Assembly (NCBI GenBank): GCA_949283695.1
Contig: CASDTX010000002.1
Coordinates: forward strand, 1 to 58,077
Direction of reading: 5' to 3'
Source: an uncultured Eubacteriales bacterium
GTDB taxonomy: Bacteria; Bacillota; Clostridia; Lachnospirales; Lachnospiraceae
Length of the DNA: 58,077 nt
Each line of letters starts with the position of its first letter. Within the stretch, counting starts at the first letter, position 1. The notes below the pieces were generated by a model. It worked only from the letters and a program-made list of their open reading frames with translations. It made no database searches and was not told the DNA's origin. The translations under genes were made by a program, and so were the position numbers. Below, piece by piece: positions 1 to 58,077 of the stretch.

Positions 1-328
<328 letters not shown>

Positions 329-345
329 AATGGGGGAAATGAAAA

Positions 346-2205
346 ATGGCAAAGAAACTGGACTATAAGCAAATGGCCATTGATATTGTACGTCTGGTGG
401 GCGGTACGGAAAATATTGTTTCTCTTGGGCACTGCATGACACGGCTTCGCTTTATCCTTAAAGACGAGGCGAAAGCTGAAACAGAAGCTATCAAAGTTAT
501 CGGCGGTGTTCTGGGAGTCGTGGCTGCCGGTGGCCAGTACATGGTGATCCTGGGACAGAACCTGCAGCCTGTCTATGAAGCAGCCATCAAAGAATGCGGT
601 ATCAAAGCTGGCGTTGTCACAGAGGAAAATCTAGACAAGAAGAAGGAACCTCTGACCGTGAAATCAGCTGCCCTGGCGGTTCTCGGTTATGTATCTGGCG
701 CTGTAGCACCTATGATTACCGGACTTGTGGCAGGAGGAATGCTGAAAGTAGTGCTTTTGCTAATTACAAGAGCAGACGCTGGCTTTGCAGACACAAGCAC
801 CTATCTGATTTTAAGCGGATTAGCAGACGCGGCGTTCTTTTTTATGCCAATCTTTGTGGCTTACGGTGCGGCGGCGAAACTGGGCGGTACGCCGATTTAT
901 GCGATGGTTGCGTCGGCTGCTCTGCTTCATGGAAACTATACGGCTCTGGTGACTGCGGGAGAAGCAGTGACACTGTTAGGGCTTCCTGTGCGGTTGACCA
1001 CTTATTCGAGCTCTCTGCTGCCGGCCCTTTTGATTGCTCTGCTGGCTTTTGGTCTTGAGAAACTTTTCAATAAGATCATTCCGGGGATTTTCAAGTCTCT
1101 GCTTGTCGGCCTTTGTACAGTTACAGTGACTGGAGTGGCCGGATTCGTGGTATTGGCTCCGCTGGGCGGCTTTTTAGGGGAGTATCTGGCAAATGTGTTC
1201 GTATTCCTGGGCGACCATGTAGGATTCATCGCTGTGGCGGCGCTGGCAGCCTGCCTTCCTTGGATGGTGATGTGCGGCATGCATACAGCTGTTGTTCCAT
1301 TCATGACTCAGTCGTTGGTGGATCCGGGGTATGATTCTATTTTTCGTCCCTCGCTCATCCTGCACAACATGGCAGAGGGGGGAGCTTGTATCGGTGTTGC
1401 TATCCGTACCAAAAGCGCTCAGCTCCGATCAGAGGCCCTTGGTATTGCCTTTGGCTGCATCGTAGCTGGTGTTACAGAGCCAGCCGTATACGGGATCAAC
1501 CTTCCGCGAAAAAAGCCGTTGATCGGGGTTATGGCCGGTGGTGCCGCTGGAGGGATTGTATGTGCCTTGATGGGGGCCCGGGTCTATAACATGGGGTATT
1601 CTACGATTCTGGCACTGCCCATATTTGAGGAAACCATGCTGGCGGCAGCCACGGCCATGGTGACTGCGATTGTAGTTGCGGCTATAGTTACCTGTATTCT
1701 TGGTTTTGAGGAGGAGAGCGTTTCTGCTGTGGCAGAAGAAGTTCCGGAAGAAGAGAATGCCGCAGCAGATACAGTGGTAGCTGTAACTGATGGCAGGATG
1801 ATTCCTATGGAAGAGGTAAAAGATGAAACCTTTTCCGCAAAAATACTGGGAGACGGCGTGGCGTTTGAGCCTGCAAACACCATAATCGCAGCACCTTGTA
1901 CCGGCGTCCTTGGTGTTCTGGCAGATACGGGGCATGCATTTGGAATCACCCGCCCTGACGGCGTGGAGTTCTTGGTACATATCGGGATTAATACCGTTGA
2001 AATGAACGGAGAGGGATTTACCATTCTGGCCAAGGCCGGAGATACGGTGAAAGCCGGTCAGCCTGTTATACAGGTAGATCTGGAGTTCCTGCGAAAAAGA
2101 GGATATGATCTGACTACAATGCTGATCATAACGGATGATAACGGGCACGCGATTCGTTTCAGGGATTACGGTCCGGTTAAACGGGGAGAAATTATAAAAT
2201 TGTGA
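346..2205 (+). CDS. bglP: PTS beta-glucoside transporter, EIIBCA fusion
   Basis: This 619-residue protein imports and phosphorylates a beta-glucoside at the membrane. An N-terminal EIIB domain (about 1-85) carries the phosphorylated cysteine C30 in the motif HCMTRLRF. A multi-spanning EIIC domain (about 105-460) contains GVTEPAVYG, the substrate-site signature of the glucose/beta-glucoside superfamily. A Glu-rich linker leads to EIIA (about 490-619) with its histidine H545 in FLVHIGINTVEMN. Domain order and length match BglP. The partner glucosidase just upstream is a remnant, and no LicT-type antiterminator is in the window. It is probably functional but dependent on another 6-phospho-glucosidase. 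The stop codon TGA lies inside a long palindrome. Confidence 0.92.
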   Translation: MAKKLDYKQMAIDIVRLVGGTENIVSLGHCMTRLRFILKDEAKAETEAIKVIGGVLGVVAAGGQYMVILGQNLQPVYEAAIKECGIKAGVVTEENLDKKKEPLTVKSAALAVLGYVSGAVAPMITGLVAGGMLKVVLLLITRADAGFADTSTYLILSGLADAAFFFMPIFVAYGAAAKLGGTPIYAMVASAALLHGNYTALVTAGEAVTLLGLPVRLTTYSSSLLPALLIALLAFGLEKLFNKIIPGIFKSLLVGLCTVTVTGVAGFVVLAPLGGFLGEYLANVFVFLGDHVGFIAVAALAACLPWMVMCGMHTAVVPFMTQSLVDPGYDSIFRPSLILHNMAEGGACIGVAIRTKSAQLRSEALGIAFGCIVAGVTEPAVYGINLPRKKPLIGVMAGGAAGGIVCALMGARVYNMGYSTILALPIFEETMLAAATAMVTAIVVAAIVTCILGFEEESVSAVAEEVPEEENAAADTVVAVTDGRMIPMEEVKDETFSAKILGDGVAFEPANTIIAAPCTGVLGVLADTGHAFGITRPDGVEFLVHIGINTVEMNGEGFTILAKAGDTVKAGQPVIQVDLEFLRKRGYDLTTMLIITDDNGHAIRFRDYGPVKRGEIIKL

Positions 2206-2268
2206 AGAAATTGTGAACGGTGTCAGGCACTTTTGCAAAAGTGCCTGACACCGTTCACAATTTCTTCA
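2203..2268. repeat. Long palindrome copy 1 (33-bp arms), convergent gene end
   Basis: Positions 2203-2268 form a perfect inverted repeat without loop, centred between 2235 and 2236, with core CAGGCACTTTTGC and its complement. It contains the TGA of the PTS gene (2203-2205) and the TCA that is the stop of the Rrf2 gene (2255-2257). Closely related copies are at 5154-5223 and 31892-31961. It could act as a bidirectional terminator, but its conservation outside the stem and its compensated stem changes suggest a dispersed palindromic element (REP/MITE-like). Confidence 0.85.
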
Positions 2269-2662
2269 TCAGATCTGCAATGGTAATATTGTCAAAATAT
2301 TCATTGATAAGAAGATAAAGGTTCTCCCACATAGGTCTTGTGCGGCATTCGGCGGTACGCATGCATGGCTCCGCCCCGCATTCGAGGCAGGTGACGGGAG
2401 CGAGGGTACCCTCGGTCAGGCGGAGTATTTCGCCGATCGGATATTCTTCCGGCTTTCTTGTCAGTTTATATCCGCCACCCTTGCCGTGAACGCCTAGGAT
2501 GAGACCGTTTTTGGCAAGAACGGGCAATATTTTTTCCAGATATTTCAGGGAAATCTGCTGCCGCCGGGCAATCTCCTTCATGGGAATATATCCCTCGTTT
2601 TTATGTTCTGCAAGGTCTGTCATGACCCTGAGTGCGTATCTTCCTCTTGTTGAGATCATCAT
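2255..2662 (-). CDS. Rrf2-family transcriptional regulator (CymR/IscR-like)
   Basis: A 135-residue Rrf2 winged-helix DNA-binding protein. The start STRGRYALRVMTDLA and the recognition segment ISLKYLEKILPVLAKNGLI, followed by the GKGGGYKL wing, are family hallmarks. Three cysteines in CLECGAEPCMRTAEC (about 95-110) resemble the Fe-S or redox cluster loop of IscR-type members, so it may sense Fe-S status, or cysteine supply as CymR does. It follows cysK by 18 nt on the same strand, so it is probably co-transcribed and may control cysK. Two adjacent ATG codons (2662, 2659) both fit the GGAGG site. Its last codons, KL-stop, come from the palindrome. Confidence 0.88.
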   Translation of the reverse strand: MMISTRGRYALRVMTDLAEHKNEGYIPMKEIARRQQISLKYLEKILPVLAKNGLILGVHGKGGGYKLTRKPEEYPIGEILRLTEGTLAPVTCLECGAEPCMRTAECRTRPMWENLYLLINEYFDNITIADLMKKL

Positions 2663-2680
2663 AGGCGGCCTCCGTATGAA

Positions 2681-3613
2681 TTAATCGGTAAACATTGGGG
2701 TTGAGAGATAGCGGTCCCCGGTGTCAGGAAGCAGTACAACGATTGTTTTTCCTTTGTTTTCACTGCGTTCTGCGAGCTGTACAGCTGCTGACAAGGCGGC
2801 GCCTGACGAGATCCCGACAAGGATTCCTTCGGTCCGGCCAATGAGGCGACCGGCAGCAAATGCGTCCTCATCTGATACGGCGAGAATTTCATCGTAAACA
2901 TCGGTGTTCAGCACTTCGGGTACGAATCCTGCTCCGATTCCCTGAATCTTGTGTGGGCCGGCTGCCCCGCCGGAGAGAACCGGAGAGGAAGCTGGTTCAA
3001 CAGCAACGATCTGGATGTGAGGGTTTCTGGACTTCAGGTATTCCCCTGTACCGGTGATGGTTCCGCCGGTCCCCACACCTGCGACGAAGAGGTCTACGGC
3101 TCCATCTGTATCCTCCCATATTTCAGGGCCTGTCGTGTCAAAATGTGCTTTGGAATTGGCAGGATTGGAGAACTGCGACGGGATGAAGCTGTTTGTTATT
3201 CCGGCCGCAAGTTCTTCTGCTTTCTCGATGGCGCCTGTCATCCCTTTCGCACCGTCTGTCAGTACCAGTTCCGCTCCGTAAGCCTTCATAAGCTGACGGC
3301 GTTCTACGGACATGGTTTCAGGCATTACGATTATGATGCGGTATCCTCTTGCGGCAGCGACAGAGGCAAGGCCGATCCCGGTGTTCCCGCTGGTCGGTTC
3401 AATGATGACCGAATCTGGAGTGAGCTTCCCATTCCTTTCAGCGTCATCGATCATCGCTTTGGCGACCCGGTCTTTCACGGACCCGGCCGGGTTGAAGTAT
3501 TCAAGTTTCGCGAGAATCCTGGCGTTCAGACCGTATTTCCTCTCCAGCTGTGTCAGTTCCAGAAGTGGGGTTCTGCCGATCAGCTGATCAGCGGATGTAT
3601 AAATCGTACTCAT
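2681..3613 (-). CDS. cysK: Cysteine synthase A (O-acetylserine sulfhydrylase)
   Basis: A 310-residue PLP enzyme that makes cysteine from O-acetylserine and sulfide in the cytoplasm. The PLP lysine is K47 in PAGSVKDR. The substrate/phosphate loop TSGNTG is at 74-79, and GTGGTITG (about 175-182) binds the PLP phosphate. Length and motifs are those of CysK, rather than CysM or cystathionine synthase. It is the first gene of a probable two-gene unit with the Rrf2 regulator. A near-consensus promoter lies directly upstream (3637-3665), overlapped by a small dyad that could be the operator. Confidence 0.95.
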
Positions 3614-3636
3614 AGTTCATTCCTCCTTTTTGGATC

Positions 3637-3665
3637 ATTGTACGCTGTTTTACCTACCATGTCAA
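3637..3665 (-). promoter_or_regulatory. cysK promoter
   Basis: On the minus strand TTGACA (3660-3665) is followed after 17 bp by TACAAT (3637-3642), nearly the sigma-A consensus, 24 nt before the cysK start. An imperfect dyad TACC-9-GGTA overlaps the -35 box and could be the site of the Rrf2 protein; that assignment is inference. Confidence 0.75.
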
Positions 3666-3729
3666 TCGGTAATTAGTATGAGGATTTACGGGGACGGGAA
3701 ATATTTTCATTCTGAAGGTATTTTAGAAA

Positions 3730-3758
3730 TTGACTGTGTATGTGATTTCAAATAAGAT
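3730..3758 (+). promoter_or_regulatory. Promoter of the MATE gene
   Basis: TTGACT at 3730-3735 and TAAGAT at 3753-3758 are separated by 17 bp and lie 30 nt before the MATE start codon. Confidence 0.55.
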
Positions 3759-3787
3759 AGAAGGGACAATAGAAGAAAGGTTCGGTT

Positions 3788-5158
3788 ATGGAGATGCAGC
3801 AGATGAGGAAAAAACAGATTACAGATATGACAAAAGGGCCGGTATTTCGGCAGATGGCGGTATTTGCTCTGCCTGTCCTACTGGGGATGATTTTCCAGCG
3901 GATCTATAATTTCGCTGATGCATATATCGTGGGCAGATATCTGGGAGATGAGGCGCTGGGCGCTGTAAGCATTGCAGGGACAGCAATGTATATGATGACG
4001 TCGATTATGCTTGGTGTTACGACAGGGGTCAGTGTGGTGATTTCACAGTTTTATGGTGCCGGGCAGAGTAAAAAACTGAGAGAGACTTTCGCAGCCGGGA
4101 TTCATGTAGCATTATGGATTACGGTGCTGATTACGGTTATCGGCACTATTACGGCGGAGCCGCTCCTTAGATTACTGCAGACGGGAAATGATCTGCTGCC
4201 GGATGCGAGTATCTATCTGATGGTAATCTATGGGGGCTGCGGGGCCACAATGCTCTATAATTTTGCCTCGTCGGTACTGCGCGCACTGGGAAATTCGCTG
4301 GTGCCTTTGATCTTTTTGATTCTTTCCAGTGTCATGAATGTCATTCTTGATATCGCTCTTGTGTCATGGATTCCCATGGGAGTGGCCGGAGCGGCGCTTG
4401 CGACAGTGATCTCACAGCTTGTATCTGGAATCTTATGTCTGGCATATGCTCTGAAGATCCTGCCCGTTTTGAGGATTAGCCGCAGAGAGTGGAAACCGGA
4501 CCTGTATCTGATCGGGCAGATCCTTCGCTATGGCATTCCAACCGGTCTTCAGATGAGTATCATCTCCATTTCAGATATGACGCTTCAGGCAGTTGTCAAT
4601 ACATATAGTACAGCGATGGTTGTAGCTTACGGAGTGGCGCTGAAAGTAGAGGGACTGGGATTTCAGCTTGCAGATGCCATCGGCATGGCTATGGGGACTT
4701 TTGCCGGACAGAATACCGGGGCAGGAGATCTTCCGAGAGTACAGAAAGGGGTTCGGAGCGCATATCTTCTCAACGTGATATGCTATGGGATTTTCTGCCC
4801 GGCAGTGTTCCTCCTTGCCGAGCCGATTATGAGAGCATTTACTGATTCGCCGGAATCGATTCAATACGGCATGGAATATATGAAAATATTTACCGTATTC
4901 TTCCTGGCTGGCGGCATCCTGGTGGTATATCACAATGTCCTGAGAGCATCAGGTGATGTGGCGGTGACAGTACTGATGGGGGTCAGCGAGGTGATTACAA
5001 GGATCGGCTGCGCATTTCTGCTGCCGGCGCTGTTCGGGTATAGGGGATTGTGGTATGTTTCTCCGCTGACGTGGATCTGCGCTGCGGCTGTGGGAGCAGT
5101 TCGTTACTATACCGGGGGATGGAAGGAAAAAGCAAGGCGGAATAGCTCAAAATTGTGA
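3788..5158 (+). CDS. MATE-family multidrug/Na+ antiporter
   Basis: A 456-residue inner-membrane protein with about 12 predicted helices in two homologous halves. The start TKGPVFRQMAVFALPVLLG and the segment IYNFADAYIVGRYLGDEALGA are characteristic of the bacterial NorM/DinF-like MATE superfamily, which exports cationic drugs or metabolites in exchange for Na+ or H+. The substrate cannot be read from sequence. It has its own promoter and is convergent with a TetR gene; the two share the palindrome between them. The stop codon is the outermost TGA of that palindrome. An alternative start is the ATG 15 nt downstream. Confidence 0.9.
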   Translation: MEMQQMRKKQITDMTKGPVFRQMAVFALPVLLGMIFQRIYNFADAYIVGRYLGDEALGAVSIAGTAMYMMTSIMLGVTTGVSVVISQFYGAGQSKKLRETFAAGIHVALWITVLITVIGTITAEPLLRLLQTGNDLLPDASIYLMVIYGGCGATMLYNFASSVLRALGNSLVPLIFLILSSVMNVILDIALVSWIPMGVAGAALATVISQLVSGILCLAYALKILPVLRISRREWKPDLYLIGQILRYGIPTGLQMSIISISDMTLQAVVNTYSTAMVVAYGVALKVEGLGFQLADAIGMAMGTFAGQNTGAGDLPRVQKGVRSAYLLNVICYGIFCPAVFLLAEPIMRAFTDSPESIQYGMEYMKIFTVFFLAGGILVVYHNVLRASGDVAVTVLMGVSEVITRIGCAFLLPALFGYRGLWYVSPLTWICAAAVGAVRYYTGGWKEKARRNSSKL

Positions 5159-5223
5159 ACAAACTGTGAAGGGGGACAGGCACTTTTGCAAAAGTGCCTG
5201 TCCCCCTTCACAGTTTGTTCACA
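5154..5223. repeat. Long palindrome copy 2 (35-bp arms), convergent gene end
   Basis: A perfect 70-nt inverted repeat, centred between 5188 and 5189, with the same core as copies 1 and 3 but a different upper stem (GGGGGA paired with TCCCCC). Its outermost TGA (5156-5158) ends the MATE gene and the symmetric TCA (5219-5221) ends the TetR gene, so each arm supplies one stop codon. The right flank CAGATCT is shared by all three copies. Confidence 0.88.
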
Positions 5224-5854
5224 GATCTTTCAGCCGTCTGTACCCGCCTGCTGTGTATTTCAGCAGCATGGAGTGTATCTGGTACCATGTTTCGTCTTTT
5301 TTCCACTTAAGGGCTTTGTTGACGCAGTACGTTCCGTTGATGATGAACAGGGCCAGCATTTCGGCTTCTTTTTTTGTTATGCCGAGTTCCTGTATGAAGG
5401 ATGGAACCAGCCTGGGTCTCTGCCACTGATAGATTTTATTGACGACGTATCCGGAGATTGTTTCGTCTTGGAAGATCACTTGATATTTGGGCAGTTGGGC
5501 AACTCTGTGACAGACTGGCAGCAGGGATTCGTGCTCTTTGAAAGAGGCTGTTCCGTGTGCAGTAAGCAGGTCTGCGATCTGCTCGGTGTCTGCGTTGGGA
5601 TTCACAGTGTGATCTTCAGCCGTTTGGAGTGCGTCGGCTAAGAGTTCGTCCAGCACTTCTGTGAGCGACTGATAGTGGAGATAATAAGTTGCCCGTGTAA
5701 TCTCTGCCCGACGGCATACGTCTGTCACCGTGATCTGTTCGAAAAGTTTCTCGCTCAGCGCTTCCAGGAGGGCGTCTTTGATGACATTTCTTGTATACAG
5801 GGTCCTTCGGTCAATTTTTCTGTTTGCCGGCCCTGCGGCTGTTTCTTTCCCCAT
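5219..5854 (-). CDS. TetR/AcrR-family transcriptional regulator
   Basis: A 211-residue repressor-type protein. Residues about 17-65 hold the TetR helix-turn-helix: YTRNVIKDALLEALSE, then ITVTDVCRRAEITRATYYLHY. The C-terminal half, with LFIINGTYCVNKALKW, resembles the TetR_C_8 ligand or dimerisation domain of Firmicutes regulators. It is transcribed away from the GH3 cluster starting at 6173 and towards the MATE gene, so either neighbour could be its target; no decisive operator is visible. The start at 5854 has only a weak purine-rich site upstream. Confidence 0.85.
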   Translation of the reverse strand: MGKETAAGPANRKIDRRTLYTRNVIKDALLEALSEKLFEQITVTDVCRRAEITRATYYLHYQSLTEVLDELLADALQTAEDHTVNPNADTEQIADLLTAHGTASFKEHESLLPVCHRVAQLPKYQVIFQDETISGYVVNKIYQWQRPRLVPSFIQELGITKKEAEMLALFIINGTYCVNKALKWKKDETWYQIHSMLLKYTAGGYRRLKDL

Positions 5855-6013
5855 GATGGATCACATCCTTTCTTTCTGCCGGGGAATTGGCACGGTTAGG
5901 TGTTATTTTCCTGCCAAGAAAAGGAGGCAAAGGCTTATTTCTTTACAAAATCTGAGAAGTGTCAATGAACATTCTTTTTCGAGGATTCTGTACATTGCCT
6001 TTTTCTTATAATC

Positions 6014-6043
6014 ATATTATCTTGTTATTAAACAATATGTCAA
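6014..6043 (-). promoter_or_regulatory. Promoter reading towards tetR, with dyad
   Basis: Minus-strand TTGACA (6038-6043) and TAATAT (6014-6019) with an 18-bp spacer. The spacer carries an AT-rich dyad (TTGTT/AACAA) that might be the autoregulatory TetR site. The rest of the 318-bp gap (5855-6172) shows no clear plus-strand promoter and no other gene. Confidence 0.5.
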
Positions 6044-6172
6044 GAACTTTTTGAAGTGTAAAAAAACAGACGCTCTGATGCCGGCCGGAGAATCTGAGAA
6101 CCTGGAAATGGAAGCTTCTTGAAACTGCACGGAGAAAAGTTCTGCTACCAGGAATAAGAGGAGGAAAATCGT

Positions 6173-7420
6173 ATGATAGCCATTCAATGGGAAGATGTAA
6201 TCGGCGTCCTGCAGACGTGTAAACCGTATCTGATCGCACTCGGCGTGCTCTGGGTGATCGCGGTCGTGGCCATGATCGCATGCAGGAAAGTGAAAGAGAA
6301 GAGCAAGAAACGTATGATCCGGAAATACTCCGGGCTGAGCATGGTACTGGCGCTTGTGATCATCGTGAACATGATCGTCCTTGGTCCCATGTATGCAATG
6401 ATCGATATGACCATGCAGAGCGGAAATGTAAGTGATGAGACGACAGAAGAGGCAAAAGAGGTTGCAAATCAGATCGCAGAAGAAGGAATGGTCCTTCTGG
6501 AAAATGACGGCATCCTGCCCATCAGTGATCCGTCGAATATTAATCTCTTCGGCTGGTCGTCTGTCAATCCGACATACGGCGGCACGGGATCCGGCGGACT
6601 CAATGACCTATATGAGAGAGTGAGCCTGATCGACAGCCTAGAGGATGCGGGATTTAAAGTGAATCAGGATCTGGTGGATTTTTACAATGAGTTTTCTACA
6701 GAGCGGGCGGAGATGTCCCTTTCCACACAGAACTGGACACTTACAGAGCCGCCGGTATCCAGCTATTCCGATGAACTGATGCAGAGCGCGAAGGATTTCT
6801 CGGACACGGCAGTGATCGTTCTCTCCCGTATCGCAGGCGAGGGGCACAATGACATGCCGGGCGATGTGACGGGAGCATCCTATGACAATGACCTGAACGG
6901 TTACAATGATTTTGAGGCAGGGGATCATTACCTGCAGCTTTCTAAGACAGAAGAGGATATGATCGATCTGGTGTGCAGCACTTTTGATAACGTGATCGTG
7001 ATCTATAATGCAGCAAACCCGATGGAATTAGGCTTCGTTGACCAGTATGACCAGATCCGCGCGGCGCTCTGGTGTCAGGGTCCGGGACATACGGGATTCG
7101 AGGCGCTGGGCAAGATCCTGAATGGTGAGGTCAATCCGTCAGGAAAGACCACAGATACCTTTATCTATGACATGACAGCAGCACCGTGGTGGAACAACTG
7201 GGAGAACACCCACTATTCCAACATGGAAGATATGGCAGTGGAAGGGATGAACTCCGGTATGGCACAGGTTTACTATCCGGCTTTCATCAATTATGTGGAA
7301 GGTATCTATGTGGGATACAAATATTATGAAACAGCGGATGACGAGGGCTTCATCAACTATGATGAGACCGTACAGTATCCCTTCGGCTACGGCCTGTCTT
7401 ACACTACATTTACACAGTAG
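6173..7420 (+). CDS. Permuted GH3 enzyme, first part (membrane anchor plus GH3 C-terminal domain), ends at in-frame TAG
   Basis: Encodes 415 residues. Two membrane helices (about 19-37 and 55-75) precede a GH3 C-terminal (alpha/beta sandwich) domain, recognised by EEGMVLLENDGILPI, VNPTYGGTGSGG, GEVNPSGKTTDTF and the closing YPFGYGLSYTTF. In ordinary GH3 beta-glucosidases this domain follows the catalytic barrel; here it comes first. Reading stops at TAG 7418-7420, and the next codon, in the same frame, continues with the fibronectin-like and catalytic domains. The start has a good site (GGAGGA, 7 nt spacing). Without readthrough this part has no catalytic domain. Known relatives with inverted order are rumen beta-glucosidases such as Butyrivibrio BglA. 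Confidence 0.82.
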   Translation: MIAIQWEDVIGVLQTCKPYLIALGVLWVIAVVAMIACRKVKEKSKKRMIRKYSGLSMVLALVIIVNMIVLGPMYAMIDMTMQSGNVSDETTEEAKEVANQIAEEGMVLLENDGILPISDPSNINLFGWSSVNPTYGGTGSGGLNDLYERVSLIDSLEDAGFKVNQDLVDFYNEFSTERAEMSLSTQNWTLTEPPVSSYSDELMQSAKDFSDTAVIVLSRIAGEGHNDMPGDVTGASYDNDLNGYNDFEAGDHYLQLSKTEEDMIDLVCSTFDNVIVIYNAANPMELGFVDQYDQIRAALWCQGPGHTGFEALGKILNGEVNPSGKTTDTFIYDMTAAPWWNNWENTHYSNMEDMAVEGMNSGMAQVYYPAFINYVEGIYVGYKYYETADDEGFINYDETVQYPFGYGLSYTTFTQ

Positions 7421-9040
7421 ATGAGTGAGCTTACAGTCAATAACGGAACCATTTCCTTTGACGTAACAGTGACCAATACCGGAAATGCAGCCGGCAAAGA
7501 TGTGGTGGAAATTTACTACAATCCGCCTTATACAAACGGCGGAATCGAGAAAGCCACAGCTAATCTGATCTGCTTTGACAAGACAGAGATTCTTGAGCCG
7601 GGAGAATCCGAGACGATCAATATCAGTTTCAATGCGGAAGATATGGCTTCTTACGATATGTCGGGGGACGGCTGCTATGTGCTGGAAGAAGGGGATTATA
7701 TCATTTCCGTGAACAGTGATTCCCACACTGTACTGGATCAGAAGACCTATACACAGGGTGAAACGATCCGCTACGAGGGAGACAACAAGCGTGAAAGCGA
7801 TGAGATCACAGCTGCGAACCAGTTCGAGGATGCAGCAGGAGATGTGACCTATCTTTCAAGAGCAGACGGATTCGCCAACTATGATGAGGCAACCGCAGCT
7901 CCGGCATCAGATGTGATGTCCGATGATCTGGTGGCACAGTATCACCTGAACAGCAACTTTGATTATACGACTTACATAAATGAGGACGATGAAATGCCGG
8001 TTACCGGGGCAGACAATGGCATCCGTCTGTATGAGCTTCGCGGCGCGGATTATGATGATGAGCGCTGGGACGATCTTCTGGATCAGCTTACAGTGGATGA
8101 TATGACCAATATGATCGCCCTGTCCGGGTACCAGACGCCTGCCATGGATTCCGTTGGCAAGGTGACAGCCATCGACGCGGACGGCCCGGCAGCGATTAAC
8201 AATAACTTCACCGGGGCAGGTTCTATCGGATTCCCGGTGGAAGTGATGATCGCCTGCACATGGAATCAGGATCTGGCAGAAGACTACGGCGAGATGATGG
8301 GCAAGATGTGCCGGGAGATGAACATTGCAGGCTGGTACGCTCCGGGAATGAATACCCACCGTACTCCGTTTGGAGCGAGAAACTACGAGTATTTCTCTGA
8401 GGACGGAACGCTGGCAGGATATATCGCGGCTTCCACCGTGCAGGGAGCGGCAGATCAGGGTGTGTACGCCTTTATCAAGCATCTGGCAATGTATGAGATG
8501 AACGCCAAGATGGTCTGCGTCTGGTCCAATGAACAGGCAATGCGTGAGATCTACCTCAAGCCATTTGAGATCTCTGTAAAAGACGGAGATGCACATGCAG
8601 TTATGGTATCCTGGAGCTTTATCGGCATCAAATGGGCAGGAGAGAACAGCGGCCTGATCAATACCGTACTCCGGGATGAATGGGGATTCGAGGGCTTTGC
8701 CCTGACGGATTTCTTCCGCAATAACGGACATGGATTCATGAATGCGGACGCAGCGCTGGCGAACGGCGTGGACGCTATGCTCTCCACTTACGCCGGCGGA
8801 CCGAATGTGGTGCAGGATCCGGAAGCGGCTTCCTCTGTAAAATACATGAGACAGGCGTGTAAGAACGTGATGTATACCGTGGTCAACAGCTGGCTCTATG
8901 AAGAGGACGGCGTGGATACCGGTATGCCGACATGGCAGAAAGCGGTCATCGGCGCGGATGCAGCAGTCGGTGTGATCCTTCTTGGACTGTGCGTACTGGT
9001 CTGGAGAAAATATAAGAAAGACCAGAAAGCCGGGAAATAG
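7421..9040 (+). CDS. Permuted GH3 enzyme, second part (FnIII-like plus GH3 catalytic barrel, C-terminal anchor)
   Basis: The frame continues directly after the amber codon for 539 residues. It begins with an FnIII-like sandwich (about 1-115: VTNTGNAAGKDVVEIYY), followed by the GH3 N-terminal TIM barrel (about 205-470) with NTHRTPFGARNYEYFSEDG, KHLAMYEMN and the nucleophile D430 in GFALTDFF. One membrane helix (about 510-528) and a Lys-rich tail end it. The ATG at 7421 has no ribosome binding site, so independent initiation looks poor. Translation by readthrough, or an intact gene in the living cell, is more likely if the product exists. The motif near SWSFIGI departs from the usual SYNxING, which may alter specificity. 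Confidence 0.82.
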   Translation: MSELTVNNGTISFDVTVTNTGNAAGKDVVEIYYNPPYTNGGIEKATANLICFDKTEILEPGESETINISFNAEDMASYDMSGDGCYVLEEGDYIISVNSDSHTVLDQKTYTQGETIRYEGDNKRESDEITAANQFEDAAGDVTYLSRADGFANYDEATAAPASDVMSDDLVAQYHLNSNFDYTTYINEDDEMPVTGADNGIRLYELRGADYDDERWDDLLDQLTVDDMTNMIALSGYQTPAMDSVGKVTAIDADGPAAINNNFTGAGSIGFPVEVMIACTWNQDLAEDYGEMMGKMCREMNIAGWYAPGMNTHRTPFGARNYEYFSEDGTLAGYIAASTVQGAADQGVYAFIKHLAMYEMNAKMVCVWSNEQAMREIYLKPFEISVKDGDAHAVMVSWSFIGIKWAGENSGLINTVLRDEWGFEGFALTDFFRNNGHGFMNADAALANGVDAMLSTYAGGPNVVQDPEAASSVKYMRQACKNVMYTVVNSWLYEEDGVDTGMPTWQKAVIGADAAVGVILLGLCVLVWRKYKKDQKAGK

Positions 9041-9076
9041 AGAAACTTCATATTCATAGAACAGAATTCACAACAA

Positions 9077-9109
9077 CAGGCTTCCAGATATAACACAGCT
9101 GGAAGCCTG
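9077..9109 (+). other. Intergenic hairpin between the two GH3 genes
   Basis: CAGGCTTCCAG (9077-9087) pairs perfectly with 9099-9109 across an 11-nt loop. No T-tract follows, so it is more likely an mRNA processing or stability element, or a weak attenuator, than a strong terminator. Confidence 0.55.
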
Positions 9110-9131
9110 ATCTGTAAAAGAGGTATTCCAT

Positions 9132-11588
9132 ATGAAATATAAAGAAATGATCAAAAAGATGACGCTGGAAGAAAAGGCGGCTTTCTTAAGCGGAAAAGGG
9201 GAATGGCAGACATGGAATTTTGACCGTCTGGGGATTCCCTCCATGTATTGTTCCGACGGCCCACACGGGATCCGTAAGCAGGCAGGGGCGGGTGACCATC
9301 TGGGCCTGAACCCCTCCCTCCCGGCAACCTGTTTTCCTACGGCTGCGACCATGGCGAACAGCTGGGATCCGGAGCTTGGAGAAGAGATCGGAAGGGCGCT
9401 GGGAGAAGAAGCGCAGGCGCAGGACGTCCATGTTGTCTTAGGACCGGGGCTGAATATCAAAAGAAGCCCGTTATGCGGCAGGAACTTTGAGTATTTTTCT
9501 GAGGATCCTTACCTGTCCGGAAAGATGGCGGCGGGTTATGTGCGAGGCATCCAGAGCAAAGGGCGGTACGCCTGCCCGAAGCATTTCGCCGTGAACAGTC
9601 AGAAACTGCGCAGGATGGCGATGAACGCAGTCATAGATGAGCGGACACTCAGGGAAATCTATCTGACCGGATTTGAGATTGCCATTAAGGAAGGCGGGGC
9701 AAAGGCACTGATGACCAGTTATAATCAGGTCAACGGCACATATTCCAATGAAAACATGCATCTTTTAAAAGAGATCCTACGGGATGAGTGGGGCTATGAC
9801 GGACTCGTCATCACCGACTGGGGCGGCTCTAACGACCATGTAAAGGGCGTGGCGGCAGGCTCCGATCTGGAGATGCCCACACCCGGTCTTGATTCTGCAA
9901 GGCAGATCGTAAAGGCAGTACAGGAAGGGAAACTGGCAGAAGAAGCAGTAGATGCCTGCGTGGACCGGCTGCTGGAAGCAGTGCTTACATTGACCGGAAA
10001 GAGCGCGGACGGCGGGCAAAGTGCAGAGGATAAGAGCGGACAGAGAGCGAAGGATTTTGATCAGGAAGCCCATCATGCCCTTGCCAGAAAAGCGGCCTCC
10101 CAGAGTGTGGTCCTGCTGAAGAACCGGGAGAATATCCTGCCCTTAAAGCCGGGCACCCATGTGGCTCTGATCGGGGATTTTGCTTTTGAACCCCGGTATC
10201 AGGGGGCAGGTTCCTCCATGGTCAATGCGACAAAGCTGGATAAGATGATCGATCTGATCCATGAGTATGACCTTGTACTTGACGGTGCCTCCAAAGGATA
10301 TCTGCGCAGCGGAGAGACAGACACCGTACTGGAGAAAGAGGCGGTTGACCTTGCGGCTTCCGTGGATGTGGTGATCTGCTGCTTTGGTCTGGATGAGCTG
10401 AGCGAATCCGAAGGCATTGACCGGACGCATATGCGGATCCCGCAGAATCAGATTTCCCTGCTGGAGTCCATTTCCAGAGTGAATGAAAATGTAGTTGGCA
10501 TTTTAAGCGCGGGAGCGGCGGTGGAAATGCCGTGGTACCATTGTCTCAAGGGGCTGCTCCACGGATACCTGTGCGGGCAGGCAGGTGCAGGGGCGATGCT
10601 GGATATCGTGACCGGAAAGGTCAACCCGTCAGGAAGGCTGAACGAGACCTATCCGATCCGCTACGAAGATACCCCGGCGTTTAAATATTTCCCCAGTGAG
10701 CAGAGAAACTCTGAGTACAGGGAAAGCATTTATGTAGGCTACCGCTATTATGACACGGCGAAAGTGCGCGTGCTTTATCCCTTTGGATTCGGTCTTTCTT
10801 ATACGAAATTTGATTACAGTGATCTGGGGGTGGATGAGGATGGGGTGTCCTTTACTCTGACCAATTCCGGTGATAGGGACGGCGCGGAAGTGGCGCAGCT
10901 TTATATCGGCAAGAAAGATGCAAAGATCTTCCGTCCGGAAAAGGAACTGAAAGGATTCCAGAAGGTATTCCTAAAAGCCGGGGAGAGCAGGCAGGTGAGC
11001 ATCCCGTTTGACGATAAGACCTTCCGATACTGGAATGTGCGGACAAACCAGTGGGAAGTGGAAGGCGGAATTTATACAGTGATGGCAGGGGCAAGCTGCC
11101 TCGATATCCGTCTGAGCGCGGAAGCGGACGTGCAGGGAACGACAGAAACCTATCCTTATTATACGAACCGCATGCCGTCATATTACAGTGGTCAGATCCG
11201 TCAGGTGAACGACGGTGAATATCGCGAACTTCTGAAAATGCCGATCCCCAGTGGAAAATGGAGCGGGGAACTGACTGCCAATGACGCCATCTGTCAGATG
11301 TATTATGCGAAGAGCCCCATTGCCAGATTCGCGTATCGGAAGCTGACGAAGATGAAGAAGAAAAGTGAGGATGCAGGGAAACCGGATCTGAATATCCTCT
11401 TTATCTATAACATGCCTTTCCGGGCCATCGCCAAAATGACCGGCGGCATGGTAAGCATGGAGATGGTAGAGGGGATTGTCACTATGGTAAACGGGCATCT
11501 CTTCCGGGGGTTAAAGCGAACGATCGGCGGATATTTCCGCAACCGGCGGCAGAATAAGAAGTATGTGAAAATGATCACACGGAAATGA
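9132..11588 (+). CDS. Beta-glucosidase-type glycoside hydrolase family 3
   Basis: An 818-residue GH3 enzyme with normal domain order and no signal peptide, so probably cytoplasmic. It removes terminal beta-linked sugars; the exact substrate is not readable. The barrel (about 5-290) has RSPLCGRNFEYFSEDP (111-126), KHFAVN and the nucleophile D229 in GLVITDW. The C-terminal domain and FnIII domain (ending about 690) include YPFGFGLSYTKFDY. A further 120 or so residues, rich in Lys and Met with NMPFRAIAKMTGGM, form an extension seen in clostridial GH3 enzymes. It lies 91 nt after the permuted GH3 gene, on the same strand, and is followed by the GtrA-like gene. Confidence 0.9.
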   Translation: MKYKEMIKKMTLEEKAAFLSGKGEWQTWNFDRLGIPSMYCSDGPHGIRKQAGAGDHLGLNPSLPATCFPTAATMANSWDPELGEEIGRALGEEAQAQDVHVVLGPGLNIKRSPLCGRNFEYFSEDPYLSGKMAAGYVRGIQSKGRYACPKHFAVNSQKLRRMAMNAVIDERTLREIYLTGFEIAIKEGGAKALMTSYNQVNGTYSNENMHLLKEILRDEWGYDGLVITDWGGSNDHVKGVAAGSDLEMPTPGLDSARQIVKAVQEGKLAEEAVDACVDRLLEAVLTLTGKSADGGQSAEDKSGQRAKDFDQEAHHALARKAASQSVVLLKNRENILPLKPGTHVALIGDFAFEPRYQGAGSSMVNATKLDKMIDLIHEYDLVLDGASKGYLRSGETDTVLEKEAVDLAASVDVVICCFGLDELSESEGIDRTHMRIPQNQISLLESISRVNENVVGILSAGAAVEMPWYHCLKGLLHGYLCGQAGAGAMLDIVTGKVNPSGRLNETYPIRYEDTPAFKYFPSEQRNSEYRESIYVGYRYYDTAKVRVLYPFGFGLSYTKFDYSDLGVDEDGVSFTLTNSGDRDGAEVAQLYIGKKDAKIFRPEKELKGFQKVFLKAGESRQVSIPFDDKTFRYWNVRTNQWEVEGGIYTVMAGASCLDIRLSAEADVQGTTETYPYYTNRMPSYYSGQIRQVNDGEYRELLKMPIPSGKWSGELTANDAICQMYYAKSPIARFAYRKLTKMKKKSEDAGKPDLNILFIYNMPFRAIAKMTGGMVSMEMVEGIVTMVNGHLFRGLKRTIGGYFRNRRQNKKYVKMITRK

Positions 11589-11622
11589 AGCATCGGAAAA
11601 TCACAGATTGGGGGATGACAAT

Positions 11623-12258
11623 ATGAGTGACATAAAAACAGACAGGAAAAACAACAGTCCAGGTGAGAACACAGGCTGGGCAAGGATATGGGGAAACTTT
11701 GAAAAGAAGCATCCGAAACTGGCGAAGTGGCTGTACCAGATCTTTTACTTTTTCGTGTTCAGCATGGGCGTGACGGTGATCCAGTATCTGTTTTTTACGT
11801 TCATGCCGGGTGTACTGGGAAAAGGACTGGCAGGGACAGAATTCATGTGGCCGCAGGTACATATGGATCTCTTTGGAGTAGAGTTTACATGGAGCCTTCT
11901 GGGATACAATGTGCTTTATGAGAGCGGGGAAGTGCTGATCGGCGGCGGACTGGGATATTTCATCAGTTATGAGGTGGGATCCTTTGTGGCGCAGTGCATC
12001 AATTTCCCGCTCCAGAGAAATATCACCTTTAAGAGCCATGGGAATGTGGCGTATCAGGCGATGTGGTATTTGATCGCCTGGATTGTAATCTCGCTGGTGT
12101 GCAATGGATTCAACAATCTGTGGATGCCGATCGCGCAGCAGTATGTGGCTCCGGCAGTCTACAACATCCTTGTGACGATCATTACCGGAGGCGTGTCCAT
12201 GGTGATCTTTTTCTTTGTATTCAAGATTATTTTTCCGGAAGGCGAAGGGAAGAAGTGA
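11623..12258 (+). CDS. GtrA-like polytopic membrane protein
   Basis: A 211-residue membrane protein with about four helices (around 38-58, 90-115, 145-165, 180-205). The segment QCINFPLQRNITFK matches the N-F-P-x-x-R-x-x-x-F-K signature of the GtrA family, proteins proposed to flip polyprenyl-linked sugars or assist cell-envelope glycosylation. I chose the ATG at 11623 because GGGGGA stands 8 nt before it; a TTG at 11608 in the same frame lacks a site. It closes the GH3 cluster, 34 nt after the second GH3 gene. Its role with these enzymes is unknown. Confidence 0.72.
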   Translation: MSDIKTDRKNNSPGENTGWARIWGNFEKKHPKLAKWLYQIFYFFVFSMGVTVIQYLFFTFMPGVLGKGLAGTEFMWPQVHMDLFGVEFTWSLLGYNVLYESGEVLIGGGLGYFISYEVGSFVAQCINFPLQRNITFKSHGNVAYQAMWYLIAWIVISLVCNGFNNLWMPIAQQYVAPAVYNILVTIITGGVSMVIFFFVFKIIFPEGEGKK

Positions 12259-12343
12259 CATATGACTGGATTTTGTGAAAATGATTTTGTAAAATAGAGA
12301 GTTAGGGGACACCAATATTACAGAAAGAGGAGTGTGACAATCT

Positions 12344-12676
12344 ATGAAGTTAGGATTGATTCGGTGCATGCAGACAGAGGACTTTTGCCCTGGCACTACG
12401 GATTTTAGAGCGGTCAGAGAGAAGACGGGCGCTTTTGAAGGGATCGAAGAAGAGATTGAAATCATTGGTTTCATCAACTGCGGAGGATGCCCCGGAAAGA
12501 AAGCAGTGCTAAGAGCGAGAGAGCTTGTGAGACGCGGTGCTGATACGATTGCATTTACAAGCTGTATCGGGAAGGGGACACCGATCGGATATCCCTGTCC
12601 GTTTGCAAAACGGATGAGAGAAGTGGTGGCAGAAGATTTGGAAAATGGGATTCGTTTCTTTGACTATAGTCACTAA
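12344..12676 (+). CDS. CGGC domain-containing protein
   Basis: A small 110-residue soluble protein. NCGGCPGKKAV (about 45-55) gives the family its name, and further cysteines occur at RCMQTEDFCPG, TSCIG and YPCPF, suggesting metal or Fe-S binding. The family (Pfam CGGC) is widespread in anaerobes; its function is not established. AGGAG lies 11 nt before the ATG. It stands alone between the GH3 cluster and a convergent VOC gene and is followed by a hairpin terminator. Confidence 0.8.
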   Translation: MKLGLIRCMQTEDFCPGTTDFRAVREKTGAFEGIEEEIEIIGFINCGGCPGKKAVLRARELVRRGADTIAFTSCIGKGTPIGYPCPFAKRMREVVAEDLENGIRFFDYSH

Positions 12677-12690
12677 AATATTGTCATATA

Positions 12691-12717
12691 CTCCGCGGCC
12701 GTATTTAGACCGCGGAG
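12691..12717. terminator. Hairpin between convergent genes
   Basis: CTCCGCGG (12691-12698) pairs with CCGCGGAG (12710-12717) over an 11-nt loop, between the stop codons of the CGGC gene and the VOC gene. T-richness on both sides is modest, so it may serve both strands. Confidence 0.6.
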
Positions 12718-12745
12718 ATATTCTATACTTCTATTCGATACTTTC

Positions 12746-13114
12746 TTATTTCGCAGGCACAATCTCCAGCCAGTATCCGTCTGGATCGGAGATAAAGTAG
12801 ATTCCCATTTCCGGATTTTCGAAACAGATGCAGCCCATTTCTTTATGTTTGGCGTGCGCTGCTTCGTAGTCGTCCGTCTCGAAAGCAAGATGGATCTCAT
12901 TGTCTCCCAGATTATAAGGACGATCCATGTCCCGCAGCCAGGTCAGCTCCAGAAGGTGAGGAGTTGTCCCGTCTCCCAGATAGACGAGCTTAAAGCTGCC
13001 GTCAGAGGCGTCTTTTGTACGTGTGACTGTGAGCCCAAGGGCCTGCTCATAGAAATCCAGTGATTTTTCAAGATCATAAACATTCAGATTGTTGTGTGCA
13101 AAAGTAAAGTTCAT
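12746..13114 (-). CDS. gloA: VOC-family protein, glyoxalase I-like (lactoylglutathione lyase)
   Basis: A 122-residue protein of two beta-alpha-beta-beta-beta modules. Metal-ligand positions are conserved: H7 in FAHNNLNVYDL, the Glu of HLLELTW, the His of EIHLAF and the Glu of YWLEIVP. These fit glyoxalase I, which converts the hemithioacetal of methylglyoxal and a thiol. Clostridia generally lack glutathione, so the true thiol cofactor, or even the reaction, may differ. AGGAGGG precedes the start. It is divergent from cbiK across a 169-bp gap holding part of a dispersed repeat. Confidence 0.82.
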   Translation of the reverse strand: MNFTFAHNNLNVYDLEKSLDFYEQALGLTVTRTKDASDGSFKLVYLGDGTTPHLLELTWLRDMDRPYNLGDNEIHLAFETDDYEAAHAKHKEMGCICFENPEMGIYFISDPDGYWLEIVPAK

Positions 13115-13144
13115 AGTTTCCCTCCTGATATTATGGTGATCATC

Positions 13145-13163
13145 GCGCCATTCGTAAAACCGC
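13145..13163 (+). repeat. Partial copy of the dispersed GCGCCATTCG repeat
   Basis: These 19 nt are identical to the central part of the 56-bp repeat found at 40507-40562 and 57937-57992. It lies in the VOC-cbiK intergenic region. Confidence 0.6.
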
Positions 13164-13217
13164 GTACACTAACACTAATATAGCATAACATAAAACCGGA
13201 CAAAAGCAACCCGTTTC

Positions 13218-13247
13218 TTGTCAGTGTATGGAAAGCTGTGCTAGAAT
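13218..13247 (+). promoter_or_regulatory. cbiK promoter
   Basis: TTGTCA (13218-13223) and TAGAAT (13242-13247), 18-bp spacer, 36 nt before the cbiK ATG. No cobalamin riboswitch can be recognised in the short leader. Confidence 0.55.
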
Positions 13248-13283
13248 GGAATTACTTTTTATGGGAGGAGCGGGAAGAGGAAC

Positions 13284-14054
13284 ATGAAAAAAGGAATTCT
13301 TATGGTGAGTTTTGGCACAAGTCATCCCGATGCAATCGCGAAAACCATTGAAGTGATCGAGCAGGAAGCAGCGCAGCGGTATCCGGACTGCTGTGTGTAC
13401 CGCGCGTTTACCAGCGGGATGGTCATCCGCAGGCTGAAACGCCGGGAGAATCTTCAGATTGAGACTGTCTCTGAAGCGCTGGATCATATGGCGGCGGACG
13501 GTGTGGAAGAGGCGATTGTTCAGCCCACTTTGATGATCAACGGTGTGGAGCATGACCGTATGACGGAAGCTCTGATTGAGCATATGGGCTGTTTCCACAG
13601 GATCTGTGTGGGGAAGCCGCTGCTTTCCGGAGTAGAGGATTATAAGAAAGCGATCCATGCAGTGATGGCGGAGACAGAAGTGAGGGAGGACGAAGTACTG
13701 GTACTGATGGGGAACGGGACCGATCATTATGCGAATTCTGCCTATGGCATGCTGGAATATACGTTTCATGCGCTTGGCTATCATCAAGTTCTTGTGGGGA
13801 CGCTCGAGAGTTTCCCGGATCTTCGGACCGTCAGAACGAAACTGGAGATCTCAGGGAAAAGAAAGGTCGTGCTTATGCCATTTATGCTGACGGCGGGCAA
13901 ACATGCCAGGAAGGATATGGCCGGGACAGATGAATCCTGGAAGAGCGAGCTTGAGGCAGCTGGATATGAGGTGCGGACCGTCATGAAAGGGCTGGGGGAG
14001 TTCTGCGGGATCCGACGCATCTTCCTGGAACATCTGGAGGAGGCTGCCGGATAA
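13284..14054 (+). CDS. cbiK: Sirohydrochlorin cobaltochelatase CbiK
   Basis: A 256-residue class II chelatase that inserts cobalt into sirohydrochlorin in the anaerobic cobalamin pathway. The N-terminal MVSFGTSHPDAI, AFTSGMVIRRL, the Glu E89 in INGVEH, and H207 in LTAGKHARKDM align with Salmonella CbiK. The other expected active-site histidine (H145 of Salmonella, in MGHG) is replaced by N144 in MGNGTDHYAN. A second His, H148, is close by and might substitute. Length is normal and the rest is well conserved, so a working enzyme is still probable. It has its own promoter and a terminator, upstream of hemC and cobA-hemD. Confidence 0.88.
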   Translation: MKKGILMVSFGTSHPDAIAKTIEVIEQEAAQRYPDCCVYRAFTSGMVIRRLKRRENLQIETVSEALDHMAADGVEEAIVQPTLMINGVEHDRMTEALIEHMGCFHRICVGKPLLSGVEDYKKAIHAVMAETEVREDEVLVLMGNGTDHYANSAYGMLEYTFHALGYHQVLVGTLESFPDLRTVRTKLEISGKRKVVLMPFMLTAGKHARKDMAGTDESWKSELEAAGYEVRTVMKGLGEFCGIRRIFLEHLEEAAG

Positions 14055-14064
14055 AACAGTCGGC

Positions 14065-14088
14065 GCAGCCCGCTGCGGCTGCATTTTT
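14065..14088 (+). terminator. Intrinsic terminator after cbiK
   Basis: GCAGCC (14065-14070) pairs with GGCTGC (14077-14082) over a 6-nt loop and is followed by A and five T. A further imperfect hairpin lies at about 14091-14130. Confidence 0.55.
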
Positions 14089-14197
14089 CAGCCGGCACAT
14101 TCGAAAAAGCATTCTGTGCGAATGGCCGGGCTAATCAGCGAACACTGGACTTAAAAATACAGAAACTTGACGAATAAAGAAGTGGAGGCAGAAGAGA

Positions 14198-15529
14198 ATG
14201 GGCAATCCAATGGACGGAAATATTGTGAATAAGAAAACAGCGGTCGTGGGAATCGGCGGCGTGGGCGGATACATGGCGGCCATGCTGGGGCAGGTCTGCC
14301 CCCATCTCACGGTGGCTGCAAGAGGCGGAAGAGGGGAAGCGATCCGGGAAAATGGTCTGGTGCTTCACAGTGACTATAAAGGCGAGCTGAAAGTCCGTCC
14401 CGAACGGGTGGTTCCGGTCCGCGAGATGGGAGTACAGGATTATATCTTTGTCTGTGTGAAGAACTACTCGCTGGAAGAAGTCTGCCGGGAGATGGAGGAT
14501 TCAGTGGGGGACGATACGGTGATTATCCCGGTGATGAACGGTGTGGACCCGGGAGAGAAGATCCGGAATCTGATCGGGAAAGGCACGGTGGTGGATTCTC
14601 TGATTTATATTGTCGCATTTGCTGAACGCGACTATTCGATTACACAGCAGGGAGATTTCGCGAATCTGCGGATCGGGATTCAGAACCCGGATGAGGAGCA
14701 GAAGAGGAAGATAGAGGAGGTGTCCCGGCTTCTGGCCGCTGCGGATATTGATCATGCTGTGGCGGAGGACATTGAACTGGCAGTCTGGCGGAAATATATT
14801 CTGAACTGTGCCTATAATGTGGCAAGCGCATATTATGACAATACCATCGGTCAGCTCAGAAGTGATCCGGTGAAGGCAAAGGAGTATGAAGCTCTGGTTA
14901 CGGAGGCATATAACGTGGCGCTGGCAAAAGGCGTGCATGTAAAGCCTGCTCATAAGGATGCAATTATCCACAGATTCTATTATGAACTGGCGGAGAACGC
15001 CACCAGCTCACTGCAGCGGGATATCCGGGAGGGGAAGAGAGCTGAGATCGATACCTTCAGCGGCTATATTGTCCGGGAGGGAAAGAAACTGGGGCTGGAG
15101 ATGCCGGTTTCTGAGAAGATGTACCAGGGGCTGAAGCGGAAAAAACCGTCCATGGATGTCTGGCTGGAAGAAGCGAAGCAGGATGAAAATGCGTCCCGGT
15201 GCGGGATGTATCTGTTTCACAATGGAGTTGTGAGAGAAACGCCGAAAGCCCAGGCGCGGCTGGGTGAGGCAGACGCGGGAACGGTGTCGGGCATGGAGTT
15301 TTCCTATGATGCGCAGCTGGCCGATGCGGCGGCTGCGCGGGTGAGAAGGATGCCGGGGATCTTCTATGTACGGGTGTGGCTGAACGAAGGCATGCTGGAT
15401 GTGGGAGATGACATTATGCAGGTGCTGATCGGGGGAGATGTCCGGCCGCATGTGGTGGATGCACTGCAGGAACTGGTAGGAGAACTGAAGGAAAACTGTG
15501 TCCGGGAGCAGGAGATCATAAGCCGGTAA
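14198..15529 (+). CDS. Ketopantoate reductase (PanE/ApbA) fused to a MoaE-like domain
   Basis: A 443-residue two-domain protein. Residues about 10-310 are a ketopantoate-reductase fold: Rossmann GIGGVGGYMAAMLG, then the catalytic-lysine segment WRKYILNCAYNVASA and the C-terminal helical domain. Such enzymes reduce 2-ketopantoate with NADPH, but many paralogues act on other keto acids. From about 320 to the end it resembles MoaE, the large subunit of molybdopterin synthase: MYLFHNGVVRETPKAQ, GIFYVRVWLNEG, VGDDIMQVLIGGDVRPHVVDALQ. The join falls at KRKKPSMDVW beside a run of six A. MoaE partners (MoaD and others) are absent here. It precedes hemC by 92 nt. Confidence 0.78.
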   Translation: MGNPMDGNIVNKKTAVVGIGGVGGYMAAMLGQVCPHLTVAARGGRGEAIRENGLVLHSDYKGELKVRPERVVPVREMGVQDYIFVCVKNYSLEEVCREMEDSVGDDTVIIPVMNGVDPGEKIRNLIGKGTVVDSLIYIVAFAERDYSITQQGDFANLRIGIQNPDEEQKRKIEEVSRLLAAADIDHAVAEDIELAVWRKYILNCAYNVASAYYDNTIGQLRSDPVKAKEYEALVTEAYNVALAKGVHVKPAHKDAIIHRFYYELAENATSSLQRDIREGKRAEIDTFSGYIVREGKKLGLEMPVSEKMYQGLKRKKPSMDVWLEEAKQDENASRCGMYLFHNGVVRETPKAQARLGEADAGTVSGMEFSYDAQLADAAAARVRRMPGIFYVRVWLNEGMLDVGDDIMQVLIGGDVRPHVVDALQELVGELKENCVREQEIISR

Positions 15530-15621
15530 ACGGATCGGCGTGTATGCCGGCGGTCCGCCTGCGCCGGAAGGCAGCCGGGCGGAGTGCGAGAGTTTGATTT
15601 TAATATGGGAGGCAAGGTGAG

Positions 15622-16515
15622 ATGGAAAAGGCGGTGATACGGATCGGCAGCAGGGAGAGCGCCCTGGCGGTCAGACAGACGGAGATTGTCTGCGCCAGGA
15701 TCCGGGAGGCGGCGCCGCAGGTTGGGATAGAGATCATCACGATGGGGACAGAAGGCGATCGGATCCTGGACAGAAGTCTGGCCAGGATCGGCGGCAAGGG
15801 ACTGTTTGTGAAAGAACTGGATGCCGCTCTGGCGGAAGGCCGGATTGACCTGGCTGTGCACAGTCTGAAAGATATGCCGATGGAGGAGAACCCGGAGTAT
15901 CCGATTCTTGCCTATGGGAAGCGGGAGGATGCCAGAGATGTGCTGATATACCGATCTGGGATCAGACAGCTTCCTGAACACCCGCTGATTGGGACTTCCA
16001 GCAGGAGACGTGAGCTTCAGATGGCGGCGCTTTATGAAGGCTGCAGTTTCCGGGGGATTCGGGGCAATGTACAGACCCGGCTGCGGAAGCTGGAGGAAGA
16101 AGGCTTCGACGGAGTGCTGCTGGCAGCGGCGGGACTGAAGCGGCTGGGGATGGAATCTGTGATCGGGAGATATTTTTCAGTAGATGAGATGGTCCCTGCC
16201 GCGGGGCAGGGAATCCTGGCTGTTCAGGGCAGGGCAGCGGATGAGAGAATCTGCCGTTTGCTGTGGGAGGTTGACGATGCTCAGAGCAGGGCTTGTGCTC
16301 TGGCGGAGCGCGAGTTCATCCGCACAGTCGGCGGCGGGTGCACGTCTCCTTCTGCAGTTCATGCGCAGGTCAGGGGAGAAGAATTGAAACTGACGGGGCT
16401 GTATTATGATGAGAAAAGCGGAACCTATCACAAGCGTTCTGTCTGTGCAGAGATGCAGAGAGCCCGGCAGGCCGGGGAAGCACTGGCGGTGTGCATGATG
16501 AAACATGAGGACTGA
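15622..16515 (+). CDS. hemC: Porphobilinogen deaminase (hydroxymethylbilane synthase)
   Basis: A 297-residue cytoplasmic enzyme that joins four porphobilinogen units into hydroxymethylbilane. The catalytic aspartate is D84 in HSLKDMP. Arginines for substrate binding are seen in GTSSRRRELQ and RGIRGNVQTRLRK. C240 in TVGGGCTSP should carry the dipyrromethane cofactor; most relatives have GGGCQ, here GGGCT. GGGAGG stands 9 nt before the ATG. With cobA-hemD downstream it gives the route from porphobilinogen to precorrin-2; hemA and hemB are not in the window. Confidence 0.95.
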   Translation: MEKAVIRIGSRESALAVRQTEIVCARIREAAPQVGIEIITMGTEGDRILDRSLARIGGKGLFVKELDAALAEGRIDLAVHSLKDMPMEENPEYPILAYGKREDARDVLIYRSGIRQLPEHPLIGTSSRRRELQMAALYEGCSFRGIRGNVQTRLRKLEEEGFDGVLLAAAGLKRLGMESVIGRYFSVDEMVPAAGQGILAVQGRAADERICRLLWEVDDAQSRACALAEREFIRTVGGGCTSPSAVHAQVRGEELKLTGLYYDEKSGTYHKRSVCAEMQRARQAGEALAVCMMKHED

Positions 16516-16653
16516 CACGTTCCGATATCATCATTCTGCAAATGAACGTGCCGCTGTCCTGAGAAGAACGGCAGGAAGAAACAGGAAAGCAGCGAAACAG
16601 GGAGAAAGCGAAAGAGGAAAACAGAGAGAAAAAAAGCGGGGAGAAACGAAGAT

Positions 16654-18237
16654 ATGGGAGAGAACGCTGGTAATAAAGAGGAAACCGGAAACGTCTGGAT
16701 CGCAGGCGCAGGTCCTGGGGATGCGGGACTTCTGACTGTAAAAGCAGACAGAATGATCCGAAATGCTGACGTGGTTGTGTATGACGCCTTGGTGAGCACG
16801 GAGATCTTAAGCAGGATCCCGGAGGGAACAGAGGTGATCGATGTGGGAAAGCACGCCGGGAATCACCCGGTTCCTCAGGAAGAGATCAACCGGATCCTGG
16901 TGCGGGAAGCACAGAAGGGGAAAACGGTCCTGCGTCTGAAAGGAGGCGACCCGTTTGTGTTCGGACGCGGAGGAGAGGAGATGGAATTCCTGGCGGAGGC
17001 GGGAATCCCGTTTGAAATGGTTCCGGGGATTCCCTCAGCGGTCTCTGTTCCTGCATATGCGGGGATCCCTGTGACCCACAGAGATTATACGTCTTCTTTC
17101 CATGTGGTGACAGGACACGCCAGAAAGAATCAGAAATTGGAGATAGATTTTCGCTCTCTTGTAAACTTAAACGGGACGATTGTATTTTTAATGAGTGTTT
17201 CATCTATGGAGTATATCCTCAATGGCCTGCAGGAGGCGGGGATGGATGCGGACGTTCCTGCCGCTGTGATAGAGAAAGGGACCACGGCGGAACAGAAACA
17301 GGTGACAGCCACGGTAGGAACTTTGAAGGCCCGCGCGGAAGAAGAAGGGATTCAATCCCCGGCTGTGATTCTTGTAGGTCGGGTATGCGCGCTCTCTGAG
17401 AAGCTTCACTGGGCGGATCAGCGAAGACTGGACGGGCGGCAGTTTCTGGTGACAAGACCAAGGCAGAACAGCTCCGGACTTGTGAGCCGGCTTCGGGAAT
17501 TGGGAGCTCAGGTGATCGAGTATCCCGGGATCTGCACAGAGACGATCCGTCCCAACAAAGTGCTGGAATCTGCCCTCGAGGGGTTCGCCCGGCAGTCGGG
17601 TGAAGGCTGGCTTGTGTTCACGAGCCCCATTGGGGTTTCTGTTTTTTTTCGGCAGTTGAGAGAATTAAAAATTGATCTTAGAAAGATTTTTAGTATAAAT
17701 AGAAATGTAAAAATTGCTGCTGTCGGATCAGCTACGGAGGCTGCGCTGGAAGAACACGGACTGTTTGCGGACGTGGTGCCGGAGAAGTATTATACAGAAG
17801 ATCTGGGGAAGGCGATTGCCAGAGCAGCCGGTTCGCGGGAGAGCCGAATGTCCCCGGTTTCCCTGCTTGCAGTCCGGGCGGAGCAGGGGTCGGAAGCGCT
17901 CCTTCCCCCTCTTCTGGAGGCGGGGATAGACGTGCAGGATGTGCCGCTGTACCGGACCCGGTATGAGACCCACCCCTTCTTGAAAGAACGCGTGGAAGCA
18001 CTGTTTCGGAAAGAAGAGATCGACGCGGTTACCTTTACCAGTGCTTCTACGGTCAGAGGATTTGTACAGGAGATGGATCACACAGATCTGACCCGGATCC
18101 GGGCGGTGTGTATTGGAGAACAGACAGCCCGGGAGGCGCGCAGCCATGGGATGCAAGTTCTGACTGCGCCGGAAGTTTCGGCGGAGGCGATGGTGGAGAA
18201 AATTCTGGAAGTGTATCGCAGGAAGAGAAACGTATAG
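16654..18237 (+). CDS. cobA: Uroporphyrinogen-III C-methyltransferase / uroporphyrinogen-III synthase fusion
   Basis: A 527-residue bifunctional protein. The N-terminal half (about 8-255) is a SAM-dependent CobA methyltransferase: [55 protein letters not shown]. The C-terminal half (about 260-520) is a HemD synthase: [17 protein letters not shown], and [17 protein letters not shown]. Together they close hydroxymethylbilane to uroporphyrinogen III and methylate it to precorrin-2, feeding siroheme or cobalamin. This fusion is usual in Clostridia. It lies 138 nt after hemC, across a purine-rich leader. Precorrin-2 dehydrogenase is not seen nearby. Confidence 0.94.
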
Positions 18238-18242
18238 AAAGA

Positions 18243-18282
18243 GATAGGAAGAAAGAGATATAGATAGGAAGAAAGAGATATA
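18243..18282 (+). repeat. Two tandem 20-bp purine-rich copies
   Basis: The 20-mer starting GATAGGAAGAAAGAG occurs twice without a break (18243-18262 and 18263-18282), with degenerate partial copies on both sides. It lies between cobA-hemD and the promoter of the DUF1275 gene. Confidence 0.7.
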
Positions 18283-18296
18283 GGAAGAGAAAAGTA

Positions 18297-18324
18297 TTGT
18301 AAAACTGTGGCAGAGTGCTATAAT
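18297..18324 (+). promoter_or_regulatory. Promoter of the DUF1275 gene
   Basis: TTGTAA (18297-18302) and TATAAT (18319-18324), 16-bp spacer. Transcription would start near 18331, which argues against the GTG at 18328 and for the ATG at 18349 as the start codon. Confidence 0.55.
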
Positions 18325-18348
18325 TGAGTGCGGTCGGAGGGATGGAAG

Positions 18349-19056
18349 ATGGAATGGAATAATAAATCAGAAGTCCGCCAGCACTTTATTATGGCGCTGT
18401 GCGGCGGCTTTTTCGGAGGATATGCGATCTTTGGCCGGTCGGCGGTATTTGGTTCTGCGCAGACGGCCAACCTGATTGAGCTGGTCAGCGATCTCCTGGG
18501 GAGAGATTTCCGGGAGGTGCTTCTGCGATTGGGAGCGCTGCTTCTTTATATTAGTGCAATGGTGCTGTTCGCAGTTCTCAGCAGAAAGACGGTTTGGAAT
18601 CTGAAATATCTGGTCTTTCTTATCGAAACCGGCGCGGTGGTGCTTCTGGCTGTACTGCCGGAGAATCTGAATCCCATCGTGGCCTTGTATCCGGTGTTTT
18701 TCGCGGCATCCTTTCAGTGGTGTGTGTTTAAGGGCGCGGAAGGATATGCGTGCTCAACGATTTTCTCTACGAATAATGTAAAACAGACCGTACTCTCGTT
18801 CTGCGATTATTTCCTGACAGGACAGGAGCAGGCGCAGGAGAGAGAAAAGAGCCTGAAAAAGGGCAGGTTCTTTGGAGAGACACTGCTCTTTTTCCACACA
18901 GGGGTAGCATGTGCGTTTCTCGGACTTAAGGCTCTGGGCCTTTCGGCGATCTGGCTGAATCTGCTCGTGATTCTGGCAGGCCTGTGTGCGACGGAAGCTC
19001 AGGAGGGGAGGATCCGGGCGCAGCTTGGCGGTCTGCGGCTGAACGGTCCGGTCTGA
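18349..19056 (+). CDS. YoaK/DUF1275-family membrane protein
   Basis: A 235-residue protein with about six helices. The N-terminal GGFFGGYAIFGRSAVFGSAQTANLIEL corresponds to the conserved opening of the DUF1275 (YoaK) family, membrane proteins of unknown function sometimes suggested to be transporters. The ATG at 18349 has GGAGG 8 nt upstream and is preferred over the in-frame GTG at 18328, which lies before the predicted transcription start. The gene ends inside a duplicated segment shared with the convergent LacI gene, 13 nt away. It may be autonomous rather than linked to tetrapyrrole synthesis. Confidence 0.8.
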   Translation: MEWNNKSEVRQHFIMALCGGFFGGYAIFGRSAVFGSAQTANLIELVSDLLGRDFREVLLRLGALLLYISAMVLFAVLSRKTVWNLKYLVFLIETGAVVLLAVLPENLNPIVALYPVFFAASFQWCVFKGAEGYACSTIFSTNNVKQTVLSFCDYFLTGQEQAQEREKSLKKGRFFGETLLFFHTGVACAFLGLKALGLSAIWLNLLVILAGLCATEAQEGRIRAQLGGLRLNGPV

Positions 19057-19140
19057 GTGACCGGAACCATCAAGGCTCTGCAGGGCTGTCGGTGCGGTCT
19101 GAGCGACCGGAACCATCAAGGCTCTGCGGGGCTTTCTCAG
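19049..19140. repeat. 46-bp tandem duplication across two convergent gene ends
   Basis: Units 19049-19094 and 19095-19140 match over most of their length, sharing CGGTCTGAG, GACCGGAACCATCAAGG and CTCTGC. The first unit holds the stop codons of both the DUF1275 gene (TGA 19054-19056) and the LacI gene (TCA 19070-19072). Confidence 0.75.
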
Positions 19141-20122
19141 TAGACTTCCTGACGATCAGTTCTGCATGCAGCAGTACGGTCCCGATGGACACCTGATTCA
19201 TCAGGCTGTTCAGCGCGTAATATCCGCTCTTGCCCAGCTCGGTCCGATCCTGTCTGATTGTGGTCAGAGGCGGAGAGGTATAGGCGGAGAGGGGAATGTC
19301 GTCGAATCCGATGATGCTGATATCCCGCGGCACCTGATATCCCAGCTCTTTGCAGTGGTTGATCGCTGCGTTGGCAAAGGTGTCCTGGCAGCAGATCACA
19401 GCAGTCATCCCCATGTCGAGAAGGCGGGGGAGATGTTTCTCCATACATTCTGTGAGATAATAAGAGCAGCCGGCATAAGAAGGACTCGTCTTCAGTCCGT
19501 GGTTGTGCATGGCCTGGAAGAAGGCACGGTGCCGGACCTGCATGATATGAGAGCCGAGAGCGCTGCTTAAATATCCGATCTTTGTATGTCCCAGTTTCTT
19601 CAGGTAGGCAACCGCCAGATCCATGCCTTCGTTGTTGTCAATTCCCACATAAGCGGTCGATGAATTCCCGATAATCTGATTGTCATAGAGAACCGTCGGT
19701 GTACGGCTGCTGCGGAAGCTCTTCATCCATGGTTCCCCCAGGGAAAAGCCGAGCAGGAAAGCGCCTGCATAGTCATTCTGCAGCATGAAGACATCGTAAG
19801 GAGACTTCCGCTGAATCTGTACATCGATTGGCACCACATCTACCTTATACCCGGCAGGCTCTGCCATTTGCCGGAATCCCATGATAATGTCATAGGCAAA
19901 CTGATGGGGTTCTTCATATTCAATATTGTCTTTCTGTACGAGGATACACAGGCGCTTGCCTGTTTTTTTATACCGTCTGAGTCTGGTGTATCCCAGTTCT
20001 ACAGCTGTCTCGAGGATCTGTTTTTGTAATGTTTCGCTGATATCCGGGGCATCGTTCAGTGCCTTCGAGACGGTACCCTTAGAAATCCCCAATTTATCGG
20101 CAATATCCTGAATTGTCGTCAT
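19070..20122 (-). CDS. LacI-family transcriptional regulator of the maltodextrin locus
   Basis: A 350-residue repressor. The N-terminal TTIQDIADKLGISKGTVSKALND is the LacI helix-turn-helix and hinge, followed by a periplasmic-binding-protein-like sensor domain (about 60-325; GFDDIPLSAYTSPPLTTIRQD). I place the start at 20122, where AGGTGA precedes the ATG; the frame is open to 20149. It is divergent from the ABC binding-protein gene and presumably represses it (MalR-like), responding to a maltodextrin-derived ligand. The last 20 or so residues (KAPQSLDGSGRSDRTDSP) are unusual and come from the tandem duplication at the 3' end. Confidence 0.9.
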   Translation of the reverse strand: MTTIQDIADKLGISKGTVSKALNDAPDISETLQKQILETAVELGYTRLRRYKKTGKRLCILVQKDNIEYEEPHQFAYDIIMGFRQMAEPAGYKVDVVPIDVQIQRKSPYDVFMLQNDYAGAFLLGFSLGEPWMKSFRSSRTPTVLYDNQIIGNSSTAYVGIDNNEGMDLAVAYLKKLGHTKIGYLSSALGSHIMQVRHRAFFQAMHNHGLKTSPSYAGCSYYLTECMEKHLPRLLDMGMTAVICCQDTFANAAINHCKELGYQVPRDISIIGFDDIPLSAYTSPPLTTIRQDRTELGKSGYYALNSLMNQVSIGTVLLHAELIVRKSTEKAPQSLDGSGRSDRTDSPAEP

Positions 20123-20330
20123 TTTTATCACCTGTTCTGTTTTCATCAAAATACTACAATTATTATATCAGAAAGCAGATAGAAATCAACGGAGACTGCC
20201 AACGGTTTAGGAAAGTTTCGAAAAAATGATCTGCGAATGGAAATGAAGGAATTCAAGTAGAAAAAAGTACACAAAATAGACAACTTAAATTTGTACAAAA
20301 CAGAAAAAATATAATTAATGCTTAAAATAA

Positions 20331-20359
20331 TTGATTTTCCTGTGAAAAAGATGTAGTAT
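20331..20359 (+). promoter_or_regulatory. Promoter of the maltodextrin ABC operon
   Basis: TTGATT (20331-20336), 17-bp spacer, TAGTAT (20354-20359). The 284-bp divergent gap upstream is AT-rich and holds further weak boxes, for example TATAAT at 20310-20315 without a matching -35. Confidence 0.45.
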
Positions 20360-20366
20360 TAATTTA

Positions 20367-20393
20367 CGAAACAAAACGAAACTTTTATGAAAC
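20367..20393 (+). promoter_or_regulatory. Possible LacI-family operator region
   Basis: Three GAAAC repeats (two as CGAAAC at 20367 and 20377, one at 20389) lie over the predicted transcription start, just before the ribosome binding site. A related GAAAGTTTCG dyad occurs near 20212. CG-centred GAAAC/GTTTC half-sites are typical of LacI-type regulators, but assignment to this regulator is inference. Confidence 0.3.
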
Positions 20394-20406
20394 GGAGGAT
20401 GACAAG

Positions 20407-21642
20407 ATGAAAAAGAGAGCGGTGTCGCTGCTTCTGGCAGGGCTGATGACCTTAGGCCTCGCCGTGACCGGGCTGACCGGATGCGGCGACAGTACAGACG
20501 GAAAAGAAAGTGTCCGGCTTATGGTATGGTCGCCCCAGGGAGATCAGTCAAAGGAAAAGGGAGAATGGCTGCAGACCTGCTGTAATGCATTTGCGGAAGA
20601 ACATCCGGAGTGGGATATCACGTTCGTCTATGGTGTGGCAGATGAAGCCAGCTCGGCAGGACAGGTTTCACAGGACGCGGAGGCGAGCGCGGATGTATTC
20701 CTGTATGCAAACGATAATCTGACAACCATGACAGACGCGGAGGCTCTTGTAAAATTCGGCGGAGTGTACAGAGATGAGATTGAGGCTACAAACTCGCAGG
20801 CATCCCTGGATTCCGTGACCATGGACGGAGAGGTTTACGGGATTCCGTTTGCGATCAATACATGGTTCATGTTCTATGACAAGAGCGTCTTTTCTGAGGA
20901 AGATGTGAAGAACCTCGACACAATGCTGGAAAAGGGCGTTGTATCCTTCCCGTTTACCAACTCCTGGTATCTGCCGGCGTTCTATATCGGGAATGGCTGT
21001 ACCCTGTTCGGTGACGGTACAGACGCTTCGAAAGGTGTAGATTTCGGCGGAGAGAAGGCCCGGGAAGTGACTGATTATCTGATTGATCTGGAGGCTAATC
21101 CGAATTTCAGAATTGACCAGGACGGTTCCGGTATCGCAGGACTTCGTGACGGAAGCATTAACGCGATGTTCTCCGGCTCCTGGGACGCAGTCTCAGTTTC
21201 AGAGATCCTGGGAGACAACATGGGAGTAGCGGCGCTTCCGACTTACACCCTGAATGGTGAGGAGAAGCAGATGTACTCCTATGCAGGTACAAAGGCGGTC
21301 GGCGTGAATACACAGAGCGAGTACATGGTACAGGCTGTGCAGCTTGCGATTTTCCTGGCGAATGAATATTCCCAGAGACTGCACTATGAGCTGGAAAGCG
21401 TAGTTCCCTGCAACACAGAACTTCTGCAGGATGCGGACATCATCGCAGATGAGGTAGTGGCAGCGGTAAACGATACATTTAATTATACTTCCATCCTGCA
21501 GCCGAACCTTGCGGAGATGGCGAACTGCTGGACTCCTGTGGAGAATATGGGGAAGGGGATCCGAAACGGAAGCATTACCCATGAGAATGCGGCAGAACAG
21601 ACAGAACTGATGAATGAAGCGATGAACAGCAGTGGAATCTAG
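20407..21642 (+). CDS. Maltodextrin-type ABC transporter substrate-binding lipoprotein (MalE-like)
   Basis: A 411-residue secreted lipoprotein that captures sugars outside the membrane. The signal peptide ends in the lipobox LTGC with C26 as lipid attachment site. The mature part is a cluster-B (SBP_bac_1 type) binding protein: VRLMVWSPQGDQ at the start, then GIPFAINTWFMFYDKSVF and a closing NMGKGIRNGSIT. It is first in an operon with two permeases and four amylolytic enzymes, which points to maltose, maltodextrins or starch fragments. GGAGG lies 9 nt before the ATG. Confidence 0.9.
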   Translation: MKKRAVSLLLAGLMTLGLAVTGLTGCGDSTDGKESVRLMVWSPQGDQSKEKGEWLQTCCNAFAEEHPEWDITFVYGVADEASSAGQVSQDAEASADVFLYANDNLTTMTDAEALVKFGGVYRDEIEATNSQASLDSVTMDGEVYGIPFAINTWFMFYDKSVFSEEDVKNLDTMLEKGVVSFPFTNSWYLPAFYIGNGCTLFGDGTDASKGVDFGGEKAREVTDYLIDLEANPNFRIDQDGSGIAGLRDGSINAMFSGSWDAVSVSEILGDNMGVAALPTYTLNGEEKQMYSYAGTKAVGVNTQSEYMVQAVQLAIFLANEYSQRLHYELESVVPCNTELLQDADIIADEVVAAVNDTFNYTSILQPNLAEMANCWTPVENMGKGIRNGSITHENAAEQTELMNEAMNSSGI

Positions 21643-21665
21643 AAATCTGGGATGAGGTGAAAAGG

Positions 21666-23045
21666 ATGGGAATTATAAAAAAGAGAGTAAATGATTTTCC
21701 AACACCCTATACATGTACAAAAGCGATCAAAGAGGGCGGGATTGAGACCAAGCTTTCCATGGTCCTGATGGGGTTCGGAAATATAGTACACGGACAGATC
21801 ATCAAGGGGCTTCTTTACCTGGCGATTGAGGTGGCATATATTGTATTTATGGCTGTAAACGGAATCGGTTTCCTGGCAATGCTTCCTTCCCTGGGTGATA
21901 CCCCGCAGAAAGAAGTCTGGGATGAGGCACAGCAGATCTATGTATATACCGGCGGCGACCAGTCGATTCTGATCCTGCTCTACGGCGTGGCAACCGCGCT
22001 GCTGACCTTCCTGATGATCTGCGCGTGGAGAGGAACGCTGAGAAGTGCGTACAAGGCAGAGTGCCTGGCAAAAGAAGGCCGCCATGTGAACAATTTCGCG
22101 GAGGATTTAAAATCTCTGCTGCATGAGAATCTTCATAGACTTTTCATGACGCCGCCGATGTTCTTCATCAGCGCATTCACGATCCTGCCGCTGATCTTCA
22201 TGATCTGTATGGCATTTACAAACTACAGCAAGATCGACAATCATCTGATGCTGTTTGACTGGGTCGGACTGGATAACTTCAAGGCATTGTTCGATTCTTC
22301 CAGTATTCTGGGAAGTACGTTCTGGTCTGTTCTCGGATGGACCCTTGTGTGGGCGTTCTTCGCGACATTCAGCAACTATATCGCAGGTATGATCATCTCC
22401 CTGATGATTAACCGCAAGGGAACAAGAGCAAAAGGATTCTGGAGATTCTGTTTCGTACTCTCCTGTGCGGTGCCGATGTTCGTATCCCTGCTGATTATGA
22501 GAACCATGCTGCAGCCGGAGGGTGCGGTGAACGTACTTCTCCGCAACCTGGGCCTGATTGCACAGGACGCGAGCCTTCCGTTCTTCACGGATCCGACCTG
22601 GGCAAGGGTAACCGTTATTGTGATCAATATCTGGGTCGGTGTACCGTATACACTGCTTCAGCTGACCGGTGTCCTGCAGAATATCCCTGCAGAGCTTTAT
22701 GAGGCGGCGCAGGTGGACGGAGCCAATGCCTTCCAGACATTTACAAAGATCACACTTCCGTATATGCTGTATGTAACAACTCCGTACCTGATTTCGACAT
22801 TTACAGGAAACGTAAATAACTTCAACGTGATCTATCTGCTGTCTACCGGAGATCCGGTTACGGACCTGGCGTCCACGGCAGGAAAGACCGACCTTCTGGT
22901 CACCTGGCTGTACAAGCTGACCATTGACAAACAGTATTACAATATCGGTGCTGTCATCGGTATCCTGACATTTATCATCCTTGCGGTTGGCGCATTGTTT
23001 ACATACCGCCGCAGTAAATCTTACAAAGAAGAAGGAGGATTCTAA
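21666..23045 (+). CDS. Sugar ABC transporter permease, MalF-like
   Basis: A 459-residue permease, 23 nt after the binding-protein gene. About eight helices; an extended N-terminal part (about 25-150, with a helix pair around GQIIKGLLYLAIEVAYIVFMAV) precedes the core permease domain, as in clostridial MalF proteins. The EAA loop that docks the ATPase is EAAQVDGANAFQTFTKITLP. I prefer ATG 21666 (AGGTG 7 nt upstream) to the in-frame GTG 21657. It forms the channel with the next gene product. Confidence 0.9.
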   Translation: MGIIKKRVNDFPTPYTCTKAIKEGGIETKLSMVLMGFGNIVHGQIIKGLLYLAIEVAYIVFMAVNGIGFLAMLPSLGDTPQKEVWDEAQQIYVYTGGDQSILILLYGVATALLTFLMICAWRGTLRSAYKAECLAKEGRHVNNFAEDLKSLLHENLHRLFMTPPMFFISAFTILPLIFMICMAFTNYSKIDNHLMLFDWVGLDNFKALFDSSSILGSTFWSVLGWTLVWAFFATFSNYIAGMIISLMINRKGTRAKGFWRFCFVLSCAVPMFVSLLIMRTMLQPEGAVNVLLRNLGLIAQDASLPFFTDPTWARVTVIVINIWVGVPYTLLQLTGVLQNIPAELYEAAQVDGANAFQTFTKITLPYMLYVTTPYLISTFTGNVNNFNVIYLLSTGDPVTDLASTAGKTDLLVTWLYKLTIDKQYYNIGAVIGILTFIILAVGALFTYRRSKSYKEEGGF

Positions 23046-23047
23046 AC

Positions 23048-23920
23048 ATGGCTGGAAAGAAGATGCATTCTGCAAAGAGAAAACGTTTTATAAACAATAC
23101 GATTGTCCATGTGATCCTTGCGATTCTTGCGGCAATATGGGTATTCCCGATCCTCTGGGTCATCCTTACAAGCTTCCGTGCGGAAAAAGGATCTTATGTA
23201 TCTACATTCTTCCCGCAGTCCTACACACTGGACAACTATGTGAAGCTGTTTACTGATACAACGATCCTGAACTTCCCGCAGATGTTCATGAATACGCTGT
23301 TCATCGCCATCTGCTCCTGTATCCTGTCGACGTTTTATGTACTGGCAGTGTCCTACTGCCTGTCCAGACTTCGCTTTAAACTGAGAAAGCCGTACATGAA
23401 CATGGCGATGATCCTCGGACTGTTTCCCGGATTCATGTCCATGATCGCAGTGTACTTTATCTTAAAGGCAATCGGGCTGACCGAAGGAAATCTGATCAAA
23501 CTGGCGCTGATCCTGGTATACTCGGGAGGCGCGGCACTGGGATTCCAGATCGCGAAAGGATTCTTTGACACCGTGCCGTTCGCGGTGGATGAGGCGGCCC
23601 TCCTCGACGGATGTACCAGGTGGCAGATCTTTTCCAAGATCACGCTTCCATTAAGTAAGCCGATCGTTATCTATACGGTGCTGACATCCTTTATGTCCCC
23701 GTGGCTGGACTTCATCTTCGCGAAGGTGATCTGCCGCGCCAACTCTGACCAGTATACCATTGCCATCGGCCTTTGGAAAATGCTGGAGAAAGAGTACATT
23801 GATAACTGGTACACCTGCTTCGCTGCAGGCGCGGTGCTGATCTCCATTCCGATCGCCGCACTGTTCCTGTACATGCAGAGGTATTACGTAGACGGACTTT
23901 CCGGAGCTGTCAAAGGTTAA
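23048..23920 (+). CDS. Sugar ABC transporter permease, MalG-like
   Basis: A 290-residue inner-membrane permease with six helices and the EAA loop DEAALLDGCTRWQIFSKITLPLS (about 180-200). It starts 2 nt after the malF-like stop, with GGAGG inside the previous gene end. The C-terminal QRYYVDGLSGAVKG is the characteristic end of MalG proteins. No ATPase gene follows; a shared MsmX/MsmK-type ATPase from elsewhere on the chromosome would have to energise the transporter. Confidence 0.92.
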   Translation: MAGKKMHSAKRKRFINNTIVHVILAILAAIWVFPILWVILTSFRAEKGSYVSTFFPQSYTLDNYVKLFTDTTILNFPQMFMNTLFIAICSCILSTFYVLAVSYCLSRLRFKLRKPYMNMAMILGLFPGFMSMIAVYFILKAIGLTEGNLIKLALILVYSGGAALGFQIAKGFFDTVPFAVDEAALLDGCTRWQIFSKITLPLSKPIVIYTVLTSFMSPWLDFIFAKVICRANSDQYTIAIGLWKMLEKEYIDNWYTCFAAGAVLISIPIAALFLYMQRYYVDGLSGAVKG

Positions 23921-23935
23921 TTCGGGATGCAAAGA

Positions 23936-23976
23936 TGAGCAGGCATGTCTTAGACTGGCACAGGCGTGCCTGCTCA
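23936..23976 (+). other. Intergenic hairpin after the permease genes
   Basis: TGAGCAGGCATG (23936-23947) pairs with 23965-23976 (one G-T pair) around a 17-nt loop. No T-tract follows. It could reduce or process transcription between transporter and enzyme genes. The 249-bp gap (23921-24169) shows nothing else convincing; a 65-codon frame in it is not supported. Confidence 0.5.
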
Positions 23977-24169
23977 GTGTCCATCCGACCGCAGGGGGAT
24001 GCCGGACCGGCAGAGATCCGGATGGAAAAAAGGGGATTGTTCAAGGTTTGCGTCGTGTTGCCCCTGTCCGCCGACGCTAGGGTTTATTTAGACATAGAAG
24101 GCGATTTAGAAATAGAATATGAAATAAAATGACACAGAATATATGAAATAATCACAGAAAGGCGGATTT

Positions 24170-26257
24170 ATGAAGACAGCATTAGAATGGAAAAAGTATT
24201 ATTTGAGTCCGGGGTTTCGGGATCATTACATATATAGTGGCACAGATCTTGGGGTGAGCTGTTCGGACAGTGGGACTGCTTTTAAGTTGTGGAGCCCTTC
24301 GGCAGACAGTATCACCCTGAATCTGTATCATGAGGGAAGCGGAGGGAGGCCCTATCAGAGCGTGCCTATGGAGCGCATGGAGAAGGGCGTCTGGAGCTGG
24401 AACTCGGAAGAATGCCTGCACGGCGTCTATTATGACTTCCTGATTCGGAGAGAAGAAGAGACGGTTCGCTCGGCAGATCCATATGCGAAAGCCTGCGGCA
24501 TCAACGGCAGGCGCAGTATGGCTGTGGATCTGCGAAAGACAGACCCGTCAGGCTGGGAGGAAGACCGGCCGCCGGAGAAAGGCCCGGAGCAGATCATCTA
24601 CGAACTGCATGTGAAAGAGTTCTCCTGGGATCCGTCAGGAGGCTTCCCGGAAGCATACCGGGGAAAGTATAAGGCATTTACCTGTCCGGACACCACGCTG
24701 AACGGGGATGGGATTCATCCGACGGGGCTGAGGTATCTGAGAGATCTGGGCGTGACCCATGTACAGATCATGCCTGCTTACGACTATGGTTCTGTGGATG
24801 AGCGGGCCGGTGACGAGGAGTTTAACTGGGGATATGACCCGGTGAATTATAACGTGCCGGAAGGGTCCTATTCTCTGGATCCGGAACACGGGGAAGTGCG
24901 GATCCGGGAGATGAAGGAGATGATCCAATCTCTTCACAGACAAGGGTTCCGGGTGATTATGGATGTGGTGTATAACCATACGTACTCTCTGGATTCCTGG
25001 TTCCAGCGTACGGCCCCCTGGTATTTCTATCGGATGTTCGACGACGGCAGGATCTCCAACGGGTCTGCCTGTACGAACGACGTGGCAAGCGAGCGGGAAA
25101 TGTGCGCCAAGTATATCCTGGAATCGGTGCTGTACTGGACCGAGGAGTATCATGTGGACGGGTTCCGCTTTGACCTGATGGGGCTTCTGGACGTGGATCT
25201 GATGAACCGGATCCGCCGTGCCCTGGATGAGAAATACGGCAGAGGCGAGAAAATCATGTTCGGGGAGCCCTGGCGCGCAGATAATTCCGCCATGGAAGAG
25301 GGCGCAGTGCCGGCCCTGAAAGAAAACATCCGGCTGCTGGATGAGAACATCGGCATGTTCTGCGATGACACGCGGGATGCGGTGAAAGGATCGGCGCTGA
25401 AGATCCGGCGTCCCGGATTTATTAACGGGGCAGAAGAGAAAGAAGACGACGTGATCCGGGGAGTAAGTGCCTGCTGCCTTCCGGGAGACTACCGGGCGAA
25501 GGCGCCGTCCCAGATCATTACATATGTGTCAGCCCATGACAATCAGACGCTGTGGGACAAACTGGCCGAGACGCTTCCGGATGCGGATGAAACGGAGCGG
25601 ATGCGCCTGAACCGGATGGCAGCGGCGCTGTATATGACATGCCAGGGGACGCTGTTCTTCCTTTCCGGTGAGGAGTTCGCCCGCACCAAGGAGGGAATGG
25701 AGGATTCCTTCAATGCCCCCATCACGCTGAACCGGCTGGATTGGGTGCGGGCCTGGAAGAACCGGGAACTGGTCGAGTACTACCAGGGCCTGATCGCTCT
25801 GCGCAAGCAGCTTCCAGGTCTGTGTGATAAATCAGAACACGCCGCCGAGCGGATCCATGGCGTGGAGAAAGAACCGGGACTGATCCGTTTCCAGGTGGAC
25901 AACCGAAGCTGCCTGGGCGCGGCAGGAGCCGAAGAGACAAACGGAGGAAGCCGCTGGCAGGAACTGAAAATCATTTATAACAGAGGGAAAAGCGAGCAGG
26001 CGGTGCCGCTGGACCAGAGCGGATGGGAGATCCTCTGTGACGGAGAGAACAGCAGGCTGTGGGAAGGCCGCTGCCCGGCCGGACCGCAGGTGAATGTGCC
26101 GCCTCAGAGTGTGATGGTGCTTGGGCTGACAGAAGCGTCGAACGCACACGGGGATGCAGAGCAGACAGCCGATGCAGCGGGCGCGGGGGACAGTCAGAAC
26201 AGCGTGAGAGACAGCGAGAGAATAAGTGACAGCATATGGAGGAAGAAAGCAGTATGA
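24170..26257 (+). CDS. pulA: Type I pullulanase
   Basis: A 695-residue cytoplasmic GH13 enzyme that cleaves alpha-1,6 branches of imported starch fragments. A CBM48-like sandwich (about 25-115) precedes the barrel. The type I pullulanase signature appears as FNWGYDP (218-224). The catalytic triad is D335 (FRFDLMG), E366 (FGEPW) and D457 (VSAHDN); DVVYNHTY is conserved region I. No signal peptide is present. The last 40 or so residues are acidic and of low complexity. Its TGA overlaps the ATG of the next gene (ATGA), indicating translational coupling. Confidence 0.94.
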   Translation: MKTALEWKKYYLSPGFRDHYIYSGTDLGVSCSDSGTAFKLWSPSADSITLNLYHEGSGGRPYQSVPMERMEKGVWSWNSEECLHGVYYDFLIRREEETVRSADPYAKACGINGRRSMAVDLRKTDPSGWEEDRPPEKGPEQIIYELHVKEFSWDPSGGFPEAYRGKYKAFTCPDTTLNGDGIHPTGLRYLRDLGVTHVQIMPAYDYGSVDERAGDEEFNWGYDPVNYNVPEGSYSLDPEHGEVRIREMKEMIQSLHRQGFRVIMDVVYNHTYSLDSWFQRTAPWYFYRMFDDGRISNGSACTNDVASEREMCAKYILESVLYWTEEYHVDGFRFDLMGLLDVDLMNRIRRALDEKYGRGEKIMFGEPWRADNSAMEEGAVPALKENIRLLDENIGMFCDDTRDAVKGSALKIRRPGFINGAEEKEDDVIRGVSACCLPGDYRAKAPSQIITYVSAHDNQTLWDKLAETLPDADETERMRLNRMAAALYMTCQGTLFFLSGEEFARTKEGMEDSFNAPITLNRLDWVRAWKNRELVEYYQGLIALRKQLPGLCDKSEHAAERIHGVEKEPGLIRFQVDNRSCLGAAGAEETNGGSRWQELKIIYNRGKSEQAVPLDQSGWEILCDGENSRLWEGRCPAGPQVNVPPQSVMVLGLTEASNAHGDAEQTADAAGAGDSQNSVRDSERISDSIWRKKAV

Positions 26258-28302
26258 GCAGAAAATGGGTCTATGGAAAACAGGACTGGAAGTCGTTTGA
26301 AAGAGGACAGGAGAACTGTTATCTGATGACAAACGGCCTGGGAGGGTTTTCATCCACAACGATGACAGGTTCCGCGGCAAGAAACGACCATGCATTTTTC
26401 ATGGCATGTACCAAAGCGCCGAATCACCGCTGCAACATGATTCACCGGCTTTGCGAGAAACTGGAATCCGGGGGGAAGGAATCCGTCCTTTCCTCCCAGG
26501 AGTTCGCGGACCACAGCCGGGAGGAAGGGTATCGTTATCTGGCAGCGTTTTCTTATGAAGATACGCCGGTGTGGAGATTCGTCTTAGACGGCGTGGAGAT
26601 TGAGAAAGAAGCGGCCTTAAAGCAGGGAGAGAATACAGCGGCGCTCTGTTACCGGATCCGGAACCGTTCCCGGAAGGATGTCCGGCTGAGCGTGACGCCG
26701 TTTTTCCAGTTCGTTCCCAAAGGGGAGGATCTGGAGCCGGACCGAACGTTCCTGCTCTGTGACGGGAAGGTTATAAGCGGAGATCTGTCGCTGTATTTCT
26801 GGACGGACGGAACTGTGGAACAGATCCCGGAGCAGTCGGAGACCTATTTTTATGCATATGACGCCTGCGACGGACGGCGGGAGAACGGGACCGCCAAGGC
26901 CTGCTGCCGGATCGTACAGGAAGTGAAGGCGGGGAGCTTCGCAGAGCTGTCGGTGGTGTTCAGCCTGGAGAAGAACTGTCTGCGGCAGATGCATCTGGCA
27001 GAAGAAGGAGAAGACGGCGTGAAGCGCGCAGGCTCGGAAGCCGGCGGCAATGCGGGTATCGGGGATGAGGCAGGCAGTGTGAACAGCTGCGCAGAACAGA
27101 TCATCCGGGAACTCAGGGAATACCGGAAGGAGCTGGCGGACAGGTCTGGGTTTGCGGATGAGAACGCGCGTTTCTTGGCCAAGAGTGCGGATCAGTTCAT
27201 TTCTGACCGGGCCTCTACCGGCGGGAAGACCATCCTGGCAGGATATCCGTTCTTCGAAGACTGGGGGCGGGACACAATGATCGCCCTGCCGGGAGTGTGT
27301 ATCTCTACCGGCAGATACAAAGAGGCAGAATCCATTCTCCGGACCTTTGCCCAATATGAGAAGAACGGACTGATGCCCAATTTGTTCCCGGAAGGAACCA
27401 GCGAGCCCATGTATAACACAGTGGACGCGGCGCTGCTCTTTATCAACTGTGTCTGGCTCTACTACGAGGCGGCCGGATGCAGGGAATTCGTGAGCGAGAT
27501 GCTGCCGGTCATGGAGCGGATCGTCACAGCCTACCGGGAAGGAACCGACTACAACATTCACATGGACGCGGACGGACTGATCGCGGCCGGATCCGGCCTG
27601 GATCAGGTGACCTGGATGGATGTCCGGGTGGGGGAGATCCTGCCGACCCCGCGTCACGGGAAACCAGTGGAAATCAATGCGTACTGGTACAACGCGCTTA
27701 AGATCATGGGAGAATGCAGCTGCCTGCTGGGGCTTGACGGTTCAGCATATGAACGTCTGGCCGAGCAGGTGAAGGCGTCTTTCCTGAACCAGTTCTGGCG
27801 GGAGGACGCCCGCTGTCTGAAGGATGTGATCTCCGGAAGCGCAGCAGATGATCAGATCCGCTGCAATCAGATCTGGGCGGTGTCCATGCCCTTCACTATG
27901 CTGGACGCAGAGAAAGAACGCCAGGTAGTGGATACGGTATTTGAGAAGCTGTACACGCCTTACGGTCTGCGGACACTGGAAGAAGCGGATCCCCAGTTTC
28001 AGCCGTACTACGGAGGGGAGGTCCTGAAACGGGATCTGGCCTACCATCAGGGAACGGTATGGGCTTATCCGCTGGGCGCGTATTATCTGGCCTGCCTGAA
28101 AGTGCGGGGGTACAGCGAGGAGGCCAAGGCATACGTGAAAGCACAGCTGGAAGTGCTGGAGAGCGCGCTCCGGGAAGGGTGTATCGGACAGCTCCCGGAG
28201 ATCTATGACGGAGAGAATCCAGTGTCGTCGAAGGGGTGCTTTGCCCAGGCGTGGAGTGTGGGCGAGCTGATCCGTGTCTATGAGAAACTGGAACAAGAAT
28301 AG
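26254..28302 (+). CDS. Glycogen debranching enzyme (amylo-alpha-1,6-glucosidase)
   Basis: A 682-residue protein. The N-terminal domain (about 10-270; CYLMTNGLGGFSSTTMTGSA) is the GDE_N sandwich, and the C-terminal (alpha/alpha) barrel contains GYPFFEDWGRDTMIALPG, EGTSEPMYNTVDAALLF and YHQGTVWAYPLG, typical of amylo-alpha-1,6-glucosidases (GH133). It removes single glucose branches in the cytoplasm. The start at 26254 overlaps the pullulanase stop and has GGAGGA upstream; an in-frame ATG at 26236 is less likely. Around 250-290 an Ala/Gly/Glu-rich insertion separates the domains. Working with pullulanase, it may handle different branch lengths. Confidence 0.9.
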   Translation: MSRKWVYGKQDWKSFERGQENCYLMTNGLGGFSSTTMTGSAARNDHAFFMACTKAPNHRCNMIHRLCEKLESGGKESVLSSQEFADHSREEGYRYLAAFSYEDTPVWRFVLDGVEIEKEAALKQGENTAALCYRIRNRSRKDVRLSVTPFFQFVPKGEDLEPDRTFLLCDGKVISGDLSLYFWTDGTVEQIPEQSETYFYAYDACDGRRENGTAKACCRIVQEVKAGSFAELSVVFSLEKNCLRQMHLAEEGEDGVKRAGSEAGGNAGIGDEAGSVNSCAEQIIRELREYRKELADRSGFADENARFLAKSADQFISDRASTGGKTILAGYPFFEDWGRDTMIALPGVCISTGRYKEAESILRTFAQYEKNGLMPNLFPEGTSEPMYNTVDAALLFINCVWLYYEAAGCREFVSEMLPVMERIVTAYREGTDYNIHMDADGLIAAGSGLDQVTWMDVRVGEILPTPRHGKPVEINAYWYNALKIMGECSCLLGLDGSAYERLAEQVKASFLNQFWREDARCLKDVISGSAADDQIRCNQIWAVSMPFTMLDAEKERQVVDTVFEKLYTPYGLRTLEEADPQFQPYYGGEVLKRDLAYHQGTVWAYPLGAYYLACLKVRGYSEEAKAYVKAQLEVLESALREGCIGQLPEIYDGENPVSSKGCFAQAWSVGELIRVYEKLEQE

Positions 28303-28311
28303 ACTGCGCTT

Positions 28312-28351
28312 GACAGCCAGACAGCCAGACAGCCGGACAGCCAGACAGCCG
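28312..28351 (+). repeat. Five tandem copies of an 8-bp unit GACAGCC(A/G)
   Basis: Five uninterrupted octamers at 28312, 28320, 28328, 28336 and 28344 begin 9 nt after the debranching gene stop. They lie upstream of the neopullulanase gene and beside a GC-rich hairpin. Copy number is likely to vary between strains. Confidence 0.85.
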
Positions 28352-28359
28352 ACGCAGCA

Positions 28360-28379
28360 GCGCTGCGGTTTCGCAGCGC
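28360..28379 (+). other. GC-rich hairpin before the neopullulanase gene
   Basis: GCGCTGCG (28360-28367) pairs perfectly with CGCAGCGC (28372-28379) over the tetraloop GTTT. No T-tract follows, so it may be an mRNA stability element. Confidence 0.55.
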
Positions 28380-28427
28380 GGCAGACAGAAGAAACCAGAG
28401 AAATGAACAGAAGACAGGAGGACTGGC

Positions 28428-30179
28428 ATGGATTTTACAGGGGTATATCACAAGACATCCGAGCAGCTGAGCTATGCGCTCGATGAGAACAGGCTGATTA
28501 TTAATTTGAAGACCGGTTATGATGTAAAGCAGGTGTTCCTGATCTACGGAGATCCTTATGAAGCCGGGATTCTGGGCGGAAATGAGAAGTGGACCGGGGA
28601 GCGGTCGGAGATTGTCTATAAGAAACGGCTGCGCCATCAGCTCTGGTGGACTACCACGGTGGTGCCGCCTTATAAGAGGTGTAAATATTATTTTGAACTG
28701 CATACCGAAGAGGAGACCTGGTATTACTTCGAGGACGGATTCTTGACGGAAGAACAGGTCAACATGCCGGGAAGGCTCCTGCAGTATTTTATTGTGCCGT
28801 GGATGAATCCGGCAGATGTCAACCGTACGCCCGGATGGGTCAATGACACGGTGTGGTATCAGATCTTTCCGGACCGGTTCTGCAACGGTACGCCGGAGAA
28901 GAAGGATCCGGACGTTCTGCCCTGGCAGACTGGCCCGGTGACAAACATGGAACGGTACGGGGGCAACCTGGAAGGGGTACGCAGGAAGCTGCCTTATCTT
29001 CAGGAACTTGGGATTACAGGGATCTATTTCAATCCCCTTATGGAAGCCGAGACGAACCATAAATATGATACCACGGATTATACAAAGATTGATCCGGCGT
29101 TCGGGGACGGGCAGATCATGGCACAGCTTGTCTCAGAGGCACATGACCGGGCGATCCGGGTGATTGTGGACGCGGTGTTCAACCACTGCGGGCGGAAGTT
29201 CGGGCCCTGGCTGGACGTGCTGAAGAAGGGGCGGGAGTCCCGGTACGCAGAGTGGTTCATGATACAGGACTGGTCGGACATCCGGAAGCATGAGAACACA
29301 AGGGACGGCAGGTTTTACTCGTTTGCCTTCGCGGACTGGATGCCGAAGCTGAATACGAACAATGAAGAAGTGATTGACTATTTCTGCGGTGTGTGCGCGG
29401 ACTGGATCCGGAAATACGATATCGACGGGATCCGCTTTGATGTGGGAAATGAGGTGTCGCATTATTTCCTGAAGCGGATCCGGCAGTATTTAAAGGCGAT
29501 CAAACCGGACCTCTATCTCCTGGGCGAGATCTGGCATGACGCCAGCCAGTGGCTCGCAGGCGATGAATATGATTCGGTCATGAACTATCCGCTGATGAGC
29601 GGCATCCATGATTTCTTTCTTGATAATTCCATGGGGAAAGAAGAGTTTGAGTTCATGGTTAATCGCTGTTATACGATGTACATGCAGCAAAATAATAATG
29701 TTCTGTTCAATCTGCTGGACTCCCATGACACAGAACGGCTGATGAACCGATTTCACGATCTGGATATGTTCTATCAGCAGCTGGCGATTCTGTTCACGCT
29801 TCCCGGAAGTCCCTGCATCTACTACGGGACGGAAATTGCCATGGAAGGCGGCTTTGATCCGGACTGCCGCAGGTGCATGCCCTGGGATGAGATCGGGACA
29901 GAAGAGAATCAGGAGCGGATCTCGCAGATGAAAGCCCTGATCCGTCTGAGGAAGACAGAGGAAGCCTGCCGGAGTCCCCATTTCCATTTCCCGAACCGGT
30001 ACGAGAACAGACGGTGCGTTGAATATATCAAGATCGACAGCCAGGACCGGAGGATCCAGGTGGTGCTGAACTGCTCCCCGGAGGCACTCTCTGTGGGAGA
30101 AGGCGGTGAGGTGCTGTTCGCGCGGCAGTTCGCCGACGGCGTACTGAAGCCGAAAGGCACTCTGGTGAGGAGACTTTAG
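28428..30179 (+). CDS. GH13 neopullulanase/cyclomaltodextrinase-type alpha-glycosidase
   Basis: A 583-residue cytoplasmic GH13 enzyme. An N-terminal sandwich (about 1-125) precedes the barrel opening VNDTVWYQIFPDRFCNG, the start usual for neopullulanase, maltogenic amylase and cyclomaltodextrinase (GH13_20). The catalytic triad is D338 (GIRFDVGN), E367 (LGEIWH) and D434 (LDSHDTER). It likely hydrolyses linear or cyclic maltodextrins, possibly with transglycosylation. GGAGG stands 6 nt before the ATG. It belongs to the maltodextrin locus, after the repeat-bearing gap. Confidence 0.9.
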   Translation: MDFTGVYHKTSEQLSYALDENRLIINLKTGYDVKQVFLIYGDPYEAGILGGNEKWTGERSEIVYKKRLRHQLWWTTTVVPPYKRCKYYFELHTEEETWYYFEDGFLTEEQVNMPGRLLQYFIVPWMNPADVNRTPGWVNDTVWYQIFPDRFCNGTPEKKDPDVLPWQTGPVTNMERYGGNLEGVRRKLPYLQELGITGIYFNPLMEAETNHKYDTTDYTKIDPAFGDGQIMAQLVSEAHDRAIRVIVDAVFNHCGRKFGPWLDVLKKGRESRYAEWFMIQDWSDIRKHENTRDGRFYSFAFADWMPKLNTNNEEVIDYFCGVCADWIRKYDIDGIRFDVGNEVSHYFLKRIRQYLKAIKPDLYLLGEIWHDASQWLAGDEYDSVMNYPLMSGIHDFFLDNSMGKEEFEFMVNRCYTMYMQQNNNVLFNLLDSHDTERLMNRFHDLDMFYQQLAILFTLPGSPCIYYGTEIAMEGGFDPDCRRCMPWDEIGTEENQERISQMKALIRLRKTEEACRSPHFHFPNRYENRRCVEYIKIDSQDRRIQVVLNCSPEALSVGEGGEVLFARQFADGVLKPKGTLVRRL

Positions 30180-30238
30180 AGGCGCGGCTTTGGATGAGAG
30201 GGACCGCGGCTGACAGGAAAGAAGAGAGGTGTTTCAAT

Positions 30239-31879
30239 ATGGCAGAGAAAGACATGACAGGAAAGAAATGGTGGAAGAACGCAGTGGTGTATCAGATCTA
30301 CCCGAAGAGTTTCCAGGATTCGGACGGAGACGGCGTGGGCGATATCCGGGGGATGATCAGCAGGCTGGACTATCTGCAGGAGCTGGGGATCGACGCGGTG
30401 TGGATCTCGCCCATGTACTGCTCTCCGCAGAAAGACAACGGCTACGATATCGCAGATTATCGTGAGATTGACCCCATGTTCGGAACACTTGCGGATATGG
30501 ATGAGCTGATCGCTGAGGCAGGGAAGCGCGGCATCCGCATTATCATGGATCTGGTGCTGAATCATACCTCAAACGAACACAAGTGGTTCCTGGAAGCGAA
30601 AAAGAGCAAAGACAATCCGTACCATGACTATTATGTCTGGAAAGACGGCGTGGAAGGCGTGTATCCAAACGATATGAAGGCGACGTTCGGCGGGCCGGCC
30701 TGGGAATGGGTGCCGGAGCTGCAGCAGTATTATTTCCATCAGTTTGCTGTGGAACAGCCGGATCTGAACTGGGAGAATCCGGACGTGCGGCAGGAGATCT
30801 ATGATATGATCCGCTGGTGGATGGACAGGGGCGCAGGCGGGTTCCGCCTGGATGTGATCGACCAGATCGCGAAAGAGCCGGATCTTGGGATTACAAGCAA
30901 TGGCCCGAGGCTGCATGAATTCCTCCGGGAACTGAGCCGTGAGACGTTCCAGCGGGGAGACCTGATTACCGTCGGCGAAGCGTGGGGCGCGACGCCGGAG
31001 AATGCGAAGCTCTACAGCAATCCGGACGGCAGTGAGTTCTCAATGGTATTCCAGTTCGAACATATGGTGCTGGATCAGCAGGAAGGAAAAGAAAAGTGGG
31101 ATCTGGCCCCGCTTCCGTTTATAAAGCTGAAGAAATGCCTTGCGAAATGGCAGGAGGCGCTTCATGAGACCGGATGGAACAGCCTGTTCTGGGATAACCA
31201 CGACCTGCCGCGTATCGTGTCGCGCTGGGGAGACGACGGCAGATACCGCACAGAATCGGCAAAAATGCTCGCGGCAGTGCTCCACGGCATGCAGGGAACC
31301 CCCTATATTTACCAGGGGGAGGAACTGGGCATGACGAACGTGAAATTTACCGACATCAGCAGTTACAGAGATATAGAAACCTTGAACATGTATGAGGAGC
31401 GGATACAGGAGGGATACGAGAAGGACGGCGTGATGCGGTCCATCTATGCCAAGAGCCGCGACAATGCCCGGACGCCGATGCAGTGGAACGCAGAAGAACA
31501 CGCCGGATTTACGGCGGGGAAACCATGGATCGAAGTGAATCCCAACTATACAGAGATCAACGCAGAAGCTGAGAGAAAAGACCCAGATTCCGTATGGCAT
31601 TTCTATCAGAAACTGATCCGGCTGCGCAAAGAAAATCCGGTATTGGCAGACGGCGCGTTCAATCTCCTCCTTCCCGAGGATGAACAGATCTTCGCCTATA
31701 CACGGACAGATCAAGAAACACAGATGCTGGTATGCGCAAACTTCACAGGAGAACCGGCGTCCTGCCCGGTGCTGACAGAATGGCAGGATGCAGAGATCCT
31801 GATTCATAATTATACCGGAGAACCGACGGAAGAAATGAAGCCATATGAGGCAGTGATTGCAGTAAGAAAAAGAGGATAA
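30239..31879 (+). CDS. Oligo-1,6-glucosidase / alpha-glucosidase (GH13_31)
   Basis: A 546-residue cytoplasmic GH13 enzyme. WWKNAVVYQIYPKSFQDSDG is the classic start of oligo-1,6-glucosidases and dextran glucosidases. The triad is D205 (GFRLDVID), E247 (VGEAWG) and D322 (WDNHDLPR). QPDLNWENP and valine after the nucleophile are associated with alpha-1,6 specificity. It should release glucose from isomaltose-type or short maltodextrins. I place the start at 30239, with GAGAGG upstream; the frame is open 15 codons further up. It ends the locus, and palindrome copy 3 follows. Confidence 0.92.
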   Translation: MAEKDMTGKKWWKNAVVYQIYPKSFQDSDGDGVGDIRGMISRLDYLQELGIDAVWISPMYCSPQKDNGYDIADYREIDPMFGTLADMDELIAEAGKRGIRIIMDLVLNHTSNEHKWFLEAKKSKDNPYHDYYVWKDGVEGVYPNDMKATFGGPAWEWVPELQQYYFHQFAVEQPDLNWENPDVRQEIYDMIRWWMDRGAGGFRLDVIDQIAKEPDLGITSNGPRLHEFLRELSRETFQRGDLITVGEAWGATPENAKLYSNPDGSEFSMVFQFEHMVLDQQEGKEKWDLAPLPFIKLKKCLAKWQEALHETGWNSLFWDNHDLPRIVSRWGDDGRYRTESAKMLAAVLHGMQGTPYIYQGEELGMTNVKFTDISSYRDIETLNMYEERIQEGYEKDGVMRSIYAKSRDNARTPMQWNAEEHAGFTAGKPWIEVNPNYTEINAEAERKDPDSVWHFYQKLIRLRKENPVLADGAFNLLLPEDEQIFAYTRTDQETQMLVCANFTGEPASCPVLTEWQDAEILIHNYTGEPTEEMKPYEAVIAVRKRG

Positions 31880-31891
31880 ATGGGAGAATTG

Positions 31892-31961
31892 TGTGACCAA
31901 ACTGTGAACGGGGTCAGGCACTTTTGCAAAAGTGCCTGACCCCGTTCACAGTCTGGTCACA
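31892..31961. repeat. Long palindrome copy 3 (35-bp arms, one mismatch)
   Basis: Inverted repeat of 70 nt, centred between 31926 and 31927, with a single mismatch (31900/31953). The upper stem reads GGGGT paired with ACCCC, a third compensated version. It starts 12 nt after the stop of the glucosidase gene, between two genes on the same strand, and has the shared right flank CAGATCT. Confidence 0.85.
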
Positions 31962-32050
31962 GATCTTAAGGAATTCTTTATAAAATAAATAGTGAAAAAG
32001 TCTCTCTGAACAGTTAGAATAGAGATAGAATGCGAGAAAAGGAGGAGGCC

Positions 32051-32776
32051 GTGAAGAGTGTAATCAGTGTTAAGAATCTGTATAAGCTCTACCGTGTCGG
32101 TGATTCTGTTGTTCATGCGCTGGACGGTGTGAGTTTTGAGATTTATGAAGGGGAATTCTGTGCCATTGTCGGCACGTCTGGCTCCGGCAAGTCTACGCTG
32201 CTGAATATGCTGGCGGGGCTGGAGAAGCCGACCCGGGGCGAGATCGTGATCGCAGGCAGTCATATTGAGACGATGAAGGAAGATGAGCTGGTGAGATTCC
32301 GCAGGGAGAATGTGGGATTTATCTTCCAGTCGTTCCATCTGATCGGGACCATGAATGCCCTGGAAAATGTGGCTATGCCGCTGATGTTCAAGGGAGAACC
32401 CCGCAGGACGAGGATGAAGAAGGCGGATCAGATGCTGAATCTGGTGAATCTGAAGAAGCATAAGAAGCATCTTCCCAACCAGATGTCGGGCGGACAGCAG
32501 CAGAGAGTGGGCGTGGCCCGGGCTCTGGTGGCAGACCCGCAGATTGTGTTTGCCGATGAGCCTACAGGAAATCTTGATTCTCATACATCGGAAGATGTGA
32601 TGAGACTTATGCAGAGAATTGTAAGAGAGCAGAACCGGACGCTCGTGATGGTAACACATGACAACCATCTTGCAGAGTTTGCGGACAGAGTGTTCCATAT
32701 TTCGGACGGCAGAATTGTCCGGATCGAAGAAAACAAAAATGAATCCGAGGGAGGAAAAGCACATGAAACTGCTTAA
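32051..32776 (+). CDS. ABC transporter ATP-binding protein (MacB/LolD type)
   Basis: A 241-residue ATPase of the mechanotransmission family that pairs with FtsX-like permeases. Walker A is GTSGSGKST, the Q-loop [14 protein letters not shown], the signature MSGGQQQR and Walker [16 protein letters not shown] choose the GTG at 32051 (AGGAGGAGG 5 nt upstream) over an ATG at 32030, which lies close to the likely transcription start. It overlaps the next gene by 14 nt, and the third gene encodes the permease, forming a compact three-gene operon. Confidence 0.9.
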
Positions 32777-34337
32777 GAAGACAGGTGCGTTACTGATCTG
32801 CGCCGTATTTATCTTCTCCATGCTGATACCGCTGGGGACGAGAGCACAGGAGGAAACACAGACTGAGAAAACAGAGCAAACAGATGAGGCGGCAGTGCTG
32901 CAGCAGATTACCTTAAGCGTGGGGGACGGACAGGATACTCCGGTGTTTAAAGCAGGAGAGAAGACCGTACTTACCATCAACGTGGCAAACAAGGGAAATA
33001 AGGACGCGCAGAATGTGCGGATCTCCCCGGTTGTGGAGAGTACCGATAAATGGCCCTTCGAGATGGATAAGCTCAATTATGAGCTGGAGCTTGGGACGAT
33101 CGGTGCCGGCGAGCAGGCGGCCGCTGTATGGGGCAGTGACAAAGCTCCTCTCACGGTAAGCGCGGACGTTACCGGCAAGTCTTATCAGCTGATCTTTAAG
33201 ATCACATACGATGACGGCGAGAAGGCCTATGAGACAGAGAAGTATGTGTTCGTTAAGACAACGGCGGCAGAGAAACCGGCGGACGACGGGAAAACCGAAG
33301 AACCTCAGAACCCCGGCGGCACTGACGGAAGCGGAGGATCCGGCGGCGGATCCGATCTGTCCGGCGGCGGAGTCTACAACGGAGACATCACTGCGTCCGG
33401 CGGAAGCAGCGGGAACGGATCTGTTCCCCGTGTGATTGTGACCGGATTTGACACACAGCCCGGAGAAGTTAAGGCGGGAACCAACTTTAAACTCATCGTG
33501 CATCTGAAGAATACATCCAGGCAGACAGCTGTGACCAATATGCTGTTCGACTTCCAGGCTCCGGCGGCAGGGACAGACGCGGCGGCAGAAGCGCCGGCTT
33601 TCCTCCCGGTATCCGGCTCCAGTTCTGTTTACCTGGAGAACATCCCGGCATCCGGCACAAAGGACATTTCCATCGACCTCAATGCCAGAGCAGACCTGGT
33701 GCAGAAGCCTTACAGCATCTCGATGAGTATGAAATATGAGGATCAGGATGCTGTGCAGTATGACGGACAATCCAGTCTTGCGATCCCGGTGAAGCAGGAG
33801 GCGAGATTTGAGTTCAGTGAGATTCAGATCAGCCCGGAGACAGTAGCGGTAGGCGAAGAGGCTAATATTTCATGCAGTCTGTATAACCTGGGACGTGTGA
33901 AAATGTACAATGTAAAGGTACGTTTTGAAAGTGACGCGATTCAGGGCCAGGAGCAGTTCATCGGAAACCTGGAATCCGGAGCATCCGGAATGATCGACGG
34001 CATTGTAACGGCTGTGGCAGAGTCCTACGATGACTCGAACTGCAAAATGGTACTTACATATGAAGATGATGCCGGAAATGAAACAACGGTAGAACAGCCC
34101 TTCACGATGATGGTGACAGCTATGCAAGAAATGACCGGCATGGAAATGATGGGAGAGATCCCGGAGGAAACAGGCGGCGGTTCTATGACAGGAATCATTG
34201 GGGCAGTCGCTGCGGCGGTCGTGATCATCATAATCGCTGTCGTTGTCGCTGTAAAACACAGGAAAAAGAAGAAAACGGCAGCAGAAGAGGAGGAATTGAT
34301 GGATGAGGTGGAGCGATTTACTGAGGATGAGCGTTAG
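32763..34337 (+). CDS. Secreted, membrane-anchored CARDB-like protein of the ABC operon
   Basis: A 524-residue exported protein. Signal peptide about 1-27 (LLICAVFIFSMLIPLGTRAQ), then two or more Ig/CARDB-like sandwiches (about 40-160 and 230-460; FKAGEKTVLTINVANKGNKDAQNV and VKAGTNFKLIVHLKNTS), separated by a flexible Gly/Ser-rich linker (about 185-220). One C-terminal helix (about 480-500) and a charged cytoplasmic tail close it. Such COG1361-like proteins occur between MacB-type ATPase and permease genes in Firmicutes and may take the place of the MacA adaptor; the exact role is unknown. The ATG 32763 has GGAGG nearby. It overlaps both neighbours. Confidence 0.8.
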   Translation: MKLLKKTGALLICAVFIFSMLIPLGTRAQEETQTEKTEQTDEAAVLQQITLSVGDGQDTPVFKAGEKTVLTINVANKGNKDAQNVRISPVVESTDKWPFEMDKLNYELELGTIGAGEQAAAVWGSDKAPLTVSADVTGKSYQLIFKITYDDGEKAYETEKYVFVKTTAAEKPADDGKTEEPQNPGGTDGSGGSGGGSDLSGGGVYNGDITASGGSSGNGSVPRVIVTGFDTQPGEVKAGTNFKLIVHLKNTSRQTAVTNMLFDFQAPAAGTDAAAEAPAFLPVSGSSSVYLENIPASGTKDISIDLNARADLVQKPYSISMSMKYEDQDAVQYDGQSSLAIPVKQEARFEFSEIQISPETVAVGEEANISCSLYNLGRVKMYNVKVRFESDAIQGQEQFIGNLESGASGMIDGIVTAVAESYDDSNCKMVLTYEDDAGNETTVEQPFTMMVTAMQEMTGMEMMGEIPEETGGGSMTGIIGAVAAAVVIIIIAVVVAVKHRKKKKTAAEEEELMDEVERFTEDER

Positions 34338-35712
34338 CAGCCTCAAAAGACGGAAGCTCCGTACGTTCCTGACCGTACTAGGCGTGGTGATCGGAACCGC
34401 ATCCATTGTAGTTATGATTTCCCTGGGTCTGGGCCTTCAGCAGTCCATGTATGAGGAAGTAGAGCAGAACGGAGGCACGACCAGCCTCACGGTCACCGGG
34501 ATGTCCGGATATGGGTCTGTCTATATCGGAATGTACGGCATGGACGAGGAAGCTTCTGAGAAGTATATTACAGACGACACGATCGAGGAACTGAGATCTC
34601 TGGAATATGTAGAGAGCGCGGAACCTGTGATCAATGTTCAGGGGCTGGGCCTGAAGGGAAATTATGAAGGATATCTGGACATCTACGGCATGACTCCGGA
34701 AGCCCTGCAGGATATGAATCTTAAACTGGAAGAGGGCGGACGCCTTCCGGATCCGGACAGCCCGGAGCTGGAACTGGTCTACGGCAACGCCATGATTATG
34801 AACTTCTATGATAAGAACTCCGGGATGGGCTACTGGGACGGAGAGATGCCCGATATTGATCTGAAGACAGATAAGATCTTCCTGATCCTGGATCAGGACA
34901 CCTACTATCAGTCCAAGTACACGGATGTCATGAGCGGTTATGATGCGGGAGACGGCAGCGGAAGTACGTCGGGTCCGAAGATTGCGAAGAAATATGTGGT
35001 GCAGGCAAGCGGGGTGATCGCGGGCGGACCGGAGACATATAATGCGAACTCATACAGTGTGTTCTGCGATATTACCCGGCTGAAAGAATACCTTCAGAAG
35101 GAGTTCCGGGGCAGGGCCATACCTGGCCAGCCTACCACACAGAGCGGAAAGCCTTACAGCAAGTTCGTCTATTCTTCCGCGAAGCTTCGGGCGGATGATA
35201 TGAATCATGTGGAAGAACTGGCGAATACCATCCGCAGTATGGGATACAATGTATCCTCGAATATCGAATACATCAATGCGATGAAATCACAGTTTGCCAT
35301 GGTGCAGGCTGTGCTGGGAGGAATCGGTGCCGTGTCCCTGCTCGTCGCGGCCATCGGCATTGCCAATACGATGCTGATGTCCATCTATGAGAGGACGAAA
35401 GAGATCGGCGTTATGAAGGTGATCGGGTGCAGCCTGAGAAATATCGGCGAGATGTTCCTGCTGGAAGCGGGATTCATCGGACTGGCGGGCGGCCTGATCG
35501 GGAATCTCTTAAGCTTCCTGATGTCAGCGGGCATCAATGCGGTCGTCTCCGGGAGCGGCATGGTATCGGGCACAGGAAATATCTCCTACATCCCCATCTG
35601 GCTGGTGCTTCTGTCAATGGGATTCGCGGTGCTCGTGGGAATGACTGCAGGATTCTTCCCGGCGGTGAGAGCCATGAAGCTGAGTCCGCTGGCGGCCATC
35701 CGGAGTGAATAG
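34303..35712 (+). CDS. ABC transporter permease, MacB/FtsX type
   Basis: A 469-residue permease with four helices: one near the N-terminus (FLTVLGVVIGTASIVVMISLG), a large extracellular MacB-PCD domain (about 50-315), and three C-terminal helices in the FtsX domain (about 335-465; GGIGAVSLLVAAIGIANTMLMSIYERTKEIGVMKVIG). It overlaps the preceding gene by 35 nt, so translation is coupled. Together the three products should form a MacB-type exporter or envelope-signalling complex; substrate unknown. The gene ends 56 nt before the thrS promoter. Confidence 0.9.
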   Translation: MRWSDLLRMSVSSLKRRKLRTFLTVLGVVIGTASIVVMISLGLGLQQSMYEEVEQNGGTTSLTVTGMSGYGSVYIGMYGMDEEASEKYITDDTIEELRSLEYVESAEPVINVQGLGLKGNYEGYLDIYGMTPEALQDMNLKLEEGGRLPDPDSPELELVYGNAMIMNFYDKNSGMGYWDGEMPDIDLKTDKIFLILDQDTYYQSKYTDVMSGYDAGDGSGSTSGPKIAKKYVVQASGVIAGGPETYNANSYSVFCDITRLKEYLQKEFRGRAIPGQPTTQSGKPYSKFVYSSAKLRADDMNHVEELANTIRSMGYNVSSNIEYINAMKSQFAMVQAVLGGIGAVSLLVAAIGIANTMLMSIYERTKEIGVMKVIGCSLRNIGEMFLLEAGFIGLAGGLIGNLLSFLMSAGINAVVSGSGMVSGTGNISYIPIWLVLLSMGFAVLVGMTAGFFPAVRAMKLSPLAAIRSE

Positions 35713-35736
35713 CGGCAGTGCTGCTGTTCACGGAGC

Positions 35737-35766
35737 GCCATTCGCTTTTTTGCCATTCGCTTTTTT
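35737..35766 (+). repeat. 15-bp tandem duplication upstream of the thrS promoter
   Basis: GCCATTCGCTTTTTT is present twice in a row (35737-35751, 35752-35766), ending 2 nt before the -35 box. It contains the GCCATTCG word also found in the dispersed 56-bp repeat. Confidence 0.7.
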
Positions 35767-35768
35767 CC

Positions 35769-35798
35769 TTGACACGGGGTATCCTGCTGAGGTAGAAT
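35769..35798 (+). promoter_or_regulatory. thrS promoter
   Basis: TTGACA (35769-35774), 18-bp spacer, TAGAAT (35793-35798). Transcription would begin near 35805, directly in front of the T-box leader. Confidence 0.75.
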
Positions 35799-35804
35799 AA
35801 CCGA

Positions 35805-36085
35805 TGAAAGAGAAAGCGTTGAAGAGGACAGTAGGCTGTCCGGTCATCTCAGAGAGGGGTCCGACTGGTGCGAGGATCCTGTTGAACCGGCTGACTGAAG
35901 ACCACCTCGGAGCGGCCCTAATACGGCACGGTGATTCCGTTATCATCATATGAATGAAGATGGTTTTCCATGGAAAACAAGCAGGGTGGAACCGCGGGCA
36001 TGATACCCGTCCCTGTGTGGAGTGTTTCCGTGCGGACATATGGATTCAGTATTATGAGAGGCATTCCTTTGGGAATGCCTCTTTT
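35805..36085 (+). promoter_or_regulatory. T-box riboswitch (threonine) leader of thrS
   Basis: The leader contains AGAGAG-GGGTCC and GGTGCGAGGATCC elements of Stem I, and the T-box sequence GGGTGGAACCGCGGG at 35984-35998, which pairs with the acceptor end of uncharged tRNA. Two consecutive ACC triplets (35901-35906) are in the specifier region; ACC is a threonine codon, agreeing with the downstream gene. An intrinsic terminator follows at 36057-36085. Uncharged tRNA-Thr should allow readthrough into thrS. Confidence 0.92.
36057..36085 (+). terminator. T-box-controlled intrinsic terminator
   Basis: AGAGGCATTCC (36057-36067) pairs perfectly with 36072-36082 over the loop TTTG, followed by T residues. 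The 180 nt between it and thrS contain no gene. Confidence 0.85.
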
Positions 36086-36265
36086 GCTGGATGGATGTGA
36101 TATCCCCGGCTCTCTCCGGCAGATGGCACATCCGCTGGTCCTGGAGACACAAGCGTCGGCGCAGAAGAGACTGCAGGCTGTCCTTTATCGGCCGCATTGC
36201 CCTCTGTATCTTGATGCGGAGCATTTATCAGAAACAAAAATCATTCATAAGAAAGGAAGAAGAAA

Positions 36266-38200
36266 ATGAAGATCACATTAAAAGACGGATCAGTGAAAGA
36301 ATACCAGAATCCCATGAGCGTGTATGAGATTGCCCTGGACATCAGCGAAGGACTGGCCAGAGCAGCTACAGCAGGCGAAGTTGACGGAGAGGTTGTTGAT
36401 TTGAGAACCGTGATTGATCAGGACTGTGAACTGAGCATTCTTACATTTAACGATGAGAAGGGCAAGGGCGCATTCCGTCACACTGCGTCTCATATTATGG
36501 CGCAGGCGATCAAGCGGCTCTATCCGGATACAAAGCTGGCCATCGGACCATCCATTGCCGACGGATTCTATTATGATATTGACCGGGAGACCCCGCTGAC
36601 CGCAGAAGATCTGGAGAAGATCGAGGCGGAGATGAAGAAGATCGTGAAGGAGAACCTGGAGATCCGGCAGTATACAATGCCGCGCAGTGAGGCCATCGAG
36701 TATTTCCGGGAGAAGCAGGAAGACTATAAGGTGGAGCTGATCGAGGACCTTCCGGATGATGAGACGATCAGTTTCTATTCCCAGGGAGAGTTTACGGATC
36801 TGTGTGCAGGTCCGCACCTGATGACCACGAAGCCGGTGAAGGCGTTTAAGCTGACAAGCCTGGCGGGTGCGTACTGGAGAGGGGACGAGCACAACAAGAT
36901 GCTTCAGAGAATCTACGGCACAGCATTCCCGAAGAAGGCAGAGCTGGATGCATATCTGACCATGATTGAGGAGGCTAAGAAGCGGGACCACAGAAAGCTT
37001 GGAAAAGAACTGGGACTGTTCATGATGCGCGAAGAAGGACCCGGATTCCCATTCTTCCTGCCCAACGGCATGGTGCTTAAGAATACGCTTCTCGACTACT
37101 GGAGAGAGATCCACCGGAGAGCCGGCTATGTGGAGATCAACACACCGATCATGCTCAGCCGGCATCTGTGGGAGACCTCAGGCCACTGGGATCACTATAA
37201 AGAAAATATGTATACCACAGTGATTGATGAGGAAGACTTTGCCATCAAGCCGATGAACTGTCCGGGCGGTATCCTCGTATACGAGTCAGAGCCCCGCTCT
37301 TACCGGGATCTCCCCATCCGCATGGGCGAGCTTGGGCTGGTTCACCGCCATGAGAAATCCGGCCAGCTTCACGGGCTGATGCGGGTGCGCTGCTTCACAC
37401 AGGACGACGCTCATATCTTCATGACTCCGGAACAGATCAAGGATGAGATCAAAGGGGTTGTGAAACTGATCGACGAGGTATACAGTCTGTTTGGGTTCAA
37501 ATATCATGTCGAACTGTCCACTCGCCCGGAAGACAGCATGGGAAGCGACGCGGACTGGGAGATGGCGACAGATGCCCTCCGAAGCGCCCTGGAAGATATC
37601 GGTCTTCCCTATGTGGTAAATGAAGGTGACGGCGCGTTCTACGGCCCGAAGATTGATTTCCATCTGGAAGATTCCATCGGAAGAACCTGGCAGTGCGGTA
37701 CGATCCAGCTGGACTTCCAGCTCCCGCTGAGATTTAATCTGGAGTATACAGGCGCAGACGGAGAGAAACACAGACCGATCATGATTCACCGTGTAGTATT
37801 CGGTTCCATCGAGCGTTTCATCGGAATCCTGATCGAGCACTTTGCAGGAGCGTTCCCAACCTGGCTGGCTCCGGTGCAGGTGAAAGTGCTGCCCATTTCT
37901 GATAAATATATGGAGTACGGCACAACGGTTCTCGGCGAGCTTCAGGCAGCAGGAATCCGCGCGGAGATCGACACACGGGCGGAGAAGATCGGCTATAAGA
38001 TCCGTGAAGCACAGATGAAGAAGATCCCCTACATGCTGGTTGTAGGAGCGAAAGAGGAAGAAGAGAACAAGGTTTCCGTCAGAAGCAGATTCGCCGGTGA
38101 TGAGGGACAGTGCACACTGGAGGAATTCCTCGGGAAGCTCCGTGAAGAGATCGCAGGGAAAGTAAACCGAAAGATCGAGAAGGCAGAAGAGCAGAAGTAA
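36266..38200 (+). CDS. thrS: Threonyl-tRNA synthetase
   Basis: A 644-residue class II synthetase charging tRNA-Thr. Domains in order: TGS (about 1-62), editing domain with RHTASHIMAQA and the conserved CAGPH, catalytic core (about 240-535) with zinc ligands in MNCPGG and RHEKSGQLHGLMRVR, and the anticodon-binding domain (about 540-640; APVQVKVLPISDKY). Length is standard. Expression is controlled by the T-box leader. AAAGGAAG precedes the ATG. A strong bidirectional hairpin follows the gene. Confidence 0.97.
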   Translation: MKITLKDGSVKEYQNPMSVYEIALDISEGLARAATAGEVDGEVVDLRTVIDQDCELSILTFNDEKGKGAFRHTASHIMAQAIKRLYPDTKLAIGPSIADGFYYDIDRETPLTAEDLEKIEAEMKKIVKENLEIRQYTMPRSEAIEYFREKQEDYKVELIEDLPDDETISFYSQGEFTDLCAGPHLMTTKPVKAFKLTSLAGAYWRGDEHNKMLQRIYGTAFPKKAELDAYLTMIEEAKKRDHRKLGKELGLFMMREEGPGFPFFLPNGMVLKNTLLDYWREIHRRAGYVEINTPIMLSRHLWETSGHWDHYKENMYTTVIDEEDFAIKPMNCPGGILVYESEPRSYRDLPIRMGELGLVHRHEKSGQLHGLMRVRCFTQDDAHIFMTPEQIKDEIKGVVKLIDEVYSLFGFKYHVELSTRPEDSMGSDADWEMATDALRSALEDIGLPYVVNEGDGAFYGPKIDFHLEDSIGRTWQCGTIQLDFQLPLRFNLEYTGADGEKHRPIMIHRVVFGSIERFIGILIEHFAGAFPTWLAPVQVKVLPISDKYMEYGTTVLGELQAAGIRAEIDTRAEKIGYKIREAQMKKIPYMLVVGAKEEEENKVSVRSRFAGDEGQCTLEEFLGKLREEIAGKVNRKIEKAEEQK

Positions 38201-38252
38201 CAAATCAGCAAAAAGAACAGAGGCAGCCGACAGGGACTGCTGATGAATGACA

Positions 38253-38302
38253 GCAGCGCCGGTGTACAAGGGGCAAGACGGTCCCTTGTACACCGGTGCT
38301 GC
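38253..38302. terminator. Bidirectional terminator after thrS
   Basis: CCGGTGTACAAGGG (38259-38272) pairs perfectly with 38283-38296, and the stem extends with GCAGC/GCTGC across one G-T pair to 38253-38302. TTTT follows on the plus strand. It separates thrS from the convergent DUF4097 gene. Confidence 0.85.
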
Positions 38303-38315
38303 CTGTTTTAAAACT

Positions 38316-39383
38316 CTAGTGGGAAGCCGCCACTTCAATATCCCCGCTCTCGGCGGTGAATTTCACGGTCTTGCTTCCATCTGACTTCACAAAATGCATT
38401 TCGTTCACATCGGATTCGATCCGTCCGGAGACGGACTCCGGCAGACGGAGTTCTCCGAATTCTGTGACCAGGTCAAAGAAGTAGGAATCCAGGTCATCGT
38501 GCAGAAGTATTACTGCATTTCCATACTCGTTCGTTCCGGTGAAAGATTCTAATCCCTCAGCGTCAAAGTACAGATCTCCGCTCTCCAGGGTGATGTCCGC
38601 GTCCCTGATCGTCATCTGTTCCAGATCCAGATCTCCATACTCGTTTATAACTACCAGGGAATCTGCCGCGGAGCCGGAGGATGCCAGATCTCCGGAAGAC
38701 AGTTCGATATTGCCGCGTCCCAGCCGGCAGTCTGTCATTTCCAGATCTCCATAATCCAGAACTGCGTCAAGCTCGTCTGTCAATACTTGTTTCAAATACA
38801 GATTTCCATAGTCCAGCTGAAGATCCGCGGTTTCAAACTGACAGGAAGACAGGTTCAGATTTCCGTAATCAAGGCTGGCGCTGAATGCATCTGTCTGAAT
38901 TCCCTTCATGTCCAGGCTGCCGAAATCATTGTAAATATCCAGAGATGAGAGGACGGTTCCCTCAGGAAGATACAGACGGAGGGAATAAGACTCATGATCC
39001 GAAACGGATCCCATCTGGAAGAAATAGATCCCGCCTATGGTTGTGTCGTTCTGTTTCAGGGAGAGCAGATCGTCTGAGACATCCCAGACAGGCTCTCCGT
39101 ATTCCCCGTTCATTGTATATTCCAGATAGAAGTTCTCATCCTCTGACAGGAGAATCTCGATATCTGCCTCAGATCCGATGTTCAGATCTGCTTTCGTAAA
39201 TGCGTCAATCTTCGTCTTCCTGAGAATGTAGGGCTCCTTGCGGTCAGAGTCGGACGACAGCCCGCTGCGGGTCAGTTTGAGCCCCGGCCAGCCGCCCAGG
39301 GCGTAGCCTGCGCCGATGAGCAGAGCTCCGGCAGCCATGAGACAAGAGGATGTGATCAGCAGTTTCTTTGTGAGTGGTTTCAT
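38316..39383 (-). CDS. DUF4097-family membrane-anchored beta-repeat protein
   Basis: A 355-residue protein with an N-terminal anchor (about 7-30; LLITSSCLMAAGALLIGAGYAL), so most lies outside the membrane. Residues about 60-350 form repeated beta strands; DYGNLNLSS, DYGNLYLKQ, DYGDLEMTD, SGDLASSG and EYGDLDLEQ recur at about 20-residue spacing, as in the DUF4097 (putative adhesin) solenoid. The start ATG overlaps the DUF1700 stop (ATGA). It is last in a padR-DUF1700-DUF4097 operon, a common arrangement linked to envelope stress responses; molecular function unknown. Confidence 0.85.
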   Translation of the reverse strand: MKPLTKKLLITSSCLMAAGALLIGAGYALGGWPGLKLTRSGLSSDSDRKEPYILRKTKIDAFTKADLNIGSEADIEILLSEDENFYLEYTMNGEYGEPVWDVSDDLLSLKQNDTTIGGIYFFQMGSVSDHESYSLRLYLPEGTVLSSLDIYNDFGSLDMKGIQTDAFSASLDYGNLNLSSCQFETADLQLDYGNLYLKQVLTDELDAVLDYGDLEMTDCRLGRGNIELSSGDLASSGSAADSLVVINEYGDLDLEQMTIRDADITLESGDLYFDAEGLESFTGTNEYGNAVILLHDDLDSYFFDLVTEFGELRLPESVSGRIESDVNEMHFVKSDGSKTVKFTAESGDIEVAASH

Positions 39384-39985
39384 TTTTTCGACCCCCTTTT
39401 CGTAATCTTTCCAAGTGCTACGGATGTTTTCCTTATGGACCAGCGGAAGAACAGAACAGATCCGTATATGCACAGTATGCCGGCGCCGGAGCAGAACAGT
39501 CCGAATCCGATGTTGCAGATCCCGTCGGCAAATGAGCGGAACAGAAGCGCGATTCCCCCGATCATTCCCAGGATCCCTGCAGCAGCGATGGCGACAGCGG
39601 AGACGATCAGGCAGCAAATGGCAATGCCCGCTGTGCCAATCAGGGCGAGAATCAAAATGATCAATGCAATCGCCAGGGGGAGGGTGATAGGCGCGGAACA
39701 TACGGCAAGGATGCCCACCCAGACTGCGGAAAGTCCGCCCCGTACGGTTTTCGGCGGCTCCTTCGCATTCTGGACCGCCAGATCCTGGATCAGGGCATCT
39801 GCCGCCTCTTCCGGGGATCCCAGGTCATCGATGGCCTGCTGCTCGTGTTCCGGCCCGGCCTCGGCAAAGTACTCCTCAAAATAATCCATCGCTTTCAGAT
39901 AGTCCTCTTTCGGAAGATGGCGGAGCCTGTGCGAGAGGACCTTCATATATTCATTCTTGGTTGTGATCTTTTCTGTCTGACTCAT
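39380..39985 (-). CDS. DUF1700-family membrane protein
   Basis: A 201-residue protein. The N-terminal soluble part (about 10-75; YMKVLSHRLRHLPKEDYLKAMDYFEEYFAEAG, then DDLGSPEEAADALI) is the DUF1700 signature, followed by about four helices (90-185) rich in Ala, Ile and Gly. The start at 39985 has AAAGGAGGG 7 nt upstream; the frame is open to 40006. It overlaps padR by 35 nt and the DUF4097 gene by 4 nt. Such proteins are usually encoded next to PadR regulators; the role may be to modulate the anchored partner. Confidence 0.87.
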   Translation of the reverse strand: MSQTEKITTKNEYMKVLSHRLRHLPKEDYLKAMDYFEEYFAEAGPEHEQQAIDDLGSPEEAADALIQDLAVQNAKEPPKTVRGGLSAVWVGILAVCSAPITLPLAIALIILILALIGTAGIAICCLIVSAVAIAAAGILGMIGGIALLFRSFADGICNIGFGLFCSGAGILCIYGSVLFFRWSIRKTSVALGKITKRGSKK

Positions 39986-40298
39986 TTGGAATCCCTCCTT
40001 TGACAATATCGTCGATGATGAATTTGTACGTTTCCCATTCTTTTAGCAGCTCGGCCTGCCGAGTCCGTCCTTCCGGAGTGATCCGGTAATACTTCCGGTT
40101 CCGGCCCTGATACTGCTCGTCGTACGTATCGACAAGCCCGTTTTCCTGAAGCCGCTTCAGGATCGGGTAGAGGGCAGAATCTTTGGTTCCCGCGGCCCGC
40201 TTGATGATCTGGCTGATCTGGTAGCCGTAGGCATCACCTTCTGCGATGACGGACAGGACAAGGAAGTCCAGCATGGGTGCATTCAGTGTGAATGTCAT
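39951..40298 (-). CDS. PadR-family transcriptional regulator
   Basis: A 115-residue winged-helix repressor. LDFLVLSVIAEGDAYGYQISQII, SALYPILKRLQENGLV and the wing RNRKYYRITPEG are PadR hallmarks. The start at 40298 has a GAGG site; the frame is open to 40385. First gene of the leftward operon; the perfect-consensus promoter upstream lies in an AT-rich dyad that is a plausible autoregulatory operator. Confidence 0.92.
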   Translation of the reverse strand: MTFTLNAPMLDFLVLSVIAEGDAYGYQISQIIKRAAGTKDSALYPILKRLQENGLVDTYDEQYQGRNRKYYRITPEGRTRQAELLKEWETYKFIIDDIVKGGIPNESDRKDHNQE

Positions 40299-40438
40299 AA
40301 CCTCAGTCCTTTCTTTGGTATTCTGCCCCACAGGTCTGCGGCGGGTGCCGGTACACTGGTTCAGCGTTCCGCAGATAACCCGCACTTCCGTGGATAGACA
40401 GAATATGTTGAATTCTTATATATATTTGATTTACACAT

Positions 40439-40467
40439 ATTATATTTAATATAATATATAATGTCAA
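40439..40467 (-). promoter_or_regulatory. padR operon promoter within an AT-rich dyad
   Basis: On the minus strand TTGACA (40462-40467) and TATAAT (40439-40444) are separated by exactly 17 bp, a perfect sigma-A promoter. The surrounding ACAT...ATGT segment (about 40435-40464) is nearly self-complementary, which fits a PadR operator covering the promoter. Confidence 0.8.
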
Positions 40468-40506
40468 TACATATATGAAAAAAATAGAAGAATCAAAGTG
40501 CGTTTC

Positions 40507-40562
40507 GTTACCGTTCACAGGAGCGCCATTCGTAAAACCGCACTGCGTGCTTATTGTGGCTG
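40507..40562 (+). repeat. 56-bp dispersed direct repeat, copy 1
   Basis: These 56 nt are identical to 57937-57992, both intergenic, beginning GTTACCGTTCACAGG and holding GCGCCATTCG and ACTGCGTGCTTATTGTGG. The flanks differ. The rest of the 410-bp padR-moxR gap shows the padR promoter and a weak plus-strand promoter near 40590-40615. Confidence 0.85.
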
Positions 40563-40708
40563 GGCCGCTTCTTTGCTTATGGGCGTTTTAAAACAGGGAA
40601 AAATGTGATACACTGGCGGTATGACAGAGTGCAGCGGAAGAGCGGGCGTGCTGCCCCTTGTGCACCGACGCTGCGAAATCAGGAAACGGGCAACCGGAGG
40701 AGATCATC

Positions 40709-41686
40709 ATGAGAGAGAATAGATATGGCGCGCAGCGCGTCATCGATGAAGTTGAGAAGGCAGTGGTGGGAAAACGGGAGGTTCTGACCAAGATCATGAC
40801 AGCGATCCTGGCAGGAGGACATGTACTGATTGAGGATATCCCGGGCACGGGGAAGACAACGATGGCCCTGGCGTTTTCCCGGGCGATGGGACTGGAGGTG
40901 AAGCGGGTCCAGTTCACCCCGGACGTGCTTCCGGCGGATCTGACCGGATTTACGGTCTATCAGAAAGAGACCGGCCGGTTCCTCTACCAGCCGGGGGCTG
41001 CGATCTGCAACCTTCTGCTGGCAGATGAGATCAACCGGACCTCTCCGAAGACACAGTCCGCTTTGCTGGAGGTTATGGAAGAACAGCAGGTGACCGTGGA
41101 CGGAGTGACTCACCGGACGGGCGACCCGTTCATTGTGATCGCCACAGAGAATCCGGCAGGATCCGCGGGAACACAGCTTCTTCCGGAATCTCAGCTGGAC
41201 AGGTTCATGATCTGTGTCAGCATGGGATACCCTTCTCTGGAGGAAGAGGTAGAGATTCTTAAGAGAGGAAGGAACAGCCGAAGGTCTTATGAAGATGTGA
41301 TCCCGGTGCTTGATCCAGAGAGACTGCTGGCTATGCGCAGGGAAGCGGACGAGATCTTTGTTCACGACAGATTGTATCAGTATATTGCGGAGCTGGTGAA
41401 GGCCACCAGAGAAAATGAATGGACAGAGCTGGGGATCAGCCCGAGGGGAAGTGTGGCTCTGACAGCGATGGCCAAAGCCTGCGCCTGGATGAAAGGCCGC
41501 GCTTATGTGATCCCGGCGGACGTGCAGGAAGTATTTCCCTGTGTGGCGGTTCACAGAATCTTTCTGAATATGAAGGCAAAGGTCGGACACATCCGGACGG
41601 AAGAACTGATCCGTCAGATCCTGGAAAGCGTTCCGGGACCGTCGCTGAAAGCGCGGCAGCAGCCGGCAGGAGGGAAAAATGATTAG
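40709..41686 (+). CDS. MoxR-family AAA+ ATPase
   Basis: A 325-residue ATPase. Walker A is IPGTGKTT, Walker B LLLADEINRTSPKTQSALLEVMEE, with sensor IATENPAG and the C-terminal AAA lid (about 230-310). MoxR proteins act as chaperone-like remodelling ATPases, often with DUF58 partners. The start at 40709 has CGGAGGAG 6 nt upstream; the frame is open to 40658. It overlaps the DUF58 gene by 8 nt, and a transglutaminase gene follows: the usual MoxR-DUF58-transglutaminase set. Confidence 0.92.
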   Translation: MRENRYGAQRVIDEVEKAVVGKREVLTKIMTAILAGGHVLIEDIPGTGKTTMALAFSRAMGLEVKRVQFTPDVLPADLTGFTVYQKETGRFLYQPGAAICNLLLADEINRTSPKTQSALLEVMEEQQVTVDGVTHRTGDPFIVIATENPAGSAGTQLLPESQLDRFMICVSMGYPSLEEEVEILKRGRNSRRSYEDVIPVLDPERLLAMRREADEIFVHDRLYQYIAELVKATRENEWTELGISPRGSVALTAMAKACAWMKGRAYVIPADVQEVFPCVAVHRIFLNMKAKVGHIRTEELIRQILESVPGPSLKARQQPAGGKND

Positions 41687-42734
41687 ACGAATGATCGGAT
41701 ACGCGGCGGTCCTGCTGCTGATGATCTACCTGTACTTTATGTATGATGACAGGGTGATCTCGGGGATGCTGGTCTTAACGGTTCTCTGTCCGGCGGCGTC
41801 TGCTGCATTTCTGATCCCGGTGAGGGGTAAGGTGATTCCGGATCTGAAGCGAGTTCCGCCGGTGGGGGAAGCGGGCAGAGAGATCCGGGCAGGCATCACG
41901 GTCGAAAACCGGTCTCCGTTCCTGGCGCTTCGGTATGAGGTCCTGATTCTCATGGGAAACAGCCGGGACCGGAAGCCCGGCAGGAGACGCTGCCGGGGAA
42001 TGGTAAGCGGGGGCGGCGAAGAGACGCTCTGGTGCGGATTCCAGACAGAACTCTGCGGCAGTGTGAATGTAGAGATTCCGGAGATTCGGATCTACGACCC
42101 TCTGGGACTTTTCTTCCTGAGAAGAAAGTGCGCAAGCAAGGCAGTGGTCAAGATCATGCCGGAGTTTGAGCTGATGCCCGTGGAAATCACCCGGAGGACA
42201 AGAGAATTTCAGGCGGACGCGGAGGTGTATTCCGGGGAGAGAAGAGGGGACGATCCTTCAGAAATCTACCAGGTGAGACCGTACCGTGCCATGGATTCGC
42301 TGCGGGATGTTCACTGGAAGCTAAGTGCAAAGGAAGAAGAACTGATGGTGAAGGAACGGAGCTTTCCGCTTGGATGCGCAGTCCTGGTCTGGTTCGACCT
42401 CCGGGAGACAGACTGTACGGCAGAAGGATTTTCCGATCTGGTGAAGAGAGCTGCGGCGCTGTCTGTCACGCTGGCAGAAGAAGCGTGCATTCACATGGCA
42501 GCGTGGTATGAAGAGAAGAATGAGCGGATTGTGAAATGGCGTGTGGACGACGAGGAGAGCGCTTATGATATGATCTGGCATTTGCTGGATGTGGAGCCGT
42601 GCCGGGATATCGAGAAGCGTGAGATCTGCTATGAAGATACATTCCGCGGGATGGAGTTTGCCGCGGTTGTGACGATCGACGGAAAAGGCAGGATGAAAAA
42701 GAACGGCCAGGAAGCAGAACTGCTTCGGCTGTGA
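41679..42734 (+). CDS. DUF58-domain protein
   Basis: A 351-residue protein with two N-terminal helices (about 5-22, 28-46), a beta-rich part, and the DUF58 motif ERRGDDPSEIYQVRPYRAMDSLRDVHWKLSAKEEELMVKE (about 187-225). DUF58 proteins have a vWA-like fold and work with MoxR ATPases. It overlaps moxR by 8 nt and lies 19 nt before the transglutaminase gene. Function is unknown beyond the association with envelope processes. Confidence 0.9.
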   Translation: MIRRMIGYAAVLLLMIYLYFMYDDRVISGMLVLTVLCPAASAAFLIPVRGKVIPDLKRVPPVGEAGREIRAGITVENRSPFLALRYEVLILMGNSRDRKPGRRRCRGMVSGGGEETLWCGFQTELCGSVNVEIPEIRIYDPLGLFFLRRKCASKAVVKIMPEFELMPVEITRRTREFQADAEVYSGERRGDDPSEIYQVRPYRAMDSLRDVHWKLSAKEEELMVKERSFPLGCAVLVWFDLRETDCTAEGFSDLVKRAAALSVTLAEEACIHMAAWYEEKNERIVKWRVDDEESAYDMIWHLLDVEPCRDIEKREICYEDTFRGMEFAAVVTIDGKGRMKKNGQEAELLRL

Positions 42735-42753
42735 CAGGAAAGGAGGCCTGCGT

Positions 42754-44934
42754 GTGGACAGGAAGAGTGCCGGAATTCGGATCTATCGGAACGGCTTGGA
42801 GACCGGAAGAGGAGGCAGAGAGAATCCCTCTGTCTCTGTTTTGCTGTGTTTCTTTTTGTGTACATTTGTTCTGGCGTCTGCCTGGTGGAACGCGCTGATC
42901 TCTGTCTTTGGCTTTGCCTTCAGATCCGGATGGGTGTATGCGGGAACCGGGGCTGTGTGTGCGGTTCTTGTCATCCTGCACCGGCTGCTGGGGAAGAAGA
43001 CCCTGGTTCTGGCTGCGGCTGCCGCGGGGATCGTGCTGTGGATCTGCAGAGATGCTGCGGCGGAGCTGATCTCTGCGGCAGCGGCTCTGGCAGCGGAGGG
43101 ACTGAAGGCGGTGTCAGGGGGCAGCGCCTATACCGGGGCGTCAGGCGGGGGAACCGGGGGAGCTGCCGAAGTGGCCGCCGTGTTCCTGACCGTGCCGTTT
43201 CTGGAACTGTGGATTCTGGCACTGCAGCAGAAGCGTGCCCGGGCAGCCGCTGTTTTGGCGGCGCTTGTGCCGTTTATCGCAGGAGCCTGCGCGGGGTATT
43301 TCCCTGCTGTCCGGGCTTCCTGGGCGCTGCTCTTAGCCATCGGAGCGTATGCGGTATGCTGCGGCGCAGAGCTGTGTCTGACGGGAGGCACGTCTGAGAA
43401 AAGGAAAGAGCTGCAGGTTTTCTTTACCTTTGGCGTGCTCTGTATCCTGGCGGGAGTGTCCGCGTTCGCAGGACGGGCGCTGGACGGCGGGAGAGAGACC
43501 GCGGGAAGCTTCTACCAGACAGCCCGGGGAAGGATCCGCGAAGATGTGATCGGCAGAGTTGAGGAGACGGTCCGGGGCCTGCAGGGACAGGAAGAAACTG
43601 AGCCGGAAGATCAGGAGCAGGGAACCCGGGAACAAGAATCTGAGGACCGGCGGGCTCCGGCTTCTGAAGAGCCCGCCGGGAATGGGGACCGTACAGGAGC
43701 GCTGGAAGCTCCGGGGGCCGGGTTCCGTTCGGGAAGCTCAATGGAGGATCTGGGTTCTCTTCGTTACTTCTCGCCGGATGATTCTGTCAGCGGGGAAATC
43801 GTCCTGCCGGAGAAACCGGCGGGAACCGTATACCTTCCGGAGCGTGTGGGAGTCGCGTATGCAGACAATGCCTGGCGGGGACCGGAGGAATCGTATGATT
43901 ACAGCTCCCGGATCCTGATGGGAATGCCGGAGGGCCACTGGGAGGATATCGTTCCGGAAGGCTGTCTGGCTTATCCGGGGAGTCTGGAACAGCTGCAGGA
44001 GCTCTGCTCCGGGTGGGATCCGGATTCCCTGCAGGCAGCGGCGCAGGAGATTGACCGGGCACTTTCCGAACGGGCAGTCTATGATACAGAGCCGGGGGCA
44101 GTGCCTTCCGGGCAGGACTTTGCCGAGTATTTCCTCTTTGAGAATCACAGAGGTTTCTGCGTGCACTTCGCCACTGCGGCGGTGCTGCTGTACCGGATGT
44201 GCGGGTATCCGGCCAGGTATGCGGAGGGATTCGCCATTCCTGCGTCCGCGTTCACCGCGGATCAGGACGGCCAGTATGCGGCACAGATCGACGGAAGTAT
44301 GGGACATGCCTGGTGTCAGGTTTATGATGAGAACTCCGGAGAGTGGCTGGATATGGAGCATACCCCTGCGGCCGGAACCGGAGGGAACGGAGCGGACGAA
44401 CCGGAGGCAGAGGGCCAGGAAACAGAGAACCAGGGAAGCGGCGGAAGGATCGGCCTGCCGGGGGAAGGGGAAGGAGCCGGGCTGTTCAGCCGGGCTGCGG
44501 TAAGGGTGATCCTCCGGGTTCTCTGCGCGGCAGCGGTCCTGGCGTCTGCGCTGGCAGCCTTCTTATTGCAGGCAGGAATCCGAACGAGACGCCGGCACCG
44601 CAGAATGCGGAGAAGAGCGAAGGGGACAGGAACTCTGGAAATCTATGCCGCGGTCTGCAGGACCTGGGCCTTTCAGAACGGAAGAACCCGGGGAGGAGAG
44701 CCATTGGATGCAGGTACCCTGGAAGGTTTGAAAGAGGCTTATCCGGAGATCCCGCCGGAGGACTGGGACTGGATGTACGAGCGGGTCCTGGAGGCCATGT
44801 TCTATCAGCCGGATGGGAAGAGAGAGACAGCGGCGCGGATGTACCAGCTGTATGGAACGTTCGTCCGTGCGGCTGAGGCCGGAATGGGCCGGTGCAAGAG
44901 AATCATATGGAAATATATCCTCTGTCTTGGCTGA
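42754..44934 (+). CDS. Transglutaminase-like membrane protein
   Basis: A 726-residue protein. About six N-terminal helices (25-255) precede an extracellular part with a transglutaminase core (about 425-540): the Cys in HRGFCVHFATAAVLLYRM, the His in MGHAWCQVYDE and the Asp in EWLDMEHTP form the papain-like triad. A further helix (about 585-605) and a cytoplasmic tail (DUF4129-like, ending in a Trp/Tyr-rich segment) follow. Start is GTG at 42754 with GGAGG 8 nt upstream. The Glu/Arg-rich linker (about 270-325) is probably disordered. It completes the MoxR-DUF58-transglutaminase operon; substrate unknown. Confidence 0.88.
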   Translation: MDRKSAGIRIYRNGLETGRGGRENPSVSVLLCFFLCTFVLASAWWNALISVFGFAFRSGWVYAGTGAVCAVLVILHRLLGKKTLVLAAAAAGIVLWICRDAAAELISAAAALAAEGLKAVSGGSAYTGASGGGTGGAAEVAAVFLTVPFLELWILALQQKRARAAAVLAALVPFIAGACAGYFPAVRASWALLLAIGAYAVCCGAELCLTGGTSEKRKELQVFFTFGVLCILAGVSAFAGRALDGGRETAGSFYQTARGRIREDVIGRVEETVRGLQGQEETEPEDQEQGTREQESEDRRAPASEEPAGNGDRTGALEAPGAGFRSGSSMEDLGSLRYFSPDDSVSGEIVLPEKPAGTVYLPERVGVAYADNAWRGPEESYDYSSRILMGMPEGHWEDIVPEGCLAYPGSLEQLQELCSGWDPDSLQAAAQEIDRALSERAVYDTEPGAVPSGQDFAEYFLFENHRGFCVHFATAAVLLYRMCGYPARYAEGFAIPASAFTADQDGQYAAQIDGSMGHAWCQVYDENSGEWLDMEHTPAAGTGGNGADEPEAEGQETENQGSGGRIGLPGEGEGAGLFSRAAVRVILRVLCAAAVLASALAAFLLQAGIRTRRRHRRMRRRAKGTGTLEIYAAVCRTWAFQNGRTRGGEPLDAGTLEGLKEAYPEIPPEDWDWMYERVLEAMFYQPDGKRETAARMYQLYGTFVRAAEAGMGRCKRIIWKYILCLG

Positions 44935-45009
44935 ACCTTGCCCGCTGACGCTATGAATGCGAAAATCCCAAAGGGGAAAACAGGCAGACTTCTGATACGA
45001 GACGAAATC

Positions 45010-45060
45010 GACAAGAAGACAGAACAGACAAGAAGACGGAACAGACAAGGAGACAGAACA
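45010..45060 (+). repeat. Three tandem 17-bp repeats abutting a start codon
   Basis: Units 45010-45026, 45027-45043 and 45044-45060 (consensus GACAAGAAGACAGAACA) are directly joined. The last A is the A of the GNAT gene ATG. Only the third copy has AAGGAG, a ribosome binding site, where the others have AAGAAG. Confidence 0.85.
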
Positions 45061-45500
45061 TGATACGGAAACTGACGGAAAACGACAGAGAGCTATATAT
45101 TGAAATGGCGCGGGAGTTCTATCATTCGGACGCTGTCCTTCATCCTGTGCCGGACGCCTTCTTCGAGCGGACGGTACAGGAAGCGCTGCGAAGCGATGCT
45201 TACGCGGAGATCTATCTCTTCGAACTGGATGGCCGGCCGGCAGGGTACGGACTGACGGCGAAGACATTCTCCCAGGAAGCCGGAGGAATGGTACTCTGGA
45301 TTGAGGAGATCTATATCAGGGAAGCATTCCGCTCGAGAGGACTGGGGCGGGACTTCTTCGCCTATCTGGAAGAGACGCAGGGACCGGGACTTGCCAGGTT
45401 CCGGCTGGAAGTGGAAGAGGGGAACCGGGGTGCGGTTTCCTTATATAAAAGGCTGGGATATCAAGTGCTGGATTATGTGCAGATGATCAAGGATTTCTGA
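45060..45500 (+). CDS. GNAT-family N-acetyltransferase
   Basis: A 146-residue acetyl-CoA-dependent acyltransferase. The acetyl-CoA binding motif A is IEEIYIREAFRSRGLGRDFFAYLEE (about 80-105) and the C-terminal RFRLEVEEGNRGAVSLYKRLGYQVLDYVQMIKDF is typical. The acceptor (amine, amino acid or protein) is not readable. The ribosome binding site is made by the third tandem repeat copy. It lies alone between the transglutaminase gene and the DUF5717 promoter. Confidence 0.9.
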   Translation: MIRKLTENDRELYIEMAREFYHSDAVLHPVPDAFFERTVQEALRSDAYAEIYLFELDGRPAGYGLTAKTFSQEAGGMVLWIEEIYIREAFRSRGLGRDFFAYLEETQGPGLARFRLEVEEGNRGAVSLYKRLGYQVLDYVQMIKDF

Positions 45501-45545
45501 TTGAATACATGTATACAATTCGACAGAAATTCTTCGAATCTGCCA

Positions 45546-45575
45546 TTGCATGTTACTATGCAACAATGGTATAAT
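45546..45575 (+). promoter_or_regulatory. Promoter with internal dyad before the DUF5717 gene
   Basis: TTGCAT (45546-45551), 18-bp spacer, TATAAT (45570-45575). The -35 hexamer is one half of an inverted repeat, TTGCAT-6-ATGCAA, placed between the boxes like an operator. Confidence 0.6.
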
Positions 45576-45589
45576 TCATAGTAGCGTAT

Positions 45590-45607
45590 TTTTGCCCTTC
45601 GGCAAAA
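45590..45607 (+). other. Small hairpin in the DUF5717 leader
   Basis: TTTTGCC (45590-45596) pairs with GGCAAAA (45601-45607) over the loop CTTC. It lies between promoter and ribosome binding site and has no T-tract, so an mRNA-stability or translation effect is possible. Confidence 0.4.
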
Positions 45608-45633
45608 GAAGAATTGTGAGTAGGTGACTGATT

Positions 45634-48600
45634 TTGAAAAATAAGATCAAACGTTTTGCAAAGGGAGATTTCCATATCCCGCAGCCGGAGATCATCTTCC
45701 CGGAGACCCATATTACGATGCGGGTCGGGGAAGGAGAAAAATACAGGGGGAGCTTTTCACTCCAGAATCAGGGGGAGGGGACCATACGAGGCCTCGTATA
45801 CCCCTCCTCTTATCGTGTCCACTGTGACGAGCAGGGCTTCGACTGCAATCCGGTGAACATCTATTATACATATGATGGGAGCGGGCTTCTGCCCGGACAT
45901 GTAGAGCACGGCAAGTTTACCATCGTCTGCAACGGCGGTGAGTTTGACGTGTCTTTTACGGCGATTATTGAGAAGCCGTATGTCATGACGAATTATGGGA
46001 AGATTCAGAGCCTGGAAGATTTTAAGAAGCTGGCATTCCGGGACGCCGCCGAGGCTGTGAAGCTGTTCCGTTCCCGGGATTTCTATGAGATCCTGAAGTA
46101 TGAGGATAAGAGGATCCAGGCGCTCTATGACAACATGCGCAAGTGGGAGCTTGACCAGCAGGCGCTGGAGGAATTCCTGGTCGGCTGCAAGCAGAAGGAG
46201 AAGATCTTCCTGACGCTCGAGGAGGAGAGCCGCGCATTTATGTCGCTTACAGAAGCGCGCAAGGAGACATTCACGATCAAGAAGAATACCTGGGGATATC
46301 TGGAAATCGACGTGAAGACAGAAGGAGATTTCCTGACAGTGGAGCACACCCGGATTTCGACAGAGGAGTTTATCGGGAATTCTTATCGGCTGGAATATTT
46401 CCTGAATACAGAGAAACTGCATAAAGGAAGCAACTTCGGGCGGATCTTCCTGGAATCTCCCTATGAGATGCTGGTCTACGAGGTCGTGGTGGAGAAGGAT
46501 GTCAGCCGGGATGAAGAGCACCGGGCGAATGACCGTGAATTTACCGGGATTATCAAGAATTTTCTGAAGTGTGAAGGCGGACGGATGGAGAAGTCCGAGT
46601 GGATCACTGAGGCTTGCAGGCGGATTCGCCATCTGCGGGAAATGGACGAAAAGAATGAGGTGTATCTTCTCGTTCACGCACATATCTGCATCCTCGGAGG
46701 CCGGATGGCGGAGGCCAAGGAGATTCTGGAGTCCTATAATTATAACCGCTTTGCCATCGGAAAGGATGTGGAGCTGAGCTCGTATTATCTGTATCTGACC
46801 ACCTTCCTGTCCGGCGATACCATCAGCCAGCGCAAGGTCGCGGAAGAGCTGTCCCGGTCCTTTATGAAGCATCCGGACAGCTGGAAGATCCTCTGTATGC
46901 TGGTAGAGATTGATTCGGAATATAAGATCTACAGTGAGCGGCTGCGGGCGCTGGAGAAGCAGTTCTATGAGGATGGTTCTCACAGCATCTGGTTCTATCT
47001 GCAGGCGTTCCGGTGCTTCCGGGAGAAGAGTACTTCCCTGAAGAAACTGGGGAAATTCGAAGTCAGAGTGCTTCTTTTCGCTGTGAAACGCGGACTGATG
47101 ACGAGGGAGCTGGCGCTGTATACAGCGAACCTGGCCAGCCAGATGAAGGTATTTGACAGCCATCTGTATGATGTGCTTGTGCTCTCTTATGAGATGTACC
47201 ATGAGTCCATGATCCTGACTTCCATCTGTACCCTTCTGATTAAAGGAAACTGTATATCGACCCGGTATTTCAAGTGGTATGAGAAGGCAGTGGAGTCGGA
47301 GCTGAAGATTGCCCAGCTGTATGAATACTATATGGCTTCGGTGATCCCGGAGAAGTTCCACAAGCCTCTTCCAAGATCCGTATATCTGTATTTTATGCAC
47401 GGCAATACGCTGGATTATCATAAATGTGCGTTCCTGTATTCAAACCTGATTACTTATGAGGATGAGGCGAGTGAGATCTATGCCCACTACAGGGATGAGA
47501 TGGAGGCGTTTGCCTGGAATCAGCTGGACCGCAGAAATGTGGACGAACAGCTGCGGATTATCTATAAGAGATTCGTTGTAGAGCCGTCCATGAATTCGGA
47601 GCGGGTAAAGGCTCTGTACGACGTATGCCACGCATACTGGATCACAACAAAGGTCCCGAATATGAAGTATATCCATGTGATCGCGGAGGATGGAACCATC
47701 ACTCAGAAGGCGCCCTACATGGAAAACGGAGCCAAGGTTTTCCTCTATTCCAAGACGGACCGCATGGTCTGGGAGGCAAAGGACGGCCGGCATTATACGG
47801 ATTCTATTCCCTATGAGAGCAAGCGTCTGTTCTACGAACTGCGGTATATGGACATGTGCAGGAAATACATCAACGACATGCGCAGGATCCGGGCAGAGGA
47901 GGAGAATCAGGAACTGACCCTGGAGTTGGTGCATCAGAGAGGCGTTGAGAATTATTCTGAAGATGAGCTGCTGGGACTGTGCAGCCGGACCATCCGGGAG
48001 AATAATTACGAGAATGATGATTTCCTGACTTATGTCTGCTTCGAGCTGTTCAGAAAGCAGCAGTATGATAAGGTGATTCTGACCTATCTGGCGAATTATT
48101 ACTGCGGGGCCACTCCGGACATGAAGATGCTCTGGAGAGAGGCAAGAGATTACGAAGTGCATACTCATAAGCTGGGTGAACGGATCCTGACCCAGATGCT
48201 CTTCTCAGAGGAGCTCTTCCAGGAGGCACAGATCTTCGAGCAGTATTATGCGGAAGGCGCGTATTTCCGCCTGCAGCAGGCCTATCTCTCCTATGTGTCG
48301 AGAGAGTATGTCGTGGAGGAGCGGAAGATCAGCCGCAGCGTAATCGACATTATCTGCCGGGAATACGAGAAGGGCGAGAATACCATCGATATCTGCAAAC
48401 TTGCGGTGCTGAAATACTATTCCGGCAGGGAGTACAGCAACCAGACCCGCAAGACACTGAAGAAGTTCCTTCAGGAACTGTGCGGCAGGCAGATCTACTT
48501 CCCCTTCTTCCTCTCTTACGAGAAGGACTGGCTGATCGAACTTCAGCTCTGGGATAAGACACTGATCGAATATAAGGGACAGAAGGGCAGCAAGGTAATG

Positions 48601-48927
48601 CTCTATTATCAGCTTCAGAAAGGAAACACGGAGCAGACCGACTATTTCACGGAGGTTCTGACGCCGATGTATGAGAATCTCTATGTGAAGAAATTCGTCC
48701 TCTTCGCAAATGAGAGGCTGAAGTATTATTTTAAAGAGACTATAGACGGGAATTCTTACCGGAGTGATAAGGAGACCTGTGTGCGCGAGATCAGCCCGGG
48801 CGAACCCGGCAGGTATGGAAGACTGAATGACATCCTGATCGAGAAGAATGAGCAGGAGCGCAGAAAGAAGATGCGCAGCTATGCTCTGGAGGATGCGGTG
48901 GCAGTCCACATGTTCGCGCAAGAATAA
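45634..48927 (+). CDS. DUF5717-family protein (Ig-like plus TPR-like giant)
   Basis: A 1097-residue soluble protein of unknown function, of a size and sequence I recognise as DUF5717. Two beta-sandwich regions are visible (about 15-115: PETHITMRVGEGEKYRGSFSL; and about 205-300: FTIKKNTWGYLEIDVKTEGD), separated by a helical segment. From about 310 to 1000 it is helical with TPR-like helix pairs (KNEVYLLVHAHICILGGRMAEAKEILESY). No signal peptide or membrane helix is evident. Start is TTG at 45634, with AGGTGA upstream. The next gene begins 15 nt later with an actin/Hsp70-like product, so a scaffold-plus-ATPase partnership is inferred. Confidence 0.85.
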   Translation: MKNKIKRFAKGDFHIPQPEIIFPETHITMRVGEGEKYRGSFSLQNQGEGTIRGLVYPSSYRVHCDEQGFDCNPVNIYYTYDGSGLLPGHVEHGKFTIVCNGGEFDVSFTAIIEKPYVMTNYGKIQSLEDFKKLAFRDAAEAVKLFRSRDFYEILKYEDKRIQALYDNMRKWELDQQALEEFLVGCKQKEKIFLTLEEESRAFMSLTEARKETFTIKKNTWGYLEIDVKTEGDFLTVEHTRISTEEFIGNSYRLEYFLNTEKLHKGSNFGRIFLESPYEMLVYEVVVEKDVSRDEEHRANDREFTGIIKNFLKCEGGRMEKSEWITEACRRIRHLREMDEKNEVYLLVHAHICILGGRMAEAKEILESYNYNRFAIGKDVELSSYYLYLTTFLSGDTISQRKVAEELSRSFMKHPDSWKILCMLVEIDSEYKIYSERLRALEKQFYEDGSHSIWFYLQAFRCFREKSTSLKKLGKFEVRVLLFAVKRGLMTRELALYTANLASQMKVFDSHLYDVLVLSYEMYHESMILTSICTLLIKGNCISTRYFKWYEKAVESELKIAQLYEYYMASVIPEKFHKPLPRSVYLYFMHGNTLDYHKCAFLYSNLITYEDEASEIYAHYRDEMEAFAWNQLDRRNVDEQLRIIYKRFVVEPSMNSERVKALYDVCHAYWITTKVPNMKYIHVIAEDGTITQKAPYMENGAKVFLYSKTDRMVWEAKDGRHYTDSIPYESKRLFYELRYMDMCRKYINDMRRIRAEEENQELTLELVHQRGVENYSEDELLGLCSRTIRENNYENDDFLTYVCFELFRKQQYDKVILTYLANYYCGATPDMKMLWREARDYEVHTHKLGERILTQMLFSEELFQEAQIFEQYYAEGAYFRLQQAYLSYVSREYVVEERKISRSVIDIICREYEKGENTIDICKLAVLKYYSGREYSNQTRKTLKKFLQELCGRQIYFPFFLSYEKDWLIELQLWDKTLIEYKGQKGSKVMLYYQLQKGNTEQTDYFTEVLTPMYENLYVKKFVLFANERLKYYFKETIDGNSYRSDKETCVREISPGEPGRYGRLNDILIEKNEQERRKKMRSYALEDAVAVHMFAQE

Positions 48928-48942
48928 GGAGGGTGTCTTTGC

Positions 48943-50226
48943 ATGGGACAAGGCAGTATCATCGGTTATGAAATAAATGAAAAGACATGTCAGATCAGCT
49001 ATTATAATGAGGAGAAGATGGAGCCGGATACACTGGAAGTAGATACGGATAATTATCAGATTCCGCTGATTATCGGCAAGCTGAGGGATACATGGGCGTA
49101 TGGAAAAGAGGCGAAGCGTCTCGTCTCCATCAAGGAAGGGTTCACCGTTACCAGGCTTCTGAGCAAGAGTCTGGCGGGGGATAAGATCGAGTTTGGCGAG
49201 GAGACGTATGACGCGGAATGGCTTCTCTCACAGTTCATTCAGATGTCACTCCAATCCTTCCCTGAGATTGAGGGGATCGTGTTTACCGTGCCGGCGCTTA
49301 CAGAAGAACTGGCCCAGATGCTCAGAGGGATTGCCCTGCGCATGAACATCGATAAGCGGCACATCTTTATTCAGGATTATAAGGAGAGCTTCTGCAACTA
49401 TCTGTTCTATCAGCCGAAAGAACTGTGGCAGTACGACGCGGCCCTTTTCTGCTGCGACAGAAATGAGATTCGTGCGTACATGCTCCGGCGGCTGCGTCCG
49501 GGGCTGGGCGGCGGCAAGATGACGTTCGTGACCGTGGATGAGGTGGCAAGCGCGCATATGAAAGAGCTGGCCATGGTCTACCCGGTTTTGAACGAGGACA
49601 AGGCCAAGGAAGCAGACGCCATGTTCTGCAAATTTATTGAAAGCGTATTTGACAAACGGATTGTATCCTCCGTGTTCCTGACCGGGGAGGGATTCGAGAA
49701 CAACTGGTATCCAAAGGCGCTGCGGGTGCTGTGCAACGGAAGGCGGGCCTTCATCGGGAATAATCTGTACAGCAAGGGCGCATGCCATACCGCATACCGC
49801 AAACTGTCCATGCACATCGAGAATCCGGTTTACCTTGCGGAGGATAAGCTGACGGATCAGATCACCGTCAATATGCGGATCGACGGCCAGGAATTGTGGT
49901 ATCCGATTGTATCCTGGGGCGCGCACTGGTACGAATCAAACAACCAGTGGGAGATTCTGATGGAGAAAGTGGAGGATATTGAGTTCCATATCGAGTCGCT
50001 GATTCAGGGGACGATGAGGACGGAGACGATCTCTATGGACAGATTCCCCAAGCGGGCAGAGTATTCCATGAGGATCCGCCTTGAAACCCAGTTCCTGAAT
50101 GAAAAGACATGCAAGATTACCGTGTGGGACGCGGGATTCGGGGATTTCTTTCCGGCCACAGATTTCCGCGTAGAGAAGACGATACACTTAGGAGGCAATG
50201 ATGGGAAATTTAATTCTTTGTCATGA
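48943..50226 (+). CDS. DUF5716-family protein with actin/Hsp70-like fold
   Basis: A 427-residue soluble protein. The first 290 residues run parallel to an Hsp70/actin ATPase: strand start IIGYEINEKTCQISYY (phosphate-1 position), EGIVFTVPALTEELAQMLRGIALRMNI (Hsp70 VPAYF region), IFIQDYKESFCNYLFYQ (the INEPTAAALAY position), YDAALFCCDRNEIRAYML (phosphate-2) and VSSVFLTGEGF with LYSKGACHTAY (adenosine region). Phosphate-loop glycines are weakly conserved, so ATPase activity is uncertain. A beta-rich C-terminal part (about 300-427) might be substrate-binding-like. Known as DUF5716; function undescribed. It lies 15 nt after DUF5717 with a good AGGAGG site and overlaps the next gene. Confidence 0.82.
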   Translation: MGQGSIIGYEINEKTCQISYYNEEKMEPDTLEVDTDNYQIPLIIGKLRDTWAYGKEAKRLVSIKEGFTVTRLLSKSLAGDKIEFGEETYDAEWLLSQFIQMSLQSFPEIEGIVFTVPALTEELAQMLRGIALRMNIDKRHIFIQDYKESFCNYLFYQPKELWQYDAALFCCDRNEIRAYMLRRLRPGLGGGKMTFVTVDEVASAHMKELAMVYPVLNEDKAKEADAMFCKFIESVFDKRIVSSVFLTGEGFENNWYPKALRVLCNGRRAFIGNNLYSKGACHTAYRKLSMHIENPVYLAEDKLTDQITVNMRIDGQELWYPIVSWGAHWYESNNQWEILMEKVEDIEFHIESLIQGTMRTETISMDRFPKRAEYSMRIRLETQFLNEKTCKITVWDAGFGDFFPATDFRVEKTIHLGGNDGKFNSLS

Positions 50227-50968
50227 CAGGCATGCAGTACAGCCGTATGAGATTACCAGGATCCACTGCCGGATCTATACCATTGAAGAGCTGTGCTTCT
50301 ATCTGTGCAACAATCTCTATCTGATCGACTATACGATCATGAACGGGCAGCTCTGTGACTGGCTTGACGAGGAACTGGGCATGGAGAGCCTGGCGTCAGC
50401 TCTGAGAGATGTGCTCCGCCTGCACGGCTCCGTGGAGAAGTTCGTCCTGACGATCCTGAAGTCCTCGAAGATCTACAGAGAGCCTGAGATGATCCGGATC
50501 CAGAACGTACTGGAACATCTGAAGAATCAGAAAGATATCGAGCGGCAGAAGTTCAAGGGGGACAATCTTCTGGAGAGCGGCGAGGTGGAAGAGGCGATCC
50601 TCGTCTACCAGGCAATCATGAATCAGGAGAAGGATGAGACTGTAGATGATAAATTCTACGGGAAAATCTACGCAGGCCTTGGCGCGGCTTACGGCCGGCT
50701 CTTCCTGTATCAGGAGTCAGCCCGCATGTATGACCGGGCTTACCAGATCTGCGGGGACCGGGCTCTGCTCAAACCGTATCTCTATGCTTCTTATAAATAT
50801 ATGTCGCTGGAAGAATACCATATCCTGATCACAAAGAATGAACAGTATATGGAGATCAATGCGCAGATGCGCAGGGAAATCGATGAGGTGAAGAAAAACC
50901 TGACGGAGGATACAGATCCCGGGCTCATTGACAAATGGAAAAGACAGCACCGCCGGAGTCATTCATAG
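50201..50968 (+). CDS. Small TPR-like protein of the DUF5717/DUF5716 set
   Basis: A 255-residue protein that I do not recognise beyond its helical repeats. The first 110 residues, with CFYLCNNLYLIDYTIMNGQLCDWLDEELGM, are conserved in character; about 118-200 are TPR-like helix pairs (KGDNLLESGEVEEAILVYQAIMNQ and GKIYAGLGAAYGRLFLYQESARMYDRAY). The C-terminus is charged. The start at 50201 has GGAGG 5 nt upstream and overlaps the DUF5716 end by 26 nt, so it is translationally coupled and probably binds the same complex. Confidence 0.78.
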   Translation: MGNLILCHDRHAVQPYEITRIHCRIYTIEELCFYLCNNLYLIDYTIMNGQLCDWLDEELGMESLASALRDVLRLHGSVEKFVLTILKSSKIYREPEMIRIQNVLEHLKNQKDIERQKFKGDNLLESGEVEEAILVYQAIMNQEKDETVDDKFYGKIYAGLGAAYGRLFLYQESARMYDRAYQICGDRALLKPYLYASYKYMSLEEYHILITKNEQYMEINAQMRREIDEVKKNLTEDTDPGLIDKWKRQHRRSHS

Positions 50969-51023
50969 AAGGGCAAAGGCGGTGCTCTTTACATTTAAAA
51001 TGAATGGCACAGGAGGTGGGAGA

Positions 51024-52415
51024 ATGAGGGTTCAGTGTCGTATTGCGGTGATGACAGCAGCGATATGCTGTCTTTTAACAGGGTGCTATCCTGCGGCTCT
51101 GGATTCGGAACAGCAGAGTCGTTTAGAGGATGCAGAGTACTCGGATGTGGTTCGGGGAACTTCTGCAGAATATACGTACTCCGTAGAGAATTCGGGGATT
51201 TTCTATCTTGCGAAAAATCACGGAGCACTGGCATACTATGATTTTGATACAGAGGATAATTATATTCTGTGCAGTTCGCCGAATTGTGAGCACAACGATT
51301 CTTCCTGCCCTGTGTATGTGGGGGATCATTACAGGAATTATTCCTTCGCTTATTATGGCGGGCGTCTTTATCTTCTGAAAAGAGATGGTTACGATTCAGC
51401 GAAGATTGAGCTGGTTTCCATGGATGCAGGCGGCCAAAATCAGAAAACTGTGGCCACATTAGACGCTGGAGAATACACGTTGGGCAGCTGGGCTGTCAAC
51501 AGCATTGATCCCGTCTATTTCACTGGAAATAAAGCTCTTCTGACCGTAGATTATACACAGCCGGCAGCCGAGGAAAACTCTGGAAATGTTCAGGGGATGC
51601 AGCTTCTTATAATCGATCTGACAGATGGATCCATCACGGATCTGACAGGGATTCTTAGGTATAATATAGACGCGGTCAGGGTGCTGTTTGAACTGGTGAC
51701 AGAGCAGTTTGCGGTTTATGAGATTGTGAAATATGAAACCCCATACCTGTTTGAATGGGAATATGAGGAGAAATATGGGGAAGAGGCGTTTCAGCAGAAT
51801 TATCAAGAATACTATGCGGATTATATGAATCATACCGAGGCATCCGTGATATATCGGGCTGTGAATCTTCAGACAGGAGAGATTTCAGAAGTCTGGTCAG
51901 GGCAGATGTATCCTTCCTACTGGGAAAGTGGGAGTCTGCCAACCATGTTGGGACCGAATTTTACGTTTTCTTATGAGGGGTGTTTATACTACACTCCCGC
52001 AGAAAATTTACATGGGCCGGAAAGTACCTATGAAGCGGAAAACGTGAATCTGGAAATTCACAAAGTCGATCCGGAGACTGGGGAGGATACGGTGCTGGAG
52101 CCTTTCGCAGAGCCTATGGAAGATTACTGGTATATTGAACAAAGCAGCAATGGCGGCTATCGGTACAGTGAGGATGAGATTCTTGTCTGTAATGATTTCC
52201 ATCAGGAAGAGACGTTCTGTCTGTATCTTTATTCGCTCGCAGCGAATGAACTGACAGAAATAACGAGGGAAATTGACAGAAACCTAACTATATGGGGGAT
52301 GACGGATGACCGCGTGATACAAAGCAGGAGCTACAACAAACCCTCATGGATCACAAAGGAAGATTTTAAAAAAGGGGAATTTAACCGTACAGTAAAAATC
52401 AATTTAGAATGGTAG
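51024..52415 (+). CDS. Lipoprotein of unknown function with a cysteine/histidine motif
   Basis: A 463-residue exported lipoprotein. The lipobox LLTGC puts the lipid on C21. The mature part looks like a beta-propeller-type sensor, with repeated YYxxGxLYLL and YYTP strands. Near residue 80 it has the motif LCSSPNCEHNDSSCPVY, a C-x5-C-x-H-x4-C arrangement I have seen in Lachnospiraceae lipoproteins and which could bind metal. It lies 55 nt after the TPR gene and 21 nt before an ABC ATPase gene, so it may recognise or protect against what that transporter handles. Start at 51024 has AGGAGGTGG upstream. Confidence 0.75.
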   Translation: MRVQCRIAVMTAAICCLLTGCYPAALDSEQQSRLEDAEYSDVVRGTSAEYTYSVENSGIFYLAKNHGALAYYDFDTEDNYILCSSPNCEHNDSSCPVYVGDHYRNYSFAYYGGRLYLLKRDGYDSAKIELVSMDAGGQNQKTVATLDAGEYTLGSWAVNSIDPVYFTGNKALLTVDYTQPAAEENSGNVQGMQLLIIDLTDGSITDLTGILRYNIDAVRVLFELVTEQFAVYEIVKYETPYLFEWEYEEKYGEEAFQQNYQEYYADYMNHTEASVIYRAVNLQTGEISEVWSGQMYPSYWESGSLPTMLGPNFTFSYEGCLYYTPAENLHGPESTYEAENVNLEIHKVDPETGEDTVLEPFAEPMEDYWYIEQSSNGGYRYSEDEILVCNDFHQEETFCLYLYSLAANELTEITREIDRNLTIWGMTDDRVIQSRSYNKPSWITKEDFKKGEFNRTVKINLEW

Positions 52416-52436
52416 ACTCCAGGCAGGGGGATGCGG

Positions 52437-53330
52437 ATGGAATTAAGAATTGAAAATCTGACAAAGGTATATGGAAGCAAGCGCGCGCTTTCACATGTGA
52501 GTTTTACACTGGAGAGCGGCGTTTACGGGCTTCTTGGCCCGAATGGGGCAGGAAAAAGTACGCTTATGCAGTTGATTACCATGAATCTTAAGGCTACATC
52601 GGGCGAAATCTTTTGGAATGGGACTCCGATTTCCGCGGCAGACAGTCAATTCCGTTCGGTCCTCGGCTATATGCCTCAGCAGCAGGCAATGTACCCTTCG
52701 TTTACAGCCGCTGAGTTCTTGCTTTATGCTGCAGCCCTGCATGGGATGAAAAAGGGGACTGCTGTCCGGGCAGTGAGGCAGGCGCTGAACGCGGTGAATC
52801 TTTCAGATTGCGCGGCGCAGAAGATCCGAACATTTTCCGGAGGTATGAAGCAGCGGCTGCTGCTTGCACAGGCGGTGGTTTCGGACCCGAAAGTACTGAT
52901 TCTGGATGAACCGACGGCTGGTCTGGATCCCTATCAGCGGGTGGCGATCCGCAGTCTGATTGCTAATATGGCGATGGACCGGATCATACTGATTGCCACG
53001 CATGTCGTACAGGATATCGATGTTATTTCGAAGGAGATCCTGCTGATTCAGGACGGAAGACTGATCCGGAAAGGCAGGTCAGCCGTCCTGCGGAGAGAAT
53101 TGGCAGGAAAAATGTTTGAGATATCTGTTCTGCCGGACCAGCTGCCGTTCGTGACAGAAAAATATAATGTATATGGGCTGCGGGAACTGACGGGACACCG
53201 GCTGGGGGTGAGGGTTCTGGCCGAGGTTCCGCCGCGGGGCTTCCCTGTGCGAACCGTGAATCCTTCGTTGGAAGATGTATATTTGTATCAATTGGGAGGA
53301 ACGCAGGATGAAAGGACTGATCTGGGCTGA
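52437..53330 (+). CDS. ABC transporter ATP-binding protein (ABC-2 / bacteriocin-resistance type)
   Basis: A 297-residue ATPase. Walker A GPNGAGKST, signature FSGGMKQR, Walker B VLILDEPTAGLD and H-loop ATHVVQD are intact. Its C-terminal extension (about 215-297) is typical of exporters of drugs, lantibiotics or Na+. Start chosen at 52437 with GGGGG 6 nt upstream; an ATG at 52431 is in frame. It overlaps the permease gene by 23 nt. The permease is interrupted, so the transporter may be inactive or switchable. Confidence 0.9.
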   Translation: MELRIENLTKVYGSKRALSHVSFTLESGVYGLLGPNGAGKSTLMQLITMNLKATSGEIFWNGTPISAADSQFRSVLGYMPQQQAMYPSFTAAEFLLYAAALHGMKKGTAVRAVRQALNAVNLSDCAAQKIRTFSGGMKQRLLLAQAVVSDPKVLILDEPTAGLDPYQRVAIRSLIANMAMDRIILIATHVVQDIDVISKEILLIQDGRLIRKGRSAVLRRELAGKMFEISVLPDQLPFVTEKYNVYGLRELTGHRLGVRVLAEVPPRGFPVRTVNPSLEDVYLYQLGGTQDERTDLG

Positions 53331-54051
53331 AGTTAAGAAAATCAGGGCAAATCGGTTCTTTTTTATTCTGATCTGCCTTTTGTTTCTGATTCAATGTGCT
53401 TACTTCTGGCAGACACTGTATGCACCGGGAGAGAATTACTACAGCCAGGCTGATCTGGCAGCTGTCTATTCTGATCTGCGCGGAATGTGTCCGGATGAAC
53501 AGATCTCCATACTGGAAGAAGACTGCGGCAGTCTGGTACAGGAACTGTCGGAACAGTCTGTCGAGACAGAGTATACGGCATTGGCCGGACAGATTCTGGC
53601 CCGGCAGTTTGTCCTTGAACATATTGAGAAATGCATGGATTATCCCGGATATCTGGACAGGGTGTCAGAACAGGCCAAGTCACTGGCCCAGTCAACGCTG
53701 ATGGCCCGGGAAGATACATTTTCTTCCCGGAACAGCCAGGCAGCTGCTGAGACGTACAGCAGGCTTCCGGACGTGTCTTTGTCAGCTGATTCTTCTGCCG
53801 GAGTCAGTGGATTTACCCAGAATCCTCTGGCAGATCTGTTTCTGATGCTCTGTATTTCTGTGTTGGTTATGACACTTACTGTATCGGAGAAGACGGAAGG
53901 TTACATCCAGCTTCTGCGCACAAAGCCGAAGGGAGGAGTACAGCTCTACGCCGCGAAGCTGATCACTCTCTTTATATTCTCGGCTGTCCTGATTTTCGTT
54001 TATTATGGGGGGGACTTACCTATTCCTGCAGATGAGCGTGGGGTTCTGTGA
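53308..54051 (+). CDS. ABC-2 type permease, N-terminal part, frameshifted at a G7 tract
   Basis: This frame begins MKGLIWAEVKKIRANRFFFILICLL, an ABC-2 membrane component, with one helix near the start, a soluble extracellular stretch, and two helices around 175-235. At a run of seven G (54007-54013) the frame shifts into 13 unrelated residues and stops. With six G the reading would pass smoothly into the next frame: FVYYGGTYLFLQMSVGF. GGGAGGA lies 7 nt before the ATG. Either a mutation, a phase-variable tract or a sequencing error explains the break. Confidence 0.8.
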   Translation: MKGLIWAEVKKIRANRFFFILICLLFLIQCAYFWQTLYAPGENYYSQADLAAVYSDLRGMCPDEQISILEEDCGSLVQELSEQSVETEYTALAGQILARQFVLEHIEKCMDYPGYLDRVSEQAKSLAQSTLMAREDTFSSRNSQAAAETYSRLPDVSLSADSSAGVSGFTQNPLADLFLMLCISVLVMTLTVSEKTEGYIQLLRTKPKGGVQLYAAKLITLFIFSAVLIFVYYGGDLPIPADERGVL

Positions 54052-55447
54052 CCTGGAGATACCGGTGCAGTCGCTGGCCGAATTTTATCAATGTCCTTAT
54101 GCATGGGATGTGAAGATGCTTCTGGTCAATTTCTTAATTGTAAAAACAGCGGTTCTTTTGGCAGCCGCCGGCCTTTTCTTCTGCATTGGAACAGCGGCTT
54201 CGACTGAGGTTACGGCATATGGCATGGGCGTGATCCTGTTCTTTCTCTCTTTCCTAATGCAGACCTTTGCCAGTCCTTACAGCGCGGGTGGCTTTCTGCG
54301 GGAAGCCGGTCTGACGGTTCTTCTGGACAGTACGCATTATTATACTGCTGTGAGAAATGTAAATGTGTTTGGCTATCCTGTTCCGGCGATTGCTGTGGGG
54401 GCTATTTCGGTACTGCTGTATGTTGGTGTTTCGACAGCCGTGTCTCTGCGCTTCTGGCTTCACCCGGAGGAGATCAAAATATCTGTACAGAGGCTGTACA
54501 GGAGGAGGCGGACTGCTTCTGCTGCAATGAAATACCGTTCACTTTTTTCTTTCGAATGTAAGAAGCTGTTTCTCACAGAGCGGGCCCTCTTGCTGAGTTT
54601 CGGCCTGATCCTGCTTCTGCTGTTCTTGCATATCCCTTCCCGCTATGTTAGTATGACGGAATACTATTATGGCATCTATTCGGAAAATCTGGCAGGGGAT
54701 CTGTCGGCAGAGAAAGAAGCATATCTCGCAGAAGAACAGGAACGGATTGAGACCGCCGGGGAGCGGATCGACAAGTATTACAGCCTTTATGAACAAGGGG
54801 AAATCGATGAAATTGAATTAACCTACTATCTTGAGAAAGAGACCATACCATCGGAACAAGAAACGGCATTTCGTCTGGCATGGAATCAGTATCAGAAGGT
54901 ATCGGAGGTCAGCACAGAAGAAGATCCGGCAGTGTACGTCAACGAATCCGGGTGGAGAAGGCTGTGCGGTGCTGAGGCCGCGAAAGGACAGATTCGAGAT
55001 TATCTGATTTGGATTCTTTATCTGGCAGCGTGTTTCAATCATTTCTCCTGTATGGAAGATACCACAGGAGTCAGAACGCTGATTCGCAGTACGGCTGACG
55101 GACAGAAAAAAGTGTCTCGTGCCAAGATCTGCATCAGTCTTCTGACAGGAAGTATCTCAGCTGTCTTTCTCTATCTGGCGCAGCTCTGTTCGGTGCATCT
55201 GGCATGGCCGCTGTATGAGTGGAATTCGGTGCAGATTTCCGTGCAAAGCATCACCGTCCTGCAGAATCTGGGACTCCGCCTGCCTGTACTGTATTACCTG
55301 ATTCTCGCGGGAGTGTGCTGTGCGGCGGCAGGGGCGGCAGCAGCTTTGGTGACTCTGGCACTTTCCAGGCTTATGGGAAGACCGGTGAAAGCACTGGTCA
55401 GTGCGTTTATTCTGCTGGGACTGCCGGCTGTTTTGCTGCTGATATAA
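54005..55447 (+). CDS. ABC-2 type permease, remaining part after the frameshift
   Basis: Continues the permease in the next frame for about 480 residues. It carries several helices (about 38-64, 72-90, 125-150), followed from about 175 by a segment starting MKYRSLFSFECKKLFLTERALLLSFGLILLLLFL that resembles the start of the first frame, so the whole product (about 713 residues) looks like two joined permease halves. C-terminal helices include the Ala-rich VCCAAAGAAAALVTLAL. The ATG at 54005 overlaps the G-tract and has no ribosome binding site, so separate initiation is unlikely. Confidence 0.78.
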   Translation: MGGTYLFLQMSVGFCDLEIPVQSLAEFYQCPYAWDVKMLLVNFLIVKTAVLLAAAGLFFCIGTAASTEVTAYGMGVILFFLSFLMQTFASPYSAGGFLREAGLTVLLDSTHYYTAVRNVNVFGYPVPAIAVGAISVLLYVGVSTAVSLRFWLHPEEIKISVQRLYRRRRTASAAMKYRSLFSFECKKLFLTERALLLSFGLILLLLFLHIPSRYVSMTEYYYGIYSENLAGDLSAEKEAYLAEEQERIETAGERIDKYYSLYEQGEIDEIELTYYLEKETIPSEQETAFRLAWNQYQKVSEVSTEEDPAVYVNESGWRRLCGAEAAKGQIRDYLIWILYLAACFNHFSCMEDTTGVRTLIRSTADGQKKVSRAKICISLLTGSISAVFLYLAQLCSVHLAWPLYEWNSVQISVQSITVLQNLGLRLPVLYYLILAGVCCAAAGAAAALVTLALSRLMGRPVKALVSAFILLGLPAVLLLI

Positions 55448-55458
55448 TCAAGAATGGT

Positions 55459-55487
55459 TTGACACAATAGACTCTCTGTGATAGAAT
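55459..55487 (+). promoter_or_regulatory. Promoter of the amino acid ABC operon
   Basis: TTGACA (55459-55464), 17-bp spacer, TAGAAT (55482-55487), 82 nt before the binding-protein ATG. Confidence 0.78.
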
Positions 55488-55569
55488 GCAAGGGTAACTT
55501 TACCATGGTACAGTGATTCATTGGTAGAGAAAAAAAGCAGAGCCGGAATTCCGGCGTTTGGAGGGTATT

Positions 55570-56424
55570 ATGAAGAGAAAAGTATTAAGTGTATTACTTT
55601 GTGCAGGCCTTGTAGTTTCTATGGCAGCGGGATGCGGAACCAAGGATGACGCTGACACCACATCTGAGAATACGAACACTGCGGATGATGCAGATGCTTC
55701 TGATGACGAAGAATCTGCCAGTGATATGGAGTATGTGAAAGAGAAGGGAACTCTCGTTGTGGGAATCACGAATTTCGAGCCTATGGATTATAAGGATGAC
55801 AGCGGTGAATGGATCGGATTTGACGCTGATCTGGCGAATGCCTTCGCTGAGAGCCTGGGCGTGGAAGTTGAGTTTATTGAGATTGACTGGGATAATAAGA
55901 TCCTGGAGCTGGACGGAAAGACCATCGACTGTGTATGGAACGGTATGACGCTGACAGATGAAGTGACAAGCTCTATGGAATGTACAGACGCTTATCTGCA
56001 GAATGCACAGGTTGTTGTCGTTCCTGCTGATATTGCAGATCAGTATCAGGATGAGGAGAGTCTTTCAGATTTAAGCTTTGCAGTGGAAGCCGGAAGCGCG
56101 GGCGAAGCGGAAGTGAGCGCTCTGGGACTGGATTATACACCGGTGACAGCACAGTCAGATGCTCTGATGGAAGTTGCGGCAGGCACTTCTGATGCGGCAG
56201 TGATCGATCTTCTGATGGCAGCGGCTATGATCGGAGACGGGACAAGCTACGCAGATCTGACTTATACGATCAGCCTGAACAGCGAAGAGTACGGCGTCGG
56301 ATTCCGCAAGGGATCAGATCTGGCAGAGGCCCTGAATGAGTTCTTCGCACAGTCTTATGAGGACGGCACCATCAAAGCATGTGCAGAGAAGTACGGCGTG
56401 CAGGCAGCGCTGATCGAGGAATAA
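55570..56424 (+). CDS. Polar amino acid ABC transporter substrate-binding lipoprotein
   Basis: A 284-residue lipoprotein of the SBP_bac_3 family. Lipobox MAAGC near residue 22, an Asp/Glu/Ser-rich tether (about 25-50), then GTLVVGITNFEPMDYKDDSGEWIGFDADLANAFAESLGV, the typical ligand-binding opening. GFRKGSDLAEALNEFF closes the fold. Substrate class (polar amino acid, perhaps glutamine, cystine or histidine) is from family; the exact one is unknown. GGAGG lies 5 nt before the ATG at 55570; a TTG at 55558 is in frame. First gene of a complete importer operon. Confidence 0.92.
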   Translation: MKRKVLSVLLCAGLVVSMAAGCGTKDDADTTSENTNTADDADASDDEESASDMEYVKEKGTLVVGITNFEPMDYKDDSGEWIGFDADLANAFAESLGVEVEFIEIDWDNKILELDGKTIDCVWNGMTLTDEVTSSMECTDAYLQNAQVVVVPADIADQYQDEESLSDLSFAVEAGSAGEAEVSALGLDYTPVTAQSDALMEVAAGTSDAAVIDLLMAAAMIGDGTSYADLTYTISLNSEEYGVGFRKGSDLAEALNEFFAQSYEDGTIKACAEKYGVQAALIEE

Positions 56425-56446
56425 TACATACGGACGGAGTTGTGAC

Positions 56447-57127
56447 ATGGAATTTACAGAACAGTTTCCAATCGTTTTTCAGGCGCTTAATGTGGGGTTC
56501 CTACAGACCCTGAAGCTCTTCTTCGTAACGCTTCTGGGCGCGCTCCCTCTGGGACTGGTCATATCGTTTGGATCGATGTCCAGATTTAAGCTGATCAGTT
56601 ATTTCACGAAGATTATTGTATGGATCATCCGGGGTACGCCCCTGATGATCCAACTGCTGATTATCTATTTCCTGCCCGGACTGATGGGCCACAATATCTG
56701 GGGCGGCGGCGAGAGCGGACGGTTTTTCGCGGCTTCAGTGGCTTTTATTTTCAACTACTCCTGTTATTTCTCAGAGATCTACAGGGGCGGAATCCAGGGA
56801 GTGCCGAAAGGCCAGGAAGAGGCAGGACTTGTCCTGGGCATGACGAAGAGCCAGATCTTCTTCAAGATCACGCTGATGCAGATGATCAAGCGGATTGTAC
56901 CGCCCATGTCCAACGAGATTATCACACTGGTAAAGGATACGTCCCTTTCAAGGATCATCTCTCTTCAGGAGATCATCTGGGCGGGGCAGTCCTTTCTCAA
57001 AGGAAATCAGGGGATCGCGGGCGCGATCTGGCCGCTGTTTTTCACAGCGGTATACTATCTGATTTTTAGCGGCATCCTGACTGTTCTTCTGGGACGGCTG
57101 GAAAAGAAACTGGAATATTTCAGATAG
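56447..57127 (+). CDS. Amino acid ABC transporter permease
   Basis: A 226-residue permease of the HisMQ type with about five helices. [25 protein letters not shown] opens it, [19 protein letters not shown] is the conserved core, and the EAA loop is [21 protein letters not shown]. It starts 22 nt after the binding-protein gene and is followed 13 nt later by the ATPase. Only one permease is encoded, so it likely works as a homodimer. Confidence 0.93.
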
Positions 57128-57140
57128 GAGGAAACGCACG

Positions 57141-57926
57141 ATGGCGATCTTGGAAGCGGAACATATCAGTAAGAATTTTGAGCGCACAGAAGTGCTGAAA
57201 GATATCAGTTTCACTCTGGAGAAAGGGCAGGTACTGTCTATCATCGGTTCCTCGGGAAGCGGGAAGACTACCCTGCTTAGATGTCTGAATTTCCTCGAGC
57301 GGCCTGACGGGGGCGTGATCCGTGTGAAAGGAGAGGTGCTGTTCGACGCGGCTGATCCTGTGACGAATCAGGAAAGTGAGATCCGCAAGAAGAGACTGCA
57401 CTTCGGATTGGTCTTTCAGTCTTTCAACCTGTTCCCCCAGTATACGGCACTGCAGAATGTAATGCTGGCCAAAGAGCTGCTGGCAAAGGAACAGCCGGAT
57501 TACAAAGCGCGGAAACGGGAGATTCACGCAGAGATTGAAGCAGAAGCCAAGCGGCTTCTGGATCAGATGGGCCTGTCTGACCGCAGGGATAATTATCCCC
57601 ATCAGCTCTCGGGCGGGCAGTGCCAGAGAGTGGCCATCGCCAGAGCGCTGGCATTAAAGCCGGATATCCTCTGCTTTGACGAACCGACGTCGGCTCTGGA
57701 CCCGGAGCTGACCGGCGAGGTGCTGAAGGTCATTAAAGGGCTGGCGGACCAGGAGACAACGATGATCATTGTAACCCATGAGATGGCGTTTGCGCGGGAT
57801 GTGTCTAGTCAGGTGATCTTCATGGACAACGGCCGGATTCTCGAACAGGGAACCCCGGAGGAGGTATTTGAACATCCGAAAGAAGAGAGAACGAAACAGT
57901 TCTTATCACGATATACGAATGGATAA
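57141..57926 (+). CDS. Amino acid ABC transporter ATP-binding protein
   Basis: A 261-residue ATPase of the polar amino acid uptake family (GlnQ/HisP/TcyC-like). Walker A is [10 protein letters not shown]-loop [17 protein letters not shown], signature LSGGQCQR, Walker [17 protein letters not shown] and H-loop [10 protein letters not shown]. An insertion of about 25 residues ([27 protein letters not shown]) before the signature is slightly longer than in GlnQ. It ends the operon; no terminator is seen before the 56-bp repeat. Confidence 0.95.
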
Positions 57927-57936
57927 AATTAATATT

Positions 57937-57992
57937 GTTACCGTTCACAGGAGCGCCATTCGTAAAACCGCACTGCGTGCTTATTGTGGCTG
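57937..57992 (+). repeat. 56-bp dispersed direct repeat, copy 2
   Basis: Identical over 56 nt to 40507-40562. It begins 11 nt after the amino acid ABC ATPase gene. GGAGCGCC at its left (57950-57957) pairs with GGCGCTCC at about 58017-58024, beyond the shared part, so this copy may form a larger hairpin structure. The remaining sequence to the edge (57993-58077) has no supported gene. Confidence 0.85.
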
Positions 57993-58077
57993 CCGCCACT
58001 GTTTTACTCATGAAAAGGCGCTCCCTACGTCTGCTATAAGGCCGCCTGCCCCTTATGCAAGCATAAAGCAGCCGGCC

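Follow-up and report, generated by a model that had tools for sequence, protein, structure and literature searches.

A family-wide gene set of Lachnospiraceae built around DUF5716, a divergent Hsp70 that is probably not an ATPase

The window analysed here is the whole stretch of 58,077 nucleotides from an uncultured bacterium, which its named relatives place in the Lachnospiraceae, with Mediterraneibacter as the nearest. Three open reading frames on its forward strand correspond to the three tightly packed genes reported in a first-pass annotation: a DUF5717 gene (45634-48927, 1097 aa), a DUF5716 gene (48943-50226, 427 aa) and a TPR-like gene (50198-50968, 256 aa). On the same strand, a promoter (45546-45575) lies ahead of them, with a -35 box TTGCAT at 45546-45551, a -10 box TATAAT at 45570-45575 and a spacer of 18. 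A generic promoter scan did not list it; of 14 aligned upstream regions from close relatives, counted by eye, 13 have TATAAT and 12 have either TTGCAA or TTGCAT. The internal dyad described with the promoter (TTGCAT-N6-ATGCAA) is present in the window but not conserved: most of its second arm is kept in one of the 14 relatives only (L264). Since no 19-residue stretch of the three proteins reaches the Kyte-Doolittle membrane threshold of 1.6 (maxima of 1.26, 1.04 and 0.78), all three are likely cytoplasmic, as already proposed.

The DUF5717 protein matches PF18984 (6.5e-213) and PF18983 (6.4e-101). Its AlphaFold2 model (pLDDT 85.1, pTM 0.46) agrees with the Ig-plus-helical-repeat architecture read earlier from the sequence: two Ig-like domains are followed by an alpha-solenoid, a beta insert, a second solenoid and a C-terminal beta-sandwich, in an arrangement that is unsure at this pTM. 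From the model's secondary structure, the first Ig-like domain covers residues 19-124 (45688-46005, forward strand) and has a PapD/MSP-like fold, resembling pilus chaperones and MSP domains; the second covers residues 193-288 (46210-46497, same strand). The fold matches covering both span residues 17-291. The small third protein, earlier called TPR-like, gives sub-threshold matches in the window (best TPR match E 0.012, below the Pfam cut-offs), and the TPR assignment is clear in its L090 homologue (4.9e-26). It carries a conserved N-terminal segment, YTIEELCF, and in four loci it forms a fusion with DUF5716.

DUF5716 is single-copy in 117 of the 120 sampled genera of Lachnospiraceae. Linkage was counted in 115 of 117 loci; the two others, L206 and L208, were omitted, as an overlapping antisense frame had been chosen there at ORF calling, and DUF5716 and DUF5717 are adjacent in them as well. 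DUF5717 adjoins DUF5716 in 112 of the 115 loci, and a TPR gene beside DUF5716 was not found in five. The linkage of the three genes is beyond chance, and they are indeed kept together in other genomes. In the three loci without an adjacent DUF5717, DUF5716 lies close to a contig end (G009), the two genes are on separate contigs (G039), or the genome, 67% complete, has no DUF5717 match (G020). Other neighbors are not constant: a divergent aminotransferase-like gene, presumably HisC/CobD-like, directly precedes the set in 34 of 113 family loci, and a gene that we take to be valS from its appearance is found near the set in 28. The MoxR-DUF58-transglutaminase cluster upstream in the window (40658-44934) was considered as part of the system and rejected, as none is seen beside the set among the rows listed for 60 loci, which cover at most five genes to either side.

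The DUF5716 protein matches PF18980 (1.2e-100), and the Pfam HSP70 family (PF00012) gives no match to it up to an E of 1. The order of Hsp70-like motifs noticed in its sequence agrees with its profile and with its AlphaFold2 model (pLDDT 80.6, pTM 0.80), which exhibits the fold of the actin/Hsp70 superfamily and the succession typical of Hsp70: a nucleotide-binding-domain-like part (residues 1-292, 48943-49818) and then an SBD-beta-like part (residues 296-416, 49828-50190), both on the forward strand and delimited from the model strands and chain matches. The helical lid is absent: beyond the end of the last strand (residue 415 of 427) there is one four-residue helix. VIA returned whole-length matches to DnaK and to the Hsp70 chains of the ribosome-associated complex (RAC); among the matches listed, RAC and Ssz1 chains stand at the top together with DnaK. 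All the Foldseek (50) and VIA (50) matches listed are Hsp70-type chains or complexes containing one. A significant sequence relationship was obtained between the A1 profile and DnaK in the PDB (E 2.8e-5), and the bridge copy reaches DnaK at E 7.9e-22. In fold and ancestry, the identification of DUF5716 as a divergent Hsp70, and not an actin-like protein, is well supported.

The ATP site is degenerate. At the equivalents of the DnaK catalytic residues D8, K70, E171, D194 and T199, the window protein has E, L, Y, C and E, and it differs at all eight positions checked. The comparison was extended to 113 aligned family rows, drawn from 122 own-family loci after fused, short (<350 aa) and BLAST-missed rows were left out. 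Equivalents of Lys70 and Glu171 are missing in the window and in all 113 rows, so DUF5716 is probably not an ATPase, and the ATPase postulated in the first-pass annotation, "actin-like or chaperone-like", would keep its superfamily core and lose both the actin likeness and the activity. The spacing from P2 to the adenosine segment is 59-83 residues in the 113 rows versus 143 in DnaK, and the lobe-II segment falls short of those of DnaK and copy a by 70-80 residues, about half of it missing. Subdomain IIB of this lobe binds the exchange factor in Hsp70s. The loss of catalytic residues is still compatible with ATP binding: 95 of the 113 rows retain the Asp8 equivalent and 59 that of Asp194, whereas the window protein has neither.

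The set had been suggested to be specific to Lachnospiraceae; it is not strictly so, because a larger version occurs in other families of the order, with Hsp70 copies, a GrpE domain and a vWA domain fused to Hsp70. Of the sister copies a and b, those scanned match PF00012, except copy a of L081. DUF5716 and the sister copies are homologous to DnaK; in the tree, the program warned of long branches, which include the family rows and L081. Other Hsp70s exist in the family: among the matches listed from a PF00012 search of 40 genomes, many have some besides DnaK, and all 20 of these extra proteins compared score better with DnaK than with any of the operon copies. Outside the order, a search for the GrpE fusion gave a match in 35 of 240 class genomes, a sample with few members of the order. 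These were rejected as fusions for 34 of the 35, whose best match is to the GrpE-like C terminus of the profile, in short frames (172-249 aa) that look like ordinary GrpE; G513 (a 365-aa frame) matches another part of the profile. Among the 35, the family itself is represented by G022 alone (a 239-aa frame).

Taken together, these results make it reasonably probable that the set encodes a core pseudo-Hsp70/TPR/scaffold complex, probably ATP-independent, working like Ssz1. This small family-wide core would have descended from the larger multi-Hsp70 chaperone operon. DUF5716 would be its lidless pseudo-Hsp70, having kept the Hsp70 fold and SBD-beta and lost the ATP-hydrolysing residues and part of lobe II. 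Being catalytically dead, as we infer, it would run no ATP cycle, and therefore the GrpE partner could be lost. Its SBD-beta may bind a partner or client peptide constitutively; the TPR protein would bind DUF5716 directly, and DUF5717 would be the scaffold carrying both. Where it is encoded, a coiled-coil-like two-helix protein may tether the complex. Most likely, the complex would hold or assemble client proteins without using ATP, in the way of Ssz1 in the ribosome-associated complex. A bolder proposal, which we advance only tentatively, is a protein-handling machine with an enzymatically dead Hsp70 as its conserved heart and dispensable active Hsp70s and exchange factor, so that Lachnospiraceae would possess their own bacterial equivalent of the Ssz1 complex, keeping hold of client chains without ATP.

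This coiled-coil-like protein has two predicted membrane helices, and its gene lies beside the set in somewhat less than half of the family genera. If it were an integral subunit, secondarily lost in some genera, the set would be an assembly factor for envelope proteins, tethered to the membrane, a reading that we consider unlikely. Its gene directly follows the TPR gene in 50 of 115 family loci, is also present in sister loci L081, L087 and L091, and the pilus-chaperone resemblance of DUF5717 points the same way. However, the window's genome (79% complete) and 66 of 120 family genomes gave no match, nor was the gene found among the plus-strand ORFs in the sequence stretches from 80 named relatives. 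Two of the 54 genomes with matches (G044, E 3.7e-4; G084, E 2.1e-4) probably owe them to chance. PapD-like folds also occur in cytoplasmic proteins, VAP and HYDIN domains being among the fold matches.

Slightly less probable still is that DUF5716 is a nucleotide-driven Hsp70 with an unusual site, passing through a slow ATP cycle with the ordinary GrpE and J-proteins of the cell. The retained aspartates speak for it, as does the adenosine-side segment, the best-kept part of the protein (mean identity 0.54 versus 0.40-0.41 elsewhere); a canonical DnaK is present in the window's genome, so ordinary partners may exist. The absence of the Lys70 and Glu171 equivalents from all 113 rows, the eight altered positions of the window protein and the shortened lobe II argue against it.

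That the set is a conflict or defence system comparable to the Hsp70/GrpE theme known from GAP1-N2 GTPase-centred systems is improbable. The sister parts list is similar to that theme as described in section 29 of PMC7159879, which names, for actinobacteria and Firmicutes, Hsp70, GrpE, a further Hsp70 that lacks the peptide-binding domain, and FNIII proteins carrying a DnaJ or TPR fusion. Two active sister Hsp70s weakly match PADLOC PDC-M61B (4.4e-07 and 8.7e-11), which we took as general Hsp70 likeness and rejected as a sign of defence. Against this reading, no GTPase family was seen among the sister operon proteins scanned (L090, L095) or the window genes scanned, PADLOC matched none of the three window proteins, and viral contigs gave 93 pattern matches and no relatives; PHROGs gave no match for the four proteins scanned. 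Defence genes are usually patchy in their spread, unlike this near-universal single-copy set. Finally, an actin-like filament of the MreB/ParM type with two scaffold proteins, the cytoskeletal role suggested earlier, for which we found no support, is very improbable: actin and Hsp70 share the nucleotide-binding fold, but the DUF5716 model has an SBD-beta, its listed fold matches are of Hsp70 type, and sister copy b matches HSP70 at 7.4e-63 versus 1.4e-10 for MreB.

In the mammalian gut, Lachnospiraceae rank among the most common bacteria, and in agreement with the first annotation, the literature searched yielded nothing on what this near-universal set does. If the pseudo-Hsp70 reading is true, a whole chaperone operon can shrink to its non-catalytic member, two DUF families gain a structural identity, and a bacterial case becomes available for asking what pseudo-Hsp70s do.

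Among known systems, Ssz1 of the ribosome-associated complex (yeast and Chaetomium) likewise combines an Hsp70 fold and SBD-beta with the absence of a lid. According to the excerpt of PMC7083937, it binds ATP without hydrolysing it, and a classical exchange factor is not needed. By contrast, Ssz1 is eukaryotic and has the J-protein Zuo1 as partner, whereas DUF5716 has a shortened lobe II and, as neighbors, TPR and Ig-solenoid proteins; neither the set nor the window, L090 and L095 proteins scanned by Pfam showed a J-protein. The likeness, one of fold and tied with DnaK, may reflect no more than the shared lack of a lid. With DnaK/GrpE, the system shares its homology and the GrpE domain of the sister operons; it differs in that DUF5716 lacks the catalytic residues, part of lobe II and the lid, and the three-gene set has no GrpE. 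The GAP1-N2 theme, according to the same section of PMC7159879, likewise unites Hsp70 paralogues, GrpE and a beta-sandwich plus TPR protein in one neighborhood; the present system differs by having no GTPase found, a single-copy family core, a fusion of vWA with Hsp70, and a pseudo-Hsp70. The proteins of the window belong to the Pfam families DUF5716 and DUF5717, to which Pfam gives no function, and the link to Hsp70 is drawn here.

The three genes are tightly packed on the plus strand: DUF5717 at 45634-48927, which starts with TTG, DUF5716 at 48943-50226 and, at 50198-50968, a gene for a TPR-like protein, with a gap of 15 bases between the first two and an overlap of 29 bases between the last two. 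Both DUF names are confirmed by Pfam, and the TPR match of the third protein lies below the cut-off. None of the proteins has an NCBIfam match above cut-off, and a hydropathy scan found no membrane-helix-like stretch in them. The first-pass annotation had recognized these packed genes and placed an actin-like or chaperone-like ATPase at their center; the set is real, but its meaning is revised from an actin-like ATPase to a core pseudo-Hsp70 set.

In the fetched loci of other families of the order, the neighborhood of the set is longer. This sister operon contains DUF5717 (as a pair of genes, ~400 and ~900 aa, in nine of these loci and as a single gene, 1326 aa, in locus L090), an Hsp70 of ~559 aa (Hsp70-559), a GrpE fusion of ~630 aa with the GrpE domain at its end, two DUF5716-related Hsp70s (the degenerate copy a, ~523 aa, and copy b, ~547 aa), a fusion of Hsp70 with a vWA domain (Hsp70-vWA, ~692 aa) and a ~387-aa TPR protein. 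Three loci also have a fourth gene, encoding a coiled-coil-like protein with two predicted membrane helices. The full set of genes is not present in every locus, as some are cut or scattered. In L090, the Pfam matches are HSP70 (5.1e-76) for Hsp70-559, GrpE (3e-13) for the fusion, DUF5716_C (1.5e-26) and HSP70 (1.4e-17) for copy a, HSP70 (7.4e-63) and DUF5716_C (7.4e-10) for copy b, HSP70 (4.5e-96) and VWA (1.9e-10) for Hsp70-vWA, TPR (4.9e-26) for the TPR protein and DUF5717_N (1.6e-84) for DUF5717; the five proteins scanned in L095 are consistent with these. As copies a and b each match both HSP70 and DUF5716_C, DUF5716 is tied to Hsp70. In the operon of genome G420 (L081, 5205-8384), the Hsp70-vWA and TPR genes are each broken into two frames, by decay or assembly error.

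Eight catalytic or phosphate-binding positions, in DnaK numbering, were compared across 4 DnaK, 10 Hsp70-vWA, 12 Hsp70-559, 15 copy b, 17 copy a and 113 Lachnospiraceae DUF5716 rows. All eight are intact in every one of the 41 DnaK, Hsp70-vWA, Hsp70-559 and copy b rows. Copy a keeps D8 in 17 rows, G10 in 16, T11 in 3, K70 in 0, E171 in 1, D194 in 16, T199 in 0 and D201 in 0; the family keeps D8 in 95, G10 in 26, T11 in 2, K70 and E171 in 0, D194 in 59, and T199 and D201 in 3 each. No family row retains more than three of the eight, and the window protein retains none. The P2-to-adenosine segment, which houses subdomain IIB in DnaK, spans 71 residues in the family (59-83), with medians of 143 in DnaK, 146 in copy b and 149 in copy a. 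The simplest order would be loss of the catalytic residues first, in an ancestor that the family has in common with copy a, and shrinkage of the segment later.

With hhalign, the family DUF5716 profile matches copy a at E 1.5e-59 over 425 columns and copy b at E 4.3e-24. In the 89-row tree, which takes in 31 of the 113 family rows and every row of the other groups, the family forms a single group (SH-aLRT 99) to which copy a of L081 attaches (100); the remaining 16 a copies form one group (95), and copy b, Hsp70-559, Hsp70-vWA and DnaK all lie beyond one branch (99). The tree was printed with a midpoint root and the program warned of long branches; taking DnaK as outgroup, it reads as one lineage of family DUF5716 and copy a, the L081 copy being closest to the family.

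The arrangement is conserved. DUF5717 lies at most 1 kb upstream of DUF5716 on the same strand in 112/115 family loci (median gap 15), and the TPR gene is adjacent to DUF5716 in 106 (median gap 1), fused to it in four and neither in five. All four fusions, ORFs of 684-723 aa, contain matches to the two profiles, in order. A plus-strand ORF scan of named loci found all three genes in 79/80 and DUF5717 alone in one. Against close relatives, dN/dS is 0.03-0.10 (dS computable in 9/15 comparisons), values that are rough because dS exceeds 1 in those comparisons.

The DUF5716 match, PF18980, occurs in 117/120 sampled own-family genera, at a single place in each, and PF18983 of DUF5717 in 116/120. 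Phylum-wide, PF18980 was found in 4/299 genomes, all four of the family. Among 56 genomes of the order, PF18980 occurs in 29 (27 above cut-off) and PF18984, also of DUF5717, in 30; both are present in 28 and neither in 25 (Fisher p 2e-12). Class-wide, PF18984 was found in 10/245 genomes: nine of the family and one weak match (E 8e-5) outside the order. The nearest named relative is Mediterraneibacter (92% identity) among the best 80 of at least 592 named relatives, on which the family name Lachnospiraceae rests.

In none of the 115 family loci is the set flanked by an active operon Hsp70 or by the GrpE fusion, and by cluster counts the fusion occurs in 15 sister loci and is absent from those of the family. 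Many family genomes possess Hsp70s besides DnaK; all 20 of those compared resemble DnaK more than they do any operon copy. Those of 17 fetched loci (L324-L340) measure ~560-620 aa, with 34-43% identity to DnaK. Another family, f136, includes genome G458, with the long operon, and G431, which keeps DUF5717 and a degenerate DUF5716 (L and Y at the K70 and E171 equivalents, segment 137 long). In G431, the copy b profile matches DUF5716 itself, a DnaK-like frame of 611 aa and a pair of short frames that are MreB-like. Two lineages thus appear to have dropped the active Hsp70s while retaining the same two genes.

Upstream, TGTATACAAT (45510-45519) ends 26 bases 5' of the -35 box; by eye, 8 of 14 aligned close relatives have an exact copy 5' of their set and three more a copy with one mismatch, and it is possibly an operator. 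A short inverted repeat, TTTTTGCCCTTCGGCAAAA (45589-45607), lies between promoter and start codon, with weaker counterparts, by eye, in only two of these relatives (L231 and L239). Farther 5', at 40658-44934, Pfam identifies genes for a MoxR-type ATPase, a transglutaminase and, below cut-off, a DUF58-like protein, a cluster not encountered next to the set among the neighbors listed for 60 loci (up to five genes per side). An aminotransferase-like (HisC/CobD-like) gene is divergent and directly 5' of DUF5717 in 34/113 family loci, e.g., L124. A ~456-aa protein with a zinc-ribbon-like start is encoded on the same strand, two to four genes 3' of the set, in L180 and nine more family loci.

The analysis shows the Hsp70 fold and descent of DUF5716, the loss of its catalytic residues, the conserved linkage and the DUF5716-TPR fusion. 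In the proposed mechanism, DUF5716 would run no ATP cycle; it would bind constitutively via its SBD-beta and be stably associated with the TPR and DUF5717 proteins in a complex that may have an optional membrane tether. Literature searches on DUF5716, DUF5717 and the parts list yielded nothing about this set, the nearest published description found being the Hsp70/GrpE theme of GAP1-N2 systems (PMC7159879). The best described parallel to DUF5716 is Ssz1, the Hsp70 of the ribosome-associated complex, which, according to PMC7083937, lacks a lid, binds ATP but cannot hydrolyze it, dispenses with a classical exchange factor and makes weak contact with nascent chains through its SBD-beta. Identity as an Ssz1 is not claimed; a mode of action like that of Ssz1 is plausible for the DUF5716 set.
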